Shown here piece by piece: positions 1 to 64,000 of a DNA stretch of 64,000 nucleotides. The position numbers and the translations under genes are program-made. Source of the DNA: Sphingobium sp. WTD-1 (GTDB taxonomy: Bacteria; Pseudomonadota; Alphaproteobacteria; Sphingomonadales; Sphingomonadaceae). The DNA lies in NCBI RefSeq assembly GCF_030128825.1, contig NZ_CP119127.1, forward strand, positions 2,666,001 through 2,730,000, in the 5' to 3' direction. Position 1 is the first letter of the stretch. Each line of letters starts with the position of its first letter. Under the pieces are notes generated by a model. It was given only the letters and a program-made list of their open reading frames with translations, was not told where the DNA came from and made no database searches.

Positions 1-258
1 CGTATCGGCCTCAGCTTCCGGCGCAAGGGCGGCGGCTGGTGCCGCAGCTTCGACGGCGCGGCCATGGCCGGCGTCGCCTGCCGCACCGATGCCGGCTGGC
101 AATTGATGCAGGCGGTGCCCGGCAAGGGCCAGACGAGCGAATATCGCCAGGCCGCCTCGGCCGATCCGCGCCTTCTCGCCACCATTGACGGCCTGATCGA
201 CGGCGCTCCTGCCGATGCGCAGGGCGAGCGGGCAGCGCAGGCTGCTGGCTGGCGCTAA
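1..258 (+). CDS. C-terminal fragment of an unidentified protein (possible anti-sigma-factor-like)
   Basis: The frame is open from the first base of the window with no start codon, so the N-terminus lies upstream. About 85 residues remain and end at TAA... TAA-type stop at the end of the span. The fragment has two cysteines in the pattern WCRSF and GVACRTD, followed by a GWQL motif. From memory, this resembles the C-terminal tail of membrane-anchored anti-sigma factors in sphingomonads, but that is a weak recollection and no diagnostic domain is visible. It converges on the TonB-dependent receptor. A regulator next to an STN-domain receptor would be a familiar arrangement, but the fragment cannot prove it. 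Confidence 0.5.
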   Translation, partial: RIGLSFRRKGGGWCRSFDGAAMAGVACRTDAGWQLMQAVPGKGQTSEYRQAASADPRLLATIDGLIDGAPADAQGERAAQAAGWR

Positions 259-341
259 CTGCCGCTTCGTTGTCGCTTCGGTGGCGCGTCAGGGACGCGT
301 GGCGGGCGCGCCAGGCCGCCAAAACGGCTGATTTGGCGTCG

Positions 342-372
342 CACGACACTGTGAATTTTCAACTGTCGCGTC
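342..372 (-). repeat. GACGCGAC-type dispersed intergenic repeat, copy 1
   Basis: Read on the minus strand, this 31-base segment begins GACGCGACAGT and ends TTCACAGTGTCGTG. It matches the segment at 19823-19852 on the plus strand with one gap and a few mismatches. It lies at the very 3' end of the TonB receptor gene and overlaps its stop codon by two bases. Related units occur at 19955-19989 and 42021-42203. Confidence 0.6.
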
Positions 373-3205
373 AGAATTCCAGGTTCAGTCGGCCATAATA
401 GAAACCGCCGCTGATCCCATAGGGGGCATAGGCATTGTAGAGGCTCCCGGCCGTCCGGTTCACGGGCTTCAATTTGTTGGGATAGGTGTTGAGCAGATTA
501 TTGGCGCCGACCGACAGCTTGACGTCCTTGGTCAGCCGGTAGCCCAGTTCGAGGTCGAGGATCGTCTTGGGGCTCAGCTTCTCGTCGACATAGCCCAGGG
601 TGCAGCCGGCACTGCCGGCGGTGCAGGCGGCAAAATCCTCGGTATGATAGACGGCGGCGCTCGCCCGCTGATAGATTTTGCCATAGCGGGTGGCGCGCAG
701 GTTCACGTTGAAATCGCCCTTTTCCCAAAGGATGTTGCCGATCAGCTTGTCGCGTGGCGTGCCTTCGGAAAGGTCGCCCTGCTTGGCCCGGCCGATCAGC
801 ACCAGCCCGGATGCGGCGATCTCGTCCGGGACCGGGTCGATATGGGTGAAGATCGTCTTGTTGAAATTGGCCGACAGGCTGATCGTCGCGGTGCCAAGGT
901 CGCCCAGCCCCGCCCGATAGGTGCTGACGATGTCGAGGCCGCGGGTGCGGGTGTCGGCCGCGTTGGAGAAGATGAGGCCGCCGGCAATGCCCTGGATGCC
1001 CGCTGCCGCCAGAGCGTTCATGACCACCGGGCCGCTCAGCGTTTCGGACAGCAGGATGCGGTCCCTGACCTTGATCTGATAGGCGTCGACCGTGACGTTG
1101 AAATTGGGCGCCGGGGTCAGGACGATGCCGGCGGAAAAGTTGGTCGACTTTTCCGGCTTCAGCGGCTGCGCGCCCAGCGCCCGCGCGGCGATGCCATCGA
1201 CCGGCAGCGCCTGCACCGGCAGCAACTGGTTCACGCCGTTGACGGTGACGTTGATCGTGGAGGAGGAGGCATAATGTTGCTGCTGCAGCGTCGGCGCGCG
1301 GAAGCCGGTGCTGGCGGTGCCGCGAATGGCAAAGCCGCGAAATGGCTCGATGCGCAGCGACGCCTTGCCGGTATCAGTGGTGCCGAAGTCGGAATAATCC
1401 TCGTGCCGTCCGGCAAGGCCGAACTCCAGCCCCTCGACGATCTGGCCTTCCAGGTTGATATAGGCGCTCCAGTTGTCGCGGCTCCAGCTACCCGATCCTT
1501 CGGGCAGGAAGCCGGTGACACCCTGCGACCCGACCCCGGTTCGCGTCGCGCCCGCGAGCCAGCTGCCGGCCGGCGAGACATAGCCGCCATCGATATAGGA
1601 TTCCGGATCGCCCGGACCGATCAGGAACTTGTTCTTCTTATATTCGGCGCCAACCGCGACCGACAGCGGCCCGGCGAGGCCGATGTCCAGTTCCTTGCTG
1701 AAGTCGAGATTGCTGGTCCATTCGTCGAAGCGGATCTTGCCGAGATAGAAATGGGTCGGGCTGGCCGGCCCCATGGACGGGTTGAGCGAGGTCGTCTGCG
1801 CATATTTGACCTCGTCCTGCGCATAGCTGGTCGACAGGTCGACATGGATGCCGCCGCCAATCTCGCCGCGCAGGCCGCCGGCGACCTGAAAATCCTCGTC
1901 ATAGACGTGGATGCGCGGGATATAGCCTTCGGGGTAAATCTCCAGGATGTTGTTGAGCGCCGCCGGGTTGCGATAGGTCAGCCAGCCGGCGGCATGTCGC
2001 TTGGAATAGGTGCCGAAGCTGTACAGCTCCATGTCGCCCCCGACCGGCATCATCGCGTCATAGCTGGCATTGCCGCCGATCACCTGCGGCTGGCCATATC
2101 TGGCGCGAATGCGATTCGGATCGGCATTGCGCGCGTCGCCGGTGGGGTAGAAGGGATTGCTGGTGATCGGGCTGCTGTTGACCACCGTATTGTCCTGCAG
2201 CACGCCTTCGCCCGACAGGTGGATATAGCCGCCGTCCGGCCCGATCGCGAAGCCCTTGTCGATCTGCCAGCGGCCCTGCCAGCCGCCATTGTCGGCGGTG
2301 CTGCCCATGGTCAGCGCCGCGCCGCCCTGGGTGTCGTTCTTCAGGATGATGTTGACCACGCCGGCGATCGCATCCGACCCATATTGGGCCGACGCGCCGT
2401 CGCGCAGCACCTCGATCCGCTGGATCGCATTGCCGGGGATCAGGTCCAGGTCCGGCGGCGACTGGCCATTCTGGACCGACCCGTTGATGAACAGGGTGGC
2501 GGTATTGTGGCGCCGCTTGCCATTGACCAGCACCAGCAACTGGTCGCCGCCCAGGCCGCGCAGCGACAGGGTGCGCACCGCCCAGCTGGCGCCGGCGCCA
2601 TTATTAGACACGTTGATCGACGGGACCAGCGTGCCCAGCAGGTCGCGCACCGACTGCTTGCCGCTCGCTTCCAGATCCTTTTCCCCCAGCACGTCGATCG
2701 GCGCCAGGCTTTCGGCGACGGTGCGGGTCGTCTGGCGGGTGCCGGTGACGATGATGGGCGCGGATTCCGCTGCCGGCTCCGGCGCAGGCGCCATGGCGAG
2801 GCTGTCCAGCGTAGCCGTACCGCTCGCCTGCGCGAACTGGATCGCCAGCGGGCGGCGGCGCACCGCGCTGCGGTTGAGCGGGGTGATAAGGGCGATGACG
2901 CCGGCGCCGGCCGGGGATCGGCGCAATTCGGTGCCGGCCAGCAACTGGCTGAGCGCATCGTCGGTGCTCAGCCATCCTTCGACCCGGCGGCTGCGGATAT
3001 TAGCGACTTCATCATAGGGGAACAGGATGCGAATGCCGGCCTGCGCCGACAGCGCCCGCAGCGCTCCGCTCAGGGGCTGCGATGGGATGTAGAATTTGTG
3101 CCGCTGCGACAGGCTGGTGTCCGGCGCAGGGGCGGCAAGCAGTTGGGTCGGCACAACAAGGCATGTGGCGAGCGAAAGCCCCGCCAGAACATGGTGTTTC
3201 TGCAT
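371..3205 (-). CDS. TonB-dependent outer-membrane receptor with N-terminal STN domain
   Basis: A 944-residue outer-membrane receptor that would import a substrate using TonB energy. In order: a signal peptide (MQKHHVLAGLSLATCLVV, ending near an ALA/APA site), an STN (secretin/TonB N-terminal) domain at about residues 38-110, a TonB-box/plug region starting at IIVTGTR near residue 158, the plug domain with LVLVNGKRR and VLRDGASAQYGSDA, and a long beta-barrel ending in an aromatic residue (NLEF). The ATG at 3205 is preferred over the one 24 bases upstream because AGGGGA sits six bases before it. The STN domain suggests signalling to an anti-sigma factor or other periplasmic partner. The substrate cannot be told from sequence. 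No adjacent sigma-factor gene lies within the window. Confidence 0.93.
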   Translation of the reverse strand: MQKHHVLAGLSLATCLVVPTQLLAAPAPDTSLSQRHKFYIPSQPLSGALRALSAQAGIRILFPYDEVANIRSRRVEGWLSTDDALSQLLAGTELRRSPAGAGVIALITPLNRSAVRRRPLAIQFAQASGTATLDSLAMAPAPEPAAESAPIIVTGTRQTTRTVAESLAPIDVLGEKDLEASGKQSVRDLLGTLVPSINVSNNGAGASWAVRTLSLRGLGGDQLLVLVNGKRRHNTATLFINGSVQNGQSPPDLDLIPGNAIQRIEVLRDGASAQYGSDAIAGVVNIILKNDTQGGAALTMGSTADNGGWQGRWQIDKGFAIGPDGGYIHLSGEGVLQDNTVVNSSPITSNPFYPTGDARNADPNRIRARYGQPQVIGGNASYDAMMPVGGDMELYSFGTYSKRHAAGWLTYRNPAALNNILEIYPEGYIPRIHVYDEDFQVAGGLRGEIGGGIHVDLSTSYAQDEVKYAQTTSLNPSMGPASPTHFYLGKIRFDEWTSNLDFSKELDIGLAGPLSVAVGAEYKKNKFLIGPGDPESYIDGGYVSPAGSWLAGATRTGVGSQGVTGFLPEGSGSWSRDNWSAYINLEGQIVEGLEFGLAGRHEDYSDFGTTDTGKASLRIEPFRGFAIRGTASTGFRAPTLQQQHYASSSTINVTVNGVNQLLPVQALPVDGIAARALGAQPLKPEKSTNFSAGIVLTPAPNFNVTVDAYQIKVRDRILLSETLSGPVVMNALAAAGIQGIAGGLIFSNAADTRTRGLDIVSTYRAGLGDLGTATISLSANFNKTIFTHIDPVPDEIAASGLVLIGRAKQGDLSEGTPRDKLIGNILWEKGDFNVNLRATRYGKIYQRASAAVYHTEDFAACTAGSAGCTLGYVDEKLSPKTILDLELGYRLTKDVKLSVGANNLLNTYPNKLKPVNRTAGSLYNAYAPYGISGGFYYGRLNLEF

Positions 3206-3321
3206 GATATGTCCCCTGCTGATCGGCATTTTTGCCGTTGGTCATGGGAACGAAATATGGCGGGCGATCCGCCATGGACCGGCAACAAAAGCGCCATGCC
3301 ATGGCTGTCGCGGCGGAACGC

Positions 3322-4098
3322 TCAGGTTTCGCCCGTCTGCAGGAACCAGCGATCCGCGCCCTCCAGGCCGATCGCGGTCAGCCGGCCGGAATAATAGGCC
3401 CCGGTATCGATGCCGATGCGATTGGCCAGATTTTCGACCTCGGGCGTGATGCTGTGGCCATGGACCACCATCTTGTCATGCCGCCCGCCATGGTTGAGGA
3501 AATCGCCGCGTATCCAGCGCAGATCGGAAGGCCGCTGCTCGGCGATCGGCACTCTGGGGCGGATGCCGGCGTGGACGAACAGATAGTCGCCGACCGTCAG
3601 ATGATCGACGAAGCTGTCGAGGAAGTCGACGTCTGCGCGCGGGATGTGGTTCAGCATCCAGTGGGCAATAGCCCCATCATCCATGTCGGCACTCAGCGAA
3701 AGCGGCAGGCCGTAGCTGGCGAGCGTTTCCATGCCGCCGATCCGCCGGAAGAAGCCGACCGCGCCCTGATCGCCACGCGCGGCCATGATGAAAATCTCTT
3801 CATGATTGCCCTTGATCAGGCCGATATTGCTGCCCGATCCGTGCAGCGCCCGGACCCGGTCGATCACCTGGGCCGAATGTGGCCCGCGATCGATCAGGTC
3901 GCCGAGCAGGATCAGCCGCCGCTGTCGGTCCGGGCGCAGCGCATTGTCGGCCACCAGCATGCCGAGCAACTGGTCGAGCAGGTCGAGCCGGCCATGAATG
4001 TCGCCGATCGCATAGATGCGCCAGTCCTGCCCCACGCTGGGAGGCGTGCCGTCCCGGTCATCGGATCGGCGCAGGAATTTCAGCATCGGGAGGGCCAT
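3322..4098 (-). CDS. metallophosphoesterase, PPP (serine/threonine phosphatase/ApaH-like) family
   Basis: A 258-residue cytoplasmic phosphoesterase. The three signature blocks of the PPP superfamily are visible: GDIHGR near residue 32, GDLIDRG near residue 66 and GNHE near residue 98, with later histidines (HAGIRP, VHGHS) completing a two-metal site. Family members dephosphorylate proteins or hydrolyse dinucleoside polyphosphates; the sequence does not decide between them. It follows dcd by 33 bases on the same strand, so it may be the last gene of that transcript. An alternative start is Met5. Confidence 0.88.
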   Translation of the reverse strand: MALPMLKFLRRSDDRDGTPPSVGQDWRIYAIGDIHGRLDLLDQLLGMLVADNALRPDRQRRLILLGDLIDRGPHSAQVIDRVRALHGSGSNIGLIKGNHEEIFIMAARGDQGAVGFFRRIGGMETLASYGLPLSLSADMDDGAIAHWMLNHIPRADVDFLDSFVDHLTVGDYLFVHAGIRPRVPIAEQRPSDLRWIRGDFLNHGGRHDKMVVHGHSITPEVENLANRIGIDTGAYYSGRLTAIGLEGADRWFLQTGET

Positions 4099-4131
4099 GT
4101 GCGCTTCATGGCCCGCGATGCTGCCACAGCG

Positions 4132-4686
4132 TCACAGGCGCGGCAATGTCACGCCCTGCTGTCCCATATATTTTCCGGCACGGTCGGCATAGCTGACCTC
4201 ACAGGGCTCGTTGCCCTGCAGGAACAGGAACTGGCATGCGCCTTCATTGGCGTAGATCTTGGCGGGCAGCGGCGTGGTATTGGAAAATTCCAGCGTCACA
4301 TGGCCTTCCCAGCCCGGTTCCAGCGGCGTGACGTTCACGATGATGCCGCAACGGGCATAGGTCGATTTGCCGAGGCAGATCACCAGCACGTCGCGCGGCA
4401 CGCGGAAATATTCGACCGTGCGGGCAAGGGCGAAGCTGTTGGGCGGGATGATGCAGACGTCGGTCTTGCGGTCGACGAAGCTGTTGGCGGCGAAATCCTT
4501 GGGATCGACCACGGCGCTGTCGACATTGGTGAAGATCTTGAACTCGTCGGCGACGCGCGCGTCATAGCCGTAGGAGGACAGGCCATAGCTGATGCAGCCG
4601 TCGCGGCGCTGATTCTCGACGAACGGCTCGATCATGCGGTTCGACTGGGCCTGCTTGCGGATCCAGCGGTCGGAAAGGATGGACAT
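4132..4686 (-). CDS. dcd: dCTP deaminase
   Basis: A 184-residue enzyme that deaminates dCTP to dUTP, feeding dTMP synthesis. The trimeric dUTPase-like fold motifs are clear: GKSTYARCG near residue 106, the [13 protein letters not shown] block with the catalytic Glu at about residue 133, and the C-terminal YMGQQG. Length is close to the E. coli enzyme. The ATG at 4686 gives the canonical MSILSDRWI start. It follows cytidine deaminase by 7 bases, so two pyrimidine deaminases are co-transcribed. Confidence 0.96.
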
Positions 4687-4693
4687 GGGTCTG

Positions 4694-5167
4694 TCAGCTC
4701 TTCTGTGCAGGGGTGATGCCAAGGTCGGCCGGGCCGAAGGCGTGGGGCAGCAGGTCAACGACGCGGTGTTCGACCAGGCCGTCGCCTTCGGGTGCGACGC
4801 AATAGATGGCCAGGGTGCGGCCGGCCATCTGTTCGGCCTCGTTGATGACCTGGCGGCATCGGCCACAGGGACTGACGATCGCTTCGCCGCCGACGCTGCC
4901 GTCCGCCGCCATGCCGCCGCCGACGACCGCGATTTCCGTGACATCGCGCAGGCGGCCCTGCGCGTTGACGGTCGCCAACGCGACCGTTTCGGCGCACAGC
5001 GACAGGCCATAGCTCGCATTTTCGAAATTGCTGCCGGTAACGATGCTGCCATCGGTCAGGCGCACCGCTGCGCCCACGGCAAAGCGGCTATAGGGCGCAT
5101 GGGCATGGGCCAGCGCGCCGCGTGCTGCCGCGACCAGCGCGGCGATATTCTTGTCTTCTGCACTCAT
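4694..5167 (-). CDS. cdd: cytidine deaminase
   Basis: A 157-residue homotetrameric-type enzyme for pyrimidine salvage, converting (deoxy)cytidine to (deoxy)uridine. The zinc-binding and catalytic residues are present: Cys58-Ala-Glu60 in the SLCAETVA motif and Cys101/Cys104 in SPCGRC. The start at 5167 gives the family length and overlaps the stop codon of the upstream GH25 gene as ATGA, which implies translational coupling. Longer upstream extensions in frame lie inside that gene and were discarded. Confidence 0.95.
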
Positions 5168-5847
5168 GGTGCCACCACATCCCATCTGATCGGTCCGTCG
5201 ACGCCGTCGATATGCCGCATGTCGCTGGCTGTCCACATCACCCAGGGACGTTTGGCATAATCGGGCGCGAAGAAATTGCCATCGACCCACAAGGTCCGGT
5301 TGATGCCGCTGGCAATGTCATATTGGGCGTCGAAATCCGCGCTGATGTTGAGCAAGGCGGGCTTGCCGGCATGGCTTTCGACCAGATTGACCAGCGTGTT
5401 GAGCTCCGACAGCACCTGGTCGCGACCGGGCCGCGTGGCGCAGGACGGATCAAACCCCAGCCGGATGACCGGGGGCAGGGCGGCATTGTCGCGCGGCACA
5501 GTGGTCATGAACTGGGTCGCCTGATCGACGGCCTTGGCGCACAGGCTATAGTCCAGCGCCGCGCCATAGCGCATGCCCGCGCTGCGTGCGCCGCGCCAGT
5601 TGGCGGCGAACAGCGGGTCGCGCAGGCTGGCGCCCCTGGCCGCGCGAATATAGGCGAAATCCGCTCCCTGCGCCGCCAGCGTGCCCCATTCGATCAAGCC
5701 GGTGTCGGATGTCACCGACACGCCCTGGGTCGGATATTCGTCACGTTTCGGAGCCCATCCGCGTGCATAGATCCACAGTGCTGAACCCAGCAGCATGATG
5801 ATTGCCAGAACCGCCCCCAAGCGGATCAGCAAGCCCCCCAAAGTCAA
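5164..5847 (-). CDS. glycoside hydrolase family 25 (lysozyme-like) protein, membrane anchored
   Basis: About 227 residues. An N-terminal hydrophobic segment (residues 5-28, LGAVLAIIMLLGSALWIYA) is followed by a GH25-like barrel: GVSVTSDTGLIEWGTL, then FAYIRAARG, and PALLNISADFD. GH25 enzymes cleave the glycan chains of peptidoglycan. Here the usual DVS start of the barrel reads SVTSDTG, so one acidic residue may be shifted. The start is uncertain: the span begins with TTG, another TTG lies six bases on, and the first ATG at 5796 would remove half the anchor. Its place inside a cytidine salvage operon is unexplained. Confidence 0.75.
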   Translation of the reverse strand: MTLGGLLIRLGAVLAIIMLLGSALWIYARGWAPKRDEYPTQGVSVTSDTGLIEWGTLAAQGADFAYIRAARGASLRDPLFAANWRGARSAGMRYGAALDYSLCAKAVDQATQFMTTVPRDNAALPPVIRLGFDPSCATRPGRDQVLSELNTLVNLVESHAGKPALLNISADFDAQYDIASGINRTLWVDGNFFAPDYAKRPWVMWTASDMRHIDGVDGPIRWDVVAP

Positions 5848-5860
5848 ACGCCCGATGATA

Positions 5861-6343
5861 TTACCCCTTGATGTGCAGGACGCAGATCAGTGTGAACAGG
5901 CGGCGCGCGGTGTCGAAATCGACCGCGATCTTCCCCTCCAGCCGCTCCTTCAGCATGTCCGCTGCGTCGTTGTGAATGCCCCGCCGGGCCATGTCGACGG
6001 TTTCGATCTGCGCTGGCGAGGCATTGCTGATCGCCTGATAATAGCTGTCGCAGATCGCGAAATATTCCCGGATCGGCCGGCGGAAACGGCCCAAGCCCAG
6101 GATGATCGCCTCCAGCGGGCTGTCATCCGCGCGGTTGATCTCGATGACCAGACGCCCTTCCTCGACCCGCAGCACCACCTTGTAAGGGCCGGCATAGCCG
6201 TCGGCATGGACGCGCTCGGGCGCGAAATGATTATCCTCCAGCAGGTCGAAAATGGCGATGCGCCGTTCCTGCTCGACATCCGCGTTGCGCCACAAGATGG
6301 TGCGCTCGTCGAGCTTGATGTCTATGATGCGCGGATCGGCCAT
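5861..6343 (-). CDS. UPF0262 family protein
   Basis: A 160-residue conserved alphaproteobacterial protein of unknown function. It starts MADPRIIDIKLDE and contains RRPIREYFAICDSYY and the conserved DMARRGIHNDAAD segment near residue 120, with the ending LFTLICVLHIKG. These match the UPF0262 family as I know it. ATG at 6343 was chosen over upstream in-frame codons for family length. It heads the run UPF0262, GH25, cdd, dcd and is transcribed away from dnaB, 122 bases apart. Confidence 0.88.
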   Translation of the reverse strand: MADPRIIDIKLDERTILWRNADVEQERRIAIFDLLEDNHFAPERVHADGYAGPYKVVLRVEEGRLVIEINRADDSPLEAIILGLGRFRRPIREYFAICDSYYQAISNASPAQIETVDMARRGIHNDAADMLKERLEGKIAVDFDTARRLFTLICVLHIKG

Positions 6344-6465
6344 GGCGGGTCTGCTGTCAGTGCGGCGGCGGGCCACGAAAAGCAAGCGGGACTTGTGGCG
6401 AGGGAGATGCGGTTGTTTCAACCTTCGCCCTTGCGCGACACGCGTCGTGGCGCGATGAGGGCGCC

Positions 6466-7950
6466 ATGGTCGAACTGGTGAAACTCAACGCAGCCCCCGA
6501 AGAGGGCGGGCTGGAACTCCCCCGCAATGTCGAAGCGGAGGCTGCGCTGCTGGGCGCGCTGATGATCGACAATCGCATCGCCGAAGATGTGCAGATCAAG
6601 CTGAAGCCGGAGCATTTCTTCGAGCCGCTGCATGGTCGCATCTATGAAGCGGTGATGCGCCTGGTCGAGCGCGACATGATCGCCAATCCAGTGACGCTCA
6701 AGCCGATGCTGGAACAGGATCCGGCGCTGAAGGAACTGGGCGGCGCGGCCTATCTGGCGCAACTGACAGGCAATGGCGCGGCACTGCTCGGCGCACGCGA
6801 CTTCGCGGCCCAGATCTATGACCTCGCCCTGCTTAGGCAGCTGGTCAATGTCGGCCGCGAACTGGTTGAAAATGCGATGGATACCAGCGAGGATGTCAAT
6901 CCGCGCGAGCAGATCGAGCAGGCCGAAGTCTCGCTCTACAAAGTGTCCGAGGGCGAGGGGGAGACCGGGTCGGTCAAGAGCTTCCTCTCCGCCTCCACCA
7001 TGGCGGTGCAGGTGGCCGAACGCGCGCTCAACAGCGGCGGCCATGTGTCGGGTATCACCACCGGCATCAACAGCCTCAACGAGAAGATCGGTGGTCTGCA
7101 CAATTCCGACTTGATGATCCTGGCTGGACGTCCGGGCATGGGCAAGACGTCGCTGGCGACCAATATCGCCTATAATGCGGCGTCGCGCTGGCTGCGCGAC
7201 CATAGCGACGGCATTCCGCCGGAAAAGAATATGGGCGCCAAGACCGCCTTCTTCAGCCTCGAAATGTCCGCCGACCAGCTCGCCACCCGCGTTCTGGCCG
7301 AACAGTCGGGCATCAGCGGCGAAGCGCTGCGTATGGGCAAGATCAGCCGGGCGGATTTCCAGAACCTGTCGCGCGCCGCGCGCGACCTGCAGGAACTGCC
7401 GCTGTTCATCGACGACACGCCGGGCCTGACGATCGCAGCGCTGCGCACCCGTGCCCGTCGCCTCAAGCGCCGCCATGATGTCGGCTTCATCGTGGTCGAC
7501 TATCTCCAACTGCTGCAGGGCACCGGCAAGGGCGACAATCGCGTCAACGAAATTTCGGAAATTTCCCGTGGTTTGAAGACGCTGGCGAAGGAGCTTCATG
7601 TGCCGGTGCTGGCGCTGTCGCAGCTCAGCCGTGCGGTGGAACAGCGCGAGGACAAGCGTCCGCAGCTGTCCGACCTTCGCGAATCGGGCTCGATCGAGCA
7701 GGACGCGGACATGGTCTGGTTTGTGTTCCGCGAGGATTATTATGTCGCCGCCAAGGAACCGGGCAACAAGGAAGGCCCCGAGCATCAGGAATGGGTGCAG
7801 GAGATGGAGCGCATCTACGGCCTCGCCGAAGTGATCGTCGCCAAGCAGCGTCACGGTTCGACCGGCCGTATCCGCATGAAGTTCGACGCCAAGATCACCC
7901 GCTTCTCGGACCTGGCCGAGGGCAGTTCCTACCTCGAAGACCTCGAATAA
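6466..7950 (+). CDS. dnaB: replicative DNA helicase DnaB
   Basis: A 494-residue hexameric helicase that unwinds DNA at the replication fork. An N-terminal DnaB domain (about residues 20-120, starting NVEAEAALLGALM) is followed by a linker and the RecA-like ATPase domain. Walker A is GRPGMGKTS near residue 222, H2 is FSLEMSADQLATR, Walker B is VVDYLQLL near residue 345, and the loop LSQLSRAVEQR and arginine-finger region KQRHGSTG follow. Full length, no intein seen. Start ATG lies after a GAGGG stretch. Confidence 0.98.
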   Translation: MVELVKLNAAPEEGGLELPRNVEAEAALLGALMIDNRIAEDVQIKLKPEHFFEPLHGRIYEAVMRLVERDMIANPVTLKPMLEQDPALKELGGAAYLAQLTGNGAALLGARDFAAQIYDLALLRQLVNVGRELVENAMDTSEDVNPREQIEQAEVSLYKVSEGEGETGSVKSFLSASTMAVQVAERALNSGGHVSGITTGINSLNEKIGGLHNSDLMILAGRPGMGKTSLATNIAYNAASRWLRDHSDGIPPEKNMGAKTAFFSLEMSADQLATRVLAEQSGISGEALRMGKISRADFQNLSRAARDLQELPLFIDDTPGLTIAALRTRARRLKRRHDVGFIVVDYLQLLQGTGKGDNRVNEISEISRGLKTLAKELHVPVLALSQLSRAVEQREDKRPQLSDLRESGSIEQDADMVWFVFREDYYVAAKEPGNKEGPEHQEWVQEMERIYGLAEVIVAKQRHGSTGRIRMKFDAKITRFSDLAEGSSYLEDLE

Positions 7951-7958
7951 GTGGGCAT

Positions 7959-7980
7959 GGCGGCGGATATGTCCGCCGCC
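7959..7980. terminator. hairpin between convergent dnaB and MAPEG genes
   Basis: GGCGGCGGA and TCCGCCGCC form a nine-base-pair perfect stem with a four-base loop directly between two convergent stop codons. There is no clear T-run on either side, so termination is inferred from position and stem strength. Confidence 0.5.
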
Positions 7981-7987
7981 ACCCGGT

Positions 7988-8383
7988 TCAGCCGGCGACG
8001 AACGCCTTGAAGACGATGCACAGGCCGATCATGCTGGCGAGATAGGCGAGCGAGCGGACCACCGGCACGCCCAGCCCATAGAGCGGCAGGTAGAGCGCGC
8101 GCGACACCAGCCACAGCCAGCCGCCGATCGCCGTCCATTCGCTGGTGCGGCCGGCCACCACCACGCCGAACAGGACGATGATCGCGATCGGGAAGGTTTC
8201 CAGGAAATTGGCCTGGGCGCGGACCAGCCGGCCGCCGACAGGATCGAGCGGGGGCAGGTTTTCGTCCCGCGCCCCGGTATTCCATTTCAGGCCATATTGC
8301 TTGGTCTTGAGGTGCGCCGCCGCGAAGATATGGACCAGCAGCAAGACGCAGGCCCAGGCCAGGATCTTCAGTTCAACCGCCAT
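7988..8383 (-). CDS. MAPEG family membrane protein
   Basis: A 131-residue inner-membrane protein with four hydrophobic segments, the size and layout of the MAPEG (membrane-associated eicosanoid/glutathione metabolism) superfamily. Motifs include RAQANFLETFP near residue 56, the best-known MAPEG signature (R-x-x-x-N-x-x-E). Bacterial members are often glutathione-dependent transferases or peroxidases, but the substrate is unknown. The second of two adjacent ATGs (8383) has a GGGAGG five bases upstream and was preferred. Confidence 0.85.
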   Translation of the reverse strand: MAVELKILAWACVLLLVHIFAAAHLKTKQYGLKWNTGARDENLPPLDPVGGRLVRAQANFLETFPIAIIVLFGVVVAGRTSEWTAIGGWLWLVSRALYLPLYGLGVPVVRSLAYLASMIGLCIVFKAFVAG

Positions 8384-8422
8384 CATGCCCTCCCTTGATC
8401 GCGGCGGCGCATTGCCATCCGC

Positions 8423-10312
8423 TTATTTGACGATCGGCAACCATATCGCGCTGGCGCCTGCCGCGCCATATTGCACGCTCTGGGTCGCCGGCTTGTAGTC
8501 GCCCGGCTTCGCATCGAAGATCGAGGGTACATAGGTCTGCGGGTTGCGGTCATACACCGGGAACAGGCTGGACTGGATCTGCACCATGATGCGGTGGCCC
8601 GGCTTGAACACATGGTTCACGTTCGGAAGGCCGAACTTGTAATTTTCCGCCTTGCCCGGCGTCAGCGCCTGCGGCTTGTCGAAGCCATGGGCGTAGCGGC
8701 CACGGAAAATGTCGATGCCGATCGGTAGCTCATAGCCGGCCATCACTGGATTGGCGGTGTTTTCCTCCGGATAGACGTCGATCAGCTTCACCACCCAGTC
8801 GCTGTCGGTGCCGCTGGTGGCGGCGAACAGGTCGACCATCGGCTGGCCGGCGATATGGACGTCCTTGTCCAGCACCGGCGTGACATAGGTCAGCACGTCG
8901 GGGCGGCCATCGACGAAACGCTGGTCCTTCACCAGCCAGGTGCGCCAGGCCTCATTCTGGTCCTGGTGGATCGGCCGGGGCAGATAGGGGACGGGCTTGG
9001 CCGGATCGGAGACATAGGAATCGCTGCCCGCCAATGCCGGCTTGGCCCAGGACAGGCTGTAGCTGGCGCCGAGATAGAGCGGGGTCGGCGTGCCGCCCGG
9101 CCATTTGGCGCGAGTTTCCCATTTGTCGATGCCGGTCGCATAGGTGAGCGAGCCGGGCATGGTGTAGCCGGCGGGCGGATTGTCCTTGAGATAATGGTCG
9201 AGGAAGGGCTTCATCGTGCCGACGCGGAACTGGCGTCCGGTATCACCCTCGAACTGGAGATCGCCCAGGCTCCGGCCCTCATAATTGACGCCGCTATGGC
9301 GCCAGGGGCCGATCACCAGGCTGACCATGTCATTCTTCTTGTCCTGCGGTTCCAGCGCCTTGTAGACGGCCGGGGCGCCATAGCTGTCCTCCTGATCCCA
9401 CTGGCCCACGACCAGCATGGTCGGCACGGTCAGCGTGCGCTTGGCCAGCAGCTTGTCGACCGCCTGTTCCTGCCAATAGCTGTCATAGGCCGGATGTTCG
9501 AGCAGCTTGCGGACCGAGGGGAAGGCGTCGAGGCCATAGGCACGGGCGAAGTCGCCGGCCGATCCGGCGTTCAGCATCGTCGTATATTCATCACCATTGC
9601 CCATCGGGATCGCGCCGCCGCCCTTCTTGGCGGTCTGCGACAGGCTGTAGCCGAAGCCGAAATTGCGGAAGGCGCCATTGTGGAACCAGTCGTCACCCAT
9701 CCAGCCGTCGACCATCGGACTCTGCGGCACGGCGGCCTTCAGCGCGGGATGCGGATCGATCAGCGCCATCAGCGAGGTGAAGCCGGGATAGGAGGAGCCG
9801 GTGATGGCGACCTTGCCGTTGGTTTCCGGCACATTCTTCACCAGCCAGTCGATCGTGTCATAGGCGTCGGTGCTGTTATCGACATCGGTCTTGTTGAGGG
9901 GGCCACGCAGCGGACGGGTCATGACATAGTCGCCCTCCGATCCGTGCAGGCCGCGCACGTCCTGATAGACGCGGATATAGCCGTCATTGACGAAATCCGC
10001 GTCCATGACCGGCAGGATTTCCTCGATTTTCTGGCTGCGGTTGCGGCTGGTCGCCTTGCCCGCATCATAGGGGGTGCGGGTCAGCAGGATGGGGCCGTGG
10101 CTCGTGCCCTTGCGCATGACGATGACGGTGAACAGCTTCACCCCGTCGCGCATCGGGATCATCACTTCCTTGCGCACATAGTCGGCCTGCGGCCGCGCCG
10201 GATCATAGGCATCGACCTTGTCCGGGGTCATCGGATCGGTCTGGGCGGCGATCGGCGCGGCGAGCGCGGCGATCATCAGGGCGGCAGTCGAAATCTGTGC
10301 GGCACGAAGCAT
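8423..10312 (-). CDS. secreted CocE/NonD family hydrolase (X-Pro dipeptidyl-peptidase/alpha-amino acid ester hydrolase type)
   Basis: A 629-residue serine hydrolase with a cleavable signal peptide (MLRAAQISTAALMIAAL, then APIAAQ). The alpha/beta-hydrolase domain carries the nucleophile motif GSSYPGF near residue 175, and the C-terminal half is the jelly-roll domain of the S15/CocE family. The GSSY motif and periplasmic location resemble alpha-amino acid ester hydrolases and glutaryl-7-ACA acylases. ATG 10312 is chosen because AAAGGGG lies seven bases before it; upstream in-frame codons would give a long basic extension. It lies downstream of the DUF885 gene, separated by a strong hairpin. Confidence 0.9.
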   Translation of the reverse strand: MLRAAQISTAALMIAALAAPIAAQTDPMTPDKVDAYDPARPQADYVRKEVMIPMRDGVKLFTVIVMRKGTSHGPILLTRTPYDAGKATSRNRSQKIEEILPVMDADFVNDGYIRVYQDVRGLHGSEGDYVMTRPLRGPLNKTDVDNSTDAYDTIDWLVKNVPETNGKVAITGSSYPGFTSLMALIDPHPALKAAVPQSPMVDGWMGDDWFHNGAFRNFGFGYSLSQTAKKGGGAIPMGNGDEYTTMLNAGSAGDFARAYGLDAFPSVRKLLEHPAYDSYWQEQAVDKLLAKRTLTVPTMLVVGQWDQEDSYGAPAVYKALEPQDKKNDMVSLVIGPWRHSGVNYEGRSLGDLQFEGDTGRQFRVGTMKPFLDHYLKDNPPAGYTMPGSLTYATGIDKWETRAKWPGGTPTPLYLGASYSLSWAKPALAGSDSYVSDPAKPVPYLPRPIHQDQNEAWRTWLVKDQRFVDGRPDVLTYVTPVLDKDVHIAGQPMVDLFAATSGTDSDWVVKLIDVYPEENTANPVMAGYELPIGIDIFRGRYAHGFDKPQALTPGKAENYKFGLPNVNHVFKPGHRIMVQIQSSLFPVYDRNPQTYVPSIFDAKPGDYKPATQSVQYGAAGASAIWLPIVK

Positions 10313-10346
10313 GGCGATACCCCTTTGTTCTCTTGTAATCATGCAA

Positions 10347-10377
10347 CGGGTCCGGCCTTGAGGAAAGGCCGGACCCG
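10347..10377 (-). terminator. strong hairpin between DUF885 and CocE genes
   Basis: A 13-base-pair perfect stem (CGGGTCCGGCCTT with AAGGCCGGACCCG) with a five-base loop, starting 12 bases after the stop codon of the DUF885 gene and 35 bases before the CocE start. The sequence after it is not T-rich, so it may terminate only part of the transcripts or protect the 3' end. Confidence 0.55.
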
Positions 10378-10388
10378 CTTGTCCGTCA

Positions 10389-12200
10389 TCAGCCCTCGGT
10401 GAGGGCGCGGGCGCGATCCTCGATCCGCTTTTCCAGGATCGACAGCGGCATCGCACCTTCCTCAAGAACGGCGTGGAACTGCTTGATATCGAACTTGTCA
10501 CCCAGCAGCGCCTGCGCCTTTTCGCGCGCCTTGGTCCAGCTGCCATGGCCGACCTTGTAGCTGGTCGCCTGGCCCGGCTGGGTGCAGTAGCGCTCGACCT
10601 CGCGCTGGCAGCGGGGGCGGGCAAAGCCGGTCTTTTCGACCATATAGTCGGTGGCCTGCTTGACGCTCCACTGCTTGGAATGAATGCCGGTGTCGACCAC
10701 CAGGCGGGCGGCGCGGAACAGGAAGGACTGGAGATAGCCGGCGCGATCGATCGGCGTCGCATAGCCGCCCAGCTCGTCGGCCAGCTGCTCGGCATAGAGC
10801 GCCCAGCCTTCGCTATAGGCGCTCATGAAGGCGACCTTGCGCAGCATCGGCACGTCACCGGCAGTCTGCGCGGTCGAAATCTGGAGATGATGACCGGGCA
10901 CGCCTTCATGATAGGTGAGGGCGGGCAGGCCATATTTCGGCCAGTCGCCGACATCCTTCAGGTTGATGAAGTAGATGGCCGGGCGCGAACCGTCGAGCGC
11001 AGCGCGGTTATAATAGCCGTTGGAGGCGCCATCCTGGATCTCGACCGGCACCGCGCGGATTTCGAGCGGCGTGTTGGGGATGGTCGTGAACGCCTGGGGC
11101 AGCTTCGCCTTCATGGCGTCGAGATCGCGGTTGAGCTGGGCAAGCAGGGCGGCGCGGCCGTCCGGGCTGTCGGCATAGAGCTGGGCCGGGTCGACGTTGA
11201 GCGCGGCGAGCTTTTCGCCGACGCTGCCCTTGGTGAAACCGGCGCCGTTCAGGATCACGTCCAGCTTGGCACTGATGTCGGCAACCTGTTCCAGTCCCAT
11301 GGCGTGGATCTGATCGGCGCTAAGATCGGTGGTGGTCGCCTGCTTGAGCGCCGCCGCATAGATTTCGTTGCCGCGCGGGGTCCGCCATACGCCGTCGCCG
11401 GCGGCGGTCTTGGGCTTCAACGCCTCGATCGCGGCGATCTGTTCGTCGAGCGCGGGATAGATCGCCTTTTCGACGATGGCGGCGGCCTGTGCCTGCCAGT
11501 CACCGGCCACGCCCTTGGCCGCGGCGCGCTTCACCAGCGACTGGACCAGGCTGCTGGTCGCGGCGGGCTGGCCACGCAATTTCTTCATCTGGCCAAGCGT
11601 CAGGTCGAGCGACCAGCCGGGGGCGAGATAGCCGCGCGCGGCCTCGTCCCGCTGCAGCGCGGTGTCTGTCCGCAGGTTCCGGGCAAAGGCGTCGAGCCGG
11701 GCGACATAGGCCTCGCAATCACCGGCCGTGTTGATGGTGTGTGCGGTGTTCAGGAAATCCGGCGTCTGGAAATAGCTGCCGCCCTGCTGGAAGATGCGAT
11801 AGGGACGCTGGACGCTGTTGAGGCCGAACTTGGCCGGCGCGACGGTCTGCTGGTCGAGCGAATAGAGGATGACCTCCAGGTTCAGGCGCTGCGCATCCGA
11901 CAGGGCGGCGCCCTCATAACCCTTGAACTCCTTGATCGCGGCCTGGGTGGCGGCCAGTTTCTTCATCGTGCCCGACTTGCTATTGTCGTCGAGCTGGCTC
12001 TTGGCGGCGGAGCGCGCGCCCTTGTCGAGGCCGAGGCTGGTGACCATGGCCGGCGACAGGTCGAGCTGGCGCTCGAAGGCGGTGGCGAAGGCGGCCGACA
12101 GGCGCGCATCGTCGGCGCCGGCCGCCTGGGCGAATGCGCGGGGCGTGGCGGTGGCGAGCGCGACCGCGCCCGAGGAAAGCAGGAATTGACGACGATCCAT
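10389..12200 (-). CDS. DUF885 family protein, Tat-exported putative zinc metallopeptidase
   Basis: A 603-residue exported protein. The N-terminus MDRRQFLLSSG is a twin-arginine (Tat) signal followed by a hydrophobic stretch ending at AFAQA. The DUF885 signature HEGVPGHH near residue 430 is a plausible zinc site, followed by YSEGWALYAEQL, another hallmark of the family. Members are broadly thought to be peptidases, but few are characterised. RBS AAGGGAG precedes the ATG. It may form a unit with the downstream secreted CocE hydrolase, suggesting peptide or amino-acid ester breakdown in the periplasm (inference). Confidence 0.9.
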   Translation of the reverse strand: MDRRQFLLSSGAVALATATPRAFAQAAGADDARLSAAFATAFERQLDLSPAMVTSLGLDKGARSAAKSQLDDNSKSGTMKKLAATQAAIKEFKGYEGAALSDAQRLNLEVILYSLDQQTVAPAKFGLNSVQRPYRIFQQGGSYFQTPDFLNTAHTINTAGDCEAYVARLDAFARNLRTDTALQRDEAARGYLAPGWSLDLTLGQMKKLRGQPAATSSLVQSLVKRAAAKGVAGDWQAQAAAIVEKAIYPALDEQIAAIEALKPKTAAGDGVWRTPRGNEIYAAALKQATTTDLSADQIHAMGLEQVADISAKLDVILNGAGFTKGSVGEKLAALNVDPAQLYADSPDGRAALLAQLNRDLDAMKAKLPQAFTTIPNTPLEIRAVPVEIQDGASNGYYNRAALDGSRPAIYFINLKDVGDWPKYGLPALTYHEGVPGHHLQISTAQTAGDVPMLRKVAFMSAYSEGWALYAEQLADELGGYATPIDRAGYLQSFLFRAARLVVDTGIHSKQWSVKQATDYMVEKTGFARPRCQREVERYCTQPGQATSYKVGHGSWTKAREKAQALLGDKFDIKQFHAVLEEGAMPLSILEKRIEDRARALTEG

Positions 12201-12310
12201 GGGGCGACTCCCTTAAGTCCCGTTGGAAAGGGGGAGTGTATTGCGCTGCTGACACGACAGGTCCAGCGCGCGCCTGCGCTTGTTACGCAATGTTACAATA
12301 AGATAGGGGA

Positions 12311-12332
12311 CGGGCGCCCCGCAGGGCGCCCG
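12311..12332 (-). terminator. hairpin after the cys operon
   Basis: CGGGCGCCC and GGGCGCCCG form a nine-pair stem with loop CGCA, six bases past the cysH stop codon on the coding strand. The following sequence has scattered T residues but no run. It probably ends the sulfate assimilation operon. Confidence 0.55.
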
Positions 12333-12338
12333 GTGAGA

Positions 12339-13139
12339 TCAGAAGGCAGGCAGATTTGCCGGGTCTTCCGGATCAATGACGGGAATAGGCGAAACCGGCG
12401 AATGGATGCCGCATTCCACCTTGTCCCATCCGCGCCAACGACCGGCACGCGGATCTTCGCCCGGCAGAACCTTCGACGTGCAGGGTTCGCAGCCGATCGA
12501 CAGATAGCCCTGTGCCTCCAGCGGATGGCGCGGCAGTTGTTCGGCCTCGAAATAAGCTTCCAGATCGGTCTTGGTCCAGTCGCCGAGCGGATTGATCTTC
12601 AGCCGGCCGTCCTCGACCTCGAAGCGGGGCAGATTCTGGCGCGTGACCGACTGGAATGCCTTGCGGCCCGAAATCCAGGCGTCCAGGCTCGCCTTGGCGC
12701 GCTTCATCGGCTCGACCTTGCGGATTTCGCAGCAGCCGTCGGGATCATAGGACCAGCGCAGGCCGGTCTCATCCTTCTTGGCCAGCACTGCGGCGTCGGG
12801 CGCGACGACGCTGCTGTTGGTGAAGCCCAGCCGCGCGACCAGCGTGTCGCGATAGTTGAGCGTTTCGGCGAACATCTTCTGCGTGTCGACGAAGATTACC
12901 GGGATGGCCTTGTCGGCCTTGGCCACCAGATCGAGCAGCACCGCGCTTTCCGTGCCGAAGGAGGAGACGACGCCGACATTGCCGGCGAGGCCTTCCGCGA
13001 ACACGGTCTTGAGCATGGTCAGCGTATCGACGCCCTCGAAGCGCGCGTTGAGCGCATCGGCATCCCCCTGGGTAAAGACGGGGCGGGCATCGATCACATC
13101 TACTAGCCGCTCTGGGATCTGGCGGGCAGGTTCAGCCAT
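12339..13139 (-). CDS. cysH: phosphoadenylyl/adenylyl-sulfate reductase
   Basis: A 266-residue thioredoxin-dependent reductase that makes sulfite from APS or PAPS. The PP-loop nucleotide site is SSFGTESAVLL near residue 60. Two cysteine pairs are present, DGCCEIRK near residue 136 and GCEPC near residue 224, which in this family bind a [4Fe-4S] cluster and favour APS as substrate. The catalytic cysteine is in ECGIHSP near the C-terminus. The ATG at 13139 has GGAG seven bases upstream and overlaps the DUF934 gene by 8 bases. Confidence 0.95.
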   Translation of the reverse strand: MAEPARQIPERLVDVIDARPVFTQGDADALNARFEGVDTLTMLKTVFAEGLAGNVGVVSSFGTESAVLLDLVAKADKAIPVIFVDTQKMFAETLNYRDTLVARLGFTNSSVVAPDAAVLAKKDETGLRWSYDPDGCCEIRKVEPMKRAKASLDAWISGRKAFQSVTRQNLPRFEVEDGRLKINPLGDWTKTDLEAYFEAEQLPRHPLEAQGYLSIGCEPCTSKVLPGEDPRAGRWRGWDKVECGIHSPVSPIPVIDPEDPANLPAF

Positions 13140-13572
13140 CAATTTTCTCCGGATGCCGTTTCGCCCAGACGGGCTGACGGCCATCGATCGTCTTCTGATA
13201 GACGTCGGCATAGCGGGTGAGCGCACGCTCCACGGCGGCGTCATCCAGGGCTTTGGCGGGGTGGAAACTGTCGAAGCCGCAGCGGCGCATGGCGTTGATC
13301 TGGTCGACCAGCACGTCGCCCACGGCGCGCAATTCGCCCTGATAGCCCGATTCCCGCAGGATGCGCGCGGCCGAATAGCCGCGCCCGTCGCCATAGGCCG
13401 GGAAGTTTACCTCCACCAGTGAGAGGCGATCGAGATGCGGCAGCAGTTCGCGCGCATCCTCGCCCGGCTCGATGCGAACGGCGGTGGCGTTGGACTGGCC
13501 GGTGAAGGATTCGACCGTGACAGCCGGCTCCTGCGCGGCTTCACCGTCGCGGAAGGAGAGGAACTCAACCAT
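13132..13572 (-). CDS. DUF934 family protein (sulfite reduction accessory)
   Basis: A 146-residue protein of the DUF934 family, which is regularly found between cysI and cysH. Conserved segments seen are LVEVNFPAYGDGRGYS near residue 52 and LRAVGDVLVDQI near residue 82. The biochemical role is unknown; operon position points to sulfite reductase function or electron delivery. A strong AAGGAGG precedes its ATG, and the gene overlaps both neighbours by 8 bases. Confidence 0.9.
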   Translation of the reverse strand: MVEFLSFRDGEAAQEPAVTVESFTGQSNATAVRIEPGEDARELLPHLDRLSLVEVNFPAYGDGRGYSAARILRESGYQGELRAVGDVLVDQINAMRRCGFDSFHPAKALDDAAVERALTRYADVYQKTIDGRQPVWAKRHPEKIDG

Positions 13573-15196
13573 AGATCGCCTCCTTGAAGGGCTTCATGCC
13601 GATGCGGCGATAAGTGTCGAGGAAACGCTCCCCGTCGGTGCGTTCGGCCAGATAAATGTCCGTGACCTTCTCGATTGCGTCGACCACGCCATCTTCGGAG
13701 AAACCGGGGCCGGTGATCTGGCCGAGCGACGCATCCTCCGCGCCCGATCCTCCGAGCAGCAGCTGGAAATTCTCCACGCCCTTACGGTCCACGCCCAAAA
13801 TGCCGATATGGCCGGCATGATGATGGCCGCAGGCATTGATGCAGCCCGAAATCTTGAGCTTCAGCTCGCCCAGTTCGGCCTGACGCGCGTTGTCGGCGAA
13901 GCGCTGCGCGATCTTCTGCGCCAGCGGGATCGAGCGGGCGTTGGCCAGCGCGCAATAATCAAGGCCAGGGCAGGCGATGATGTCGGTGATGAGGTCCAGA
14001 TTGGCCTCGGCCAGTCCCGCTTCGTCCAGCTGTTGCCAGATGGCGTAGAGATCGGCCTTCTTCACATGCGGCAGGACCAGGTTCTGCGCATGGGTGACGC
14101 GCAGTTCGTCGAGGCTATACTGTTCGGCCAGCGAGGCGACCAGTTCGATCTGCTCGGCCGACGCGTCGCCCGGAATGCCGGTCAGCGGCTTCAGGCTGAT
14201 ATTGACGATCGCATAGCCCGGCTGCTTGTGCGTTGCGACCTGACGGTCGACCCACAGGGCGAAGGCCGGATCGGCACGGTCGATCTCTTCGGAGAGGCCC
14301 GTTTCATAGGCCGGGTTGGCGAAGAAGGCGCGGATGCGATCCAGTTCCTCGGTCGGCGGGTTGAGGCCCAGTTCGCGCATATGGGCGAACTCTTCCTCGA
14401 CCTGGCGCTTATATTCCTCGACGCCGATCTCATGGACCAGGATCTTGATCCGGGCCTTGTACTTGTTGTCGCGGCGACCGTAGCGATTATAGACGCGCAG
14501 GCAGGCCTCCAGATAGGAGACGATCTCCTCCTCCGGCACGAAATCCCTGATCTGCGGCGCGACCATCGGGGTACGGCCCATGCCGCCGCCAGCATAGACT
14601 TCGGCGCCGATGACGCCATCCTTCGACACCAGCTTCAGGCCGATATCGTGCAGGCGCATCGCCGCGCGATCATCGTCGCTGGCAATCACGCAAATCTTGA
14701 ACTTGCGCGGCAGGTAGGTGAATTCCGGGTGGAAGCTCGACCATTGACGCAGCAGTTCGGCCCAGGGGCGGGGGTCCGCCACCTCGTCGGCGGAGACGCC
14801 GGCATATTGGTCGGAACTGATGTTGCGGATGCAGTTGCCGCTGGTCTGGATGGCGTGCATCTCCACCGTCGCCAGTTCGGCGAGGATGTCGGGCGCATCG
14901 GCCAGCTTGATCCAGTTATATTGCAGATTCTGGCGCGTGGTGAAGTGGCCATAGCCCTTGTCATATTTCGCCGCGATCTCGCCCAGCTTGCGCATCTGCT
15001 TGCCGCTGAGCGTGCCATAGGGGATGGCGACGCGCAGCATATAGGCGTGCAGCTGAAGATAGAGGCCGTTCATCAGCCGCAGCGGCTTGAACTGATCCTC
15101 GGTTAGGGCGCCGGTCAGGCGGCGCTGCACCTGGTCGCGAAATTCATCGACGCGGGCGTCGACGATGGACTGGTCGTAGCTGTCGTAGCGATACAT
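13565..15196 (-). CDS. cysI: nitrite/sulfite reductase hemoprotein (assimilatory sulfite reductase)
   Basis: A 543-residue siroheme and [4Fe-4S] enzyme that reduces sulfite to sulfide. The duplicated ferredoxin-like and siroheme domains are apparent. Cluster and siroheme ligands are visible as IACPGLDYCALA near residue 410 and SGCINACGHH near residue 457. N-terminal FTTRQNLQYNW is typical of the family. No separate flavoprotein subunit (cysJ) is nearby, so the electron donor is probably ferredoxin or the unknown DUF934 partner. Its context with cysH supports sulfite rather than nitrite. Confidence 0.93.
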   Translation of the reverse strand: MYRYDSYDQSIVDARVDEFRDQVQRRLTGALTEDQFKPLRLMNGLYLQLHAYMLRVAIPYGTLSGKQMRKLGEIAAKYDKGYGHFTTRQNLQYNWIKLADAPDILAELATVEMHAIQTSGNCIRNISSDQYAGVSADEVADPRPWAELLRQWSSFHPEFTYLPRKFKICVIASDDDRAAMRLHDIGLKLVSKDGVIGAEVYAGGGMGRTPMVAPQIRDFVPEEEIVSYLEACLRVYNRYGRRDNKYKARIKILVHEIGVEEYKRQVEEEFAHMRELGLNPPTEELDRIRAFFANPAYETGLSEEIDRADPAFALWVDRQVATHKQPGYAIVNISLKPLTGIPGDASAEQIELVASLAEQYSLDELRVTHAQNLVLPHVKKADLYAIWQQLDEAGLAEANLDLITDIIACPGLDYCALANARSIPLAQKIAQRFADNARQAELGELKLKISGCINACGHHHAGHIGILGVDRKGVENFQLLLGGSGAEDASLGQITGPGFSEDGVVDAIEKVTDIYLAERTDGERFLDTYRRIGMKPFKEAIYG

Positions 15197-15197
15197 G

Positions 15198-15494
15198 TCA
15201 GATCACCCAGTTGCCGGCGTCGGCGTCATTCGGTTTGAGATTGAGGTCGGGGCGCACCGTGGGGCCAAGCGCGCGAATGCGGTCCTTGATATGGGCCGGG
15301 CGCACGCCTTCGTCGGTGACGGTCGCGTCGATCACATAGGCGCCGACGACGCGCAGCGCCGCTTCCTCGGTGCGGGCGAGGTCGTCGCCCTGTTCGCCGA
15401 CATCGGCGCTGTCGCCGACCTGGCGCGACCAGCCATCGCCGGCCCACCAGATGACATCACCGGTCACCAGATCATTGCCCGTCAGGATCTTCAC
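15198..15494 (-). CDS. DUF2849 family protein
   Basis: A 98-residue protein with a GTG start at 15494 that overlaps the cobA stop as GTGA. Features include the N-terminal LTGNDLVTGDVIWW and the segment ARTEEAALRVVGAYVIDA, matching DUF2849 as found in other alphaproteobacterial cys operons. Function is not known. One base separates it from cysI. Its location between siroheme synthesis and sulfite reductase genes suggests a role in enzyme assembly, which is inference only. Confidence 0.85.
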   Translation of the reverse strand: MKILTGNDLVTGDVIWWAGDGWSRQVGDSADVGEQGDDLARTEEAALRVVGAYVIDATVTDEGVRPAHIKDRIRALGPTVRPDLNLKPNDADAGNWVI

Positions 15495-16279
15495 GAACGC
15501 ATCTCCGAAATACTCTCCCCTTTTGCCGCCCAGTCCGCCAGCACATCGCGTGCCAGGGCATGGGCTGCTACGTCGCCGACCACGATCAGGGCCGGGCTTT
15601 TGACATCTTCACGCGCCACCATGTCGCCCAGATCGGCGAGCAGGGTGCGCAGGCTGCGCATATCGGCGCGCGTGCCATTTTCCAGCACCGCGACCGGGAT
15701 TGCCGGCGACACGCCGTCGGCCATCAGCTTGTCGGCGATGTCGGCGGCGGTCGCGACGCCCATATAGATGACGAGCGTGCGGCCTTTTCCCGCAAGGCCC
15801 GACCAATCCTGATCCGTCAGCCCCTTGCACTGGCCGGCAACGAAGCTGACCGCGCTCGACGCTTCGCGATGGCTCAGCGGCAGTTGCGCCTGGGCGGCGG
15901 CGCCGATCGCGGCGCTAATCCCCGGCACGACCTCGACCGGTACGCCGGCGGCGCGGCAGGCATCCACTTCCTCGCCACCACGGCCGAAGATGAAGGGGTC
16001 GCCACCCTTCAGGCGGACGACCGGCTCGCCAGCCAGGGCAAAGCGGACCAGCAGGGCGTTGATCGCCTCCTGCGGCATGGAGTGGCGGCTGCGCTGCTTG
16101 GCGACCGAGACCAGTTCGGTCTGCGGGCCGGCCAGCGCCAATATGTCGTCGGACACCAGCCCGTCATGCACGATCAGGCGCGCGTCGCGGATCAGGCGCA
16201 CGGCCTTGATGGTCAGCAGTTCCGGGTCGCCCGGTCCCGCGCCCACCAGGTGGACGGTAGCAGGTGCAATGTCAGCCAT
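15491..16279 (-). CDS. cobA: uroporphyrinogen-III C-methyltransferase
   Basis: A 262-residue SAM-dependent enzyme that makes precorrin-2, the precursor of siroheme needed by CysI. Signature motifs are VGAGPGDPELLT near residue 9, RLKGGDPFIFGRGGEE near residue 92 and VPGISAAIGAAA near residue 119. It lacks the oxidase/ferrochelatase domains of CysG. A GTG at 16288 is an alternative start. It is the first gene of the sulfate reduction operon; a TTGACA at 16371-16366 on this strand could be part of its promoter, but no good -10 follows. Confidence 0.93.
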   Translation of the reverse strand: MADIAPATVHLVGAGPGDPELLTIKAVRLIRDARLIVHDGLVSDDILALAGPQTELVSVAKQRSRHSMPQEAINALLVRFALAGEPVVRLKGGDPFIFGRGGEEVDACRAAGVPVEVVPGISAAIGAAAQAQLPLSHREASSAVSFVAGQCKGLTDQDWSGLAGKGRTLVIYMGVATAADIADKLMADGVSPAIPVAVLENGTRADMRSLRTLLADLGDMVAREDVKSPALIVVGDVAAHALARDVLADWAAKGESISEMRS

Positions 16280-16367
16280 GCTCGCCACATGGCGAAAGGG
16301 CGGCGGAGTTTCAATTCAGAATGGATATGGAGGGGCTTAGGAAAAGTTTTGTCCAGTAGCCGGGTTG

Positions 16368-17801
16368 TCAATCGCCCATGGCGCTGACGTCGATGTCCTT
16401 GAGGCCGATGCCGATGGTGGCGCGGGGCTGTTCGATCTCGGCGGAAGCGACCGGATAGGCGCAATAATCGGCGGCATAATAGGCGCTGGGGCGGTGGTTG
16501 CCGGATACGCCGACGCCGCCGAACGGCGCGGTGCCCGACGCGCCATTGGTCGGGCGGTTCCAGTTGATCACGCCGGCGCGGACATTGCCCCAGAATTGCG
16601 CATATTGTTCGGGACTGCCGCCGATGAGCGAGGCGGACAGGCCGTAGCGGCTGCTATTGGCCTCGGCGATGGCGGTTTCGAAATCGGGCACGCGCACGAT
16701 CTGGAGCAGCGGACCGAATAGCTCGACATCGGGCCGTTCCGTCATCGCGGTCACGTCGATGATCGCGGGCGTCAGGAAGGGTAGGCCCTTTTGCGGCCGG
16801 ACCATATGCTTGATCGGCCGGCCGCCATGGCTCATCAGATAGAGGAAGCTTTCGGTCAGGCCATCGGCGGTCGGATTGTCGATGACCGGCCCCATATAGG
16901 GCTGCGGATCGGCATGGGGGTGATCGACGATCAGCCTGTCGGCGACCTTCTTGACCTCCGCGATCAGGGCGTCGGCCATGGCGTCGCGCACGATCAGCCG
17001 GCTGGCGGCGGTGCAGCGCTGGCCGCTCGACAGGAAGGCGGACTGGATCACCAGCGCGGCGGCGGCGCCGATTTCCGGCGTGTCCCAGACGACCAGCGGA
17101 TTGTTGCCGCCCATTTCGAGCGCGAGGATCTTGCCTGGCTGGGTCGCGAACTGGCGGTTGATGGCGATGCCGGTCTGGGCCGATCCGGTGAACAATATGC
17201 CCGCGACATCGGCATGGGCGGCCAGCGCCTTGCCTTCCTCCGCGCCGCCGAGCAGCAACTGGACGGCATCGGTCGGGACGCCTGCCTCATGATAGAAGCG
17301 CACCAGCATCTCGCCGACCGCCGGGGTCTTTTCCGATGGCTTGAAGATGACGGCATTGCCCGCCAGCAGCGCGGGGATGATGTGGCCATTGGGGAGATGG
17401 GCCGGGAAATTATAGGGGCCAAGCACTGCCATCACGCCATGGGGCTTGTGCCGCACCGACTGGCGGGCGCCCAGATTGGCCTCCAGCCGGCGCTGGCCGG
17501 TGCGTTCGGAATAGGCAGCGACCGACGTGTCGATCTTGGCCATGACCGCCGTCACCTCGGTCCGGGCGTCCCATAGCGGCTTTCCGGTTTCGCGGGCGAT
17601 CAGGTCGGCCAGTTCCTCCTCATGGGCGCGCACGACATTGACGAAGCGGCGCAGCGTTTCGATGCGGAAGGCGACCGGCTGCGCGGCCCAGCGCGGCCAG
17701 CCGGAGCGGGCGCGGGCGACGATATCGTCCACGTCGCCGCTTTCGCCCTGCCATAGCAGGGCGCCGGTCGCGGGTTCATGGGACGTCAGCGCGGCGGACA
17801 T
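16368..17801 (-). CDS. astD: succinylglutamate-semialdehyde dehydrogenase
   Basis: A 477-residue NAD-dependent aldehyde dehydrogenase. The N-terminal EPATGALLWQG and the GPYNFPAHLPNGHI block around residue 130 are typical of AstD, the fourth step of the arginine succinyltransferase pathway. Catalytic residues: Glu in LEMGGNNP near residue 229 and Cys in SSGQRCTA near residue 263. The other ast genes are not in this window, so either they are elsewhere or the enzyme serves a different aldehyde. The stop codon is 88 bases from the cobA start. Confidence 0.88.
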   Translation of the reverse strand: MSAALTSHEPATGALLWQGESGDVDDIVARARSGWPRWAAQPVAFRIETLRRFVNVVRAHEEELADLIARETGKPLWDARTEVTAVMAKIDTSVAAYSERTGQRRLEANLGARQSVRHKPHGVMAVLGPYNFPAHLPNGHIIPALLAGNAVIFKPSEKTPAVGEMLVRFYHEAGVPTDAVQLLLGGAEEGKALAAHADVAGILFTGSAQTGIAINRQFATQPGKILALEMGGNNPLVVWDTPEIGAAAALVIQSAFLSSGQRCTAASRLIVRDAMADALIAEVKKVADRLIVDHPHADPQPYMGPVIDNPTADGLTESFLYLMSHGGRPIKHMVRPQKGLPFLTPAIIDVTAMTERPDVELFGPLLQIVRVPDFETAIAEANSSRYGLSASLIGGSPEQYAQFWGNVRAGVINWNRPTNGASGTAPFGGVGVSGNHRPSAYYAADYCAYPVASAEIEQPRATIGIGLKDIDVSAMGD

Positions 17802-18047
17802 GGTGCAGGATATGGCCGAAAATGGTTAATGAAGGAAGAGCGGGGCGGGGAGGGCGCTCTTCTACGTTCGGCCAATAGGAAATGTTCCGCTTAACTTCCC
17901 ATATTTCCCGCAGATTTCGACATTTAAGAACCGAAGTTGGAAATTTTATGATGCTGGGCCGATCCGGCCGGGGTGGGCGCCCATGCCGGATCGATCCTGT
18001 ACCATCCGGCCGTCGAATAGGACAGCGCGGCCGCCTGCAAGCGGCGC

Positions 18048-18698
18048 TCAGAAGCCGTAGCGGATCGACATTTCGGCGCTGCGCCGGGCTTCTTCGTTGC
18101 GAACCGCGGCAAGATTGGCCGGCGCCGTCCGATCGGTCAGGCGGTGGAGCAGGAACTGGCCGAAGCTCCATTCGCCCAGGTCCGACGCGGCGTTGATATG
18201 GCCGCTTTCGCCCGCGTCGGCGAACTGGCTGCCCCAGAATTGGGCGAGCCGCCGGGCGCTGGCAAAGTCGATATAGGGATCGTTGCGGCTGGCGACGACG
18301 ATCGAGGGGAAGGGGAGTAGCCCCTTGGGCGTGGGGCCGAAGCCGACGAGGCGGCGGTCGACCGCGCCGCTGTCCACTTCCGGCGGCGCGACCAGCAGGG
18401 CGCCGGCCACCTTGTCCCGCAACTGTCCGGTTTCGAACGCTGCCCACCAGGCGACCGCATGGCAGCCAAGGCTGTGTGCGGCCAGGATCACCGGCCCGTC
18501 GACCTGGGCGATGGCATGGCCCAGGTTGGTGATCCAGGCGTTGCGATGAGGCGCGTCCCAACTGCCCAGTTCGACCCGATGGCAGTCGGTAAGTGCCTTT
18601 TCCCAAAGGCTTTGCCAATGGCCCGGACCACTGTTCATCAGGCCGGGCACGGTCAGGATGGTGGGGGTCTGGTCATCCGACAGGGTGTGAATCGTCAT
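18048..18698 (-). CDS. RBBP9/YdeN family alpha/beta hydrolase
   Basis: A 216-residue small serine hydrolase. Motifs: TVPGLMNSGPGHWQSLWE near residue 15 (the family's N-terminal signature), nucleophile elbow AAHSLGC near residue 76, an Asp in SRNDPYID, and a His in ESGHINAAS near residue 168, which together form the catalytic triad. Substrate unknown. ATG at 18698 is chosen because GGAGG is five bases upstream. Stop is followed by about 245 bases without a convincing gene before astD. Confidence 0.88.
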   Translation of the reverse strand: MTIHTLSDDQTPTILTVPGLMNSGPGHWQSLWEKALTDCHRVELGSWDAPHRNAWITNLGHAIAQVDGPVILAAHSLGCHAVAWWAAFETGQLRDKVAGALLVAPPEVDSGAVDRRLVGFGPTPKGLLPFPSIVVASRNDPYIDFASARRLAQFWGSQFADAGESGHINAASDLGEWSFGQFLLHRLTDRTAPANLAAVRNEEARRSAEMSIRYGF

Positions 18699-18903
18699 CT
18701 GTACCTCCAAATCTATGGGGCGATTTTATCACTACCAATTTGATTGACAATAAAGCTTTGCTGATGCGTGGCGAAGCTGCGGTGGATTACATCGCGCGAA
18801 AAATGCCAAATATAAAAATATTCCACCGACTGTTGGTGTAATTTTCGTGTGATAGATTTAATCTGCGCGAACTGGAGCCCGATTTTCCGGGCTTTCGGCA
18901 AAT

Positions 18904-18919
18904 TGGCACGGCCCCTGCA
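18904..18919 (+). promoter_or_regulatory. sigma-54 (RpoN)-type -24/-12 promoter
   Basis: The sequence TGGCACGGCCCCTGCA matches the RpoN consensus TGGCACGNNNNTTGCA at all fixed positions but one, with the invariant GG and GC dinucleotides correctly spaced. It lies 60 bases upstream of the first of two tandem genes for small secreted proteins, so transcription would start near 18931. The AT-rich stretch 18720-18880 upstream could hold activator sites. No RpoN activator gene is in the window. Confidence 0.6.
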
Positions 18920-18979
18920 ATGCTCCTGGCACGACCCGATCGGGGTCGCGGAACGAGATTTCAGGGAAGGAATTTGCTC

Positions 18980-19228
18980 ATGAAGACCATCGCCATCATC
19001 GCCGCCGCTACCGCCATGACCGTTGCCGCTGCGCCCGCTTTCGCCCAGCCCGTGGGCAAGTTCGGCAACGCCAAGATCAGCTATGAAGAAAAGACCGACC
19101 GCTACTGCTTCCGCGAAGCGCAGTCCGGCACGCTGGTGCCGCGCGTCGATTGCCGCAGCAAGCAGGGCTGGGCCGATGCGGGCCTGACCATCAGCCGCAA
19201 GCCGGCCGTCCAGTTGGCCCAGCGCTGA
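18980..19228 (+). CDS. small secreted protein, tandem paralogue A
   Basis: An 82-residue protein with a signal peptide (MKTIAIIAAATAMTVAAA, cleavage after FAQ near residue 23) and a mature part of about 60 residues with two cysteines (YCFRE and VDCRSKQ) that could form one disulfide. It has no family I can name. The next gene encodes a protein identical at about 69 of 82 positions. Both have the same leader just before the ATG (GGGAAGGAATTTGCTC), including the ribosome binding site. The ATG at 18980 is used; a longer open frame upstream would cross the sigma-54 site. Periplasmic or secreted location is inferred. Confidence 0.82.
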   Translation: MKTIAIIAAATAMTVAAAPAFAQPVGKFGNAKISYEEKTDRYCFREAQSGTLVPRVDCRSKQGWADAGLTISRKPAVQLAQR

Positions 19229-19273
19229 ACGCCAGCGCCACCGATCCATCAAAATTAGGGAAGGAATTTGCTC

Positions 19274-19522
19274 ATGAAGACCATCGCCATCATCGCCGCC
19301 GCTGCCGCCATGACCATTGCCGCCACGCCGGCCTTCGCCCAGCCCGTGGGCAAGTTTGGCAACGCCAAGGTCAGCTATGAAGAGAAAACCGACCGCTACT
19401 GCTTCCGCGAAGTGCAGCCCAGCACGCTGGTGCCGCATGTGGATTGCCGCAGCAAGCAGGATTGGGCCAATGCTGGCCTGACCATCAGCCACAAGTCGGC
19501 CGTCCAGCTTGCCCGGCGTTGA
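19274..19522 (+). CDS. small secreted protein, tandem paralogue B
   Basis: An 82-residue paralogue of the preceding gene, 45 bases downstream, with the same signal peptide, the same GGAAGG ribosome binding site and both cysteines kept. Thirteen residues differ, several in the exposed middle (for example PST for SGT, HVD for RVD, DWAN for GWAD), so the copies have diverged without changing length. No promoter of its own is seen, so it is probably co-transcribed from the sigma-54 site. Function unknown. Confidence 0.82.
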   Translation: MKTIAIIAAAAAMTIAATPAFAQPVGKFGNAKVSYEEKTDRYCFREVQPSTLVPHVDCRSKQDWANAGLTISHKSAVQLARR

Positions 19523-19700
19523 GGCGCAGTGCCGCCCGGCGATGCGAAGTCGGGAGGCAGCCCGGATGGGACGGATTTTGCGGCAGGTCGCGCTAGGCTC
19601 GCGATCAATTTCGGAACGGTGTCGCCCCGATGCCGTTGGTTCAACGGACGCGGCCCGCGCATGGTTATCACGGGGCGGCCTGCGACCGATGGAGCGTCCC

Positions 19701-19736
19701 GTCCCGCCTTCCGGGGCAAAGGCGGGACGCTTTTTC
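19701..19736 (+). terminator. Rho-independent terminator
   Basis: GTCCCGCCTT pairs with AAGGCGGGAC (10 base pairs, 8-base loop) and is followed after GC by five T residues. It lies about 180 bases after the second small secreted protein gene and would end that transcript or an intergenic small RNA. Confidence 0.8.
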
Positions 19737-19822
19737 TGTGTCACGCTGCTGCGGGCTGCGGCAACTGGTCGGACTGGCCGGGCTTCTTCCCGAAAATTGG
19801 TTGCGGGTCTCGACTCGAAATC

Positions 19823-19852
19823 GACGCGACAGTCGAAGTTCACAGTGTCGTG
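19823..19852 (+). repeat. GACGCGAC-type dispersed intergenic repeat, copy 2
   Basis: Thirty bases beginning GACGCGACAGT and ending TTCACAGTGTCGTG, matching the minus strand of 342-372 with a one-base gap and a few differences. Confidence 0.6.
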
Positions 19853-19954
19853 AGGCTGTTTTTGGGGAAGGCACCGGTGATGCTCCTGCGACGCGCTGAC
19901 GGCGCGCCTGCAAAGCGACACGCGCATCGAAATCGGGTCATCACTACGCGTCGG

Positions 19955-20086
19955 TGACGCGACAGCGGGGCGACAGTGAAGCGACGCCCATGCGCCAGCA
20001 GGCGGTTGCGGAGCGACTGCGAGATGGCGTGAAGATCTTGTGATTGATCCATTTCCAAGGGTAGATCAGAGAAAGGCGGAATAGGA
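19955..20086 (+). repeat. GACGCGAC-type repeat region, copy 2 continued
   Basis: Starts with TGACGCGACAG, followed by GCGACAGTGAAGCGACG, and ends with a 25-base block (20062-20086) that agrees at 21 of 25 positions with 42253-42277. The order of the two parts and their strand are the same as in the gap at 42 kb, so both gaps probably hold diverged copies of one longer element. Confidence 0.5.
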
Positions 20087-20241
20087 CAGGGAGGGAGTGG
20101 CCATTTTCAGCCAATCCGATGCAGGATGTGCTTTCCACAAAGCTGCCGTAGGCGGTCCCATTACCCTGCGGGTATCGACCGGCCTGAGTGGCGGACTGCG
20201 CTCCTCTTGCTCATGTCTACCGCGCCTGACACGATGACTGC

Positions 20242-20646
20242 ATGAGGATACGCTGCCTGCCGCTGATCGTGATTGCATTGGAAGCCTGCACACCCACCGT
20301 AAGCGAACCGGCAGGACCATGCACAGAGAATTTCTGCCTCCCCGATGGGGCCAAGATCACCCGCACCCAAGAAGGGCCAGATTTCAATGTCCATGATGTC
20401 TCATGGATGGGCCAGAGGTTCGGCATCTACGAGGGCAATCATCCCCAAAAGGGGGATCAGGGCAGCCGTGCAGCCGTCAAGCTCCGCATTGACCCCAAGG
20501 CCCGCATTGGCGTCGCGGAGGGACGTGGCAGCATCATTGTCGCCACCGGGAAAGGCTGGCCCGCCTTTTTGGACGTAATGGGGCCATGCAGGTCGGATAA
20601 GGACTGCACGCTCGTGAAGTTTGCCGAGGGACTGAGGGGACGGTGA
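20242..20646 (+). CDS. putative lipoprotein of unknown function
   Basis: A 134-residue protein. The N-terminus MRIRCLPLIVIALEAC reads as a short lipoprotein signal with a lipobox-like LEAC, so Cys16 would carry the lipid. Five further cysteines occur (two close together in GPCTENFC and two in GPCRSDKDC), which suggests disulfides in the periplasm. No family is recognised. Start ATG lacks a strong ribosome binding site. It is isolated: repeats lie upstream and a palindrome downstream. Confidence 0.6.
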   Translation: MRIRCLPLIVIALEACTPTVSEPAGPCTENFCLPDGAKITRTQEGPDFNVHDVSWMGQRFGIYEGNHPQKGDQGSRAAVKLRIDPKARIGVAEGRGSIIVATGKGWPAFLDVMGPCRSDKDCTLVKFAEGLRGR

Positions 20647-20704
20647 AGTCTGAATAGGCCAGAAAGACTGGACGGTCGCGCATCGACCAATTCCAGACCT
20701 GTTC

Positions 20705-20726
20705 CCCCTCCCGCAGGCGGGAGGGG
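20705..20726. repeat. REP-like palindrome (CCCCTCCCGC type)
   Basis: CCCCTCCCGC and GCGGGAGGGG form a perfect ten-pair stem with a two-base loop between the lipoprotein gene and selO. The same palindrome recurs at 49819-49840 and 49888-49911, with a looser version at 45266-45295. Confidence 0.7.
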
Positions 20727-20800
20727 AATGGCGGGAATCCACCCCATTCCGCCACTCGATCAGGTGTGGTGACACTTGCTTTGCCGGGTCTGGGCCTTTC

Positions 20801-22198
20801 TCACGGCAGCGCTGGCGCTGCCCCATGCGCTTCGCCCATGCGGCGGATGGCGGCGACCTTGGCGTGGAGCAGGGACCAGTCGTCGGACTGGTCGATCGCG
20901 CTCCAGATCGCTTCCACTTCATCGATATGCATGGAGCAGGGCGCCTCGTCCGACCAATAGGCGTGGTCGCGGGCGCCGGGGACGGGCGGATGGTCGGCCA
21001 GCTGGTCGCGCAGTTCGGCCCAGATGGGTTCGCTGTAGCGTGCCGGGTTACGGGGGCCGCCGCCGCGCCAGTCGTGGAAGAAGATGTCGATCGGCGTCGC
21101 CGTGGTCATCATCGCGCGCACGGCGGTTTCGGTCATGGTGGCGGTATCCCCGCCCGGCCGGACGCCGAGGCGCCAGCAGAAGCAGCGCTGCATCGCCTGG
21201 GCATAGAGGGCCGGGAAGCGTTCGAGCTGTTCGATCAGCGGCGGCGCTTCGGTAAGCGGCCGCAGCGATACGGCGAGCTGGGCGACGTCCCAGTGGATCG
21301 CCTCAGCCTGGCGGGCGAAAGCGTAGAGGCCGGCATGGTCGAAATAGGCGGCGGTGAAGCCGGCGTCCCACAGCGGCGTGAAGCGCCAGGGGCCATAGTC
21401 GAAGCTTTCGCCGGTGACATTGATATTGTCGCTGTTGAGCACGCCATGGACGAAGCCGGCGACCATATAGCTGGCGGCAAGGTCGGCGGTGCGATCGACC
21501 ACGCGGCCGAGCAGTTGGGCGGGCGGGTTGTCGCCGGGCTTCTCCCCATAGAGGTGGGTGAGGGCATAGTCGGTCAGCCGTTCGAGCAACCCGTTATCCT
21601 CGATATAGGCGGCGCGCTGGAAGCTGCCGATGCGGATGTGCGAATGGCTGAGGCGGACCATCGCCGCGCCGCGCGTGGGCGAGGGTTCGTCATTGCGCTC
21701 CAGCGCCTCGCCGGTCTCGATGATCGAGAAGGTTTTCGATGTGTTGACGCCCAGCGCCTCCAGCATCTCGGTTGCCAATATCTCGCGCACGCCGCCCTTG
21801 AGCGTCAGGCGCCCGTCGCCGAAGCGGCTATAGGGGGTCTGCCCCGATCCCTTGGTGCCAAGGTCGAGCAGGCGGCCGTCCGCGTCGCGAATCTGCGCGA
21901 AGAGGAAGCCGCGGCCGTCGCCGATATCGGGATTATAGTGGCGGAACTGATGGCCATGGTAGCGCAGGGCGAGCGGCTGCGGGAGCGTGCCGGGCAGGGG
22001 CGTGAAGCGGCCGAAATGGGCGATCCATTCCACGTCGCTCAGATGATCGAGGCCGACAGTGGCGGCGGCGCGGTCATTGCGGAAGCGTAGCAGGGTCTGT
22101 GGAAAGTCCGCTGCATGCACCGGATCGGCGATGTCGGGCATCAGTGCGTTGATTTCCGTCGCGGGGGCGTAATTGGCGGCTTGCGGCTTCTGGTCCAT
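20801..22198 (-). CDS. selO: protein adenylyltransferase SelO (YdiU family)
   Basis: A 465-residue pseudokinase-fold enzyme that transfers AMP from ATP to protein hydroxyl groups, known from E. coli and humans as part of the oxidative stress response. Motifs: RYHGHQFRHYNPDIGDGRG near residue 80, LDLGTKGSGQTPYSR (ATP-binding), and the catalytic and metal region HGVLNSDNINVTGESFDYGP near residue 256. Length is near that of the E. coli protein (478). The divergent hydrolase gene starts 37 bases away on the other strand. Confidence 0.95.
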   Translation of the reverse strand: MDQKPQAANYAPATEINALMPDIADPVHAADFPQTLLRFRNDRAAATVGLDHLSDVEWIAHFGRFTPLPGTLPQPLALRYHGHQFRHYNPDIGDGRGFLFAQIRDADGRLLDLGTKGSGQTPYSRFGDGRLTLKGGVREILATEMLEALGVNTSKTFSIIETGEALERNDEPSPTRGAAMVRLSHSHIRIGSFQRAAYIEDNGLLERLTDYALTHLYGEKPGDNPPAQLLGRVVDRTADLAASYMVAGFVHGVLNSDNINVTGESFDYGPWRFTPLWDAGFTAAYFDHAGLYAFARQAEAIHWDVAQLAVSLRPLTEAPPLIEQLERFPALYAQAMQRCFCWRLGVRPGGDTATMTETAVRAMMTTATPIDIFFHDWRGGGPRNPARYSEPIWAELRDQLADHPPVPGARDHAYWSDEAPCSMHIDEVEAIWSAIDQSDDWSLLHAKVAAIRRMGEAHGAAPALP

Positions 22199-22235
22199 GC
22201 GGCGATATGGGGGAGTATGGGCGGAAGGATCAAGC

Positions 22236-23105
22236 TTGACCGGCTATAGTGACGGATATTGGTGGTCTCCCGATGGACTGCGGCTGCATTTTCGCGACTA
22301 TGCGGGCGGCGAGGACGGGCGGCCGCCTTTGCTGTGCCTGCCGGGGCTGACCCGCAATGCGCGCGATTTCGAGCCGCTGGCGCAGCGGCTGGCGGGCGAG
22401 TGGCGGGTGATCTGCCCGGATATGCGGGGGCGGGCGGAAAGCGCCTATGCCAAGGATCCGATGAGCTATGTGCCGCTCACCTATTTGCAGGATATCGGCC
22501 GGTTGCTGGCGGACCTGGCGATCACCCGCTTCGTCGCGGTCGGCACGTCGCTGGGCGGGATCATCACGATGCTGATTGCCGCGACCCATCGCGAATGGCT
22601 GGCAGGCGCGGTGCTGAACGACGTCGGCCCGACGCTGGACGAGGCGGGGCTGGAGCGGATTCGCGGCTATGTCGGCGTGGGCCAGTCGCACCCCAGCTGG
22701 GTTCATGCGGCCCGCGCGCTGGAGGACGCGAATGGCGATGTCTATCCGGCCTATGGGCTGGAGCAATGGCTGGCCATGGCCAAGCGCCTCTATCGGCTGA
22801 ACAGCGGCGGGCGGATCGTGCTCGACTACGACATGCGCATCGCCGAGCCGTTGCGCGCGCCCGGTGGCGAGGCGGGCGTCGACATGTGGCCGGTGATGGC
22901 GGCGTTTCAGGGCATTCCCACCCTGCTGCTGCGTGGCGGCCGGTCAGACCTGCTGAGCGCGCCGACGGCGGAGCGGATGGCGCGCGAGGTGGGGGCAAGC
23001 GCGGAACTGGTGACGGTGCCCGATGTCGGCCATGCGCCCGCGCTGGACGAGCCGGAAGCGGCGGCCGGGATCGACCGCCTGTTGGAACGCGTGCTGCGTG
23101 ACTGA
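22236..23105 (+). CDS. alpha/beta hydrolase
   Basis: A 289-residue hydrolase. Motifs: LCLPGLTRNARDFEPLA near residue 31 (oxyanion-hole region), nucleophile elbow VGTSLGG near residue 101, an Asp in GRSDLLS near residue 238 and a His in VGHAPALDEP near residue 265. Substrate unknown. A TTG start at 22236 is proposed because GGAAGGA lies seven bases upstream; the alternative ATG at 22197 would overlap the start of the divergent selO gene and add a poorly hydrophobic, unlikely extension. Confidence 0.85.
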   Translation: MTGYSDGYWWSPDGLRLHFRDYAGGEDGRPPLLCLPGLTRNARDFEPLAQRLAGEWRVICPDMRGRAESAYAKDPMSYVPLTYLQDIGRLLADLAITRFVAVGTSLGGIITMLIAATHREWLAGAVLNDVGPTLDEAGLERIRGYVGVGQSHPSWVHAARALEDANGDVYPAYGLEQWLAMAKRLYRLNSGGRIVLDYDMRIAEPLRAPGGEAGVDMWPVMAAFQGIPTLLLRGGRSDLLSAPTAERMAREVGASAELVTVPDVGHAPALDEPEAAAGIDRLLERVLRD

Positions 23106-23118
23106 TGGTGGCGGCGTG

Positions 23119-24252
23119 ATGCGGGGCGACCCGCCGCGCATCCTGCATATCCATGGCAGCTTCACCCTGGGCGGCAAGGAAGCCCGCGCGATCCGGCTGA
23201 TGAACATCTGGGGCGACAAGGCGCGGCACAGCATCGTCAGCGCCGCGCCCGAGGCGCTGGGTGCCCGCAGCGCGATCGCGCCGCAGGTGCCGGTTGATTT
23301 TCCCGAAGCGCCGCCCTTTGCCGGGCGGCCGGGGTTGGCGCGGTTCCGCGCGATCGCGCAGTTCCTGTCCGGCTATGACCTGGTGCTGGGCTATAATTGG
23401 GGGGCGATGGACGGGGTTATGGCGCACAGGCTGTTCGCGCGGTCGATGCGCCTGCCGCCGCTGATCCATCATGAGGATGGCTTCAACGCCGACGAGGCGG
23501 CGGGGCTGAAGCCGCAGCGCAATCTCTATCGGCGCATGGCGCTGGGACGGGCGCAGGCGCTGGTCGTGCCCTCGGCCCGGCTGGAACGGATCGCGCACCA
23601 GGCGTGGAAGCAGCCGGCGGGCAAGGTGCATCTGATCCGCAACGGCATCGATGTGGCGCGCTATGCGCTGGCGCCGGCGCCCGACGCCATGCCGGGCCTG
23701 GTGCGCACGCCGGGCAAGCTGTTGGTCGGTACGCTGGCGGGGCTGCGCGCGGTCAAGAATATCCCGCGGCTGGTGCGGGCGGTGGCGACCCATCGCGAGC
23801 GGCTGCAACTGGTGGTGGTGGGCGAGGGGCCGGAGCGCGAGGCGATCCTGGCCGAGGCGGCGGACCATGGGCTGGACGATATCTGCCTGGCGGGGTTCAT
23901 GGCCGATCCCTGGCGCTTCGTCGGCCTGTTCGACATTTTCGCGCTGTCGTCGGACAGCGAGCAATTCCCGATCTCGCTGGTGGAGGCGATGGCGGCCGGG
24001 TTGCCGGTGGCATCCACCGATGTCGGCGACGTCGCCAATATGGTGGCGCCGGTCAATCGCTCCTTCGTTGTGGCTGACGAACAGGGGCTGGCGGAAGCGC
24101 TGGGCAGGCTGGCGGCAGATGCGGAGTTGCGGGCTGCGCTGGGGAGCGCCAACAGAATGCGGGCGCAGCGCGATTATGACGAGAAGACCATGGTCGACGC
24201 CTATGCCGCATTATATGGCGAGGCTCTGGCCAGCCCTCATATTTTGCGCTAG
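23119..24252 (+). CDS. glycosyltransferase family 4 (GT-B)
   Basis: A 377-residue glycosyltransferase. N-terminal acceptor domain begins ILHIHGSFTLGGKEAR (glycine-rich loop); the C-terminal nucleotide-sugar domain has VGTLAGLRAVKNIPRLVRA near residue 198, VVVGEGPER, and the EX7E-like SSDSEQFPISLVEAMAAGLPV near residue 280. GT4 enzymes build polysaccharide or glycolipid chains with retaining chemistry. The donor sugar is unknown and no polysaccharide cluster is nearby. It follows the hydrolase gene by 13 bases, so they are probably co-transcribed. Confidence 0.88.
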   Translation: MRGDPPRILHIHGSFTLGGKEARAIRLMNIWGDKARHSIVSAAPEALGARSAIAPQVPVDFPEAPPFAGRPGLARFRAIAQFLSGYDLVLGYNWGAMDGVMAHRLFARSMRLPPLIHHEDGFNADEAAGLKPQRNLYRRMALGRAQALVVPSARLERIAHQAWKQPAGKVHLIRNGIDVARYALAPAPDAMPGLVRTPGKLLVGTLAGLRAVKNIPRLVRAVATHRERLQLVVVGEGPEREAILAEAADHGLDDICLAGFMADPWRFVGLFDIFALSSDSEQFPISLVEAMAAGLPVASTDVGDVANMVAPVNRSFVVADEQGLAEALGRLAADAELRAALGSANRMRAQRDYDEKTMVDAYAALYGEALASPHILR

Positions 24253-24345
24253 GGCGCGCGTCAGTTCGTCATCCCTGACAAAAACTGTTATAGGACGACA
24301 TTTCAACCGGTCTGGGGAGGCCGGTTCATTTCGCGGGAGAAGTCG

Positions 24346-25749
24346 TTGTTCAAGGGTTTGAAACCCATCGTCTATGGTGGCCGTGAAGTCTGGCCGCTGG
24401 TCGAAGGTGGCAAGGGTGTTGCTGTTTCCAACCATGCCAGCTCGGGCGCCTGGGCGGCTGCCGGGGGCATCGGCACGGTATCGGCGGTCAATGCCGACAG
24501 CTATGACTCCATGGGCAATATCATCCCGCAAATCTATCATGGCCGCACCCGCCGCGACCGCCATGAGGAACTGATCGCCTATGCCATCGACGGTGCCGTC
24601 GAGCAGGTGAAGCGCGCTTATGAAATTGCCGGTGGCAAGGGCGCGATAAACATCAACGTGCTGTGGGAAATGGGCGGTGCGCAGCGCGTGCTGCACGGCG
24701 TGCTGGAAAAGACCAAGGGCATGGTCGCCGGCGTTACCTGTGGCGCGGGCATGCCCTATAAGCTGTCCGAAATCGCAGCCTCCTACAATGTCAGCTATCT
24801 GCCGATCGTGTCGTCGGGCCGGGCCTTCCGCGCGCTGTGGAAGCGCGCTTATTCCAAGGCGTCGGAATGGCTGGGCGCGGTGGTCTATGAAGATCCCTGG
24901 CTGGCGGGCGGCCACAACGGCCTGTCCAACGCGGAAGATCCGCGCGCGCCGCAGGATCCCTATCCGCGCGTGCGCGACCTGCGCGCCACGATGCGCGAAG
25001 GCGGCATTTCCGATGATGTGCCGATCGTCATGGCCGGCGGCGTCTGGGCGCTGAAGGACTGGAACGACTGGATCGACAATCCCGAATTGGGCGCGATCAT
25101 GTTCCAGTTCGGCACCCGTCCGCTGCTGACCCAGGAAAGCCCGATCCCGCAGGATTGGAAGGACCGGCTGATGCAGCTGGAACCGGGCGACGTGCTGCTG
25201 CACAAATTCTCACCCACCGGCTTCTACAGCTCGGCGATCCGCAATCCCTTCCTGCGCTCGCTCGAAGCGCGGTCGGACCGACAGATCCCGTTCAGCACCG
25301 AACAGGCGGGCGACCATACCCACCAGCTCGACGCGGGCGTGAAGGGCAAGAATTTCTGGGTGACGGTCGGCGACCTGCTGCGCGCACGCGAATGGGTTGG
25401 CCAGGGCTTCACCTCCGCGCTCAAGACGCCGGACAACACGCTCGTCTTCGTGACCGAGGAAGAGAAGGCGGAAATCCGCAAGGACCAGACCGACTGCATG
25501 GGCTGCCTGTCGCAGTGCAGCTTCTCCAGCTGGATGGACAGCGAGACCAACTCGACCGGTCGCCTGGCCGATCCGCGCAGCTTCTGCATCCAGAAGTCGC
25601 TGCAGGAATCGGTCCATGGCGGCGATCTGGACAAGAATCTGCTGTTCGCCGGCCATGCCGCCTATCGCTTCAAGCAGGACCCCTTCTATTCGAACGGGTT
25701 CGTGCCGACCGTGAAGCAGCTGGTCGACCGCATCCTGACCGGCGACTGA
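24346..25749 (+). CDS. nitronate monooxygenase-like FMN oxidoreductase with C-terminal cysteine cluster
   Basis: A 467-residue protein with a TTG start preceded by GGGAGA. The first 330 residues fit the nitronate monooxygenase/2-nitropropane dioxygenase TIM barrel: SNHASSGAWAAAGGIGTVSA near residue 28, AGVTCGAGMPYK, and VMAGGVWAL near residue 228. The C-terminal third is unusual for that family: it has CMGCLSQC near residue 385 and a further Cys in RSFCIQ, a pattern that could hold a metal or Fe-S cluster. The reaction is not known. The TGATG junction couples it to the DUF2093 gene. Confidence 0.85.
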   Translation: MFKGLKPIVYGGREVWPLVEGGKGVAVSNHASSGAWAAAGGIGTVSAVNADSYDSMGNIIPQIYHGRTRRDRHEELIAYAIDGAVEQVKRAYEIAGGKGAININVLWEMGGAQRVLHGVLEKTKGMVAGVTCGAGMPYKLSEIAASYNVSYLPIVSSGRAFRALWKRAYSKASEWLGAVVYEDPWLAGGHNGLSNAEDPRAPQDPYPRVRDLRATMREGGISDDVPIVMAGGVWALKDWNDWIDNPELGAIMFQFGTRPLLTQESPIPQDWKDRLMQLEPGDVLLHKFSPTGFYSSAIRNPFLRSLEARSDRQIPFSTEQAGDHTHQLDAGVKGKNFWVTVGDLLRAREWVGQGFTSALKTPDNTLVFVTEEEKAEIRKDQTDCMGCLSQCSFSSWMDSETNSTGRLADPRSFCIQKSLQESVHGGDLDKNLLFAGHAAYRFKQDPFYSNGFVPTVKQLVDRILTGD

Positions 25750-25976
25750 TGGCGTCGATGACAACAGGCGATATCCAGGGCCTTGCGGTGCTGCATTATG
25801 ACACGCCGCATTTCGACATGGTACGGCCGGGGCAGTTCGTGCTCTGCGCCGTATCAGGTGCGCGAATCGACCTCGACGATCTGAAATATTGGAGCGCCGA
25901 GTTTCAGGAAGCCTATCGCGGGCCGGAGGAGGCGACGGCATCCTTCCTGCGCCACCGCGGTGCAGCATTTCGCTGA
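25749..25976 (+). CDS. DUF2093 family protein
   Basis: A 75-residue protein. VLHYDTPHFDMVRPGQFVLC near residue 14, AVSGARIDLDDLKYWS and QEAYRGP match the DUF2093 family of alphaproteobacteria, whose function is unknown. Its ATG shares a base with the preceding stop codon (TGATG), so it is translated with the oxidoreductase. The two cysteine-free halves around VRPGQFVLC look like a small beta fold. Confidence 0.85.
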   Translation: MASMTTGDIQGLAVLHYDTPHFDMVRPGQFVLCAVSGARIDLDDLKYWSAEFQEAYRGPEEATASFLRHRGAAFR

Positions 25977-26494
25977 ACCGCGGTAAGTGATTGCCGTTAT
26001 TTGGCTTTTTGGCATCGTTCGATTAGTTGAATGATCGCTGTGCGCTGCAGCGAAAATTTCAAGATGTTGCGATATCCATTCATCGCTCCGGCGGCACGCC
26101 TGGTCGCGATATTGCTGTTCCCATGCTGATTTATCTGATGTATTCTTGCTCAACAGGCGGCGCAGATCGTCTTTTGGGTGAAGGATGTGTCAGATGTCTC
26201 GAATTGATGTCTTCGGCGATCGTATCTGTCTGGTGAGCAGCCTGCTGATCCTGGGCTGGTTCATTTACAACGTGTCCTTCTAAACAGGGCGCGACCGGGA
26301 AAGGCAGGGCGATCCATTTGGCGATGCAAGTCGCTGGATGCGCTTTGTTTTTTTCGGATCTTGCTGGATTTTCCTTTCCTTTTGACAGCGGTATCGGCTG
26401 GCAATTGCTGCCGGAACCGATATGAACGCCGGGAATGCTTTTAACAGGGCGTCCTCGGGGCGTCCGTTCACGCCAGTCATGGGAGTTGCCCGCC
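25977..26494. other. 518-base AT-richer gap upstream of the formaldehyde operon
   Basis: Less GC-rich than its flanks. Apart from a possible 29-residue membrane peptide at 26194-26283, no gene is convincing. A TTGACA at 26382-26387 could be the -35 element of the formaldehyde operon promoter, but no clear -10 lies at the right distance. Confidence 0.5.
26194..26283 (+). CDS. candidate small membrane protein (29 residues)
   Basis: A short frame, MSRIDVFGDRICLVSSLLIL and then GWFIYNVSF, ending at TAA. It has a GAAGGA about nine bases before the ATG and a single hydrophobic helix at residues 11-27, the layout of many bacterial small membrane proteins. An in-frame ATG nine bases upstream is an alternative start. 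With so few codons, chance cannot be excluded; conservation would decide. Confidence 0.4.
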   Translation: MSRIDVFGDRICLVSSLLILGWFIYNVSF

Positions 26495-27607
<1,113 letters not shown>

Positions 27608-27633
27608 ACCGATAACCCAACAGGAGAGTGACC

Positions 27634-28014
27634 ATGTTCAGCCATGTGATGGTGGGATCGAATGATCTCGACGTTTCGCGCGCTTTTTATGACGCGCTGT
27701 TCGGTGCGGTCGGCGGCAAGCCGGCGATGCAGGACGACAAGGGGCGGCTGATCTACATGCATGACGGCGCGCTGTTCATGGTCACAAAACCGATCGACGG
27801 GGAGCCGGCCTGCCACGCCAATGGCGGCACGATCGGTTTCCGCATGACATCGACCGAGCAGGCCGATGCCTGGCATGCGGCCGGGGTCGCGGCGGGCGGC
27901 ACGGCTTGCGAAGATCCGCCGGGCGTGCGCGAAGGCGGCTTCGGCAAGCTCTATCTTGCCTATCTGCGCGATCCCGCCGGCAACAAGCTGTGCGGCCTGC
28001 ATCGGATCGGCTGA
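27634..28014 (+). CDS. VOC family (glyoxalase/dioxygenase-fold) protein
   Basis: A 126-residue protein beginning MFSHVMVGSNDLDVSRAFYD and ending YLRDPAGNKLCGLH, the two halves of a vicinal oxygen chelate fold. A possible metal ligand set is His4, the Glu/His region in the middle and Glu/His at the C-terminus. AGGAGAG precedes the ATG. Position between frmA and the S-formylglutathione hydrolase gene suggests a role with glutathione adducts, perhaps as a glutathione-hydroxymethyl or glyoxalase-like enzyme; this is inference. Confidence 0.88.
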   Translation: MFSHVMVGSNDLDVSRAFYDALFGAVGGKPAMQDDKGRLIYMHDGALFMVTKPIDGEPACHANGGTIGFRMTSTEQADAWHAAGVAAGGTACEDPPGVREGGFGKLYLAYLRDPAGNKLCGLHRIG

Positions 28015-28027
28015 GGAAGGAATACGG

Positions 28028-28864
28028 GTGGAAACGGTTTCGACCAACAGGGCCTTTGGCGGTATTCAGGGCGTCTATCGCCATGCTTCGCGCGAGACGG
28101 GGACGGAGATGACTTTCTCCGTCTTCGTGCCGCCGCATGCGCCCGGCGCGAAGCTGCCGGTGGTCTGGTATCTGTCCGGCCTTACCTGCACCCATGCCAA
28201 TGTGACCGAAAAGGGCGAGTTTCGCCGGGCCTGCGCGGAACTGGGGCTGATCTTCGTTGCGCCCGATACCTCGCCGCGGGGCGAGGGCGTGGCCGACGAT
28301 CCAGACGGCGCCTGGGACTTTGGCCTGGGCGCAGGCTTCTATGTCGACGCGACGCAGGCGCCCTATGCGGCCCATTATCGCATGTGGTCCTATGTGGTGC
28401 AGGAATTGCCGGCGCTGATCGCGGACCAGTTTCCCGCCGACATGGATCGCCAGTCGATCATGGGGCACAGCATGGGCGGCCATGGCGCGCTGACCGTCGG
28501 GCTGACCTATCCCGATCGTTATCGCGCCGTGTCGGCCTTTGCGCCGATCGTGGCGCCGGGGCAGGTGCCCTGGGGCGAGAAGGCACTGGGCGGCTATCTG
28601 GGCGAGGACCGGGCGGCATGGCGCAAGCATGACGCGGTCGCGCTGATCGAGGATGGCGCACGGATCGATGCGCTGCTGGTGGACCAGGGCGCGGGAGACA
28701 GCTTCCTGGAGGGGCAGCTACGCCCCCAATTGCTGCGCGCGGCCTGCGATGCGGCAGGCATCGACCTGACGCTCCATCTGCGCGAAGGCTATGACCATAG
28801 CTATTATTTCATCTCCAGCTTCATGGACGATCATCTGCGCTGGCATGCCGCGCGACTTGGCTGA
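28028..28864 (+). CDS. fghA: S-formylglutathione hydrolase
   Basis: A 278-residue esterase-D family serine hydrolase that releases formate and glutathione, completing formaldehyde oxidation. Motifs: YLSGLTCTHANVTEKGEFRR near residue 52, DTSPRGEGV, nucleophile GHSMGGHGAL near residue 144, and C-terminal YDHSYYFI supplying the catalytic His. GTG start with AGGAAGG seven bases upstream, 13 bases after the VOC gene. Confidence 0.95.
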   Translation: METVSTNRAFGGIQGVYRHASRETGTEMTFSVFVPPHAPGAKLPVVWYLSGLTCTHANVTEKGEFRRACAELGLIFVAPDTSPRGEGVADDPDGAWDFGLGAGFYVDATQAPYAAHYRMWSYVVQELPALIADQFPADMDRQSIMGHSMGGHGALTVGLTYPDRYRAVSAFAPIVAPGQVPWGEKALGGYLGEDRAAWRKHDAVALIEDGARIDALLVDQGAGDSFLEGQLRPQLLRAACDAAGIDLTLHLREGYDHSYYFISSFMDDHLRWHAARLG

Positions 28865-28884
28865 GCAATTGGGCTGATCGCGGG

Positions 28885-28907
28885 CCGTCCGGGCAAAGCC
28901 CGGATGG
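28885..28907 (+). terminator. hairpin after the formaldehyde operon
   Basis: CCGTCCGGGC and GCCCGGATGG form a ten-pair stem (one G-T pair) with loop AAA, 20 bases after the fghA stop. No T-run follows closely. Confidence 0.5.
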
Positions 28908-29085
28908 TCGCGGCACAAGATAAGCTATTTTGCCTTTCTCTATTTGATAGGTAGATAGAGTGCCGAGCGTTTCGCTCCGCGGCTTTTGAAGGATGTCAGC
29001 TTGCTCCGCGTCACCAACGGCTAAAGCGCACGGTACCCAAGCGACAACGCCCGGTTTCGTGTTCCTCCCGCACAAGGAGAAGACG

Positions 29086-29238
29086 ATGACCCATAAGCAA
29101 GCCCGTGTCCGCCAGCAGCGGCAGGACCAGATCCCGCAAGTCCATATTCCCCATAGCAGCTGGTCGCGCGTCGAGCGCAACCGCAGTGCTGAGGCCGTGC
29201 TTGCACCGGGCGATTTCTGGGCGCGATTGGGGCTGTAG
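29086..29238 (+). CDS. small hypothetical protein (50 residues)
   Basis: MTHKQARVRQQRQDQIPQVH and on to FWARLGL. A good ribosome binding site (AAGGAG, six bases before the ATG) supports it, and the frame ends cleanly. The composition is polar and rich in Arg and Gln. No family is recognised. It is isolated between the formaldehyde operon and a DUF6678 gene on the other strand. Confidence 0.5.
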   Translation: MTHKQARVRQQRQDQIPQVHIPHSSWSRVERNRSAEAVLAPGDFWARLGL

Positions 29239-29290
29239 GGCGCTCTCGCTACAGGCGCCTCTTAAGCGGCAAGTGACGTCTATAGCTTGG

Positions 29291-29620
29291 TCACAGATAG
29301 TCTGCGGTCTGGCCGTCTCGCAGATATCCGAAAACCCGAAATCCCTCGGCTGTCTCTTTGCCTGGAACGTGGATGGTCCGTAGCGCTTGCAGAACATGCG
29401 AGCGTTGTGCCGCATCATCGACCAGAATGTCGACATATTGCATCGAGGTGTAGCCGCCGGCTCGGAAATGATAATACCATTCTCGATCGATCGCAGATTG
29501 ATAGCCCGATAGATCGAATGCGCGCCAAGCTGGACTAGGTGACAGGCCGTACATGGCCAGCCGAATTTCATTCCATTTGGTGTCGTTCATGACGCGCGTG
29601 AGAGAATGACTCTGCATCAT
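29291..29620 (-). CDS. DUF6678 family protein
   Basis: A 109-residue protein. VMNDTKWNEIRLAM near residue 10, DREWYYHF near residue 45 and VPGKETAEGFRVFGY match what I recall of DUF6678, a family of unknown function. ATG at 29620 has AAAGGA upstream; the internal ATG at 29590 lies at the usual family start but lacks a ribosome binding site. The gene is AT-richer than its neighbours, which may indicate recent acquisition. It follows purU by 9 bases on the same strand. Confidence 0.7.
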   Translation of the reverse strand: MMQSHSLTRVMNDTKWNEIRLAMYGLSPSPAWRAFDLSGYQSAIDREWYYHFRAGGYTSMQYVDILVDDAAQRSHVLQALRTIHVPGKETAEGFRVFGYLRDGQTADYL

Positions 29621-29629
29621 CGCATTCCT

Positions 29630-30499
29630 TTACCGGAACACCACCGTCTTGCCGCCATTGCGCAGTACGCGCCGGTCGGCGAGCCAGTCGACGGCGCGGG
29701 CCAGCACCTGGGCCTCGATATCGCGGCCGATGCGGATCATGTCGTCGGCGGTGGCGCGATGGTCGACGCGCTCGACCGCCTGTTCGATGATCGGGCCTTC
29801 GTCGAGGTCGGCGGTGACGAAGTGGGCGGTCGCGCCGATCAGTTTGACGCCGCGCTCATGGGCGCGGTGATAGGGTCGGGCGCCCTTGAAGCCGGGCAGG
29901 AAGCTGTGATGGATGTTGACGCAGCGGCCCGCCAGCCGATCGACCAGATTTTCCGACAATACCTGCATGTAGCGGGCGAGGATCAGATATTCCGACCGGC
30001 TGCGATCGAACAGGTCGAGCAGGGCGGCCTCCTGCGCGGCCTTGTCGCCATTGGGCGGCAGCTCATGATAGGGGATGCCGTGCCATTCGGTGATGCGGCG
30101 CATGTCGGGATGGTTGGACACCACCCCCATGATGTCGACCGCCAGCGTGCCGGTCTGCCAGCGGTGCAGCAGGTCGGCGAGGCAATGCGATCCCTTCGAC
30201 ACGGCGATCAGCATGCGTGGGCGTTCGGCTGCTTCGGTCAGGCGCCAGTCCATGGCGAAGCGGGTGCCGATGTCGGCAAATTCGTCGCGCAGGCCGGCGG
30301 TGTCGAAGCGCATGCCGGTGTCCGTCGCCTCGAACGCGACGCGCATGAAGAAAAGGCCGGCCTCGCGATCGGCATATTGCTGGCTGTCGGTGATGAAGCC
30401 GCCCCGTTCGGCGAGGAACTGGCTGACCGCCGCGACGATGCCGACGCGATCGGCGCAGACCAGGGTCAATATCCAGGACGGGATGGTCTTGTCGTTCAC
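29630..30499 (-). CDS. purU: formyltetrahydrofolate deformylase
   Basis: A 289-residue enzyme that hydrolyses 10-formyl-THF to formate and THF, balancing one-carbon pools. N-terminal ACT domain (about residues 6-85, LTLVCADRVGIVAAVSQFLA) and C-terminal formyltransferase-like domain with VSNHPDM, NIHHSFLPGFKGARPYHRA near residue 214 and LDEGPIIEQ containing the catalytic Asp. GTG at 30499 is chosen, with GGGAG eight bases upstream. Link to the formaldehyde genes close by through C1 metabolism is plausible. Confidence 0.95.
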   Translation of the reverse strand: MNDKTIPSWILTLVCADRVGIVAAVSQFLAERGGFITDSQQYADREAGLFFMRVAFEATDTGMRFDTAGLRDEFADIGTRFAMDWRLTEAAERPRMLIAVSKGSHCLADLLHRWQTGTLAVDIMGVVSNHPDMRRITEWHGIPYHELPPNGDKAAQEAALLDLFDRSRSEYLILARYMQVLSENLVDRLAGRCVNIHHSFLPGFKGARPYHRAHERGVKLIGATAHFVTADLDEGPIIEQAVERVDHRATADDMIRIGRDIEAQVLARAVDWLADRRVLRNGGKTVVFR

Positions 30500-30551
30500 T
30501 CTGCGGCTCCCAGCAATGCTGCCGAGGCGTTGCCTCAAGCCGGGGCCGCGA

Positions 30552-31568
30552 TCAAGCCTTGGCGCTGGTCATGGCGAAGATGCCGGTGGCATTGCCGGTG
30601 TCGAAGGCGAGGTCCAGCCGGCCGGTATCCGGGTCGATATCGCGGCTGATGAATTCGTAGAAGGAGCCGGGCACGCTGCGCAGGTCGCTGTCGGCGAAGA
30701 GACGCTCGACGCTGTCGGCGCGGAAGGCGGTCTGGCGGACGCGACCGGTAACGGAGATTTCGAGCTTGGGCTTCATCGGCCGGTCTTCCGCCTTCAGCCG
30801 GTCGGCCAGCGCCGCGACATCGGGCACGCGGTCGGTCGCATGGTTGAAGGCATTGCCCTCGGTCGCGATCCAGGCGGCTTCGTTGGAGCGGGAGAGCAGT
30901 AGCTCATAATCGGCAAAGGCCGGCGGCTCATGCTGCCGGTCGAAGGCGGAGACGATGATCGGCAGGGCGGTGGCGGCATCATCGAAGCTGACTGGTTCGC
31001 CAGCGGCATAGCGGTCGAGCAGGGCAATGGTCGGGGCGTCGAGCGGATCGCGCGAGGTGCCGAAGATGCGGGTCGCGGCCGCGCCAAATTCCGCGTCGAA
31101 CCGGTCGACATGCAGTTCGGAGAGGAAGAATTGCGGGATCGCCTCGGGTGCGTCGACATGCGCATAGGCGCGGCCGGTCATCCTGAGGCGATCGAGCGGA
31201 TAGAGGGCGGCCATGCGATAGCCCAAGGGCAGGAAGATGCGGGTGAAGGCATCCTCGCCAGCGGGCAGGGCGCCGGTCGGTCCCTCGGCAAAGCGGATGG
31301 TGCGCAGCGCGCCATGGTCGAAGACCACCCGGCCGCCGCGCGCCAGCGTGTCGGCGACATAGGCCGCGCCGCTTGGCACCCGTGCGAGCAGGTCGTGGAA
31401 CAGGATGATGTTCATCGCCATGGCAAAGGCGGCGCGGCTGACGGTCGGGCCGCTTTGCGCGAGCAGCGCGGGATCGATTTCCAGGGCATCCAGCGCAGCC
31501 CGGCCGGCGTCTTCGCCCAGCACCGACTTGACCAGGGTGACGATGCTTCCTTCATTCTGCGACGACAT
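30552..31568 (-). CDS. DUF1338 family, 2-oxoadipate dioxygenase/decarboxylase type
   Basis: A 338-residue non-heme iron enzyme family. Members (HglS of Pseudomonas, YdcJ) convert 2-oxoadipate to 2-hydroxyglutarate in lysine breakdown. Segments seen: VVFDHGALRTIRF with a candidate iron-ligand His near residue 86, FFLSELHVDRFD near residue 153, and ATEGNAFNHATDRVPD near residue 242. ATG at 31568 follows GGAG; the longer upstream frame runs into the divergent regulator. Substrate assignment comes from the family, not from this protein. Confidence 0.85.
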   Translation of the reverse strand: MSSQNEGSIVTLVKSVLGEDAGRAALDALEIDPALLAQSGPTVSRAAFAMAMNIILFHDLLARVPSGAAYVADTLARGGRVVFDHGALRTIRFAEGPTGALPAGEDAFTRIFLPLGYRMAALYPLDRLRMTGRAYAHVDAPEAIPQFFLSELHVDRFDAEFGAAATRIFGTSRDPLDAPTIALLDRYAAGEPVSFDDAATALPIIVSAFDRQHEPPAFADYELLLSRSNEAAWIATEGNAFNHATDRVPDVAALADRLKAEDRPMKPKLEISVTGRVRQTAFRADSVERLFADSDLRSVPGSFYEFISRDIDPDTGRLDLAFDTGNATGIFAMTSAKA

Positions 31569-31581
31569 AAGAACGCTCCAC

Positions 31582-31638
31582 GATGACAGCGCCCTTATCG
31601 CAGGATAGGGTGGGTCGCGCAAATAGGGAGCTGTCATC
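31582..31638. promoter_or_regulatory. inverted repeat between DUF1338 gene and LysR regulator
   Basis: GATGACAG (31582-31589) and CTGTCATC (31631-31638) are perfect eight-base inverted arms in an 88-base divergent intergenic region. This is a likely regulator-binding or paired promoter region. The 41-base spacing is larger than a standard LysR box, so two dimer sites or DNA bending may be involved. Confidence 0.45.
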
Positions 31639-31656
31639 ACTTGATGCGGAACGGGA

Positions 31657-32556
31657 ATGGATAGGGCGCGCAAATGGCTGCCGCCGATGAGCGCGCTCAA
31701 CAGTTTCGACGCTGCCGCGACCCATGGCAGCTTTTCGCGCGCCGGGGGGGAGGTGGGGCTGACCCAGAGCGCGGTCAGTCGCCAGATCGCGCTGCTGGAG
31801 GATTGGTTGCAGACGCCCTTGTTCGACCGGGTCGGGCGACGGGTGCAACTGAACGAGGCGGGGCAGGCCTATGCCGAGGAGATCCGCCCGGCGCTCGACC
31901 GGATCCGGCGCGCGACCCGGCGGGTGGCGGCGCGGCGGGCACAGGGGGCGTTGCGGATCGCGACCCTGCCCAGTTTCGGCATGCGCTGGCTGGCGCCGCG
32001 CCTGCCGGGCCTCAGCGCGCTGCATCCCGATCTGGTGGTGGATTTCGCATCGCGGTCCGACCCGTTCGATTTCGCGCAGGAGGAGTTTGACGCGGCGATC
32101 CATTATGGCCTGCCGCAGGAATGGCCCGGCGTGGCGCAGGATTATCTGTTTCACGAGCAGATGGTGCCGGTCTGCGCGCCGGACTGGCTGGCGGCCCATG
32201 GGCTGCGGTCGCCGGCCGATCTGCTGGGCAAGCCGCTGCTGAGCCAGAGCTCGCGGCGCGACGCCTGGGCACGCTGGTTCGCGGCGGCGGGCGTCGAGGC
32301 AGGGCCATTGCCGCCGGGGCCGGCGTTCGAGCATTTCCTGATGCTGGCGCAGGCGGTGGTGGCCGGGGCGGGCGTGGCGCTGATCCCCAGCTTCCTGATC
32401 CGGCCGGAGTTGGAGGCGGGCAGCCTGGTCATCCCGTTCGATCGCCCCTTGTCGAGCGAGCAGGCCTATTATCTGGTCTATCCCACCGGGCTTGGTGGCC
32501 ATCCGGGTCTTGCACGGTTTCGCGCCTGGATGCTGGCGAGCGCGGACGCGGATTAG
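31657..32556 (+). CDS. LysR family transcriptional regulator
   Basis: A 299-residue regulator of the GcvA-like type. Winged helix-turn-helix at about residues 11-70 (LNSFDAAATHGSFSRAGGEV, then LTQSAVSRQIALLED), followed by the type 2 periplasmic-binding-like effector domain, with RIATLPSFGMRWLAPRL near residue 105. It is transcribed away from the 2-oxoadipate dioxygenase-like gene and is the obvious candidate regulator of it, perhaps responding to a lysine or adipate catabolite. An internal start at Met11 is possible. Confidence 0.92.
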   Translation: MDRARKWLPPMSALNSFDAAATHGSFSRAGGEVGLTQSAVSRQIALLEDWLQTPLFDRVGRRVQLNEAGQAYAEEIRPALDRIRRATRRVAARRAQGALRIATLPSFGMRWLAPRLPGLSALHPDLVVDFASRSDPFDFAQEEFDAAIHYGLPQEWPGVAQDYLFHEQMVPVCAPDWLAAHGLRSPADLLGKPLLSQSSRRDAWARWFAAAGVEAGPLPPGPAFEHFLMLAQAVVAGAGVALIPSFLIRPELEAGSLVIPFDRPLSSEQAYYLVYPTGLGGHPGLARFRAWMLASADAD

Positions 32557-32570
32557 GCGCCCGCGCGAGC

Positions 32571-33575
32571 TTAGTTCTTCTTCGGCATGCAGTCGGCGCC
32601 AGCGGCCTTGATGCTGCTGCACAGGCGCGAGGCGTCGGCGCTGCTGGCGATCGGTCCGGCCTGAAGGCGGGTGACGCTGCCGGCCTTGACCAGATAGGGT
32701 TGATAGCCGGAGAGGCCGCTGACCTTGCGGGTCAACTGGCTCCACAGCGCACGGGCGCGGCCTTCGTCGCCGAACGCGCCAAGCTGGACGCGCCAGTCGC
32801 CGCCGGCGGCCGGTGCTGGTGTCCTGGCGGGGGCGGGCTTGGCCGCCGCCGGTTTGGCTGGCGTTGGTTCCGGTTTGGGCGCGGCCAGTTGGGGCTTGGC
32901 GGCAGCGACTTGCGTGACGGGCGCGGGGGCTGGCTTCGTCGGTGTCGGGGAGGTCGGTCGCGGCTGCGCCGGTGCTGCCGGCAAAGTCAGGCTCGCGCTG
33001 GCCAGGCTCTTTTCCTGCGCTTCCATCGACGTCGCCAAGGCAAGGCCCTGCTTGCGCTGGTCGGCGGGGATATATTTGTCCATCTGCTGCAGGCTGGTTG
33101 TTGCCTGTGGCAGGCCGGAGGCGGAGGCGCGGGTCATCATCGCATAGGCGCGGACCCAGTCCTTGCCGACCATGTCGCCGTTGAACAGGGCGGTGCCGAC
33201 AATATATTGCGCGCGGGTTTCGCCGCGGGCGGCGGCATGCTGCAGATAGGGCATGGCCCCGGCGCGATCGCCCTGCTGGAACATCAGCAGGCCCAGATTA
33301 TCTTCGGCGCGGGCATGGCCCTGCGCCGTTGCCTTGCGATACCAGTCTACCGCGCTGTTGAGGTCGGCCGGCACGCCGCGGCCGAGCTTGTAGGCCTGGC
33401 CCAGATTGAACTGCGCATCGGGATCGCCAGCATTGGCGAGCGGGCGCCATTCGGCGATCGCCTTGGCATAATCGCCCTGCTGCCAGGCGTCGACACCGGC
33501 CTTCACATCGGCAAGGGCCGGCAAGGCGATCGCGAGCAGCGTGCCGAACGCAATGGCTCCCCAGATAGGCTTCAT
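32571..33575 (-). CDS. Sel1-repeat and SPOR-domain periplasmic protein
   Basis: A 334-residue exported protein. Signal peptide MKPIWGAIAFGTLLAIALPA ending at ALA; Sel1/TPR-like helical repeats at about residues 25-150 (DAQFNLGQAYKLGRGV, AEDNLGLLMFQQGD); a Pro/Ala/Lys-rich linker (about 190-255); and a C-terminal SPOR domain (about 260-330, WRVQLGAFGDEGRARALW). SPOR domains bind glycan strands lacking stem peptides at the division septum. ATG at 33575 is preferred: GGAG is seven bases upstream. It lies back to back with the parA-like gene. Confidence 0.9.
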   Translation of the reverse strand: MKPIWGAIAFGTLLAIALPALADVKAGVDAWQQGDYAKAIAEWRPLANAGDPDAQFNLGQAYKLGRGVPADLNSAVDWYRKATAQGHARAEDNLGLLMFQQGDRAGAMPYLQHAAARGETRAQYIVGTALFNGDMVGKDWVRAYAMMTRASASGLPQATTSLQQMDKYIPADQRKQGLALATSMEAQEKSLASASLTLPAAPAQPRPTSPTPTKPAPAPVTQVAAAKPQLAAPKPEPTPAKPAAAKPAPARTPAPAAGGDWRVQLGAFGDEGRARALWSQLTRKVSGLSGYQPYLVKAGSVTRLQAGPIASSADASRLCSSIKAAGADCMPKKN

Positions 33576-33767
33576 ATCCATGCTCCAGACCGGAAGTATT
33601 GCCCGGCACTATCGTCAAACAAGGTTAACGTCTTCTTAGCATTGCCGGGTCCATGATGTGAAACCGGGGATAGGTGATCCCCAACAAGGTTGCCAGACCA
33701 GTTAACCGAATTTTAGGCGGCGCCATGCCAAATCGTTTCGGAACTGGATTTACCTGGGGGAAGGCGC

Positions 33768-34487
33768 GTGCGCATATTGGCATTGGCATCGCAAAAAGGC
33801 GGATCGGGCAAGACGACCCTGTCCGGTCATCTGGCCGTACAGGCACAGCTGGCCGGCGCTGGTCCGGTCGTCCTGATCGACATCGATCCCCAAGGTTCGC
33901 TGGCCGACTGGTGGAACGAGCGCGAGGCCGAATATCCCGCCTTTGCCCAGACTACCGTCGCGCGGCTCGCCGCCGACCTTGAAATCCTGCGTCAGCAGGG
34001 GTTCAAGCTGGCTGTCATCGATACGCCGCCGGCGATCACCATGGCGATCCAGAGCGTCATTTCGGTTGCTGAGTTGATCGTCGTACCGACCCGGCCCAGC
34101 CCGCATGACCTGCGCGCCGTCGGTGCAACGGTCGATCTGTGCGAACGCGCCGGCAAGCCGCTGATCTTCGTCGTCAACGCTGCAACGCCCAAGGCGCGCA
34201 TCACCTCCGAAGCCGCTGTTGCTTTGTCGCAGCATGGCACGGTGGCGCCGGTGACGCTGCATCATCGCACCGATTTCGCTGCCTCGATGATCGACGGGCG
34301 CACCGTGATGGAGGTCGATCCCAAGGGCAAGTCGGCCGCCGAAGTGACGGGCCTGTGGACCTATATTTCCGACCGCCTCGAAAAGAATTTCCGCCGCACG
34401 GTCTTTTCCGTGCCCCAGAACAGCGTCGGCACTGCCGCCGCTTCACGTCCCGCCGGTGGTGGCTTCGGCCGCCGCGTCGTGCAGTAA
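33768..34487 (+). CDS. ParA family ATPase (orphan, chromosomal)
   Basis: A 239-residue ATPase of the ParA/MinD superfamily. The deviant Walker A is SQKGGSGKTT near residue 8 with the signature lysine, followed by LIDIDPQGSLADWW near residue 37 and IDTPPAI near residue 84. It lacks the N-terminal HTH of type Ia plasmid ParA proteins, so it resembles type Ib or chromosomal positioning ATPases. GTG start with GGGGAAGG upstream. The next gene encodes a ribbon-helix-helix protein, as expected for a type Ib-like pair. It is not the chromosomal parAB, since no ParB is present. Confidence 0.92.
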   Translation: MRILALASQKGGSGKTTLSGHLAVQAQLAGAGPVVLIDIDPQGSLADWWNEREAEYPAFAQTTVARLAADLEILRQQGFKLAVIDTPPAITMAIQSVISVAELIVVPTRPSPHDLRAVGATVDLCERAGKPLIFVVNAATPKARITSEAAVALSQHGTVAPVTLHHRTDFAASMIDGRTVMEVDPKGKSAAEVTGLWTYISDRLEKNFRRTVFSVPQNSVGTAAASRPAGGGFGRRVVQ

Positions 34488-34502
34488 GAAAAGGGGGCTA
34501 TC

Positions 34503-35099
34503 ATGGCTGAAGCCAAACCGATCGCTTCCCTGACGTCCGGCCTGCTGGCGCGCAAGGGCGCTGCCACGCCGGCGATGCGCCGCCCGATGCTGGGCTTTGG
34601 CCGCCCGACCAATGGTGGCATGGTGTCCGACGATCTGGGCTGGAACGACATGGGTTTCGATGTGCCGATGCACGATGACGAGCCTGCCGCACCGACCGCG
34701 CCCGTCGCCACCGGCCTGACGCCGATGAGCGTGGTGCTCGCGCCGGTTTCGGTGCCGGCGGTCGTGACCGAACGCGAGGAATTGGCCGAGCGCGTGGCGC
34801 AGGTTGTTGTGCCGGAGACGGTGGAGGCCGAGCCGGAACCGTCCGAACTGGTGATGGCTGCCAAGCCGATGCGGGCAAAGCCGGCGCCGGTGCGCGCTGG
34901 GCCGCCCAAGGCGATGGCGGTCGACAACGCACGCAAGGCGGCCTTCACGCTGCGGCTGGACGCGGGCCGTCATCTCAAGCTGCGTCTGGCGGCGGCGGTG
35001 ACCGGCCGGTCGGCGCAACAGGTTGTTACCGAAGCACTGGATGCTTTCCTCGAAGGGCTGCCCGAGATTGATCGGCTTGCCCAGCAATTGCCGCACTGA
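34503..35099 (+). CDS. ribbon-helix-helix-like partner protein of ParA
   Basis: A 198-residue protein. The N-terminal 150 residues are low in complexity and rich in Pro, Ala, Val and Glu, and look disordered. The C-terminal 45 residues, beginning AAFTLRLDAGRHLKLRLAAA and followed by VTGRSAQQVVTEALDAFL, have the beta-alpha-alpha pattern of a ribbon-helix-helix DNA-binding domain. Such proteins pair with type Ib ParA ATPases as centromere-binding proteins or cargo adaptors. It follows parA by 15 bases. The domain call rests on pattern only. Confidence 0.75.
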   Translation: MAEAKPIASLTSGLLARKGAATPAMRRPMLGFGRPTNGGMVSDDLGWNDMGFDVPMHDDEPAAPTAPVATGLTPMSVVLAPVSVPAVVTEREELAERVAQVVVPETVEAEPEPSELVMAAKPMRAKPAPVRAGPPKAMAVDNARKAAFTLRLDAGRHLKLRLAAAVTGRSAQQVVTEALDAFLEGLPEIDRLAQQLPH

Positions 35100-35132
35100 C
35101 GCGGCGATCTTTGATTATAGGTGGGTAAGGTC

Positions 35133-36524
35133 ATGAAACGAACGGCATTTGGCAAGGCGGCCGTTTCCTCCTTGATGGTGGCGACGACGATGGTCGGCTG
35201 CACCGGCGCGGCATTCCATCCGCGTTCGGCGGCGGTCAAGCACGCCAATCCCGGCAAGCCGGCCGAGGCGGCAGAAAAGGCGCTGGCCGATCGCAACGGC
35301 GCAAAGGCCGTGCAGGCGGCGGAAGCGGCCGTGCAGGCGGCGCCCGACAATGCGCAATATCGCCAGCTGCTGGGCCGTGCCTATGTGCTGGATGGCCGCT
35401 TCGTTTCGGCCGAGACGGCGTTCACCGACGCGATGACGCTGGGCAGCCGCGATTCGCGCACCATCGTCAGCCTGGCGCTGGTCGAGGTGGCGCTGGGCAA
35501 GAATGATGCTGCGCGCGATCTGCTGGCGGCCAATACTGACAATGTGCCGGCGGGCGATTATGGCCTGGCGCTGGCGATGGCCGGTGATCCGACCGAAGGC
35601 GTCCGCATCCTGTCCGCCGCGATCCAGGATCCGTCGGCCAATGCGCGCACCCGCCAGAACCTGGCCTATGCCTATGCGCTGGCCGGTCGCTGGAAGGATG
35701 CGCGGCTGGTCGCCGGGCTGGATCTGGCGCCGCTTGCCGCCAATCAGCGTATTGCCCAATGGGCCGGCATGGCCGACCCGGCACTGGCGCCGCAGCGCGT
35801 TGCCGCGCTGATGGGCGTTACCGTCAACGGGGCCGATCAGGGCCAGCCAGCGGTGCTGGCGCTGGCGCCCGCTGCGCCGGATGCCGCGCCAGTGGCATTG
35901 GCAGCCGCATCGACCGAACCGGCTCCGGTGCTGGACCTGCCGACCGGTTCGCCGATCGAGATGGCCGCCGCAGAACCGGCGCCTGCTGTGCCGGCGCTGA
36001 CCACCCGGATCATCGAAACGGCTGTGCCCGCGTCCACGCCGGCTCCGGCGGTTCAGGCCGCGCCGAAGCCGGTGCGCGTCGCCGCCAAGCGCGACTTCGT
36101 CGTCGAAGGTCCGGCGGCCAAGGCCAAGTCGGTCAAGGACAAGGCTGGCCCGCTCGCCAGCCCGGCGGCGCGGATGCAGCAGGTTGCCTATATCAAGCCG
36201 GTGACCACGGGCGCGAGCGCCTGGGTGGTTCAGTTGGGTGCTTTCAATTCCCCGGCCGTGGCCAAGGAAAAATGGACGAGCATGGCCCGCGTCAACGGAC
36301 GCATCGCCGCCTTCCCGGTGCTGACCAGCCAGGCGACCGTCAATGGCCGGACCTTCCACCGGATCGCGATTAGCGGCTTTGGCAGCCGTGCGGATGCGCA
36401 GACTTTGTGTCAGTCGATCAAGGCGCAGCACGGCCAGTGTTTCGTGCGGGAAGGCGCACCGAACGCGACGCCGCAGCGCTGGGCCGTGGCATCGACGCGC
36501 GGTCGCCAGTTCGCATCGCGCTGA
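35133..36524 (+). CDS. TPR and SPOR domain lipoprotein
   Basis: A 463-residue lipoprotein. Signal peptide with lipobox TMVGC near residue 23; TPR-like repeats at about residues 40-200 (AQYRQLLGRAYVLDGRFVSA, then TAFTDAMTLG); a long Pro/Ala-rich linker; and a C-terminal SPOR domain at about 360-440 (WVVQLGAFNSPAVAKEKW). It would sit in the outer or inner membrane and bind septal peptidoglycan. The ATG at 35133 follows TAAGG. Third gene of the ParA operon, and the second SPOR protein flanking it. Confidence 0.88.
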   Translation: MKRTAFGKAAVSSLMVATTMVGCTGAAFHPRSAAVKHANPGKPAEAAEKALADRNGAKAVQAAEAAVQAAPDNAQYRQLLGRAYVLDGRFVSAETAFTDAMTLGSRDSRTIVSLALVEVALGKNDAARDLLAANTDNVPAGDYGLALAMAGDPTEGVRILSAAIQDPSANARTRQNLAYAYALAGRWKDARLVAGLDLAPLAANQRIAQWAGMADPALAPQRVAALMGVTVNGADQGQPAVLALAPAAPDAAPVALAAASTEPAPVLDLPTGSPIEMAAAEPAPAVPALTTRIIETAVPASTPAPAVQAAPKPVRVAAKRDFVVEGPAAKAKSVKDKAGPLASPAARMQQVAYIKPVTTGASAWVVQLGAFNSPAVAKEKWTSMARVNGRIAAFPVLTSQATVNGRTFHRIAISGFGSRADAQTLCQSIKAQHGQCFVREGAPNATPQRWAVASTRGRQFASR

Positions 36525-36681
36525 TCGCATCGCGCCTTCGGGCGTGACCATGACTTCATGCGGGCTGGACCGAAAGGTTCCGGCCCGCAATGCATTTGCG
36601 CGCCGCGAGCGCCGCAATCGTGCGATGTGCTGAATTTCGGATTGCCTGAAGCCAGCCCGGCCTCGCCAAGGGCTGAAATAG

Positions 36682-36756
36682 TGGCTCCCCGAGTAGGATT
36701 CGAACCTACGGCCATTCGATTAACAGTCGAATGCTCTACCGCTGAGCTATCGGGGA
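36682..36756 (-). tRNA. tRNA-Asn (anticodon GTT)
   Basis: On the minus strand the gene starts TCCCCGA and ends TCGGGGA-G-CCA, a perfect seven-pair acceptor stem with encoded CCA. The D-arm GCTCAGCGGTAGAGC, the anticodon arm CGACTGTTAATCG with GTT in the loop, and the T-arm GTAGGTTCGAATCCTAC are complete. The 3' side lies in the 300-base gap after the SPOR lipoprotein gene. Confidence 0.97.
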
Positions 36757-36832
36757 GCAGCCCCGCTTGCGCCGGGCAGGCCGCGCATATGCAGCGGCTT
36801 GTTCCAAATGGCAAGCGTGAAATTGCAGAAAA

Positions 36833-37609
36833 TTACGCGATGAATTGTTCGGCCGCGATCCGGTCATCCAGCGTATGTTCGGGGTCGAACAACAGGGTCA
36901 GCGGAGTGGCGCGGTCGATCTTGACCTCCACCTGGGCTACGTCGCGGACTTCGCGCTGGTCGGCGACTGCGCTGACTGGGCGTTTGACCGGGTCGAGCAC
37001 AGTGAAGCGAATCGCCGTGCTTTCCGGCAGGATGGCGCCACGCCAGCGGCGCGGCCGGAACGGGCTGATCGGGGTCAGGGCGACCAGGGCCGAGCCCAGC
37101 GGCAGGATCGGGCCGTGGGCGGAAAGATTATAGGCGGTGGACCCGGCCGGGGTGGCCACCAGCACGCCGTCGCACACCAGTTCGGGCAGCACGGGGCGGT
37201 CGTTGACTTGCACTTCCAGCTTGGCGGTCTGGCGGGTTTCACGCAGCAGCGACACTTCGTTGATCGCGGGGATCGAGAAACGCTCGCCATCGACCGTATC
37301 GACCACCATGCGCAGCGGATTGACCTTGAAGCTCTTGGCCTTCTCCAGCCGCTGTTCCAGTCGTTCCAGCCGCCATTCGTTCATCAGGAAGCCGACAGTG
37401 CCAAGGTTCATGCCGAAGACCGGCAATATGCGGCGGGATTCCAGCATGGCGTGCAGTGTCTGCAGCATGAAACCGTCGCCGCCCAGCGCGACGACCGTGT
37501 CCGCCTGGTCCAGCGGCACGAAATCATAGGCGGCGCGCAACCGCTCTTCCGCTGCTCGTGCAGCCTGGGTCGGGGACGCGACAAGGGCGCGCCGGGGTTC
37601 ATGCATCAT
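36833..37609 (-). CDS. nadK: NAD kinase
   Basis: A 258-residue enzyme that phosphorylates NAD to NADP. The nucleotide motif ALGGDGFMLQ has Gly-Gly-Asp-Gly at residues 43-46; NLGTVGFLMNE follows at about residue 69, and ATPAGSTAYNLSAHGPILP near residue 152 is the second signature. Its ATG overlaps the moaA stop as ATGA, so the two are translationally coupled. Confidence 0.96.
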   Translation of the reverse strand: MMHEPRRALVASPTQAARAAEERLRAAYDFVPLDQADTVVALGGDGFMLQTLHAMLESRRILPVFGMNLGTVGFLMNEWRLERLEQRLEKAKSFKVNPLRMVVDTVDGERFSIPAINEVSLLRETRQTAKLEVQVNDRPVLPELVCDGVLVATPAGSTAYNLSAHGPILPLGSALVALTPISPFRPRRWRGAILPESTAIRFTVLDPVKRPVSAVADQREVRDVAQVEVKIDRATPLTLLFDPEHTLDDRIAAEQFIA

Positions 37610-38613
37610 CCGCCGGTAACGCTCATATGTCTTTTGACGGCAGCCGTCGGAGCGCCGGCGCCGATCCGGAAATCATGGGCTGCCGGCTTGCGCCGCAGCG
37701 CGCGATCGACCAGCGGCTCGACCGCTGCCAGTCCGCCGCTTCGCAGAGCTGCCTTGAAATCGACATGGTCGTCATGGCCCAGGCACATGTAGATCTTGCC
37801 CTCGCAGGTCATGCGCATGCGGTTGCAGTCGGCGCAGAAATTGCGGGTGAGCGGGGTGATGAGACCTAGCCGAATGCCCAGTCCCTCGACAGCATGGTAG
37901 CGCGCCGGGCCACCCGTGCGCGCCGCGATCGGGGTGAGGGCATGATGGGCGTCAATCTGCTGTGCGACATGCGACAGCGGCAGATAATGGTCGGTGCGAT
38001 CCTCGCCGGTTTCGCCCAGCGGCATGGTCTCGATCAGGGTCAGGTCGAAGCCCTGGTCGTCGCACCAGCGCAGCATCGGCAGGATCTCGTCGGCATTGAT
38101 ATCCTTGAGCGCGACCATGTTGATCTTGATCGCGAGGCCCACGGCGCGCGCGGCATCCAGCCCGCGCAGCACGGCCGTCAGGTCGCCGCCACGGGTGACA
38201 TGGGCAAAGCGATCGGGTTGCAGGCTGTCGAGGCTGACATTGATGCGGCGGACCCCGGCGTCGTGCAGCGCCTCTGCATGATCGGCCAGGCGCGTGCCGT
38301 TGGTCGTCAGCGTCAGTTCCTGGAGGCCGGCGTCCAGATGCCGGCCGATTCGACGGATCAGGTCGATGATGTCGCGGCGCACCAGCGGTTCTCCGCCGGT
38401 CAGGCGGATACGGCGCACGCCGCGCGCGATGAAGAGATCGGCGAGGAGCGCGATTTCCTCCAGGGTCAGAACCTGGTTTTTCGGCAGGAACTGCATCCGC
38501 TCCGCCATGCAGTAGCGGCAGCGCAGGTCGCAGCGATCCGTAACGGAAATCCGCAGATAATCGATCCGGCGGCCAAGGCCGTCGGTCATGGAAGTTGCGG
38601 CAGGATCGACCAT
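37606..38613 (-). CDS. moaA: GTP 3',8-cyclase (molybdenum cofactor biosynthesis protein A)
   Basis: A 335-residue radical SAM enzyme for the first step of molybdopterin synthesis. The SAM cluster is Cys28-Cys32-Cys35 (DRCDLRCRYC). The second, GTP-binding cluster is in FCADCNRMRMTCEG near residue 262. The C-terminus ends in Gly-Gly, which is needed in MoaA for activity. ATG at 38613 is chosen, with AGGGG seven bases upstream. Other moa genes are not in the window. Confidence 0.96.
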   Translation of the reverse strand: MVDPAATSMTDGLGRRIDYLRISVTDRCDLRCRYCMAERMQFLPKNQVLTLEEIALLADLFIARGVRRIRLTGGEPLVRRDIIDLIRRIGRHLDAGLQELTLTTNGTRLADHAEALHDAGVRRINVSLDSLQPDRFAHVTRGGDLTAVLRGLDAARAVGLAIKINMVALKDINADEILPMLRWCDDQGFDLTLIETMPLGETGEDRTDHYLPLSHVAQQIDAHHALTPIAARTGGPARYHAVEGLGIRLGLITPLTRNFCADCNRMRMTCEGKIYMCLGHDDHVDFKAALRSGGLAAVEPLVDRALRRKPAAHDFRIGAGAPTAAVKRHMSVTGG

Positions 38614-38740
38614 GGCCATGCCCCTAGCTAGGCCATGGGCATGGCGGGCGCAAGCTGGCCGGTTGCGGGACGATGAAGAGGTCGGTAACCGATTGCTGTT
38701 ACAAGGGTGTCATGCGCCTTGTCAGGGAGTCGATAAAAGA

Positions 38741-40753
38741 GTGAGCGGGCAGGCCGCCCCGGACGGGCAGCGCAGCATCTTCATCCTGTCGCCCGGCGAC
38801 CGCGACCCCCTGTGTCGTGCCGCGCAGGAGGCGGGCTGGCGCGCGATTGGCGCGCGGCGCGCCACCGATGCGCCGCAACGTTTCCTGCGCAGCGATGCCC
38901 AGATCGCGCTGGTCGACATGCGCGGTGGGACGGCGGCCAAGCTGATCGCGCCGCTGGTGCCGGCGGTCGATGCGGGCGGCTGCGCGCTGGTGGTGCTGGT
39001 CGATCCGGCGGCGGTCGCGACCCTGCCGCAATTGTTCGACGCCGGCGCGACCCATTTTCTGGTCGCACCTGTGACGCAACCTGTGTTGCAGGCAACGCTT
39101 GCATCGGCGCAGCGGCTGGTCGAGCGGCTGGGTGGTGGCGCGATGCAGAGCCAGCGGGCGCAACGCATCCGCCGGGGCGACGCGCTTTACTGGGAGATGG
39201 ACCGCGACGGTGCCGGGCTGCGGCTGAGTGAAAGCCTGGCCCGCAATCTGGGCATAGAGGCGTGGCAGCCGAGGCCATCGACTTTGATCCACCGGCTGGC
39301 GCGCAGTGAACGCAAGGCAGTGCTGAATGCCTTGGAGGGGATGATGCAGTCGGGCCGCCCGGCGGCGTTCGCGCATGCCGTGCCTGGGCGGCCGGGCAAT
39401 CGCTTGGTCCATCATCTGCGCTTCGTCGATGGGACGGTGGCGGCCGATGTGGAGTGGCTGTCCGACGCGCAGGATCAGGATGTAGCGAGCCGTGACAATC
39501 TGACCGGGCTGCGTTCGCGCCAGGCGGCGCTGGACTGGCTGGATCGTCGGTCGGGCCTGCCGACGACGGTGGTGCTGCTGTCGATCAGTCAGTTCGATCG
39601 CATGAACGCGGCCTATGGCCAGGTGGTGGGCGACGCGCTGCTGGGACGGATCGCGCGGCGGATCGAACAGATTGTCGACAGTGTCGCGGGCCATGCGATG
39701 GTCGCCCGGATCGCCGGTACGGAATTTCTGGTCGGCCTGACCGGCGAGCCGGCGGCGGCGGAGAGGGCGACCTATCTGGCGCGGCAGTTGATCGAAGCAA
39801 TCAGCCGGCCATTCAGCGCGGGCGACCATCTGATCCGTTTGATTGCCCGTTGCGGCATTGCGCAGGCGCGGGCGGAGGATGATGCGACCCAGTTGCTGCG
39901 CCGGGCGGGGGCTGCACTGGCCGACGCACGGCAGGGCGGGGGCGAGGGCATTCGCATCTTTTCCACCGAGAAGCGCAGTCGCCAGCTCGACGCGGACCAG
40001 CTGGAAACCGACCTGCGGCTGGCGCTGCACCGGGGCGAGATCGGCATCGTGTTCCAGCCGCAATATCCGGTCTACGACCATCGCATCAGCGGGGTCGAGG
40101 CGTTGGCGCGGTGGAACCACCCGATCTATGGTCCGCTGGGGGCCGGCATATTGTTCGGCACGGCGGAACGGTCCGACTATATGCTGCCACTGTCGGCGCA
40201 TATCCAGGCCGAGGCCTTGCGGCAGGCGGCGGCCTGGCCGAGCGCGCTGTCCAATCTGCGCCTGTCGATCAACGTCACGGCGGCGGATATTTCGCAGCCG
40301 GGGTTCATGGCCGATTTCCTGGGCCAGGTAGACCGCAGCGGCTTTCCCCGGTCGCGGCTGACGGTGGAGATTACCGAGAGCGGCCTGATCCAGGATGTCG
40401 ACGCGGCGGCGGCGCTGCTGACCGCGCTGCGTGCCGAGGGGCTGGCGGTGGCGATCGACGATTTCGGCACCGGCTATTCGAGCCTCGCCTATCTTAAGGG
40501 CCTGCCGCTCGATTATCTCAAGATCGACTCCAGCCTGGCCCAGGATATCGCCGGGTCCGCGCGGGACCGGATCATCGTGCGCGGGGTGATCCATATGGCG
40601 AAGTCGCTAGGCCTGAACGTGATCGCCGAAGGGGTGGAGACGGAGCAGCAGCTCGACCTGCTGGCACGGGAAGGCTGTGATTATTATCAGGGCTTCCTGC
40701 GCTCGGCCGGCGTCTCCTCACCCGAACTCATATCCTTGGTGCTACAGGGCTAA
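38741..40753 (+). CDS. c-di-GMP phosphodiesterase: receiver-like, degenerate GGDEF and EAL domains
   Basis: A 670-residue protein. About residues 8-125 form a response-regulator-like fold without the phosphoacceptor Asp in a clear place. A GGDEF domain follows (about 250-400), but its signature reads AGTEF near residue 326, so diguanylate cyclase activity is unlikely. The EAL domain (about 425-665) keeps EALARW, LSINVTA, ITESGL, DDFGTGYSS, DYLKID and EGVETEQQ, all the metal and catalytic positions, so it should hydrolyse c-di-GMP. GTG start. Convergent with the next gene, overlapping by 12 bases. Confidence 0.88.
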   Translation: MSGQAAPDGQRSIFILSPGDRDPLCRAAQEAGWRAIGARRATDAPQRFLRSDAQIALVDMRGGTAAKLIAPLVPAVDAGGCALVVLVDPAAVATLPQLFDAGATHFLVAPVTQPVLQATLASAQRLVERLGGGAMQSQRAQRIRRGDALYWEMDRDGAGLRLSESLARNLGIEAWQPRPSTLIHRLARSERKAVLNALEGMMQSGRPAAFAHAVPGRPGNRLVHHLRFVDGTVAADVEWLSDAQDQDVASRDNLTGLRSRQAALDWLDRRSGLPTTVVLLSISQFDRMNAAYGQVVGDALLGRIARRIEQIVDSVAGHAMVARIAGTEFLVGLTGEPAAAERATYLARQLIEAISRPFSAGDHLIRLIARCGIAQARAEDDATQLLRRAGAALADARQGGGEGIRIFSTEKRSRQLDADQLETDLRLALHRGEIGIVFQPQYPVYDHRISGVEALARWNHPIYGPLGAGILFGTAERSDYMLPLSAHIQAEALRQAAAWPSALSNLRLSINVTAADISQPGFMADFLGQVDRSGFPRSRLTVEITESGLIQDVDAAAALLTALRAEGLAVAIDDFGTGYSSLAYLKGLPLDYLKIDSSLAQDIAGSARDRIIVRGVIHMAKSLGLNVIAEGVETEQQLDLLAREGCDYYQGFLRSAGVSSPELISLVLQG

Positions 40754-41452
40754 GCCGACCTTTCCGATGAGGGCCGACCCGGCGTGGCGGGCGTTGCGGT
40801 CGTTAATGTCGGTGTCGCTGTAGCGCAGTTCCGCCGACCAGCGGCCGCGATACCAGGCGATGGCCGCGCCATAATCCCAATAGTCGCCGCCCGGCCGCAG
40901 CCGTTGAGACGCTAACGGATCGCGATCCGACCCGGAACTATGACCGACCCGTGCCGAGGCGGTAAGCGGCGTGCCGGGAATGGCGAAGGACGCGGCCGAC
41001 GACAGATAGAGGGCGTCGCCGCCGATCGCCGACTGGCGCGGGGCATATTGGGCGCCGATGTCGATGCTGGCGGGGCCGATCAGGAATCCGGCGCCGGCGC
41101 CCAATTCGCCATAGCCCTGATGATCGGCGCCGGGGAAGAGATGGTAGCGCGCGTCGAGCGACAGGCGCCAGCCGCCCAGTTGGTGGACATAGGAAGGGCC
41201 AAGGTCGATCACGGCGTCGGCGCCGCCATGGCGATCGCTGCCCCAGAGGCTGGTGGCGGCGCCATCCAGCGACAGGCCCTGCGCGACCGGCACGGACAAG
41301 GTGCCGCGTAGCACCGGATCGCCGTCGCTCCAGCTGAGACCGCGGCGGCGTTCGTCACTGGCGACCTCGACCGTGGCGCTGGGGCCGCTGGCATATTGGG
41401 CGGCGGCCGGCAGGGCATGGAGGGCGAGGCCAAGCCCGCCCAGCCATGCCAT
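40742..41452 (-). CDS. outer-membrane beta-barrel, putative porin (TorF-like)
   Basis: A 236-residue exported protein. Signal peptide MAWLGGLGLALHALPAAAQY; then alternating amphipathic strands with many Gly and aromatic residues (RGLSWSDGDPVLRGTLSVP near residue 35, GYGELGAGAGFLIGPASIDI near residue 105), ending ALIGKVGLAL. This pattern fits the conserved hypothetical TIGR02001/TorF porin-like family. Function is unknown. The start is uncertain because no strong ribosome binding site is seen. It follows the next listed gene by 13 bases on the same strand. Confidence 0.72.
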   Translation of the reverse strand: MAWLGGLGLALHALPAAAQYASGPSATVEVASDERRRGLSWSDGDPVLRGTLSVPVAQGLSLDGAATSLWGSDRHGGADAVIDLGPSYVHQLGGWRLSLDARYHLFPGADHQGYGELGAGAGFLIGPASIDIGAQYAPRQSAIGGDALYLSSAASFAIPGTPLTASARVGHSSGSDRDPLASQRLRPGGDYWDYGAAIAWYRGRWSAELRYSDTDINDRNARHAGSALIGKVGLAL

Positions 41453-41465
41453 CGTCGTGGCGCGA

Positions 41466-41873
41466 TCAGTTCGACGCAAGAGCGCGCACCGAGTCCAGTT
41501 CGGCCAGCAGCGGCGCGCGATCGGCCTCTGCAACGGCGATCAGGTGCGCCTCGATCTTTTCCTGATACTGGGCCATGTTGCGTTCGCCGGATTGACGACC
41601 GGGGGTGCAGGCGCCAGCCTCGCTACCCGAAAAACGCTTGTCGCTCGACACAGTGCGGGCGAGTGCCGGGCCATGATCCAGCTTGCGGTCGACGACGATC
41701 GTCGCGGTCCACTGGCAGCGCTGGCTGTCCATCCGGTTGGGTGTCTTGGCGCCGACCGTCTTGGTGCGGATGTCGGCACGGGCGGTGTAGGTGGCACCGA
41801 CCTGATTGCCGTGATGCTCGACCGACACATTGTGAGTCGCGGCGGCGGCAAGCGCCATAAGGATCAAACTCAT
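41466..41873 (-). CDS. hypothetical protein with short hydrophobic N-terminus
   Basis: A 135-residue protein. It starts MSLILMALAAAATHNVSVEH, a short signal-like segment, and has conserved-looking residues in RCQWTATIVVDR near residue 51. Two cysteines (RCQW and GACTPG) may pair. No family is recognised. AGGAGA seven bases before ATG supports the start. Probably co-transcribed with the downstream porin-like gene, so an envelope role is likely. Confidence 0.65.
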   Translation of the reverse strand: MSLILMALAAAATHNVSVEHHGNQVGATYTARADIRTKTVGAKTPNRMDSQRCQWTATIVVDRKLDHGPALARTVSSDKRFSGSEAGACTPGRQSGERNMAQYQEKIEAHLIAVAEADRAPLLAELDSVRALASN

Positions 41874-42374
41874 TTCATTCTCCTGCTGTGACGCCACGCT
41901 TTGTTGCCCGGTCGTCACAGTGGCATGTAGGTTTCGACTGTTGCTGCTTCTTTTCTGGTTGATGATGAATGGCGACATGAGGGGCAGATACGCAGGGTTT
42001 TGGGTCACGACAGGGTCATGGTGACGCGTCAGCCGCGAAGTTCACACCGTTCTTGCCCCGTATTTCTGGCCGATTTCGCGAGAAAGGTCATGGCAACGCG
42101 CCACGCAAGCGACAGCGACGCGCCAATTGGGTGTCAGTGACGCGACGGTTGGGGCACGGTGACGCGTCATCCAGGTCATCAGGACGCGACAGTTGGGGCA
42201 TGATCTCATGCGGTGGGTGAGGCGTGGAGGCAGATGGCGTCATCCGACAGGATAGAGCAGAGAAAGTCCAAATAGGAAAGAAGAGGTTGCTGAACGTTTC
42301 TGCCGGCTATTGGCACTTGCAAGCCCGCGTCGATCCGCCACTATGAACTTGGGGAATGCAGGAGGAATATCATC
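41874..42374. other. 501-base gap holding GACGCGAC-type repeats
   Basis: No convincing gene. GTGACGCGTCA at 42021, TGACGCGAC at 42138, GTGACGCGTCAT at 42159 and GGACGCGACAG at 42182 form a run; the last three are spaced about 22 bases apart. A TGGCACTTGC at 42311 resembles a sigma-54 site but lacks the spacer. A ribosome binding site (GGAGGAAT) precedes the gene at 42375. Confidence 0.55.
42021..42277 (+). repeat. GACGCGAC-type repeat region, copy 3
   Basis: Contains four GACGCG units (42022, 42139, 42161, 42183), three in a near-tandem of about 22 bases, a GAAGTTCACA piece at 42037 also seen at 19835, and ends with the block 42253-42277 that agrees with 20062-20086 at 21 of 25 positions. 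It has the same orientation and order as the gap at 19.8-20.1 kb. Confidence 0.55.
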
Positions 42375-42848
42375 ATGTTCGCCCTTTTGCTTCTGTTGCA
42401 GGCGGCATCGCCCGATATCGTCGTGACGGGCCAGCGGCTGGTGGAGGAGCAGGCGAAATGCGCGCGCGGCGAATGTACGCTGCTGCGCGATGCGCAGGCG
42501 ACGATCGCCCTGGCCGAACAGCAGTTCCGCAATGGCGAATATGTGCAGGCCAAGGGGCTGCTGGCCGCAGCGATCAGCCGCAACAAGGACAGAGGCGCGG
42601 AGGCGCCGCGTGCGGTGGCCGCCATCTATGAAGCGATGGCGACGGTGTCGCTGCATGAGGGCGACCAGGATGATTATCGCCGCGCGGTGGCGGGACAGGT
42701 GAAGACGCTGCGAGACAATCTGCCGGCGGATGATGTGGCGGTGCAGGCATCGGCCACGGCGCTGGGCGACATGTGGATCAAGCTGGGCCGCTATCGTCAG
42801 GCGGAATCGACCTTTCGGGGGATAGAAGAGCAGGCGCTGGCCGAAGGG
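42369..42848 (+). repeat. long direct repeat, copy 1 (5' half of tandem paralogue 1)
   Basis: About 480 bases that recur at 43567-44046 with only a handful of single-base differences. It starts just before the ATG and covers the first 158 codons of each paralogue. The offset between copies is 1198 bases. Confidence 0.9.
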
Positions 42849-43511
42849 CAGGCTTATCCGGCGATGATGGCCGGGATGAAGCGGGTGTGGCTGGCCGGCG
42901 CGCTGGGCAAGATGCGCGATGCGCGCGCGATGCTGGACGCGCTGGAGCGGCGGCCGATCGCGCAGGAACCGGGCTTTCGCACCGCCTTGCGCGTGGTGCG
43001 TCTGCGGCTGGCGGTGCGGGCCGGCGACGATGCGGAAATCACCCGGCTGGCCGGAACGATCGGTACGGACCAGGGCGGGCCGCCGGTGCTGATCTGGCAG
43101 CCATCCTATCCAGGCAGTGCGGCGGTCGAGGCGAATAATAGTGCCCGGACCTTTGATCTGGTGGATGCGGTGCCGGTCAATTCGTCCGATCTGGCCAGCA
43201 TCCAGTGGGTGGATGTGGGTTTCTGGATCCGGCCGGATGGGCATACCGAGGAAGCGGAGATATTGCGCGGCTCGCGATCGCCCGCCTGGGCGCCGGCGAT
43301 CCTGAAGCAGGTAGCGGGGCGACGCTATGCGGCGCGCGCGAAAGCGGGAGAGGGGGATGCATCCGGCAGCTATCGGATCGAGCGTGTCACGCCCAAATAT
43401 CAATATGTGGTTCCCAAGGGATCGGTGATCCGGCGTCGGGTTCCGGCAGCGGGTTTCGAGATACTGGACCTGACCGCATCGGAAGCGGCGATGCCGCCGC
43501 CCGGCGAATAA
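42375..43511 (+). CDS. tandem periplasmic TPR-like protein with TonB-C-like end, paralogue 1
   Basis: A 378-residue protein. The first 12 residues (MFALLLLLQAAS) form a short signal-like segment, followed by DIVVTGQRL, a motif like the TonB-receptor plug entrance. Residues about 30-230 are helical TPR-like repeats (ATIALAEQQFRNGEYVQAK, LGDMWIKLGRYRQAESTFRG). The last 110 residues, with VDVGFWIRPDGHTEEAEI near residue 283 and SPAWAPAILKQV, resemble the TonB C-terminal fold. It is followed 61 bases later by a paralogue of the same length with no gaps. Function unknown; a periplasmic or envelope location is inferred. Confidence 0.8.
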   Translation: MFALLLLLQAASPDIVVTGQRLVEEQAKCARGECTLLRDAQATIALAEQQFRNGEYVQAKGLLAAAISRNKDRGAEAPRAVAAIYEAMATVSLHEGDQDDYRRAVAGQVKTLRDNLPADDVAVQASATALGDMWIKLGRYRQAESTFRGIEEQALAEGQAYPAMMAGMKRVWLAGALGKMRDARAMLDALERRPIAQEPGFRTALRVVRLRLAVRAGDDAEITRLAGTIGTDQGGPPVLIWQPSYPGSAAVEANNSARTFDLVDAVPVNSSDLASIQWVDVGFWIRPDGHTEEAEILRGSRSPAWAPAILKQVAGRRYAARAKAGEGDASGSYRIERVTPKYQYVVPKGSVIRRRVPAAGFEILDLTASEAAMPPPGE

Positions 43512-43566
43512 GGCCGGGCGGGGGCATAGCGGTTCGTGTGACGAGGTAGCTGACAGAAAGGAAGGA

Positions 43567-44046
43567 ATCATCATGTTCGCCCTTTTGCTTCTGTTGCAGG
43601 CGGCATCGCCCGATATCGTCGTGACGGGCCAGAGGCTGGTGGAGGAGCAGGCGAAATGCGCGCGCGGCGAATGTACGCCGCTGCGCGATGCGCAGGCGAC
43701 GATCGCCCTGGCCGAACAGCAGTTCCGCAATGGCGAATATGTGCAGGCCAAGGGGCTGCTGGCCGCAGCGATCAGCCGCAACAAGGACAGAGGCGCGGAG
43801 GCGCCGCGTGCGGTGGCCGCCATCTATGAAGCGATGGCGACGGTGTCGCTGCATGAGGGCGACCAGGATGATTATCGCCGCGCGGTGGCGGGACAGGTGA
43901 AGACGCTGCGCGACAATCTGCCGGCGGATGATGTGGCGGTGCAGGCATCGGCCACGGCGCTGGGCGACATGTGGATCAAGCTGGGCCGCTATCGTCAGGC
44001 GGAATCGACCTTTCGGGGGATAGAAGAGCAGGCGCTGGCCGAAGGG
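43567..44046 (+). repeat. long direct repeat, copy 2 (5' half of tandem paralogue 2)
   Basis: Near-identical to 42369-42848. The following segment, 44047-44620, is clearly more diverged from its counterpart, while the last 50-60 bases of the two genes are again almost identical. Confidence 0.9.
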
Positions 44047-44709
44047 CGCGCCTATCCGGCGATGATGGCCGGGATGAAGCGGGTATGGCTGGCCAGCGCG
44101 CTGGGCAAGGCGCGTGAAGCGAACACGATGCTGGATGCATTGGAGCAGCGGCCGATTGCGCAGGAACCGGGATTTCGCACCGCTCTGCGCGTGGTGCGCC
44201 TGCGGCTGGCGGTGCGAGCCGGGAATGATGCGGAAATCACCCGGCTGGCCGGAACCCTCGCTGCGGACCAGGGCGGGCCGCCGGTCCTGGTCTGGCAACC
44301 GCCCTATCCGGGGGATGCGATGGCCGAGGCCAGCAATAATGTGCGGGCCTTTGGCGGCGTCGATGTGACGTCGGTCCGATCCACCGATGTGGCGAGCATC
44401 CAGTGGGTGGATGTGGGCTTCTGGGTTCGACCAGATGGGCATACCGAGGAAGCGGAAATCTTGCGCGGGTCGCGCGCCCCTGCCTGGGCGCCGGCGATCC
44501 TGAAACAGGTTGAGGGCCGGCGCTATGCGGCGAATGCCGAGGTTGGCGAGGAAAATGCGCCTGGCAGCTATCGGATCGAGCGGGTGACCCGCAAGAACCT
44601 ATATGCGACCCCCATCGGATCGAATATCCGGCGTCGGGTTCCGGCAGCGGGTTTCGAGATACTGGACCTGACCGCATCGGAGGCCGCCATGCCCCCGCCG
44701 GGCGAATGA
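43573..44709 (+). CDS. tandem periplasmic TPR-like protein with TonB-C-like end, paralogue 2
   Basis: A 378-residue paralogue of the preceding gene. Residues 1-174 differ at only two positions (Leu36 to Pro, Gln159 to Arg). Residues about 175-350 differ at many positions, especially GVDVTSVRSTDV against LVDAVPVNSSDL and the stretch before the end. The last 26 residues (RRRVPAAGFEILDL onward) are identical. GAAGGA lies before the ATG. The TonB-C-like segment is kept. A periplasmic pair of interacting homologues is plausible. Confidence 0.8.
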   Translation: MFALLLLLQAASPDIVVTGQRLVEEQAKCARGECTPLRDAQATIALAEQQFRNGEYVQAKGLLAAAISRNKDRGAEAPRAVAAIYEAMATVSLHEGDQDDYRRAVAGQVKTLRDNLPADDVAVQASATALGDMWIKLGRYRQAESTFRGIEEQALAEGRAYPAMMAGMKRVWLASALGKAREANTMLDALEQRPIAQEPGFRTALRVVRLRLAVRAGNDAEITRLAGTLAADQGGPPVLVWQPPYPGDAMAEASNNVRAFGGVDVTSVRSTDVASIQWVDVGFWVRPDGHTEEAEILRGSRAPAWAPAILKQVEGRRYAANAEVGEENAPGSYRIERVTRKNLYATPIGSNIRRRVPAAGFEILDLTASEAAMPPPGE

Positions 44710-44798
44710 GGCGGAGGCAACAGCGCAAAGCGCTTTCCACGCCTGGGGTCAGGCTCTAAAGGCCCGCGCTCATCATTTTTCGAGACGGGAAGCCAGCG

Positions 44799-45128
44799 AT
44801 GATTCAACCGGGTACGACGTTCAAGGACAATCTTCAGCTGCTGCCGCCGATCGACGGCATTGCCCGCATCGACCTGAAGGATGCGAGCGGCGCGGTCGTC
44901 GCCAGCATCGAGAACCAGCCGGGCAAGCAGGGCTCGCTGGCGGTTTATCATTATCTGCAGCAGGTGTTCGGCACGCTGGATGCAACGGCGGCGAAGCATG
45001 GACTGGCGGTGTTTGCCGAACATACGGCCGATGCCCGCAACCGGCCGGGCGCGCACCCCAATGTCGATCGGCTGATCGCGATCATGGAAGGTGGCGATGC
45101 GCTGGCGATCGGGGTGGTTGCGGGCTGA
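44799..45128 (+). CDS. DUF2322 family protein
   Basis: A 109-residue protein that begins MIQPGTTFKDNLQLLPPIDG, contains NQPGKQGSLAVYHYLQQVFG near residue 39 and ends HPNVDRLIAIMEGG... These fit the DUF2322 family as I recall it. No function is known. GGGAAG precedes the ATG. Neighbours give no clue. Confidence 0.8.
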   Translation: MIQPGTTFKDNLQLLPPIDGIARIDLKDASGAVVASIENQPGKQGSLAVYHYLQQVFGTLDATAAKHGLAVFAEHTADARNRPGAHPNVDRLIAIMEGGDALAIGVVAG

Positions 45129-45449
45129 ACAAGGCGGGTAAATCATTGCCTCGACGCGCCATTTCTTTTGCCGCTGTCGGGACATGACGCAGTATCTGCA
45201 AAGTCGGGAGGGGGAAATCGGATGAGGACAGGCTGCCCCTCACCCTCCCACGTCTGCGGCGCGGGCCCCTCCCTTTCCCGTTCACGGGAGAGGGGAATTG
45301 GCAATGGCGGGGATGGGTGGTTAGCGGACTGCCCGCTTCTAGTCAGATATCTTAACTATCAGACGCTGACATGTCGTCAGAATAGAGGTTTGGAAATTGC
45401 TTTCTCTGGCCTTCTGCCGATTGACACTTTGCCGGTCGCTGACGGCCTA
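45129..45449. other. 321-base gap with a REP-like hairpin
   Basis: Short open frames only. It holds a hairpin of the CCCCTCCC type at 45266-45295 and then becomes AT-richer towards the hypothetical gene at 45450. I see no promoter or RNA gene. Confidence 0.5.
45266..45295. repeat. REP-like hairpin, looser copy
   Basis: CCCCTCCCTTTCCCG, a TTCA loop and CGGGAGAGGGG form an imperfect stem. It belongs with the perfect copies at 20705, 49819 and 49888. Confidence 0.55.
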
Positions 45450-45860
45450 TTAGTCAATGCTCGCGCTGAGGGTTGCCGTTCCGCCCAAACGTAAAGCGCT
45501 TTCAACCCCGCGAGCGAAGCGCTCGACGTCCGAATAAACACACAAAAAGTCGGTAGAGACTTTCCTGCTCCGGTTGTCGTCTGCTGCCAAGCACGCCTGC
45601 ACACGTAGGCTGCCGCGTCGGTCTGCTGGTTCGATGGTCAGCACCAGCAAGGGACCATCTTGGAACTCTTCCCCAATTGTCAAGGCGATGGGGTCTGAAA
45701 TCGGGAAACTGGCAAGCCTGTCAAGAAAATCGTTAATTTGATCCGGGGAGGTGACATACCCAGTTTCGCCCGAAAAGCCGTTGGCGGTGACGGTCGCGCT
45801 GAATTGGCTTAGGTCATCTCCACCTTCAAACCATAGAATGAATTTGCTCTGATCGGACAT
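45450..45860 (-). CDS. hypothetical protein
   Basis: A 136-residue acidic protein beginning MSDQSKFILWFEGGDDLSQF, with PISDPIALTIGEEFQDGPLL near residue 53 and VYSDVERFARGVESALRLGG at the end. Cytoplasmic by sequence. No family is recognised. The base composition is lower in GC than in neighbouring genes and there is no good ribosome binding site. It stands alone between repeat-rich gaps, so horizontal acquisition is possible. Confidence 0.55.
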   Translation of the reverse strand: MSDQSKFILWFEGGDDLSQFSATVTANGFSGETGYVTSPDQINDFLDRLASFPISDPIALTIGEEFQDGPLLVLTIEPADRRGSLRVQACLAADDNRSRKVSTDFLCVYSDVERFARGVESALRLGGTATLSASID

Positions 45861-46001
45861 GCATCGTGGTTAGCGCAGACAACAACAACTCACCATCGAT
45901 TATGTCCGTTACCGTCCCATGGCCAATAACAGGCGTTTGCCGTCAGCGTCTCCTTGGCACCGCGCATTTTCGAATAACTGACCGATTTTGGTCGTTTTTA
46001 A

Positions 46002-46116
46002 CCGTCATGCCAGCGAAGGCTGGCATCTCAGGCGGAGGCGCAAAACGGTAGGACTGAGCGCTTTCCCAAGCCTATCTCGCCACCGCCTGAGACGCCAGCC
46101 TTCGCTGGGGTGACGG
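46002..46116. repeat. long inverted repeat (GTCATGCCAGCGAAGGCTGG type)
   Basis: Arms at 46002-46035 and 46083-46116 are complementary at 31 of 34 positions with a 47-base centre. The core CCAGCGAAGGCTGG is itself palindromic. Similar sequences are dispersed in many alphaproteobacterial genomes as intergenic repeats. Confidence 0.8.
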
Positions 46117-46196
46117 AAGAAGGATGGCCGCTTTCGAACGATAGCGTTGCGCCCGTAGCCGTCCACAAATGGTCGGAAGCCGCCCTATCCACATCC

Positions 46197-46275
46197 GTCA
46201 TGCCGGGCTTGACCCGCCATCCCGCTTTTCTTCGTCGCCCCAGAAAAGTGAGACCCCGGCTCAAGGCCGGGGTGA
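46197..46275. repeat. inverted repeat (GTCATGCCGGGCTTGA type)
   Basis: Arms beginning near 46197 and ending near 46275 match at about 15 of 20 positions as inverted repeats around a 40-base centre. The motif GTCATGCCGGGCTTGACCCG is another known style of dispersed palindrome. Confidence 0.6.
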
Positions 46276-46328
46276 TAGCCGCAGATAATGGTCGTTTTCT
46301 CCCCGCAGGAGAGGGGCAGGATGCGGCT

Positions 46329-49300
46329 TCACCCCGCCGCCTTGGCCAGCCCCTTCGACAGTTGCAGTGCGCCGTTGAGGCGGGCAGCGGGGTCGGGCCA
46401 GGCGCGGGTGACGACGACCTTGCTGTCCGGGCGCAGGCGGGCGACGCCGTCGAGGCGCTGGACATAGGCGACCAGGCCCGCCGGGTTGGGGAAGCGATCC
46501 TCGAAGAAGCTGACCAGTGCGCCCTTCGGCCCGACATCGATCTTGGCGATATTGGCCTTGAGGCAATTCTGCTTGATCTCGATGATCTTGAGCAGGTTCT
46601 GGGTCGGCGCGGGCAGCTTGCCGAAGCGGTCGATCAGTTCGGCGGCGAAGGCCTCCAGCCCCTGGCGGTCCTCCAGTTCGTTGATGCGGCGATAGAGCCC
46701 CATGCGCAGGTCCAGGTCTGGCACGAATTCTTCCGGGATCATGATCGGCGCGTCGACGCTGATCTGGGGCGAGAAGCTGTCACGGCGCGCTTCGAGGCCG
46801 GCGCCGCCGGCCTTGGCGTCCATGATCGCGTCCTCCAGCATCGACTGGTAGAGTTCGAAGCCGACTTCCTTGATATGGCCCGACTGTTCGTCGCCGACGA
46901 GGTTGCCGGCGCCGCGAATGTCGAGATCGTGGCTGGCAAGCTGGAAGCCGGCGCCCAGCGTATCGAGATCGGACAGCACCTTGAGCCGCTTTTCCGCCGT
47001 TTCGGTGATGATGCGGTTGGCGGGCGTGGTGAAATAGGCATAGGCGCGCGTCTTCGACCGGCCGACGCGGCCGCGCAGCTGATAGAGCTGGGCAAGGCCG
47101 AAGCGGTCGGCGCGGTGGATGATGAGGGTGTTGGCGCTGGGAATGTCGAGGCCGGATTCCACGATGGTGGTGGAGAGCAGCACGTCATAGCGCTTGTCGT
47201 AGAAGGCGGACATGCGCTCCTCGACGTCGGTGGCGCTCATCTGGCCATGGGCGACGATCGGCTTCACCTCGGGCACTTCGGTGCGCAGGAATTCCTCGAC
47301 CTCGGTCAGGTCGGAGATGCGCGGCACGACGAAGAAGCTCTGGCCGCCGCGATAATGTTCGCGCAGCAGCGCCTCGCGGATGACGACGCCGTCCCAGGGC
47401 ATGATGTAGGTGCGCACCGCCAGGCGATCGACCGGCGGGGTCTGGATGACCGAGAGTTCGCGCAGGCCCGACATCGCCATCTGGAGCGTGCGCGGGATCG
47501 GGGTGGCGGTGAGGGTGAGGACATGGACGTCGGTCTTCAGGGACTTGAGGCGTTCCTTGTGGGTGACGCCGAAACGCTGTTCCTCGTCGACGATGACGAG
47601 GCCGAGGCGCTTGAACTCCAGCCCCTTGGCGAGCAGAGCGTGGGTGCCCACGACAATGTCGATCGTGCCGTCGGCGAGGCCCGCCTTGGTCGCCTTCGCC
47701 TCCTTGTCGGGGACGAGGCGGGAGAGGCGGGCGATTTCCAGCGGGAAACCGCGGAAGCGCTCGACGAAATTCATATGGTGCTGGCGCGCGAGCAGGGTGG
47801 TGGGGCAGATCACCACCACCTGCATCCCGGCCATCGCGGCGACGAAGGCGGCGCGGAGAGCTACTTCGGTCTTGCCGAAGCCGACATCGCCGCAAACCAG
47901 GCGGTCCATCGGGCGGCCGGCGCCGAGGTCTTCGATGACATCGCCGATCGCGCGGTCCTGATCATCGGTTTCCTGATAGGGGAAGCGGTCGACGAAGGCG
48001 GGATAGCCGGCGGCGTCGGGTTCGGCGATTTCGGCCGGGCGCAGGGCGCGTTGGGCGGCGGTCTTGAGCAGTTCGCCCGCAATCTCGCGGATCCGCTCCT
48101 TCATCCGCGCCTTGCGTCGCTGCCAGGCCTCGCCGCCCAGCTTGTCGAGGCTCACGCCCTCGCTGTCGGAGCCGTAGCGGGAGAGGACTTCGAGATTTTC
48201 GACCGGCACATAGAGCTTGTCGCCGCCGGCATAGGAGAGGGCGACGCAGTCATGCGCGGTCTTGCTGACCGGAATCTGCGTCAACCCCTCATAGCGGCCG
48301 ATGCCATGGTCCATATGAACGACCAGGTCGCCGGGGGAGAGGGTGGCGAGTTCGGCGAGGAAGGCGTCGGCGCTCTTCTTGCGCTTGGCGCGGCGGACCA
48401 GGCGATCGCCCAGCATATCCTGTTCGGTGAGGACGGCGACGTCGGGCGCGGTGAAGCCATGGTCGAGGCCGAGGACGGTGAGGACGGCGCTGCCGCCCGT
48501 CGCGGTGCCGAGTGCCTCCTGCCAGCTGTCGGCAGCGGCGAGGCGGGCGACGCCATGATCGGCGAGCAGGCCCGACAGGCGCTCGCGTGCGCCGGCCGAA
48601 TAGCTGGCGATCACCACCTTCTTCTTCGTGCGGCGCAGCGCGTCGATATGCTTGCCGACCGCCTCATAGACATTGGCGTTCTGCGCGCGTTCCGGCGCGA
48701 AATCGCGCGGGCCGTCGACGGCGAAATCGAGCACGGTGGCGCTTTCGGGCTCGTGGAAGGGGGTGGTGGCGTGCATCGGCCAGCTGGCGGCGGCGGCGTC
48801 CCACTCGGCGGCGTCGAGATAGAGAGCTTCAGGCTTCAGCGGGCGATAGGCGCCGGGATCGGCCGATTTCGCGGCGATGCGGTTGGCATGATAGTCGCGG
48901 ATCGCCTCGAACCGGGCGTCGGCCGCGCCGACCACGCCATGGTCGCGGATGATGATCGCGTCGTCGCCCAGATGATCGGTCAGCGGAACCAGCTTTTCCT
49001 CGAACAAGGGCAGCCAATGTTCCATGCCGGCGAGGCGCCGACCCTCGCTCACCGCCTGATAGAGCGGGTCGCCGGTCGCGGTCGCGCCGAAGGTTTCGCG
49101 ATAGCGGCCGCGGAAGCGCTTGATCGTGTCTTCATCCAGCAGCGCTTCGGATGCAGGAAGCAGGGTGAAGCCGTCGACGCTGCCGGTGGTGCGCTGGTCG
49201 GTCGGGTCGAAGCGGCGCACCGTCTCGATCTCGTCACCGAAGAAGTCGAGCCGCAGCGGCTGGTCCTCGCCGCCGGGGAACAGGTCGACGATGCCGCCGC

Positions 49301-49805
49301 GAATGGCGAACTCGCCGCGATCATGCACCGTGTCGGTGCGGACATAGCCGTTCGATTGCAGCATGTCGGCGAGGCGCGTGATCGCGATCCGCTCCTTGGG
49401 GGCAAGGCGCGCGACCAGTTGGCGGACGCGAAACGGGGTGAGGGTGCGCTGGGTCAGGGCGTTGAGGGTGGTGAGGACCAGTTGCGGTCCCTTTGGTTTT
49501 GCCTGGAGCGCATGAAGGCCGGCGAGGCGCGCCGACGCGGTGCGCAGCGAGGGACTGGCCCGGTCATAGGGCAGGCAGTCCCAGGCGGGAATTTCGATGA
49601 GCTCGATCTCTGGCGCGAAATAATGGGCGGTGTCGGCGACCGCGCGCATCAGTTGCTCGTCGGAGGCGACGAAGACGGCGCGTGTCGCATCCGAACCATG
49701 GGCGGCGCGGGCAATGTCCGCCAGCAGCCAGGGCTGGAAGCCGGCCGGCACGCCGGACAGAGTGAGCGGCGCCTTCGCCTTCAGGATTTTCTGGAGATCG
49801 GTCAT
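46329..49805 (-). CDS. mfd: transcription-repair coupling factor Mfd
   Basis: A 1158-residue SF2 translocase that removes stalled RNA polymerase and recruits UvrA. N-terminal UvrB-like domains, a CarD-like RNA-polymerase interaction domain around residues 490-560 (LSPGDLVVHMDHGIGRYEGL), then the ATPase with GDVGFGKTEVA near residue 635 and VDEEQRFGV near residue 740, and helicase motifs through LHQLRGRVGR-like YQLRGRVGRSKTRA near residue 910. The C-terminal TRCF domain is complete. Start ATG 49805; palindromes lie just upstream. Confidence 0.98.
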   Translation of the reverse strand: MTDLQKILKAKAPLTLSGVPAGFQPWLLADIARAAHGSDATRAVFVASDEQLMRAVADTAHYFAPEIELIEIPAWDCLPYDRASPSLRTASARLAGLHALQAKPKGPQLVLTTLNALTQRTLTPFRVRQLVARLAPKERIAITRLADMLQSNGYVRTDTVHDRGEFAIRGGIVDLFPGGEDQPLRLDFFGDEIETVRRFDPTDQRTTGSVDGFTLLPASEALLDEDTIKRFRGRYRETFGATATGDPLYQAVSEGRRLAGMEHWLPLFEEKLVPLTDHLGDDAIIIRDHGVVGAADARFEAIRDYHANRIAAKSADPGAYRPLKPEALYLDAAEWDAAAASWPMHATTPFHEPESATVLDFAVDGPRDFAPERAQNANVYEAVGKHIDALRRTKKKVVIASYSAGARERLSGLLADHGVARLAAADSWQEALGTATGGSAVLTVLGLDHGFTAPDVAVLTEQDMLGDRLVRRAKRKKSADAFLAELATLSPGDLVVHMDHGIGRYEGLTQIPVSKTAHDCVALSYAGGDKLYVPVENLEVLSRYGSDSEGVSLDKLGGEAWQRRKARMKERIREIAGELLKTAAQRALRPAEIAEPDAAGYPAFVDRFPYQETDDQDRAIGDVIEDLGAGRPMDRLVCGDVGFGKTEVALRAAFVAAMAGMQVVVICPTTLLARQHHMNFVERFRGFPLEIARLSRLVPDKEAKATKAGLADGTIDIVVGTHALLAKGLEFKRLGLVIVDEEQRFGVTHKERLKSLKTDVHVLTLTATPIPRTLQMAMSGLRELSVIQTPPVDRLAVRTYIMPWDGVVIREALLREHYRGGQSFFVVPRISDLTEVEEFLRTEVPEVKPIVAHGQMSATDVEERMSAFYDKRYDVLLSTTIVESGLDIPSANTLIIHRADRFGLAQLYQLRGRVGRSKTRAYAYFTTPANRIITETAEKRLKVLSDLDTLGAGFQLASHDLDIRGAGNLVGDEQSGHIKEVGFELYQSMLEDAIMDAKAGGAGLEARRDSFSPQISVDAPIMIPEEFVPDLDLRMGLYRRINELEDRQGLEAFAAELIDRFGKLPAPTQNLLKIIEIKQNCLKANIAKIDVGPKGALVSFFEDRFPNPAGLVAYVQRLDGVARLRPDSKVVVTRAWPDPAARLNGALQLSKGLAKAAG

Positions 49806-49818
49806 TGTCGTCTCTGTT

Positions 49819-49840
49819 CCCCTCCCGCAAGCGGGAGGGG
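49819..49840. repeat. REP-like perfect palindrome upstream of mfd
   Basis: A 22-base perfect palindrome of CCCCTCCCGC type, 14 bases before the mfd start. With the copy at 49888-49911 it brackets the sdhE-mfd gap. Confidence 0.8.
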
Positions 49841-49887
49841 CTAGGGGTGGGCAAATGCAACAGAGGTGGCGCAGGCCTACCCCCTAA

Positions 49888-49911
49888 CCCCCTCCCGCTT
49901 GCGGGAGGGGG
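49888..49911. repeat. REP-like perfect palindrome downstream of sdhE
   Basis: A 24-base perfect palindrome beginning CCCCCTCCCGC, six bases past the sdhE stop on the coding strand. It could terminate sdhE transcripts. Confidence 0.8.
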
Positions 49912-49917
49912 AACTTG

Positions 49918-50184
49918 TCAGTTTTCGATCTTGACGAAATCGAGCTTCAGGAACTGGTCCATCATCGGGCCCTTCCATTCTTCCGGCACGGGGATGGTGC
50001 CGAGCGCCCAGCCGATGATGTCGGCATCCTGTTCGTCCATGAAGCGTTCGAACCAGGCGATCTGTTCGTCGTTCCAGCTCGCATGATAGCGTTCGAAGAA
50101 GCCGCCGACCGTATAATCCGCCTCGCGCGTGCCCCGGTGCCAGGCGCGGAATTTCAGGCGACGCATCAGCGGGTTGTCGTTCAC
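49918..50184 (-). CDS. sdhE: succinate dehydrogenase assembly factor SdhE (FAD assembly factor)
   Basis: An 88-residue protein that helps attach FAD covalently to SdhA. The RGxxE signature is HRGTREAD at residues 16-23, followed by a helical bundle with WNDEQIAWFERFMDEQDAD. The GTG at 50184 is used because AAAGGA lies eight bases upstream; a longer in-frame extension would come from the neighbouring palindrome. Divergent from recG. Confidence 0.92.
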   Translation of the reverse strand: MNDNPLMRRLKFRAWHRGTREADYTVGGFFERYHASWNDEQIAWFERFMDEQDADIIGWALGTIPVPEEWKGPMMDQFLKLDFVKIEN

Positions 50185-50277
50185 AATTTGTTCCTTTAAC
50201 GGACGTGCCGAAACAGCCGATCGGATATTTGAATGACCGTCCCGGCTGGAATGGGGCCTGACCATCCCCGAACTGCT

Positions 50278-50346
50278 CGTCATTGCGAGCGTAGCGAAGC
50301 AATCCACCGGTCAGGCATGGATTGCTTCGCTACGCTCGCAATGACG
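50278..50346. repeat. perfect 29-base inverted repeat between sdhE and recG
   Basis: Arms 50278-50306 and 50318-50346 are perfect reverse complements with an 11-base loop. Each arm starts CGTCATTGCGAGCGTAGC. It lies between two divergent genes, so it is not a conventional terminator. The same style of element (GCGAGCGTAGCGAAGC) is dispersed in other alphaproteobacteria. Confidence 0.9.
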
Positions 50347-50387
50347 TTCACACAGGAACGATCACGCGTTACAGCCGTCAGATAGCC

Positions 50388-52451
50388 ATGCGACCCGATA
50401 TTCTCAATCCGCTCTTTGCCGAAATCTCTGCGCTCAAGGGCATTGGCCCGGCGCTGGCCCGTCCGCTCGAACGGCTGGGGCTGGCGCGGGCGGTCGATGT
50501 CGCCTTCCATCTGCCGGTCAATTATGTCGACCGGAAACTGATCGACGAACTGGACATGGCCGACGCCGGCAAGGTGATCGGCATCATGCTGACCCCGGTC
50601 GATTATCGCGCCAGCGGCAATGTGCGCGCGCCGTTCCGGGTGCAGGCAGTGGACGCCCATGGCAACGCCGTCTCCCTTGTCTATTTCGGCCGCAACAGTG
50701 CCTGGCCGCGCAAGCTGCTGCCGCTCAACGAACCCAAGTTCGTGTCGGGCAAGCTGGAGGCCTATGGCGACAATCTCCAGATGGTCCATCCCGACTATGT
50801 GCTGCCGCCCGAGGAGGCCGACACCGTGCCGGCGCGCGAGAGCGTCTATGGCCTGTCGGAAGGGCTGACCAACAACCGGATGCGCGACCTGGTGGGGCAG
50901 GCGCTGGCCCGCGCGCCCGAACTGCCCGAATGGATCGAGCCGAGCCTGCTGGCGCAGAAGGGCTGGCCGGCCTGGCGCGCGGCGCTGGAGCGTTTCCATG
51001 CCGATCCCACCGACGCGCAGGCGCGCGAGCGGCTGGCCTATGACGAGATTTTCGCCGGGCAACTGGCGCTGATGCTGGTGCGGCAATCGTCGCGGCGGCG
51101 GCGCGGCGTGCCGATCAGCGGGGATGGGCGGCTGCGCGCGATGCTGAAGCTGCCTTTTGCGCCGACCGGTGCGCAGCGCCGCGCGATCGGCGAGATTGAG
51201 GGCGACATGGCGCAGGCGACCCCGATGTTGCGGCTGCTGCAGGGCGATGTCGGATCGGGCAAGACGCTGGTGGCGCTGATGGCGCTGCTGAACGCGGTCG
51301 AGGCCGGGATGCAGGGGGCGATGCTGGCGCCGACCGAAATCCTTGCGCGGCAGCATTATGAGACGCTGCGGAAAATGGCGTCGGGCCTGCCGATCGAGAT
51401 CGCGATCCTGACCGGACGCGAGAAGGGGAAGGTGCGCGAGGCGACGCTGATGGGGCTGGCCGATGGCAGCATCCACATCCTAGTCGGCACGCACGCGATC
51501 TTTCAGGAGAAGGTGCTGTATAGGGCGCTGGGGCTGGCCGTGATCGACGAGCAGCATCGGTTCGGTGTGGCGCAGCGGATGATGCTGGCGAGCAAGGCCG
51601 AGCGATCGCCGCATCTGCTGGTGATGACGGCGACGCCGATCCCGCGCACGCTGACCCTGACCTATTATGGCGAGATGGACGTGTCGCGGCTGGACGAGAT
51701 GCCGCCGGGCCGTCAGCCGATCCAGACGCTGGTGATGTCCGCCAACCGGCTGGACGAGGTGGTCGAGGGGCTGGCCCGCCATGTCGAGGGCGGCGGGCAG
51801 GCCTATTGGGTGTGCCCGCTGGTCGAGGAAAGCGAAACGAGCGACCAGGCGGCGGCCGAGATGCGCGCCGAGACGCTGCGCCAGCGCTTCGGCGATCGGG
51901 TGGGGCTGGTCCATGGCAAGATGAAGGGGGCGGACAAGGATGCGGCGATGGAGGCCTTTGCCGCCAACCGCACCCAGATATTGGTGGCGACCACGGTGAT
52001 CGAGGTCGGCGTCGACGTGCCCAATAGCAGCCTGATCGTGATCGAGGGGGCGGAGCGCTTTGGCCTCGCCCAGTTGCACCAGTTGCGCGGTCGGGTGGGA
52101 AGGGGCGACAAGCCGTCGGTCTGCCTGCTGCTGCGCGGCAATGCGCTGGGCGAGACGTCGCGGGCGCGGCTGGCGCTGATGCGCGAGACCAATGACGGTT
52201 TCCGCATCGCCGAGGAGGATCTGAAGCTGCGCGGCGCGGGCGAGGTACTGGGCACGCGCCAGTCGGGCGAGGCGGAACTGAAGATCGCGACGCCCGAACA
52301 TGTGTCGGCATTGGTGGACGCGGCGCGCGACGACGCCCATCTGCTGATCGACCGCGACGGCGGGCTGGACAGCGAACGCGGACAGGCAGCGCGCACCTGC
52401 CTCTATCTGTTCGAGAAGGATGCGGCGGTGGGATTACTGCGTGGGGGGTAG
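50388..52451 (+). CDS. recG: ATP-dependent DNA helicase RecG
   Basis: A 687-residue helicase that regresses stalled forks and branch-migrates Holliday junctions. N-terminal wedge/OB domain (VNYVDRKLIDEL, then VFFG-like LVYFGRNSAWPRKLL), Walker A GDVGSGKT near residue 287, DEQHRFG near residue 387, MTATPIPRTL, and the C-terminal LHQLRGRVGRGD motif near residue 563. ATG at 50388 gives the family length; the longer frame runs into the palindrome. Confidence 0.97.
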   Translation: MRPDILNPLFAEISALKGIGPALARPLERLGLARAVDVAFHLPVNYVDRKLIDELDMADAGKVIGIMLTPVDYRASGNVRAPFRVQAVDAHGNAVSLVYFGRNSAWPRKLLPLNEPKFVSGKLEAYGDNLQMVHPDYVLPPEEADTVPARESVYGLSEGLTNNRMRDLVGQALARAPELPEWIEPSLLAQKGWPAWRAALERFHADPTDAQARERLAYDEIFAGQLALMLVRQSSRRRRGVPISGDGRLRAMLKLPFAPTGAQRRAIGEIEGDMAQATPMLRLLQGDVGSGKTLVALMALLNAVEAGMQGAMLAPTEILARQHYETLRKMASGLPIEIAILTGREKGKVREATLMGLADGSIHILVGTHAIFQEKVLYRALGLAVIDEQHRFGVAQRMMLASKAERSPHLLVMTATPIPRTLTLTYYGEMDVSRLDEMPPGRQPIQTLVMSANRLDEVVEGLARHVEGGGQAYWVCPLVEESETSDQAAAEMRAETLRQRFGDRVGLVHGKMKGADKDAAMEAFAANRTQILVATTVIEVGVDVPNSSLIVIEGAERFGLAQLHQLRGRVGRGDKPSVCLLLRGNALGETSRARLALMRETNDGFRIAEEDLKLRGAGEVLGTRQSGEAELKIATPEHVSALVDAARDDAHLLIDRDGGLDSERGQAARTCLYLFEKDAAVGLLRGG

Positions 52452-52509
52452 GTTTGACCGCAATCAGGCCAGTGTGGCCACTTTGTGGAACCCGATGCTG
52501 AGCGAATTT

Positions 52510-53121
52510 TCAATTCTCTGTGGAAATTCCATCTTTGTCTGTCAGGTAAAATGCAATTGCCAATCTTGCGCGGAGTGCCTGGTTGCTGATCCTTATTTTT
52601 ATGTTGCCGGCTAAGGATCTGCATGCGGTGGCATTGTTTTTTAGAGTTTTTAGCATTTTATTTTCAGCGTCGCTGCTGAATTTTGTCATGAAAATTCGAA
52701 ATATCTCGCCTGAATTTTTACGCACTTCGCATTCGCTGAAGACATTCAGCAACATGCCTTCCCGGCCGTCATTATTCCCCCACGCCAATGCCATTTCTAT
52801 GTCGGTAACGGGTTTCGCATCCTGCAGGTTCGGAACCGGCCTGGACGCATATTTATCCTTCAATAGTGCTTCGGACAACGCGCCTCGGAAGTTCCAATAA
52901 TCCCAATTGCCAGATTGATCGCAGCCGGACCGGGGAACGACCGATTCAAGCTCTTTGTAGATTAGGCCTGGCCCGTCCCAACTGACCCAAGCCCTCATTC
53001 GCTCGGCATCATATTGAACCAGACATTCGGCAAAAATGCCTAACGAATTGGAGGCGCGCGCGTCACTGGCTGAAATCGAAAATCCGAAAATGATGATGAG
53101 CATGTAAAAGATGGTTTTCAT
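52510..53121 (-). CDS. secreted hypothetical protein, AT-rich
   Basis: A 203-residue protein with a signal peptide (MKTIFYMLIIIFGFSISASD, cleaved near ARA) and a mature part with four to five cysteines (ECLV, SGCDQ, SECEV, TACRS), likely disulfide-bonded. No family is recognised with certainty. Base composition is far lower in GC than the flanking recG and MscS genes (some lines near 40 percent), which points to horizontal acquisition. It is a single gene with no partner nearby. Confidence 0.7.
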   Translation of the reverse strand: MKTIFYMLIIIFGFSISASDARASNSLGIFAECLVQYDAERMRAWVSWDGPGLIYKELESVVPRSGCDQSGNWDYWNFRGALSEALLKDKYASRPVPNLQDAKPVTDIEMALAWGNNDGREGMLLNVFSECEVRKNSGEIFRIFMTKFSSDAENKMLKTLKNNATACRSLAGNIKIRISNQALRARLAIAFYLTDKDGISTEN

Positions 53122-53292
53122 GACACAATCTCCATCATCGGTTCATCCATTTGCGCGATACTTTTAATAATAGGAAGGGCCTGCCAAACGTCATTCGACA
53201 ACAATGAAAGGAAATTTCGGAAGGCAATAGGGTATCTAAAAACCCTGCTGCACCTGCGAAACAAAATGTGGGGCGGTCGCGTTGCCCTTGGC

Positions 53293-54369
53293 ATGACCGA
53301 CATCAGCCTGACCTATATCACGCCGATGGCCGCCCTTTCGATCGCGCTGTCGGTGGTCGTCGCTTTCGCCGTTCATGGCGCGCTTTACTGGATTGCAGTG
53401 CGGATCGTCCGCCGGGCGCGGATCGAGCCTCTGTTGTTGCCGGCCATCTTCCAGCCAACGCGCTGGCTGGTGGTGCTGCTGGCGCTGGGGGCGGGGCTCA
53501 AGTCGATCGAGATGGGGCCGCGGATCGAGGATATCTGGTCGATCGGGGCAAGGATGGTGTTTGCGCTGTTGGTCGGATGGCTGGTGTTTCGCGCGATGCG
53601 GGCGGGCAAGGCGATGCTGGAGGCGCGTGCCGACATCAGCGTCGAGGATAATCTGAAGGCGCGGCGGCAGCGCACCAAGATCAGCATCCTCTATCGCATC
53701 TGCCAGTGCATCGTCGGCTTCTTCGTGATCGCGATGATGCTGATCGCCATTCCGGGCGTGCGGACGATCGGCGTGTCGCTGATGGCATCGGCAGGCCTCG
53801 CCGCGCTGGCGGTGGGCGCGGCGGCGCAACCGGCGCTCAAGAATCTGATCGCCGGCATCCAAATGGCCTTTTCCGAGCCGATCCGGCTGGACGATGTCGT
53901 CATCATCGAAGGGGAATGGGGGCGGATCGAGGAGATCAGGCTGACCTATGTGATCGTGCGCATCTGGGACGATAGGCGCATGGTGGTGCCGGTGTCCTAT
54001 TTTCTGGAAAAGCCCTTCCAGAACTGGACCACGAAGACATCGGACCTGCTGGGCACCGTCTTCCTCTATGTCGATCCGACCGCCGATATCGAGCGGATCC
54101 GCGCGCGCTTCGTCGAGGCGGTGAAGGCGAACGGGCGCTGGGACGGACGGGTGGCGATCCTGCAGGTGACCGATCACCGTGCCGATGCGCTGGAGCTGCG
54201 CGGGCTGTTGTCGGCGCGCAATGCCGGGATCGCCTTCGACCTGCGCTGCGAGGTGCGGGAGGCTATGCTGACCTTCCTGCGGACCGACATGCCCGAGGCG
54301 CTGGTACGTGGGCGTCAGACGCTGGAGAGGGATGAGGCCTTTACCAGGCGGTCCGGCGTGGTGGGATGA
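53293..54369 (+). CDS. MscS family small-conductance mechanosensitive channel
   Basis: A 358-residue inner-membrane protein. Four hydrophobic segments at about residues 10-155 precede the pore helix (GVSLMASAGLAALAVGAAAQ near residue 160), then NLIAGIQMAFSEPIRLDDVV, the MscS beta domain signature. It would open on membrane tension to release solutes. An ATG 27 bases upstream is an alternative start; neither has a strong ribosome binding site. The 3' end overlaps the PilZ gene on the other strand by 29 bases. Confidence 0.88.
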   Translation: MTDISLTYITPMAALSIALSVVVAFAVHGALYWIAVRIVRRARIEPLLLPAIFQPTRWLVVLLALGAGLKSIEMGPRIEDIWSIGARMVFALLVGWLVFRAMRAGKAMLEARADISVEDNLKARRQRTKISILYRICQCIVGFFVIAMMLIAIPGVRTIGVSLMASAGLAALAVGAAAQPALKNLIAGIQMAFSEPIRLDDVVIIEGEWGRIEEIRLTYVIVRIWDDRRMVVPVSYFLEKPFQNWTTKTSDLLGTVFLYVDPTADIERIRARFVEAVKANGRWDGRVAILQVTDHRADALELRGLLSARNAGIAFDLRCEVREAMLTFLRTDMPEALVRGRQTLERDEAFTRRSGVVG

Positions 54370-54697
54370 GCGCCATCATGGCGTCATAGCCGGCAGTCGG
54401 AACTGGCTCGGCAAATTCGAGGCCGATGCGGCCTTCCTCGCTCCAACGGACGAGGGCGCGACGATCCTTGAGCACCGGCAGCCAGATCAGCACCCGGCCG
54501 CTCAGCGTGAGCAACTCTTCCGTGCGGCACATCAGGCCGAGCGGCGAGATGTTGATGATCCGCACGCCATGGGTGCGGCCTTCTGCAGTGATGTGGCTGA
54601 CCATGTCGACCAGGTCGCGCGCCGCCCGCCGCTGATCGACGGACGGGTCGCGCGACCGCATGACATGGCCAAGATTGGCGAAAACCGAGGAGGACAT
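54341..54697 (-). CDS. PilZ domain protein
   Basis: A 118-residue single-domain protein. The c-di-GMP-binding features are RRAAR near residue 23 and the NISPLG box (D/N-x-S-x-x-G) near residue 49, followed by LVRWSEEGRIGLEF near residue 80. The spacing between the two motifs is compatible with PilZ. With the EAL phosphodiesterase at 38.7 kb it suggests active c-di-GMP signalling. It is 76 bases downstream of tyrS on the same strand. Confidence 0.82.
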   Translation of the reverse strand: MSSSVFANLGHVMRSRDPSVDQRRAARDLVDMVSHITAEGRTHGVRIINISPLGLMCRTEELLTLSGRVLIWLPVLKDRRALVRWSEEGRIGLEFAEPVPTAGYDAMMALIPPRRTAW

Positions 54698-54773
54698 GGG
54701 TTTCAGCCTAGCGGGCGGAAAGTGGAGGCTTTCCTACCTGTTAGCGTTAACTGGGCTGAAACCCTGTTTGTCC

Positions 54774-55991
54774 TCAGGCGGTGACCAGACCGTGCTTCTT
54801 GGCGCCAAAGCTGAGCTTGTCGCCGGCCTTGAGCGTGACGGCCGGGTCGGTGACGACTGCGCCATTCACCTTGATCGCGCCCTCGGCCAGCTTGCGGCGG
54901 ACTTCCTTGTTGGAGGTCGCAAAACCAAGGCCGGTGGTCGCCTGGATGACGGTCAGCCCCTCGGCGCCCAGCGCAACGGTGGGCAGGTTGGCGTCCGACG
55001 CGCCTTCCTCGAAGGTCTTGCGCGCGGTTTCGGCGGCCAGAGCGGCGGCTTCGATGCCACGGCAGAGCGCGGTGGCCTCGTTCGCCAGGATCTTCTTGGC
55101 CTCGTTGATCTCCGCGCCCTGCAGCGCGGCGAGGCGGTTGACCTCGTCCATCGGCAGATCGGTGAACAGGCGCAGCCGGTTGAATACGTCGGCATCGGCG
55201 GTGTTGCGCCAGAACTGCCAATAATCATAGTCGGACAGCTGATCCTGGTTCAGCCAGACGGCGCCGCCCACGGTCTTGCCCATCTTGGTGCCGTCGGCAT
55301 TGGTCAGCAGCGGCGTGGTGAGGCCGAACACCTGCGTGCCGTCCACGCGGCGGGCCAGTTCGACGCCGTTGACGATATTGCCCCACTGGTCCGATCCGCC
55401 CATCTGCAGGCGGCAATCGCTGCGGCGCGACAGCTCCAGGAAGTCATAGGCCTGGAGGATCATGTAGTTGAATTCGAGGAAGCTGAGCGACTGCTCGCGA
55501 TCGAGGCGCAGCTTCACGCTGTCGAAGCTCAGCATCCGGTTGACGGAGAAATGCTGGCCGATGTCGCGCAGGAACGGGATATATTCGAGCTTGTCGAGCC
55601 AGTCGGCATTGTCGACCATGATCGCGTCGGTCGGGCCGTCGCCGAAGGTCAGGAAGCGTTCGAACACGCGCTTGATGCTGGCGACATTTTCCTGGATCAG
55701 GTCGACGGTCAGCAGCTTGCGCGCCTCATCCTTGAAGCTGGGATCGCCGATCTTGCCGGTGCCGCCGCCCATCAGGACGATCGGCTTGTGACCTGCCTTC
55801 TGCAGCTGGCGCAGCATCATGATCGACACGAGGTGGCCGACATGAAGCGACGGCGCAGTCGGGTCGAAGCCGATATAGCCCGGCACCACCTGTTTGGCGG
55901 CCATGGCATCAAGCCCTTCCGCGTCGGTCAGCTGGTGGATGTAGCCGCGTGCTTCGAGCAGGCGGAGGAGATCGGACTGATAGTTGCTCAT
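54774..55991 (-). CDS. tyrS: tyrosyl-tRNA synthetase
   Basis: A 405-residue class I synthetase. HIGH-like PSLHVGHL near residue 46, GGSDQWGNI near residue 195, KMSKS-like KMGKT near residue 237 and the C-terminal S4 RNA-binding domain ([15 protein letters not shown] near residue 365). ATG at 55991 gives the standard [12 protein letters not shown] start; the longer frame would enter anmK's upstream region. Divergent from anmK with a 55-base gap. Confidence 0.96.
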
Positions 55992-56046
55992 GACGCGCGC
56001 CTGTAGCATTGGGGCAGCAACTGGAAAAGAGGCGGAGTTTTCGATC

Positions 56047-57132
56047 ATGTTGGCAATCGGTCTGATGTCCGGCACCTCGCGCGACGGGATTGACGCCGCG
56101 CTGATCGAGACGGACGGCAAGGGCCAGGCCGAGGCAATCATTTTCCACGCCCAGCCCTACAGCGATGATTTTCGCGAGCGTCTGGCTGCCGCCTGTGCGC
56201 GGGCGATGGCGATGGAGGCGCCGGGTGATGACCCCCTGATCCGCGCGGTGGAGATGGACCTCACCAATTTCCATATCGATGCGATTGCCGACATGCTGGG
56301 CCGCAGCGGCCATGTGGCGGAGGATATCGGGGTGATCGGCTTCCATGGTCATACCGTTGCCCACCGACCCGAGCGGCGCTGGACCTGGCAGATTGGCGAC
56401 GGCGCGGTGCTGGCGGGCGCGTTCGGCATTCCCGTGGTCGCCGACCTGCGCAGTGCTGATGTGCGCGCGGGCGGGCAGGGGGCGCCGTTGATGCCGGTCT
56501 ATCATCGGGCATTGTCCGATGGTCTGGCCAAGCCGGTCGGCATCCTCAACCTGGGTGGGGTGGCGAACATCACCGCGATCGGATCGGACGGCAGCCTGGT
56601 TGCCTTCGACACCGGCATGGCGAGCGGCCTGATCGACAACTGGATGCAGGCGCATGGGGATGCCGCCTATGATGCGGGCGGCGCGACCGCCGCGCAGGGC
56701 CAGGTGGACGAAGTGCGGCTGGCGGCGATGATGGCCGATCCCTGGTTCGCCGCGCCGCCGCCCAAGAGCATCGACCGCGAGGCCTTCACCATCGCGCCGG
56801 TCGAGGGATTGTCGCTTGCGGATGGGGCGGCGACACTGACCGCCTTTTCCGCGCAGGCGGTGGCGCGCGGTGTTGACCATCTGCCCGAACGGCCGGCGCG
56901 CATCTATGTGGCGGGGGGCGGGCGTCATAATGCGACGCTGATGGCGATGCTGGCGTCGCGGACCTGCGCCGATGTCCGGTCGGTGGACGAACTGGGCTGG
57001 GATGGCGACGCGCTGGAGGCGCAAGGCTTTGCCTATATGGCGGTGCGGCACCTCAATGGCCTGCCGATCAGCTTTCCCGGCACCACCGGCGCACCGGAAC
57101 CGATGACCGGCGGCGTGCTGTTCCAGCCCTGA
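56047..57132 (+). CDS. anmK: anhydro-N-acetylmuramic acid kinase
   Basis: A 361-residue sugar kinase that opens and phosphorylates anhydroMurNAc for peptidoglycan recycling. The ATP-binding [12 protein letters not shown] block is at residues 5-16, [10 protein letters not shown] near residue 99, and NLGGVANIT near residue 175 and [11 protein letters not shown] near residue 295 are further family motifs. Start ATG 56047 follows GGAG. It is divergent from tyrS. Confidence 0.96.
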
Positions 57133-57170
57133 AAAAGGGGGATGGGGCGGCCGGGCGCCGCCCCTGATCC

Positions 57171-59846
57171 TTATTGGCGCAGACGCTCGATCGCCTGGGC
57201 AAGGGCGACATAGAGCTTGCCCATGTCGGACGAGAGGATGGCGACGCCCAGAGCATTGCCATCGCGCGCCGACAGGATGATCCGCAGCATCGCCTCGAAA
57301 TCGTGGATGTAGCGGTTCACATGCTCGCGGAAATCGGCGTCATTGTCGTAATGGAGCGCGATTTCGCGAGACTCGCCGGCGTCGAGCAGCTTGACCGCGC
57401 GACGGGTGAAGACGCCGCGATCGCCCTTGAGATAGGCCGACCAGTTGGTGTCGGTCACATCGTTGGACAGGATCTTGGCGACGTCGATCGCGGTGCTGTT
57501 GAGCGATTCGATCAGCAGGGCGGAGCGGCGCGAGAAATGGTCGCGGTCGCGTTCCTCGGCGGCGCGACCGCCTTCCTCGATCCGCTGTTCCAGCACGGCG
57601 CTGGTATCGGCGATCGTCATCAACTGGCGGGTCAGCCGGTCCGAGGCATTGTGCGCGGCGCGCACGGCCTCTTCCGCGACATCGGCCAGCTTCTCGATCT
57701 GGGCCGAAACCTGATCGCCGACCGCCTGCTGCATCGCCTGCTCGCTGGCTTCGGCCAGGTTCTGCACCGCGTCGGGGATGGCCCGGCCGAGCGCCTGACG
57801 GGCGCGCTCGGCGGCCTGTTCGGCGGTGTCCTTGACGCGGAGCAGCGCGGTGATGAGCAGCGGGCCGGCACCTTCGGTGATGCGGGTCGTGTCCTCATGC
57901 GCGGCGTCGAGCGCGGTGCGTAGCTTTTCCACCAGTTCGCGGTTGGATTCGATGCCGCTCTGGGTGCTTTCGAGCCATTCGGAGAGACGGCGACCCTGGC
58001 CGCGCAGCATCTCCTCGGCTTCCTGGGTGCGGCCGACCAGCGCTTCCGAAATGGCTTCCAGCCGTTCCAGCTCGGGCGTCGCGGCGCCCAGCATGGCGCG
58101 GCTGGTTTCCAGTCGGGCGTCGAAGCGGGCGAGCGCGCCGGGGTAGGTTTCGTCCAGTTCGCGTACGCTGGAGTCGAGCGCGACCATCAGCGTTTCGGCA
58201 TTGCCGATCAGCTTTTCGGCGGTGGTGCCGCCGTCATGCAGCGCCGTGTCGATCCGGCGGGTTTCCTCGGTCAGGCGGGTCAGCGCGTCGGTCAGCTTCT
58301 GGCTGCGGGCGAGGGCATTATCCTCCAGCGCGGCAAAGCGGGCCTCGGCCTGGTCGATCGTCTGGTTGAGCGTGCCGTGCAGCCCGGCCATCAGGCTGCG
58401 CTGTCCTTCGACCAGATCGTTAATCTGGTGCAGGCGGCTTTCGACTTCGCCAATATCGTCGGCAAGGCCGGCGACGGTATCGGTGCCGATCGCGGCGATG
58501 CTGTCGCGCGAGCGGGTGATGAGGCTGTCGAGCGCACCGGCCTGATCGCGCAGCCCGGCATCGGTCAGAGCGAGCGTTTCGCGGGCCTGAAGCAGGGTGG
58601 CGTCGAGCCGCTGGCGCAGATCGTCCTCGATCGAGCCGAGATCCTGACCCAGCGCAGCGAGCGCATTCTGGCTGGTGGCGGTGATGCTGGCCTGGGCACG
58701 GGCGACCAGCGCCTCCAGCGTGGCGCGCTGGGTCGAAAGTCCTTCCTGCGCGCGCTCCATCGTGTCGCGCACCTGATCCATCGAGGTTTCGAGGCGACCG
58801 CGCAGCGATGCCTCGACCAGATCGAGATCCTGGGTGAGGGCGCGGACCGCGCCGTCGCTGGTTTCGCCGAGCGACAGGGCGACGCGGCTGACCAGCGCCT
58901 CCAGCGCGGCCGACTGCGTATCGATATCCTGCCGGGTCTGCTCCATCGCGGCCCGCGCGCTCTGCGCCGATGTCTCGATCCGCCCGGCGGCGATGTCGGC
59001 CAGGCCGTTCACCTCGTCGGTGGCGCTGCGGGTCGTCTCCTGCAACTGGCCAAGCTGGCTCGACAGGCTCTTGGTCGCGGACAGGGTGCGGGTGCGGGTG
59101 TCGTCGGACAGTTCGCCCAGCGCGTGGAGACGCGCTTCGAGCGTGTCGATCCGTTCGGCCAGCGCATGGCCATTGTCCATGATCTGCGCGGCCATGCGCA
59201 CGGATCGTTCTTCGAGCTGCGGCATGGCGGCGATCAGCGCGTCCATCCGTGCGACCAGGGCGGTGCCGGCCCGCTCGGCGCTTTCGGCGCGATCGGCGGT
59301 GGTCTGGGCGCGGCCGGCGATCAGTTCGGCCGATGCCTCCATATTGCTGCTGGCGGCGGCGCCATAGCTGTCGAGCAGTTCGGCCTGATCCTGCATCGTC
59401 TGGCGTGCGGATTCGAGCCGGTCGGCGATCCGGCCGAGGCGCAGTTCGAGCAGTTCGGCCTCGGTCCGCAGCGCATGGGCGGTATCGAGATAGCGGCGGG
59501 ATTCGGCGCGGCTGTTACGCACGATCAGCAGATAGGCGATGCCGAGCAGGCTGATCGGCACCAGCAGCGTGGCGACGAGCGCGGGCCAGGCGGCCGGGCC
59601 GGCCCGCCACTGATCCGATACGATCGTTGCCCAGAGCGCGAAGCCGAGCCAGAGCGCGGCCAGCAGGCCGAGCCCGATCCGGGCATTGCGCACCAGCTTT
59701 TCGCCTTCCCCCTGCGCGTCGTCAGGGGCATCATCAATGTCCAGTACGGCCTGCTTCAATAGCAGGATGTCATCCGCGGCCGGCGCGTTGCCGGTCGCGT
59801 TTCCCTCGTCTCGCCAGAATTCGACGATTGTGCTGCCCCCATTCAT
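57171..59846 (-). CDS. giant membrane-anchored coiled-coil protein (891 residues)
   Basis: An N-terminal cytoplasmic stretch of about 50 residues is followed by two hydrophobic segments (about 55-75 and 86-108), then some 650 residues of almost unbroken helical heptads rich in Ala, Glu, Arg and Gln, and a conserved C-terminal module of about 120 residues (SAYLKGDRGVFTRRAVKLL, then NRYIHDFEAMLRIIL). The layout is similar in size and order to the polarity factor TipN of Caulobacter, but I cannot confirm homology. No catalytic motif is seen. It is divergent from the Hpt-like gene (81 bases apart). Confidence 0.8.
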   Translation of the reverse strand: MNGGSTIVEFWRDEGNATGNAPAADDILLLKQAVLDIDDAPDDAQGEGEKLVRNARIGLGLLAALWLGFALWATIVSDQWRAGPAAWPALVATLLVPISLLGIAYLLIVRNSRAESRRYLDTAHALRTEAELLELRLGRIADRLESARQTMQDQAELLDSYGAAASSNMEASAELIAGRAQTTADRAESAERAGTALVARMDALIAAMPQLEERSVRMAAQIMDNGHALAERIDTLEARLHALGELSDDTRTRTLSATKSLSSQLGQLQETTRSATDEVNGLADIAAGRIETSAQSARAAMEQTRQDIDTQSAALEALVSRVALSLGETSDGAVRALTQDLDLVEASLRGRLETSMDQVRDTMERAQEGLSTQRATLEALVARAQASITATSQNALAALGQDLGSIEDDLRQRLDATLLQARETLALTDAGLRDQAGALDSLITRSRDSIAAIGTDTVAGLADDIGEVESRLHQINDLVEGQRSLMAGLHGTLNQTIDQAEARFAALEDNALARSQKLTDALTRLTEETRRIDTALHDGGTTAEKLIGNAETLMVALDSSVRELDETYPGALARFDARLETSRAMLGAATPELERLEAISEALVGRTQEAEEMLRGQGRRLSEWLESTQSGIESNRELVEKLRTALDAAHEDTTRITEGAGPLLITALLRVKDTAEQAAERARQALGRAIPDAVQNLAEASEQAMQQAVGDQVSAQIEKLADVAEEAVRAAHNASDRLTRQLMTIADTSAVLEQRIEEGGRAAEERDRDHFSRRSALLIESLNSTAIDVAKILSNDVTDTNWSAYLKGDRGVFTRRAVKLLDAGESREIALHYDNDADFREHVNRYIHDFEAMLRIILSARDGNALGVAILSSDMGKLYVALAQAIERLRQ

Positions 59847-59927
59847 GGGTGTGATCCTATCATCTTTTCCGTCTGCGCAAATGCCTTGTTACCAAAACTT
59901 AACGCAATTTCGATAGCTTCCGTCCCC

Positions 59928-60230
59928 ATGTCCTATGATCCTGGCGCTCTTAATGCGGCATTGGCCGCCGCCGTCGGCGAAGACGCGGTGCTGATCGCCG
60001 ATCTGCGCGTGGCTTTCCTTGAAAGCGCAGAGCGCCATCTCGACCTGATGAGCCGGGCGCGCTGCGACGCCAATTGGGAATTGGCGGCCTGGCGTTTGAA
60101 AGGTCTGGCGGCGAGTTTCGGCCTGACCAGCCTGATGGCGCTGGCGGACGAGGCGGTCGAGGCCGCGCCGGGCGATCCGCGCGTCTTGCAGCGTTTGCGC
60201 AGCACGATCGCGCTGTTGCAGCAGGGCTGA
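59928..60230 (+). CDS. Hpt-like protein lacking the phospho-accepting histidine
   Basis: A 100-residue helical protein with the Hpt signature WRLKGLAASFGL at residues 55-66. The canonical motif has His before the x-Leu-Lys-Gly; here that position is Trp55 (codon TGG at 60090). Helix ends with VLQRLRSTIALLQQG. A catalytic phosphotransfer role is therefore unlikely, and it may act as a decoy or adaptor. ATG at 59928 is used. Two His residues elsewhere (His37) do not fit the Hpt geometry. Confidence 0.78.
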   Translation: MSYDPGALNAALAAAVGEDAVLIADLRVAFLESAERHLDLMSRARCDANWELAAWRLKGLAASFGLTSLMALADEAVEAAPGDPRVLQRLRSTIALLQQG

Positions 60231-60331
60231 CCGACGGCTTGAAACCGGCGATTTGAAAGCACCTGCTTGCGCTGCGTCGTTCGGCTTGCAAGAAGATCGT
60301 CGCAATCAAAACGGGTCGGTTTCCAGACAAT

Positions 60332-61504
60332 ATGACATTCGCGGCCATTCTCAGTGCCAGCCGGGCTTCAAGTGATTCGCCTGCAGCGCTTCGCGCTACC
60401 CTGCATTTCGCCGGCCAGACGCTGGTCGAATATCAGGCGCGACAGGCGGTCCGGGCCGGTGCGGACCGGATCATGATCCTGGTCAGCGTCATCACGCCGG
60501 CCATTTCGCAGGCGGTCGATCGGCTGAGCGCGGACGGCATTGCGGTCGCCCTGATCCGCGACATGGTGTCGATGGTGCGCGATGCGCCACGCGATGCCGA
60601 TGTGCTACTGGTGGCCGATGGCGCGGTGGTGGCACAGGGCCATTATGATGCGCTGGCGGGGCAGGCGGGCAATGCTTTGCTTGTCACCGACGACAGCCGC
60701 GCCAGCGCGCCGTTCGAGCGCATTGACGCAGGCCAGCGCTGGGCCGGGCTGGCGCGGATCAATCCGGCGCTGCTGTTCGGCACGCTGGACATGATCGGCG
60801 ACTGGGATCTGGCGCTGACGCTGGTGCGATCGGCGGTGCAGGGCGGTGCGGTGCGAATCACCGTGCCGCAGGATGATCTGCTGGAAGGCCGAGTCGCGCT
60901 GGTCGACGGGCAGGAACAGGCGGACCTGGCCGCGCAGGCGGTGATGTCGACCGGGACGCGGTCGGGATCGTCCAGCCGCGGCGGGATCGAACATTATCTG
61001 TTCGGGCCGCTGGCCCGGCTGCTCGGCCCAGCGCTGATGCGCAGCCAGGTGCCGGCAATGCAGGTGCGGATCGGTTCGATCGCGCTGGCCGGCATTGCGC
61101 TGATGCCGCTGGAACTGGGCTGGCCGGGCGCCGGGCTCAGCCTGTTGCTGCTCGCCCTGCTGCTGGCGGAATTGGCCGATCGGCTCGATGAAATGGCGCT
61201 GCGCCGGCCGCCGAGCGGCTGGATCGCCTTTCTGGCGCCGGGGCTGGCGCTGATCGGGGTGATGCTGTCGGGCAGCGGGATGGTGCCAAACTATCTGGCG
61301 CTGCTGTTGGGCATCATCACGGTTGCCGATCGCTGGCGCCGGACCGGGGCAGCGCGCCCCTGGATGATCTTCACGCCGGGCACCGCGCTTTCGGTGCTGC
61401 TGGCAGCCCTGCTGACGGGCGCGGAGGCACTTGGTTTCGACGTTGCGATGCTTGCGGCAATCGGATCAATCGGGGCGATCATCCTGTCGCGTCGGGGCGG
61501 ATGA
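60332..61504 (+). CDS. membrane protein with nucleotidyltransferase-like N-terminus
   Basis: A 390-residue protein. The N-terminal 200 residues contain FAGQTLVEYQARQAVRAGAD near residue 26, VLLVADGAVV near residue 90 and a DGxxx-like layout that resembles NTP-transferase (MobA/CofC) folds, although the metal-binding residues are not clearly conserved. The C-terminal 160 residues have five to six hydrophobic segments. This could be a membrane-bound nucleotide-sugar or phospholipid-type enzyme or a sensor. No known family is assigned. Follows the Hpt-like gene on the same strand by 101 bases. Confidence 0.6.
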   Translation: MTFAAILSASRASSDSPAALRATLHFAGQTLVEYQARQAVRAGADRIMILVSVITPAISQAVDRLSADGIAVALIRDMVSMVRDAPRDADVLLVADGAVVAQGHYDALAGQAGNALLVTDDSRASAPFERIDAGQRWAGLARINPALLFGTLDMIGDWDLALTLVRSAVQGGAVRITVPQDDLLEGRVALVDGQEQADLAAQAVMSTGTRSGSSSRGGIEHYLFGPLARLLGPALMRSQVPAMQVRIGSIALAGIALMPLELGWPGAGLSLLLLALLLAELADRLDEMALRRPPSGWIAFLAPGLALIGVMLSGSGMVPNYLALLLGIITVADRWRRTGAARPWMIFTPGTALSVLLAALLTGAEALGFDVAMLAAIGSIGAIILSRRGG

Positions 61505-61569
61505 TTTTTGTCGCTCCGCGACGCGTGAATTTGCTTTCAGGGTTTAGTGCATTTTAACGACGTGGGGTT

Positions 61570-62667
61570 ATGCTGCCTTGCATGAGCGCCCACACGTCCC
61601 TTGCCGGATCCATCATGGCGGACAGCTGGCCCATGGCACATGTCATGGCCGGCATGTCGGCCGTGCCCGTCGGCCATGCGATTGATCTCGCCTTTTTCTT
61701 CCCGGTCGAGGACCGGGCGCGCCATGATGCGCTGATCGCCGGGACGCGCCGTCATCTGGGCGGATGCCTGACCGCGATCGAGACCGCGCTGCGGCTGAGC
61801 CTGGCAGGCGATCCTGCAATTGCCGCCGCGCTGGGGCGTTGGCCCGATGGGTTGTGCTGGCCGACCATCTGTGCGCAGCCGACCCTGCTGGGGCCGGCCC
61901 TGCTGGCCCATATGCAGATGCGCGCGGGGGTGAGCCTGTTGCTGCGGCAGATCGGGCGCCCCGATGGCGAGCCGCCGGAACAGCCCGAGGCCGAATCGAT
62001 CCTGTCGTCGGACGATCCCGAAATTGGCGATGCGATCGTCGCGCTGGCGCTGGCCGAGGGGCAGTGGCAGGCGATGGGGGGCGAGGATCAGCCGATGCGC
62101 CCCGATCTGCCGGCCGAACATTTCGCCGAACTGGTGTGGACGGCGGCCGCCTGTCTGGCGGCGGTGGTGCAGCGGACCGCGCTGGAGCCCGACAATCAAT
62201 TGCTCGGCGCGTTCGAGCGGGCGGGCTGGGCACTGCTCGCCAGCCATGACGAAAGCAATGGCCCGATCGCGGCCGCCGACCAACTGGTGCGCCGATTGGG
62301 ACCGCAGGCCGATGCGCCTGACCTTCTGGGCGCGGCGCTGGGGCAGCGGCGTTTCCTGCTGTTCGCGGCGCTGGCTGGGCGACGGCTGCGCCTCGGCACC
62401 GCACAGGTGACGGACATATTGATCATGGGGCCGGTGATGCAGGTGGCGACACTGTGCCGGGCGCTGGGCGGAACCGGGGCGGATTATCGACATCTGCTGC
62501 TGGCGCTGCGGCCGGTGCGGCCGGGCCTGTCCGACGCGGTGATCGTGGCCGAGGCCGACCAATATCAATTGCTGAGCGATGGGAAGGCGGAAGCCGTGGT
62601 GGGCGCCTTGCGTGCGCCGGCCGCCTTCCGCGCGAAGCTGGATCATTTGCGGCGCGTCACGGGATGA
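61570..62667 (+). CDS. helical hypothetical protein (possibly DUF2336-like)
   Basis: A 365-residue protein, mainly alanine- and leucine-rich helices without signal peptide. Its length and its position next to an atypical sensor kinase suggest DUF2336, a HEAT-like alphaproteobacterial family, but this is uncertain. Internal motifs include PDLPAEHFAELVWTAAACL near residue 178 and GAALGQRRFLLFAALAGRRL near residue 258. Its stop overlaps the kinase start (ATGA), so they are translated together. Confidence 0.6.
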   Translation: MLPCMSAHTSLAGSIMADSWPMAHVMAGMSAVPVGHAIDLAFFFPVEDRARHDALIAGTRRHLGGCLTAIETALRLSLAGDPAIAAALGRWPDGLCWPTICAQPTLLGPALLAHMQMRAGVSLLLRQIGRPDGEPPEQPEAESILSSDDPEIGDAIVALALAEGQWQAMGGEDQPMRPDLPAEHFAELVWTAAACLAAVVQRTALEPDNQLLGAFERAGWALLASHDESNGPIAAADQLVRRLGPQADAPDLLGAALGQRRFLLFAALAGRRLRLGTAQVTDILIMGPVMQVATLCRALGGTGADYRHLLLALRPVRPGLSDAVIVAEADQYQLLSDGKAEAVVGALRAPAAFRAKLDHLRRVTG

Positions 62668-64000
62668 ACATGACGCTCCACCCCTCCATTGTCCGGGCGA
62701 CGGCATCGGCGGACGGCACGCTTCTGAGTGCCGACGCGCCGCTGCTTGCCCTGCAACGGGAGGCGGGGAGTGATCTGCTGGGGCCGCTCGCCATTCCGCA
62801 ACTGGCCGCCGTGGTGCGGCTGGCGGCGCGGCTGGGTGTCACCGTATCGCGTCCTGTAGTCGCGGCGGCCGAGCGGGGCGATATCGACATGTGGGTGCGG
62901 GCGCGCAGCGACGAAGGGCCGGACGGACGCATCGTGTCGCTGGCGGTGGTCGACTGGAACGAGCGGCCGCCGCTCGCCAATGCCGGTGACCATAGCCGGC
63001 GCGAGGCCGACCTGGCGGCGCTGGCCGATGGCTGGACCTGGCAGATCGACACCCAGTTGCAGTTCCAGATGGCGATTGCCGGGACCGACCGGCAGGGTGC
63101 ATTGCCGACGCAGCCGCCCCTGCCGGGCAGTCGTTTTTCCAGCTATTTCGAACTGCAGAGCGATGGCGAGGGCGACATGGCGATCCTGCGCGGCTTTACC
63201 CAGCGCCGCGCCTTCCGCGATCAGGTTGCGACACTCGTGCATGATCCCGAACAGCATGTGCGGCTGGCGGGCTTTCCACTGTTCGACCTGGCCGGCCATC
63301 TGGTCGGCTATCGCGGCAAGGCCTGCCCGATCGAGCGGCCGCCGGCGCTGGCGCGGGCGGATATGACGCAATTGTCGCTCTATCCCGGCGAGTTCGGCAA
63401 GCGGCTTGATCGCTCGCTGCGTCAGCCGCTGGGGCGGATCATCGCCAATGCCGACACGATCGGCGCACAGCTGGAAGGGCCGTTGCGGCCCGATTATGCC
63501 GACTATGCCAATGATATCGCGACGGCCGGCCGTCACCTGATGGCGCTGGTCGACGATCTGGCGGATCTGCAGGCGATCGACCGACCCGATTTCGGCGTGA
63601 TCATCGAGGATGTCGACCTCGCGGACCTGGGCCGGCGGTCCGGCGGCCTGCTGACGGTCAAGGCGCTGGATCGGCACATCAAGATTCATTGCCCGGACGT
63701 CGATCAGGTGCTGATGGCGAAGGGCGAGTTCCGCCGTGTGCTGCAGATACTGGTCAATCTGGTCGGCAATGCGGTGCGTTATTCGCCCGAGGGATCGCAG
63801 GTCCGCATCGTCGTCGAGCGCGAGCATCGGCAGGCACGGGTGCTGGTGATCGACCAGGGGGCGGGCGTGGCGCTGGAGGATCGCGAGAAGATTTTCGACA
63901 AGTTCGAGCGACTGGGGCGCGACGATCCGGGCGGCAGCGGGCTTGGCCTCTATATCTCGCGCAAACTGGCGCGGGCGATGGGCGGCGACATCAGCATCGG
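62664..64000 (+). CDS. atypical sensor histidine kinase, H-box His missing (partial, runs off the window)
   Basis: At least 445 residues are in frame to the window end. An N-terminal region of about 230 residues of unknown fold precedes a DHp-like helix at about 240-300. The H-box reads DRSLRQPLGRI instead of HELRTPL-type, with Arg250 (codon CGC at 63411) where the phospho-His belongs. The ATP domain is intact: N-box NLVGNAVRYS near residue 365, DQGAGV, FDKFER and GSGLGLYIS near residue 427. It may be a pseudokinase, a phosphatase-only or an allosteric scaffold. Start overlaps the preceding stop. Confidence 0.85.
   Translation, partial: MNMTLHPSIVRATASADGTLLSADAPLLALQREAGSDLLGPLAIPQLAAVVRLAARLGVTVSRPVVAAAERGDIDMWVRARSDEGPDGRIVSLAVVDWNERPPLANAGDHSRREADLAALADGWTWQIDTQLQFQMAIAGTDRQGALPTQPPLPGSRFSSYFELQSDGEGDMAILRGFTQRRAFRDQVATLVHDPEQHVRLAGFPLFDLAGHLVGYRGKACPIERPPALARADMTQLSLYPGEFGKRLDRSLRQPLGRIIANADTIGAQLEGPLRPDYADYANDIATAGRHLMALVDDLADLQAIDRPDFGVIIEDVDLADLGRRSGGLLTVKALDRHIKIHCPDVDQVLMAKGEFRRVLQILVNLVGNAVRYSPEGSQVRIVVEREHRQARVLVIDQGAGVALEDREKIFDKFERLGRDDPGGSGLGLYISRKLARAMGGDISI

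Follow-up and report, generated by a model that had tools for sequence, protein, structure and literature searches.

Pseudo-histidine kinases and pseudo-Hpt proteins have previously been known singly. On the kinase side, DivL of the alphaproteobacterium Caulobacter has a histidine-kinase fold that lacks the phospho-accepting histidine, and its ATP binding is described as weak (57 µM; PMC4211667). On the Hpt side, the polar protein FimL of Pseudomonas aeruginosa carries two bacterial Hpt-like domains with Gln in place of His (PMC3019171), and AHP6 of Arabidopsis is described as a pseudo-HPt that has lost its histidine and inhibits its relay (PMC3572949). DivL, which the preliminary description of the DNA considered here gave as a precedent for a His-less kinase, holds as such for the single protein, with FimL and AHP6 as precedents for the Hpt. 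Among polarity proteins, GPR and RgsE are described as combining two N-terminal membrane segments with apolipoprotein-like helices (PMC8262873, PMC7327166), and GPR and TipN have been termed analogous (PMC13170164).

Results

Layout of the cluster

The stretch analyzed (the window) comprises 64,000 nucleotides from Sphingobium sp. WTD-1, and the cluster contains the following features.

57171–59846, minus strand: TipN/GPR-like membrane-anchored coiled-coil protein, 891 amino acids, divergent from the Hpt gene
59928–60230, plus strand: pseudo-Hpt protein, 100 amino acids
60090–60092, plus strand: Trp55 codon at the phospho-histidine site of the Hpt
60332–61504, plus strand: membrane "middle" protein, co-clustered, its N-terminal part weakly nucleotidyltransferase-like
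61570–62667, plus strand: divergent DUF2336 protein (PF10098, 32.5 bits, cut-off 34.6), overlapping the kinase start by 4 bases
62664–64000, plus strand, gene end at 64055: pseudo-histidine kinase, 463 amino acids
63411–63413, plus strand: Arg250 codon at the kinase H-box histidine
63756–63782, plus strand: N box of the kinase ATP site, NLVGNAVRY
63852–63869, plus strand: G1 box of the kinase ATP site, DQGAGV
63933–63956, plus strand: G2 box of the kinase ATP site, GSGLGLYI

The kinase gene overruns the window by 55 bases, and its full frame was read from a longer stretch. Citrate synthase lies downstream of the kinase in 66 of the 85 genomes with enough sequence. The middle protein has a weak Pfam match to NTP_transf_3 (E 0.029, 15 bits against a cut-off of 27) and hydrophobic segments from residue 264 onward; its predicted model is poor (pLDDT 55), and the best match among PDB sequences reached only E 0.5. 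DUF2336 found no mention in the literature searched, which mostly excluded subscription journals and preprints.

The genus and family samples together comprised 208 genomes, and for 164 of these the stretches fetched contained one or more of the cluster proteins. The residue at the phospho-acceptor site was obtained for 132 kinases (6 canonical, 126 non-canonical) and 84 Hpts; one further Hpt row was gapped at the site and was excluded from the count.

The Hpt-like protein

Homology to the Hpt family (PF01627) and its four-helix fold is evident from the predicted model, a helical bundle (pLDDT 92) whose six best Foldseek matches are Hpt chains. The Pfam Hpt score lies slightly under the cut-off (23.5 against 24.6 bits), only 29 of 42 Hpt-like proteins match the Pfam profile even at E 1, and a search of the Hpt profile against PDB sequences gave a chance match only (E 0.88). 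The phospho-accepting histidine ahead of the x-Leu-Lys-Gly motif is absent: by translation, residue 55 is Trp (ELAAWRLKGLAASFG), and the alignment around it is ungapped against canonical Hpts. Among the 84 Hpts, the site is non-His in 76 (Trp in 35, Leu and Met in 15 each, Gln in 6, and Tyr, Ala, Glu, Val, and Phe in one each) and His in 8 (G065, G067, G094, G100, G116, G144, G158, and G186). The segment ahead of the lost histidine is well conserved (RCDxNW in many), Trp50 is invariant in a 42-row alignment, and His37 of the window protein is mostly Gln in its relatives, as judged by eye. For six chosen pairs compared with the window genome, dN/dS was 0.10–0.22.

The kinase

In the kinase, it is the H-box histidine that is missing; translation and alignment place Arg at residue 250 of 463 (FGKRLDRSLRQPLGRI), where relatives carry the phospho-His. 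The Pfam HisKA score falls under its cut-off (25.4 against 26.9 bits), whereas HATPase_c scores well above (74.9 against 26.4 bits). Among the 126 non-canonical kinases, 125 lack His at the site (Arg in 60, Pro in 26, Gln and Ala in 8 each, Leu in 5, Thr in 4, Lys and Glu in 3 each, Asp and Gly in 2 each, and Phe, Asn, Val, and Ser in one each), and the single His, in G084, has no H-box around it. The acid expected one residue further on (H+1) is also gone: the window kinase has Ser251, and 120 of the 126 have Ala (52), Ser (47), or Val (21), with a different residue in each of five of the remaining six. At H+4, Gln is found in 81 and Thr in just 5, whereas all six canonical kinases have His, Glu, and Thr at positions 0, +1, and +4.

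The ATP site presents the opposite picture. The N, G1, F, and G2 boxes are all present in the window kinase, and N369, A370, D397, G399, F411, G424, G426, and G428 are invariant in all 126 non-canonical kinases. The preliminary reading of Trp for the Hpt histidine, Arg for the H-box histidine, and an intact set of ATP-binding boxes is thus borne out in each part.

Distribution of the losses in Sphingomonadaceae

Of the 61 genomes sampled from the genus, 60 have the kinase, none of them with His at the site; the missing histidine is no sequencing slip. In the family, the kinase was found in 120 of 149 genomes (E 1e-30), a few of them canonical, and the Hpt in 95 of 149 (E 1e-4); many genomes showed no Hpt or no kinase next to the coiled-coil gene in the stretches fetched. 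Published accounts put the rate of missing histidines at 0.9% for HisKA (722 of 76,471) and 0.9% for Hpt (90 of 10,312) domains (PMC12632262). At such rates, a cluster that lacks two histidines and persists through much of a family is not a random draw. This published rate was our background, and none was drawn from the other kinases of the same genome, for which an H-box pattern run on both strands found His in three of seven and was silent on four.

Both sites could be read in 69 genomes: 62 have lost both histidines, four have both, three have His in the Hpt only, and none has His in the kinase only. The two losses had been described as unrelated; they instead go together, and His loss at both sites is, by these alignments, a trait of Sphingomonadaceae. 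Nor are Trp and Arg themselves conserved among sphingomonad homologs, as the shared trait is the absence of His; the variability of the sites rules out Trp and Arg as conserved functional residues. Loss of the Hpt histidine appears to be leaky or reversible, given that 8 of 84 Hpts have it, three of them beside a His-less kinase (G158, and G094 and G186, which are nested in the derived clade).

Canonical relatives and the ancestral state

Six family genomes (G067, G072, G100, G112, G116, and G144) have a canonical kinase with His and Glu; it adjoins DUF2336 and its box, SHELRTPL, is intact. Both histidines are present in all four of these genomes in which both proteins were readable. In a FastTree tree of the joined kinase, middle, and coiled-coil proteins (85 genomes), one branch parts the six from the rest with a support of 0.999, and a kinase-only tree built without the H-box (84 genomes, G158 excluded) gives the same single split with a support of 0.982. 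The single split was not recovered from the middle and coiled-coil proteins without the kinase (71 genomes, including five of the six canonical ones); that tree groups G072, G112, G116, and G144 with the non-His G077 (support 0.91), pairs G077 with G144 (support 0.36), and omits G067, which has a fragmentary middle protein.

The split between canonical and non-canonical forms is by itself directionless. His is taken as the older state because it is the rule in these domains and in other alphaproteobacterial Hpts. All 12 Hpts found next to the coiled-coil gene in other alphaproteobacterial loci carry His (eight from class genomes outside the family, two from Kordiimonadaceae records, and two from metagenome-assembled genomes of unstated family), with adjacency taken from coordinates in the five in which the coiled-coil gene lay outside the fetched piece; Kordiimonas laminariae (L283) is a named case, and such an Hpt was present in 5 of the 20 pieces fetched in one set of these loci. 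Homologs with His at both positions had been named in advance as evidence against a non-phosphorylating pair. Such relatives do exist, in four genomes, but the kinase trees place them together across one branch from the rest, and the ancestral form is the best interpretation of them.

A receiver gene occurs in the neighborhood of four of the six canonical genomes, 3′ of the Hpt in G067, G100, and G116 and in G112, where the Hpt was not found; the Kordiimonas locus has one as well. In all five, the phospho-accepting Asp is replaced by Asn. In a scan of 19 of 22 loci, Asn was found in 10 and Asp in 9 more distant ones, with a scan pattern that favored the Asn form. No receiver gene was found in G144, in G072 (a short piece), or in any derived locus.

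The coiled-coil neighbor

Hydropathy peaks at residues 55–73 and 91–109 of the coiled-coil protein correspond to the two N-terminal transmembrane helices of the TipN/GPR/RgsE type; the match to the apolipoprotein family PF01442 reaches 31.9 bits (cut-off 90). Its C-terminal domain occurs in 147 of the 149 genomes of the family and in 142 of 385 from the class, and a 2121-residue open frame (L301) from another alphaproteobacterium shares it. Both citrate synthase and TipN are reported to affect the G1–S step in Caulobacter (PMC7083601), a link to this cluster that is suggestive only.

A present-day flagellar role alone is weakened as an explanation, as 46 of the 50 genomes in the family that gave no flagellin match at E 1e-8 still have the kinase match (120 of 149 overall). 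These 46 are among the 120 kinase-positive genomes; all six canonical genomes had a flagellin match.

Discussion

We consider it probable, if far from assured, that a phosphorelay has here become an ATP-binding, non-phosphorylating pair whose members act through protein contact. At the level of sequence, descent from a functional kinase and a functional Hpt, loss of both histidines, retention of the ATP-site residues, and the gene neighborhood are all documented, and loss of the phosphotransfer chemistry is well supported. We infer from these that the kinase would bind ATP, that phosphotransfer would be absent in the proteins themselves, that the two may bind each other and have a polar function, and that the histidines were lost in a definable order.

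The starting point would have been a functional kinase and Hpt whose genes were linked to one for a TipN/GPR-like protein. The kinase would have lost its phospho-His, the adjacent Glu, and the usual H+4 Thr in the lineage ancestral to most Sphingomonadaceae, and the Hpt histidine would have been lost too, probably after that of the kinase. Both proteins appear to have stayed under selection, the kinase with its ATP pocket intact. The kinase is most likely an ATP-gated dimer switch, and the Hpt would be a binding module, an adaptor or a decoy that engages either receiver domains or the kinase. The two may belong to a complex attached to the coiled-coil scaffold, with the pole as its probable site. 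The ATP-site residues are retained without exception, which suggests that ATP binding remains important, as a switch; the box pattern is no proof of tight binding, since DivL binds ATP weakly. A polar complex is suggested because the neighbor shares features with GPR and RgsE, and its C-terminal domain with the 2121-residue frame, and because GPR and TipN are termed analogous; the cluster proteins perhaps work at the cell pole.

A near sub-case of this reading is that the kinase, like DivL, binds a phosphorylated response regulator and relays its state by contact to an active kinase, with the Hpt a side player. DivL is described as sensing DivK~P with neither kinase nor phosphatase activity (PMC4211667), and when the kinase was compared by sequence with solved structures, DivL (4q20) was the fourth match (E 1.3e-14). 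However, the site residue varies freely here, whereas the Tyr of DivL has a part in the DivK~P contact in the authors' model (PMC4211667), and the receiver family of the early lineages has no gene that we could find in the derived loci. We regard this alternative as unlikely, if a serious candidate.

It is improbable that the kinase still phosphorylates, either on another residue or on the opposite subunit when it pairs with an active kinase as a heterodimer. The invariant ATP site is what trans-phosphorylation of a His-bearing partner would need, but the H+1 Glu is gone and a hidden replacement histidine is ruled out: residues 225–330 contain a single column with at least 15% His, H291, which is His in 125 of the 126 non-canonical kinases and is no replacement site because all six canonical kinases carry it as well.

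A useless relay in slow decay seems very improbable. The site residues do drift, in some genomes no Hpt or no kinase was found adjoining the scaffold gene, and in one genome (G196) the kinase is split over two frames. Set against this are the invariant ATP residues, a kinase dN/dS well below 1 (0.04–0.39 for nine chosen pairs compared with the window genome), and a newly common Arg258, present in 119 of the 126 non-canonical kinases where all six canonical ones have Ala. The H+1 Glu and H+4 Thr serve the phosphatase reaction of HisKA kinases; with both gone, a kinase kept as a phosphatase only is the least probable reading, even if the conserved histidine is described as not essential for that activity (PMC12632262).

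A non-phosphorylating pair under selection, as first proposed, is thus the best reading of the histidine losses, the invariant ATP boxes, and the low dN/dS, and the proteins look like ones kept for binding rather than decaying genes. The receiver data fit a loss order of receiver, kinase, Hpt, which rests on few genomes. More tentatively, and rather doubtful when taken whole, a polarity-linked relay may have lost its chemistry stepwise: receiver Asp to Asn, then the receiver gene, then the kinase His, and then the Hpt His. The remnant would be phosphate-free and ATP-gated, a complex that unites the pseudokinase and pseudo-Hpt with the TipN-like scaffold; encoded beside citrate synthase, it would set polarity or the cell cycle across Sphingomonadaceae. 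The receiver Asn persists in some genomes of the family in which both histidines are intact.

No paper on the pairing of Hpt and TipN/GPR genes was found among the best literature matches, nor one on this cluster in the literature on His-less kinases, pseudo-HPt proteins, sphingomonad kinases, and TipN/GPR (in part best matches only), coverage of subscription journals and preprints being limited in both cases. The natural series found here, with relatives that have both histidines, some that have one, and ATP-site residues in every pseudokinase read, lets one ask what non-phosphate roles two-component proteins have and what purpose the ATP site of a pseudokinase serves. It also points to the Hpt genes that adjoin TipN/GPR-like genes in other Alphaproteobacteria.

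In terms of known systems, the proteins are no functional members of the Hpt and HisKA families by the defining histidine, yet their sequences indicate descent from both. By analogy, the pair may resemble DivL on the kinase side and FimL or AHP6 on the Hpt side, with contact in place of phosphotransfer. AHP6 is a plant protein that acts by competing, and the remaining proteins of its relay are still chemically active. By the residue test the kinase is not DivL, as Tyr occurs at the site in none of the 126 non-canonical kinases, which have a free mix; DivL has Tyr and weak ATP binding, with no pseudo-Hpt mentioned in the parts of PMC4211667 available. FimL is described as a relative of the ChpA N terminus rather than a single 100-residue Hpt, with no pseudokinase partner mentioned in the parts of PMC3019171 available. 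The likeness to TipN, GPR, and RgsE is drawn from shared features of an 891-residue protein, not from a named TipN or GPR sequence. What is new relative to all of these is that two proteins of a single cluster have jointly lost the histidine in a large part of a family, and that some relatives still keep the chemistry.

Hpt proteins with the histidine

In three of the sampled genomes, the kinase lacks its H-box histidine, yet the Hpt protein has a histidine at the phosphorylation site (G094, locus L108; G186, locus L102; G158, locus L239). As G094 and G186 sit inside the derived clade, their Hpt histidine may have been either regained or kept. In a further genome, G196 (locus L274), the kinase is divided between two neighbouring frames, which may reflect an error or a pseudogene.

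Receiver and neighbouring genes

The receiver gene of the neighbourhood carries Asn (SNW) at the phospho-Asp site in loci L237, L249, L190, L192, and L277–L286, and is followed there by a second Hpt-like gene with the motif AH[DEN][LM]KGQGGTF. Judged by its residues, this receiver is a pseudo-receiver, in a cluster whose remaining members look catalytic. The co-clustered membrane protein (60332–61504) could represent a nucleotidyltransferase that has degenerated and is joined to membrane helices.

Among the 85 genomes with enough sequence, 66 have a citrate synthase gene downstream of the kinase. In L009, the piece holding the full kinase frame of the window genome, this gene is placed as follows:

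8535–9845, − strand, citrate synthase, downstream of the kinase

Genes resembling flgK/flgL and Wzi, identified by eye, lie near the membrane-protein gene or the DUF2336–kinase pair in genomes with canonical kinases (L188, L190, L192, L193, and L237).

DUF2336 distribution

The PF10098 search returned six DUF2336 matches in G067, two of them overlapping; Caulobacter vibrioides was the sole genome to give a match among the 14 named controls.
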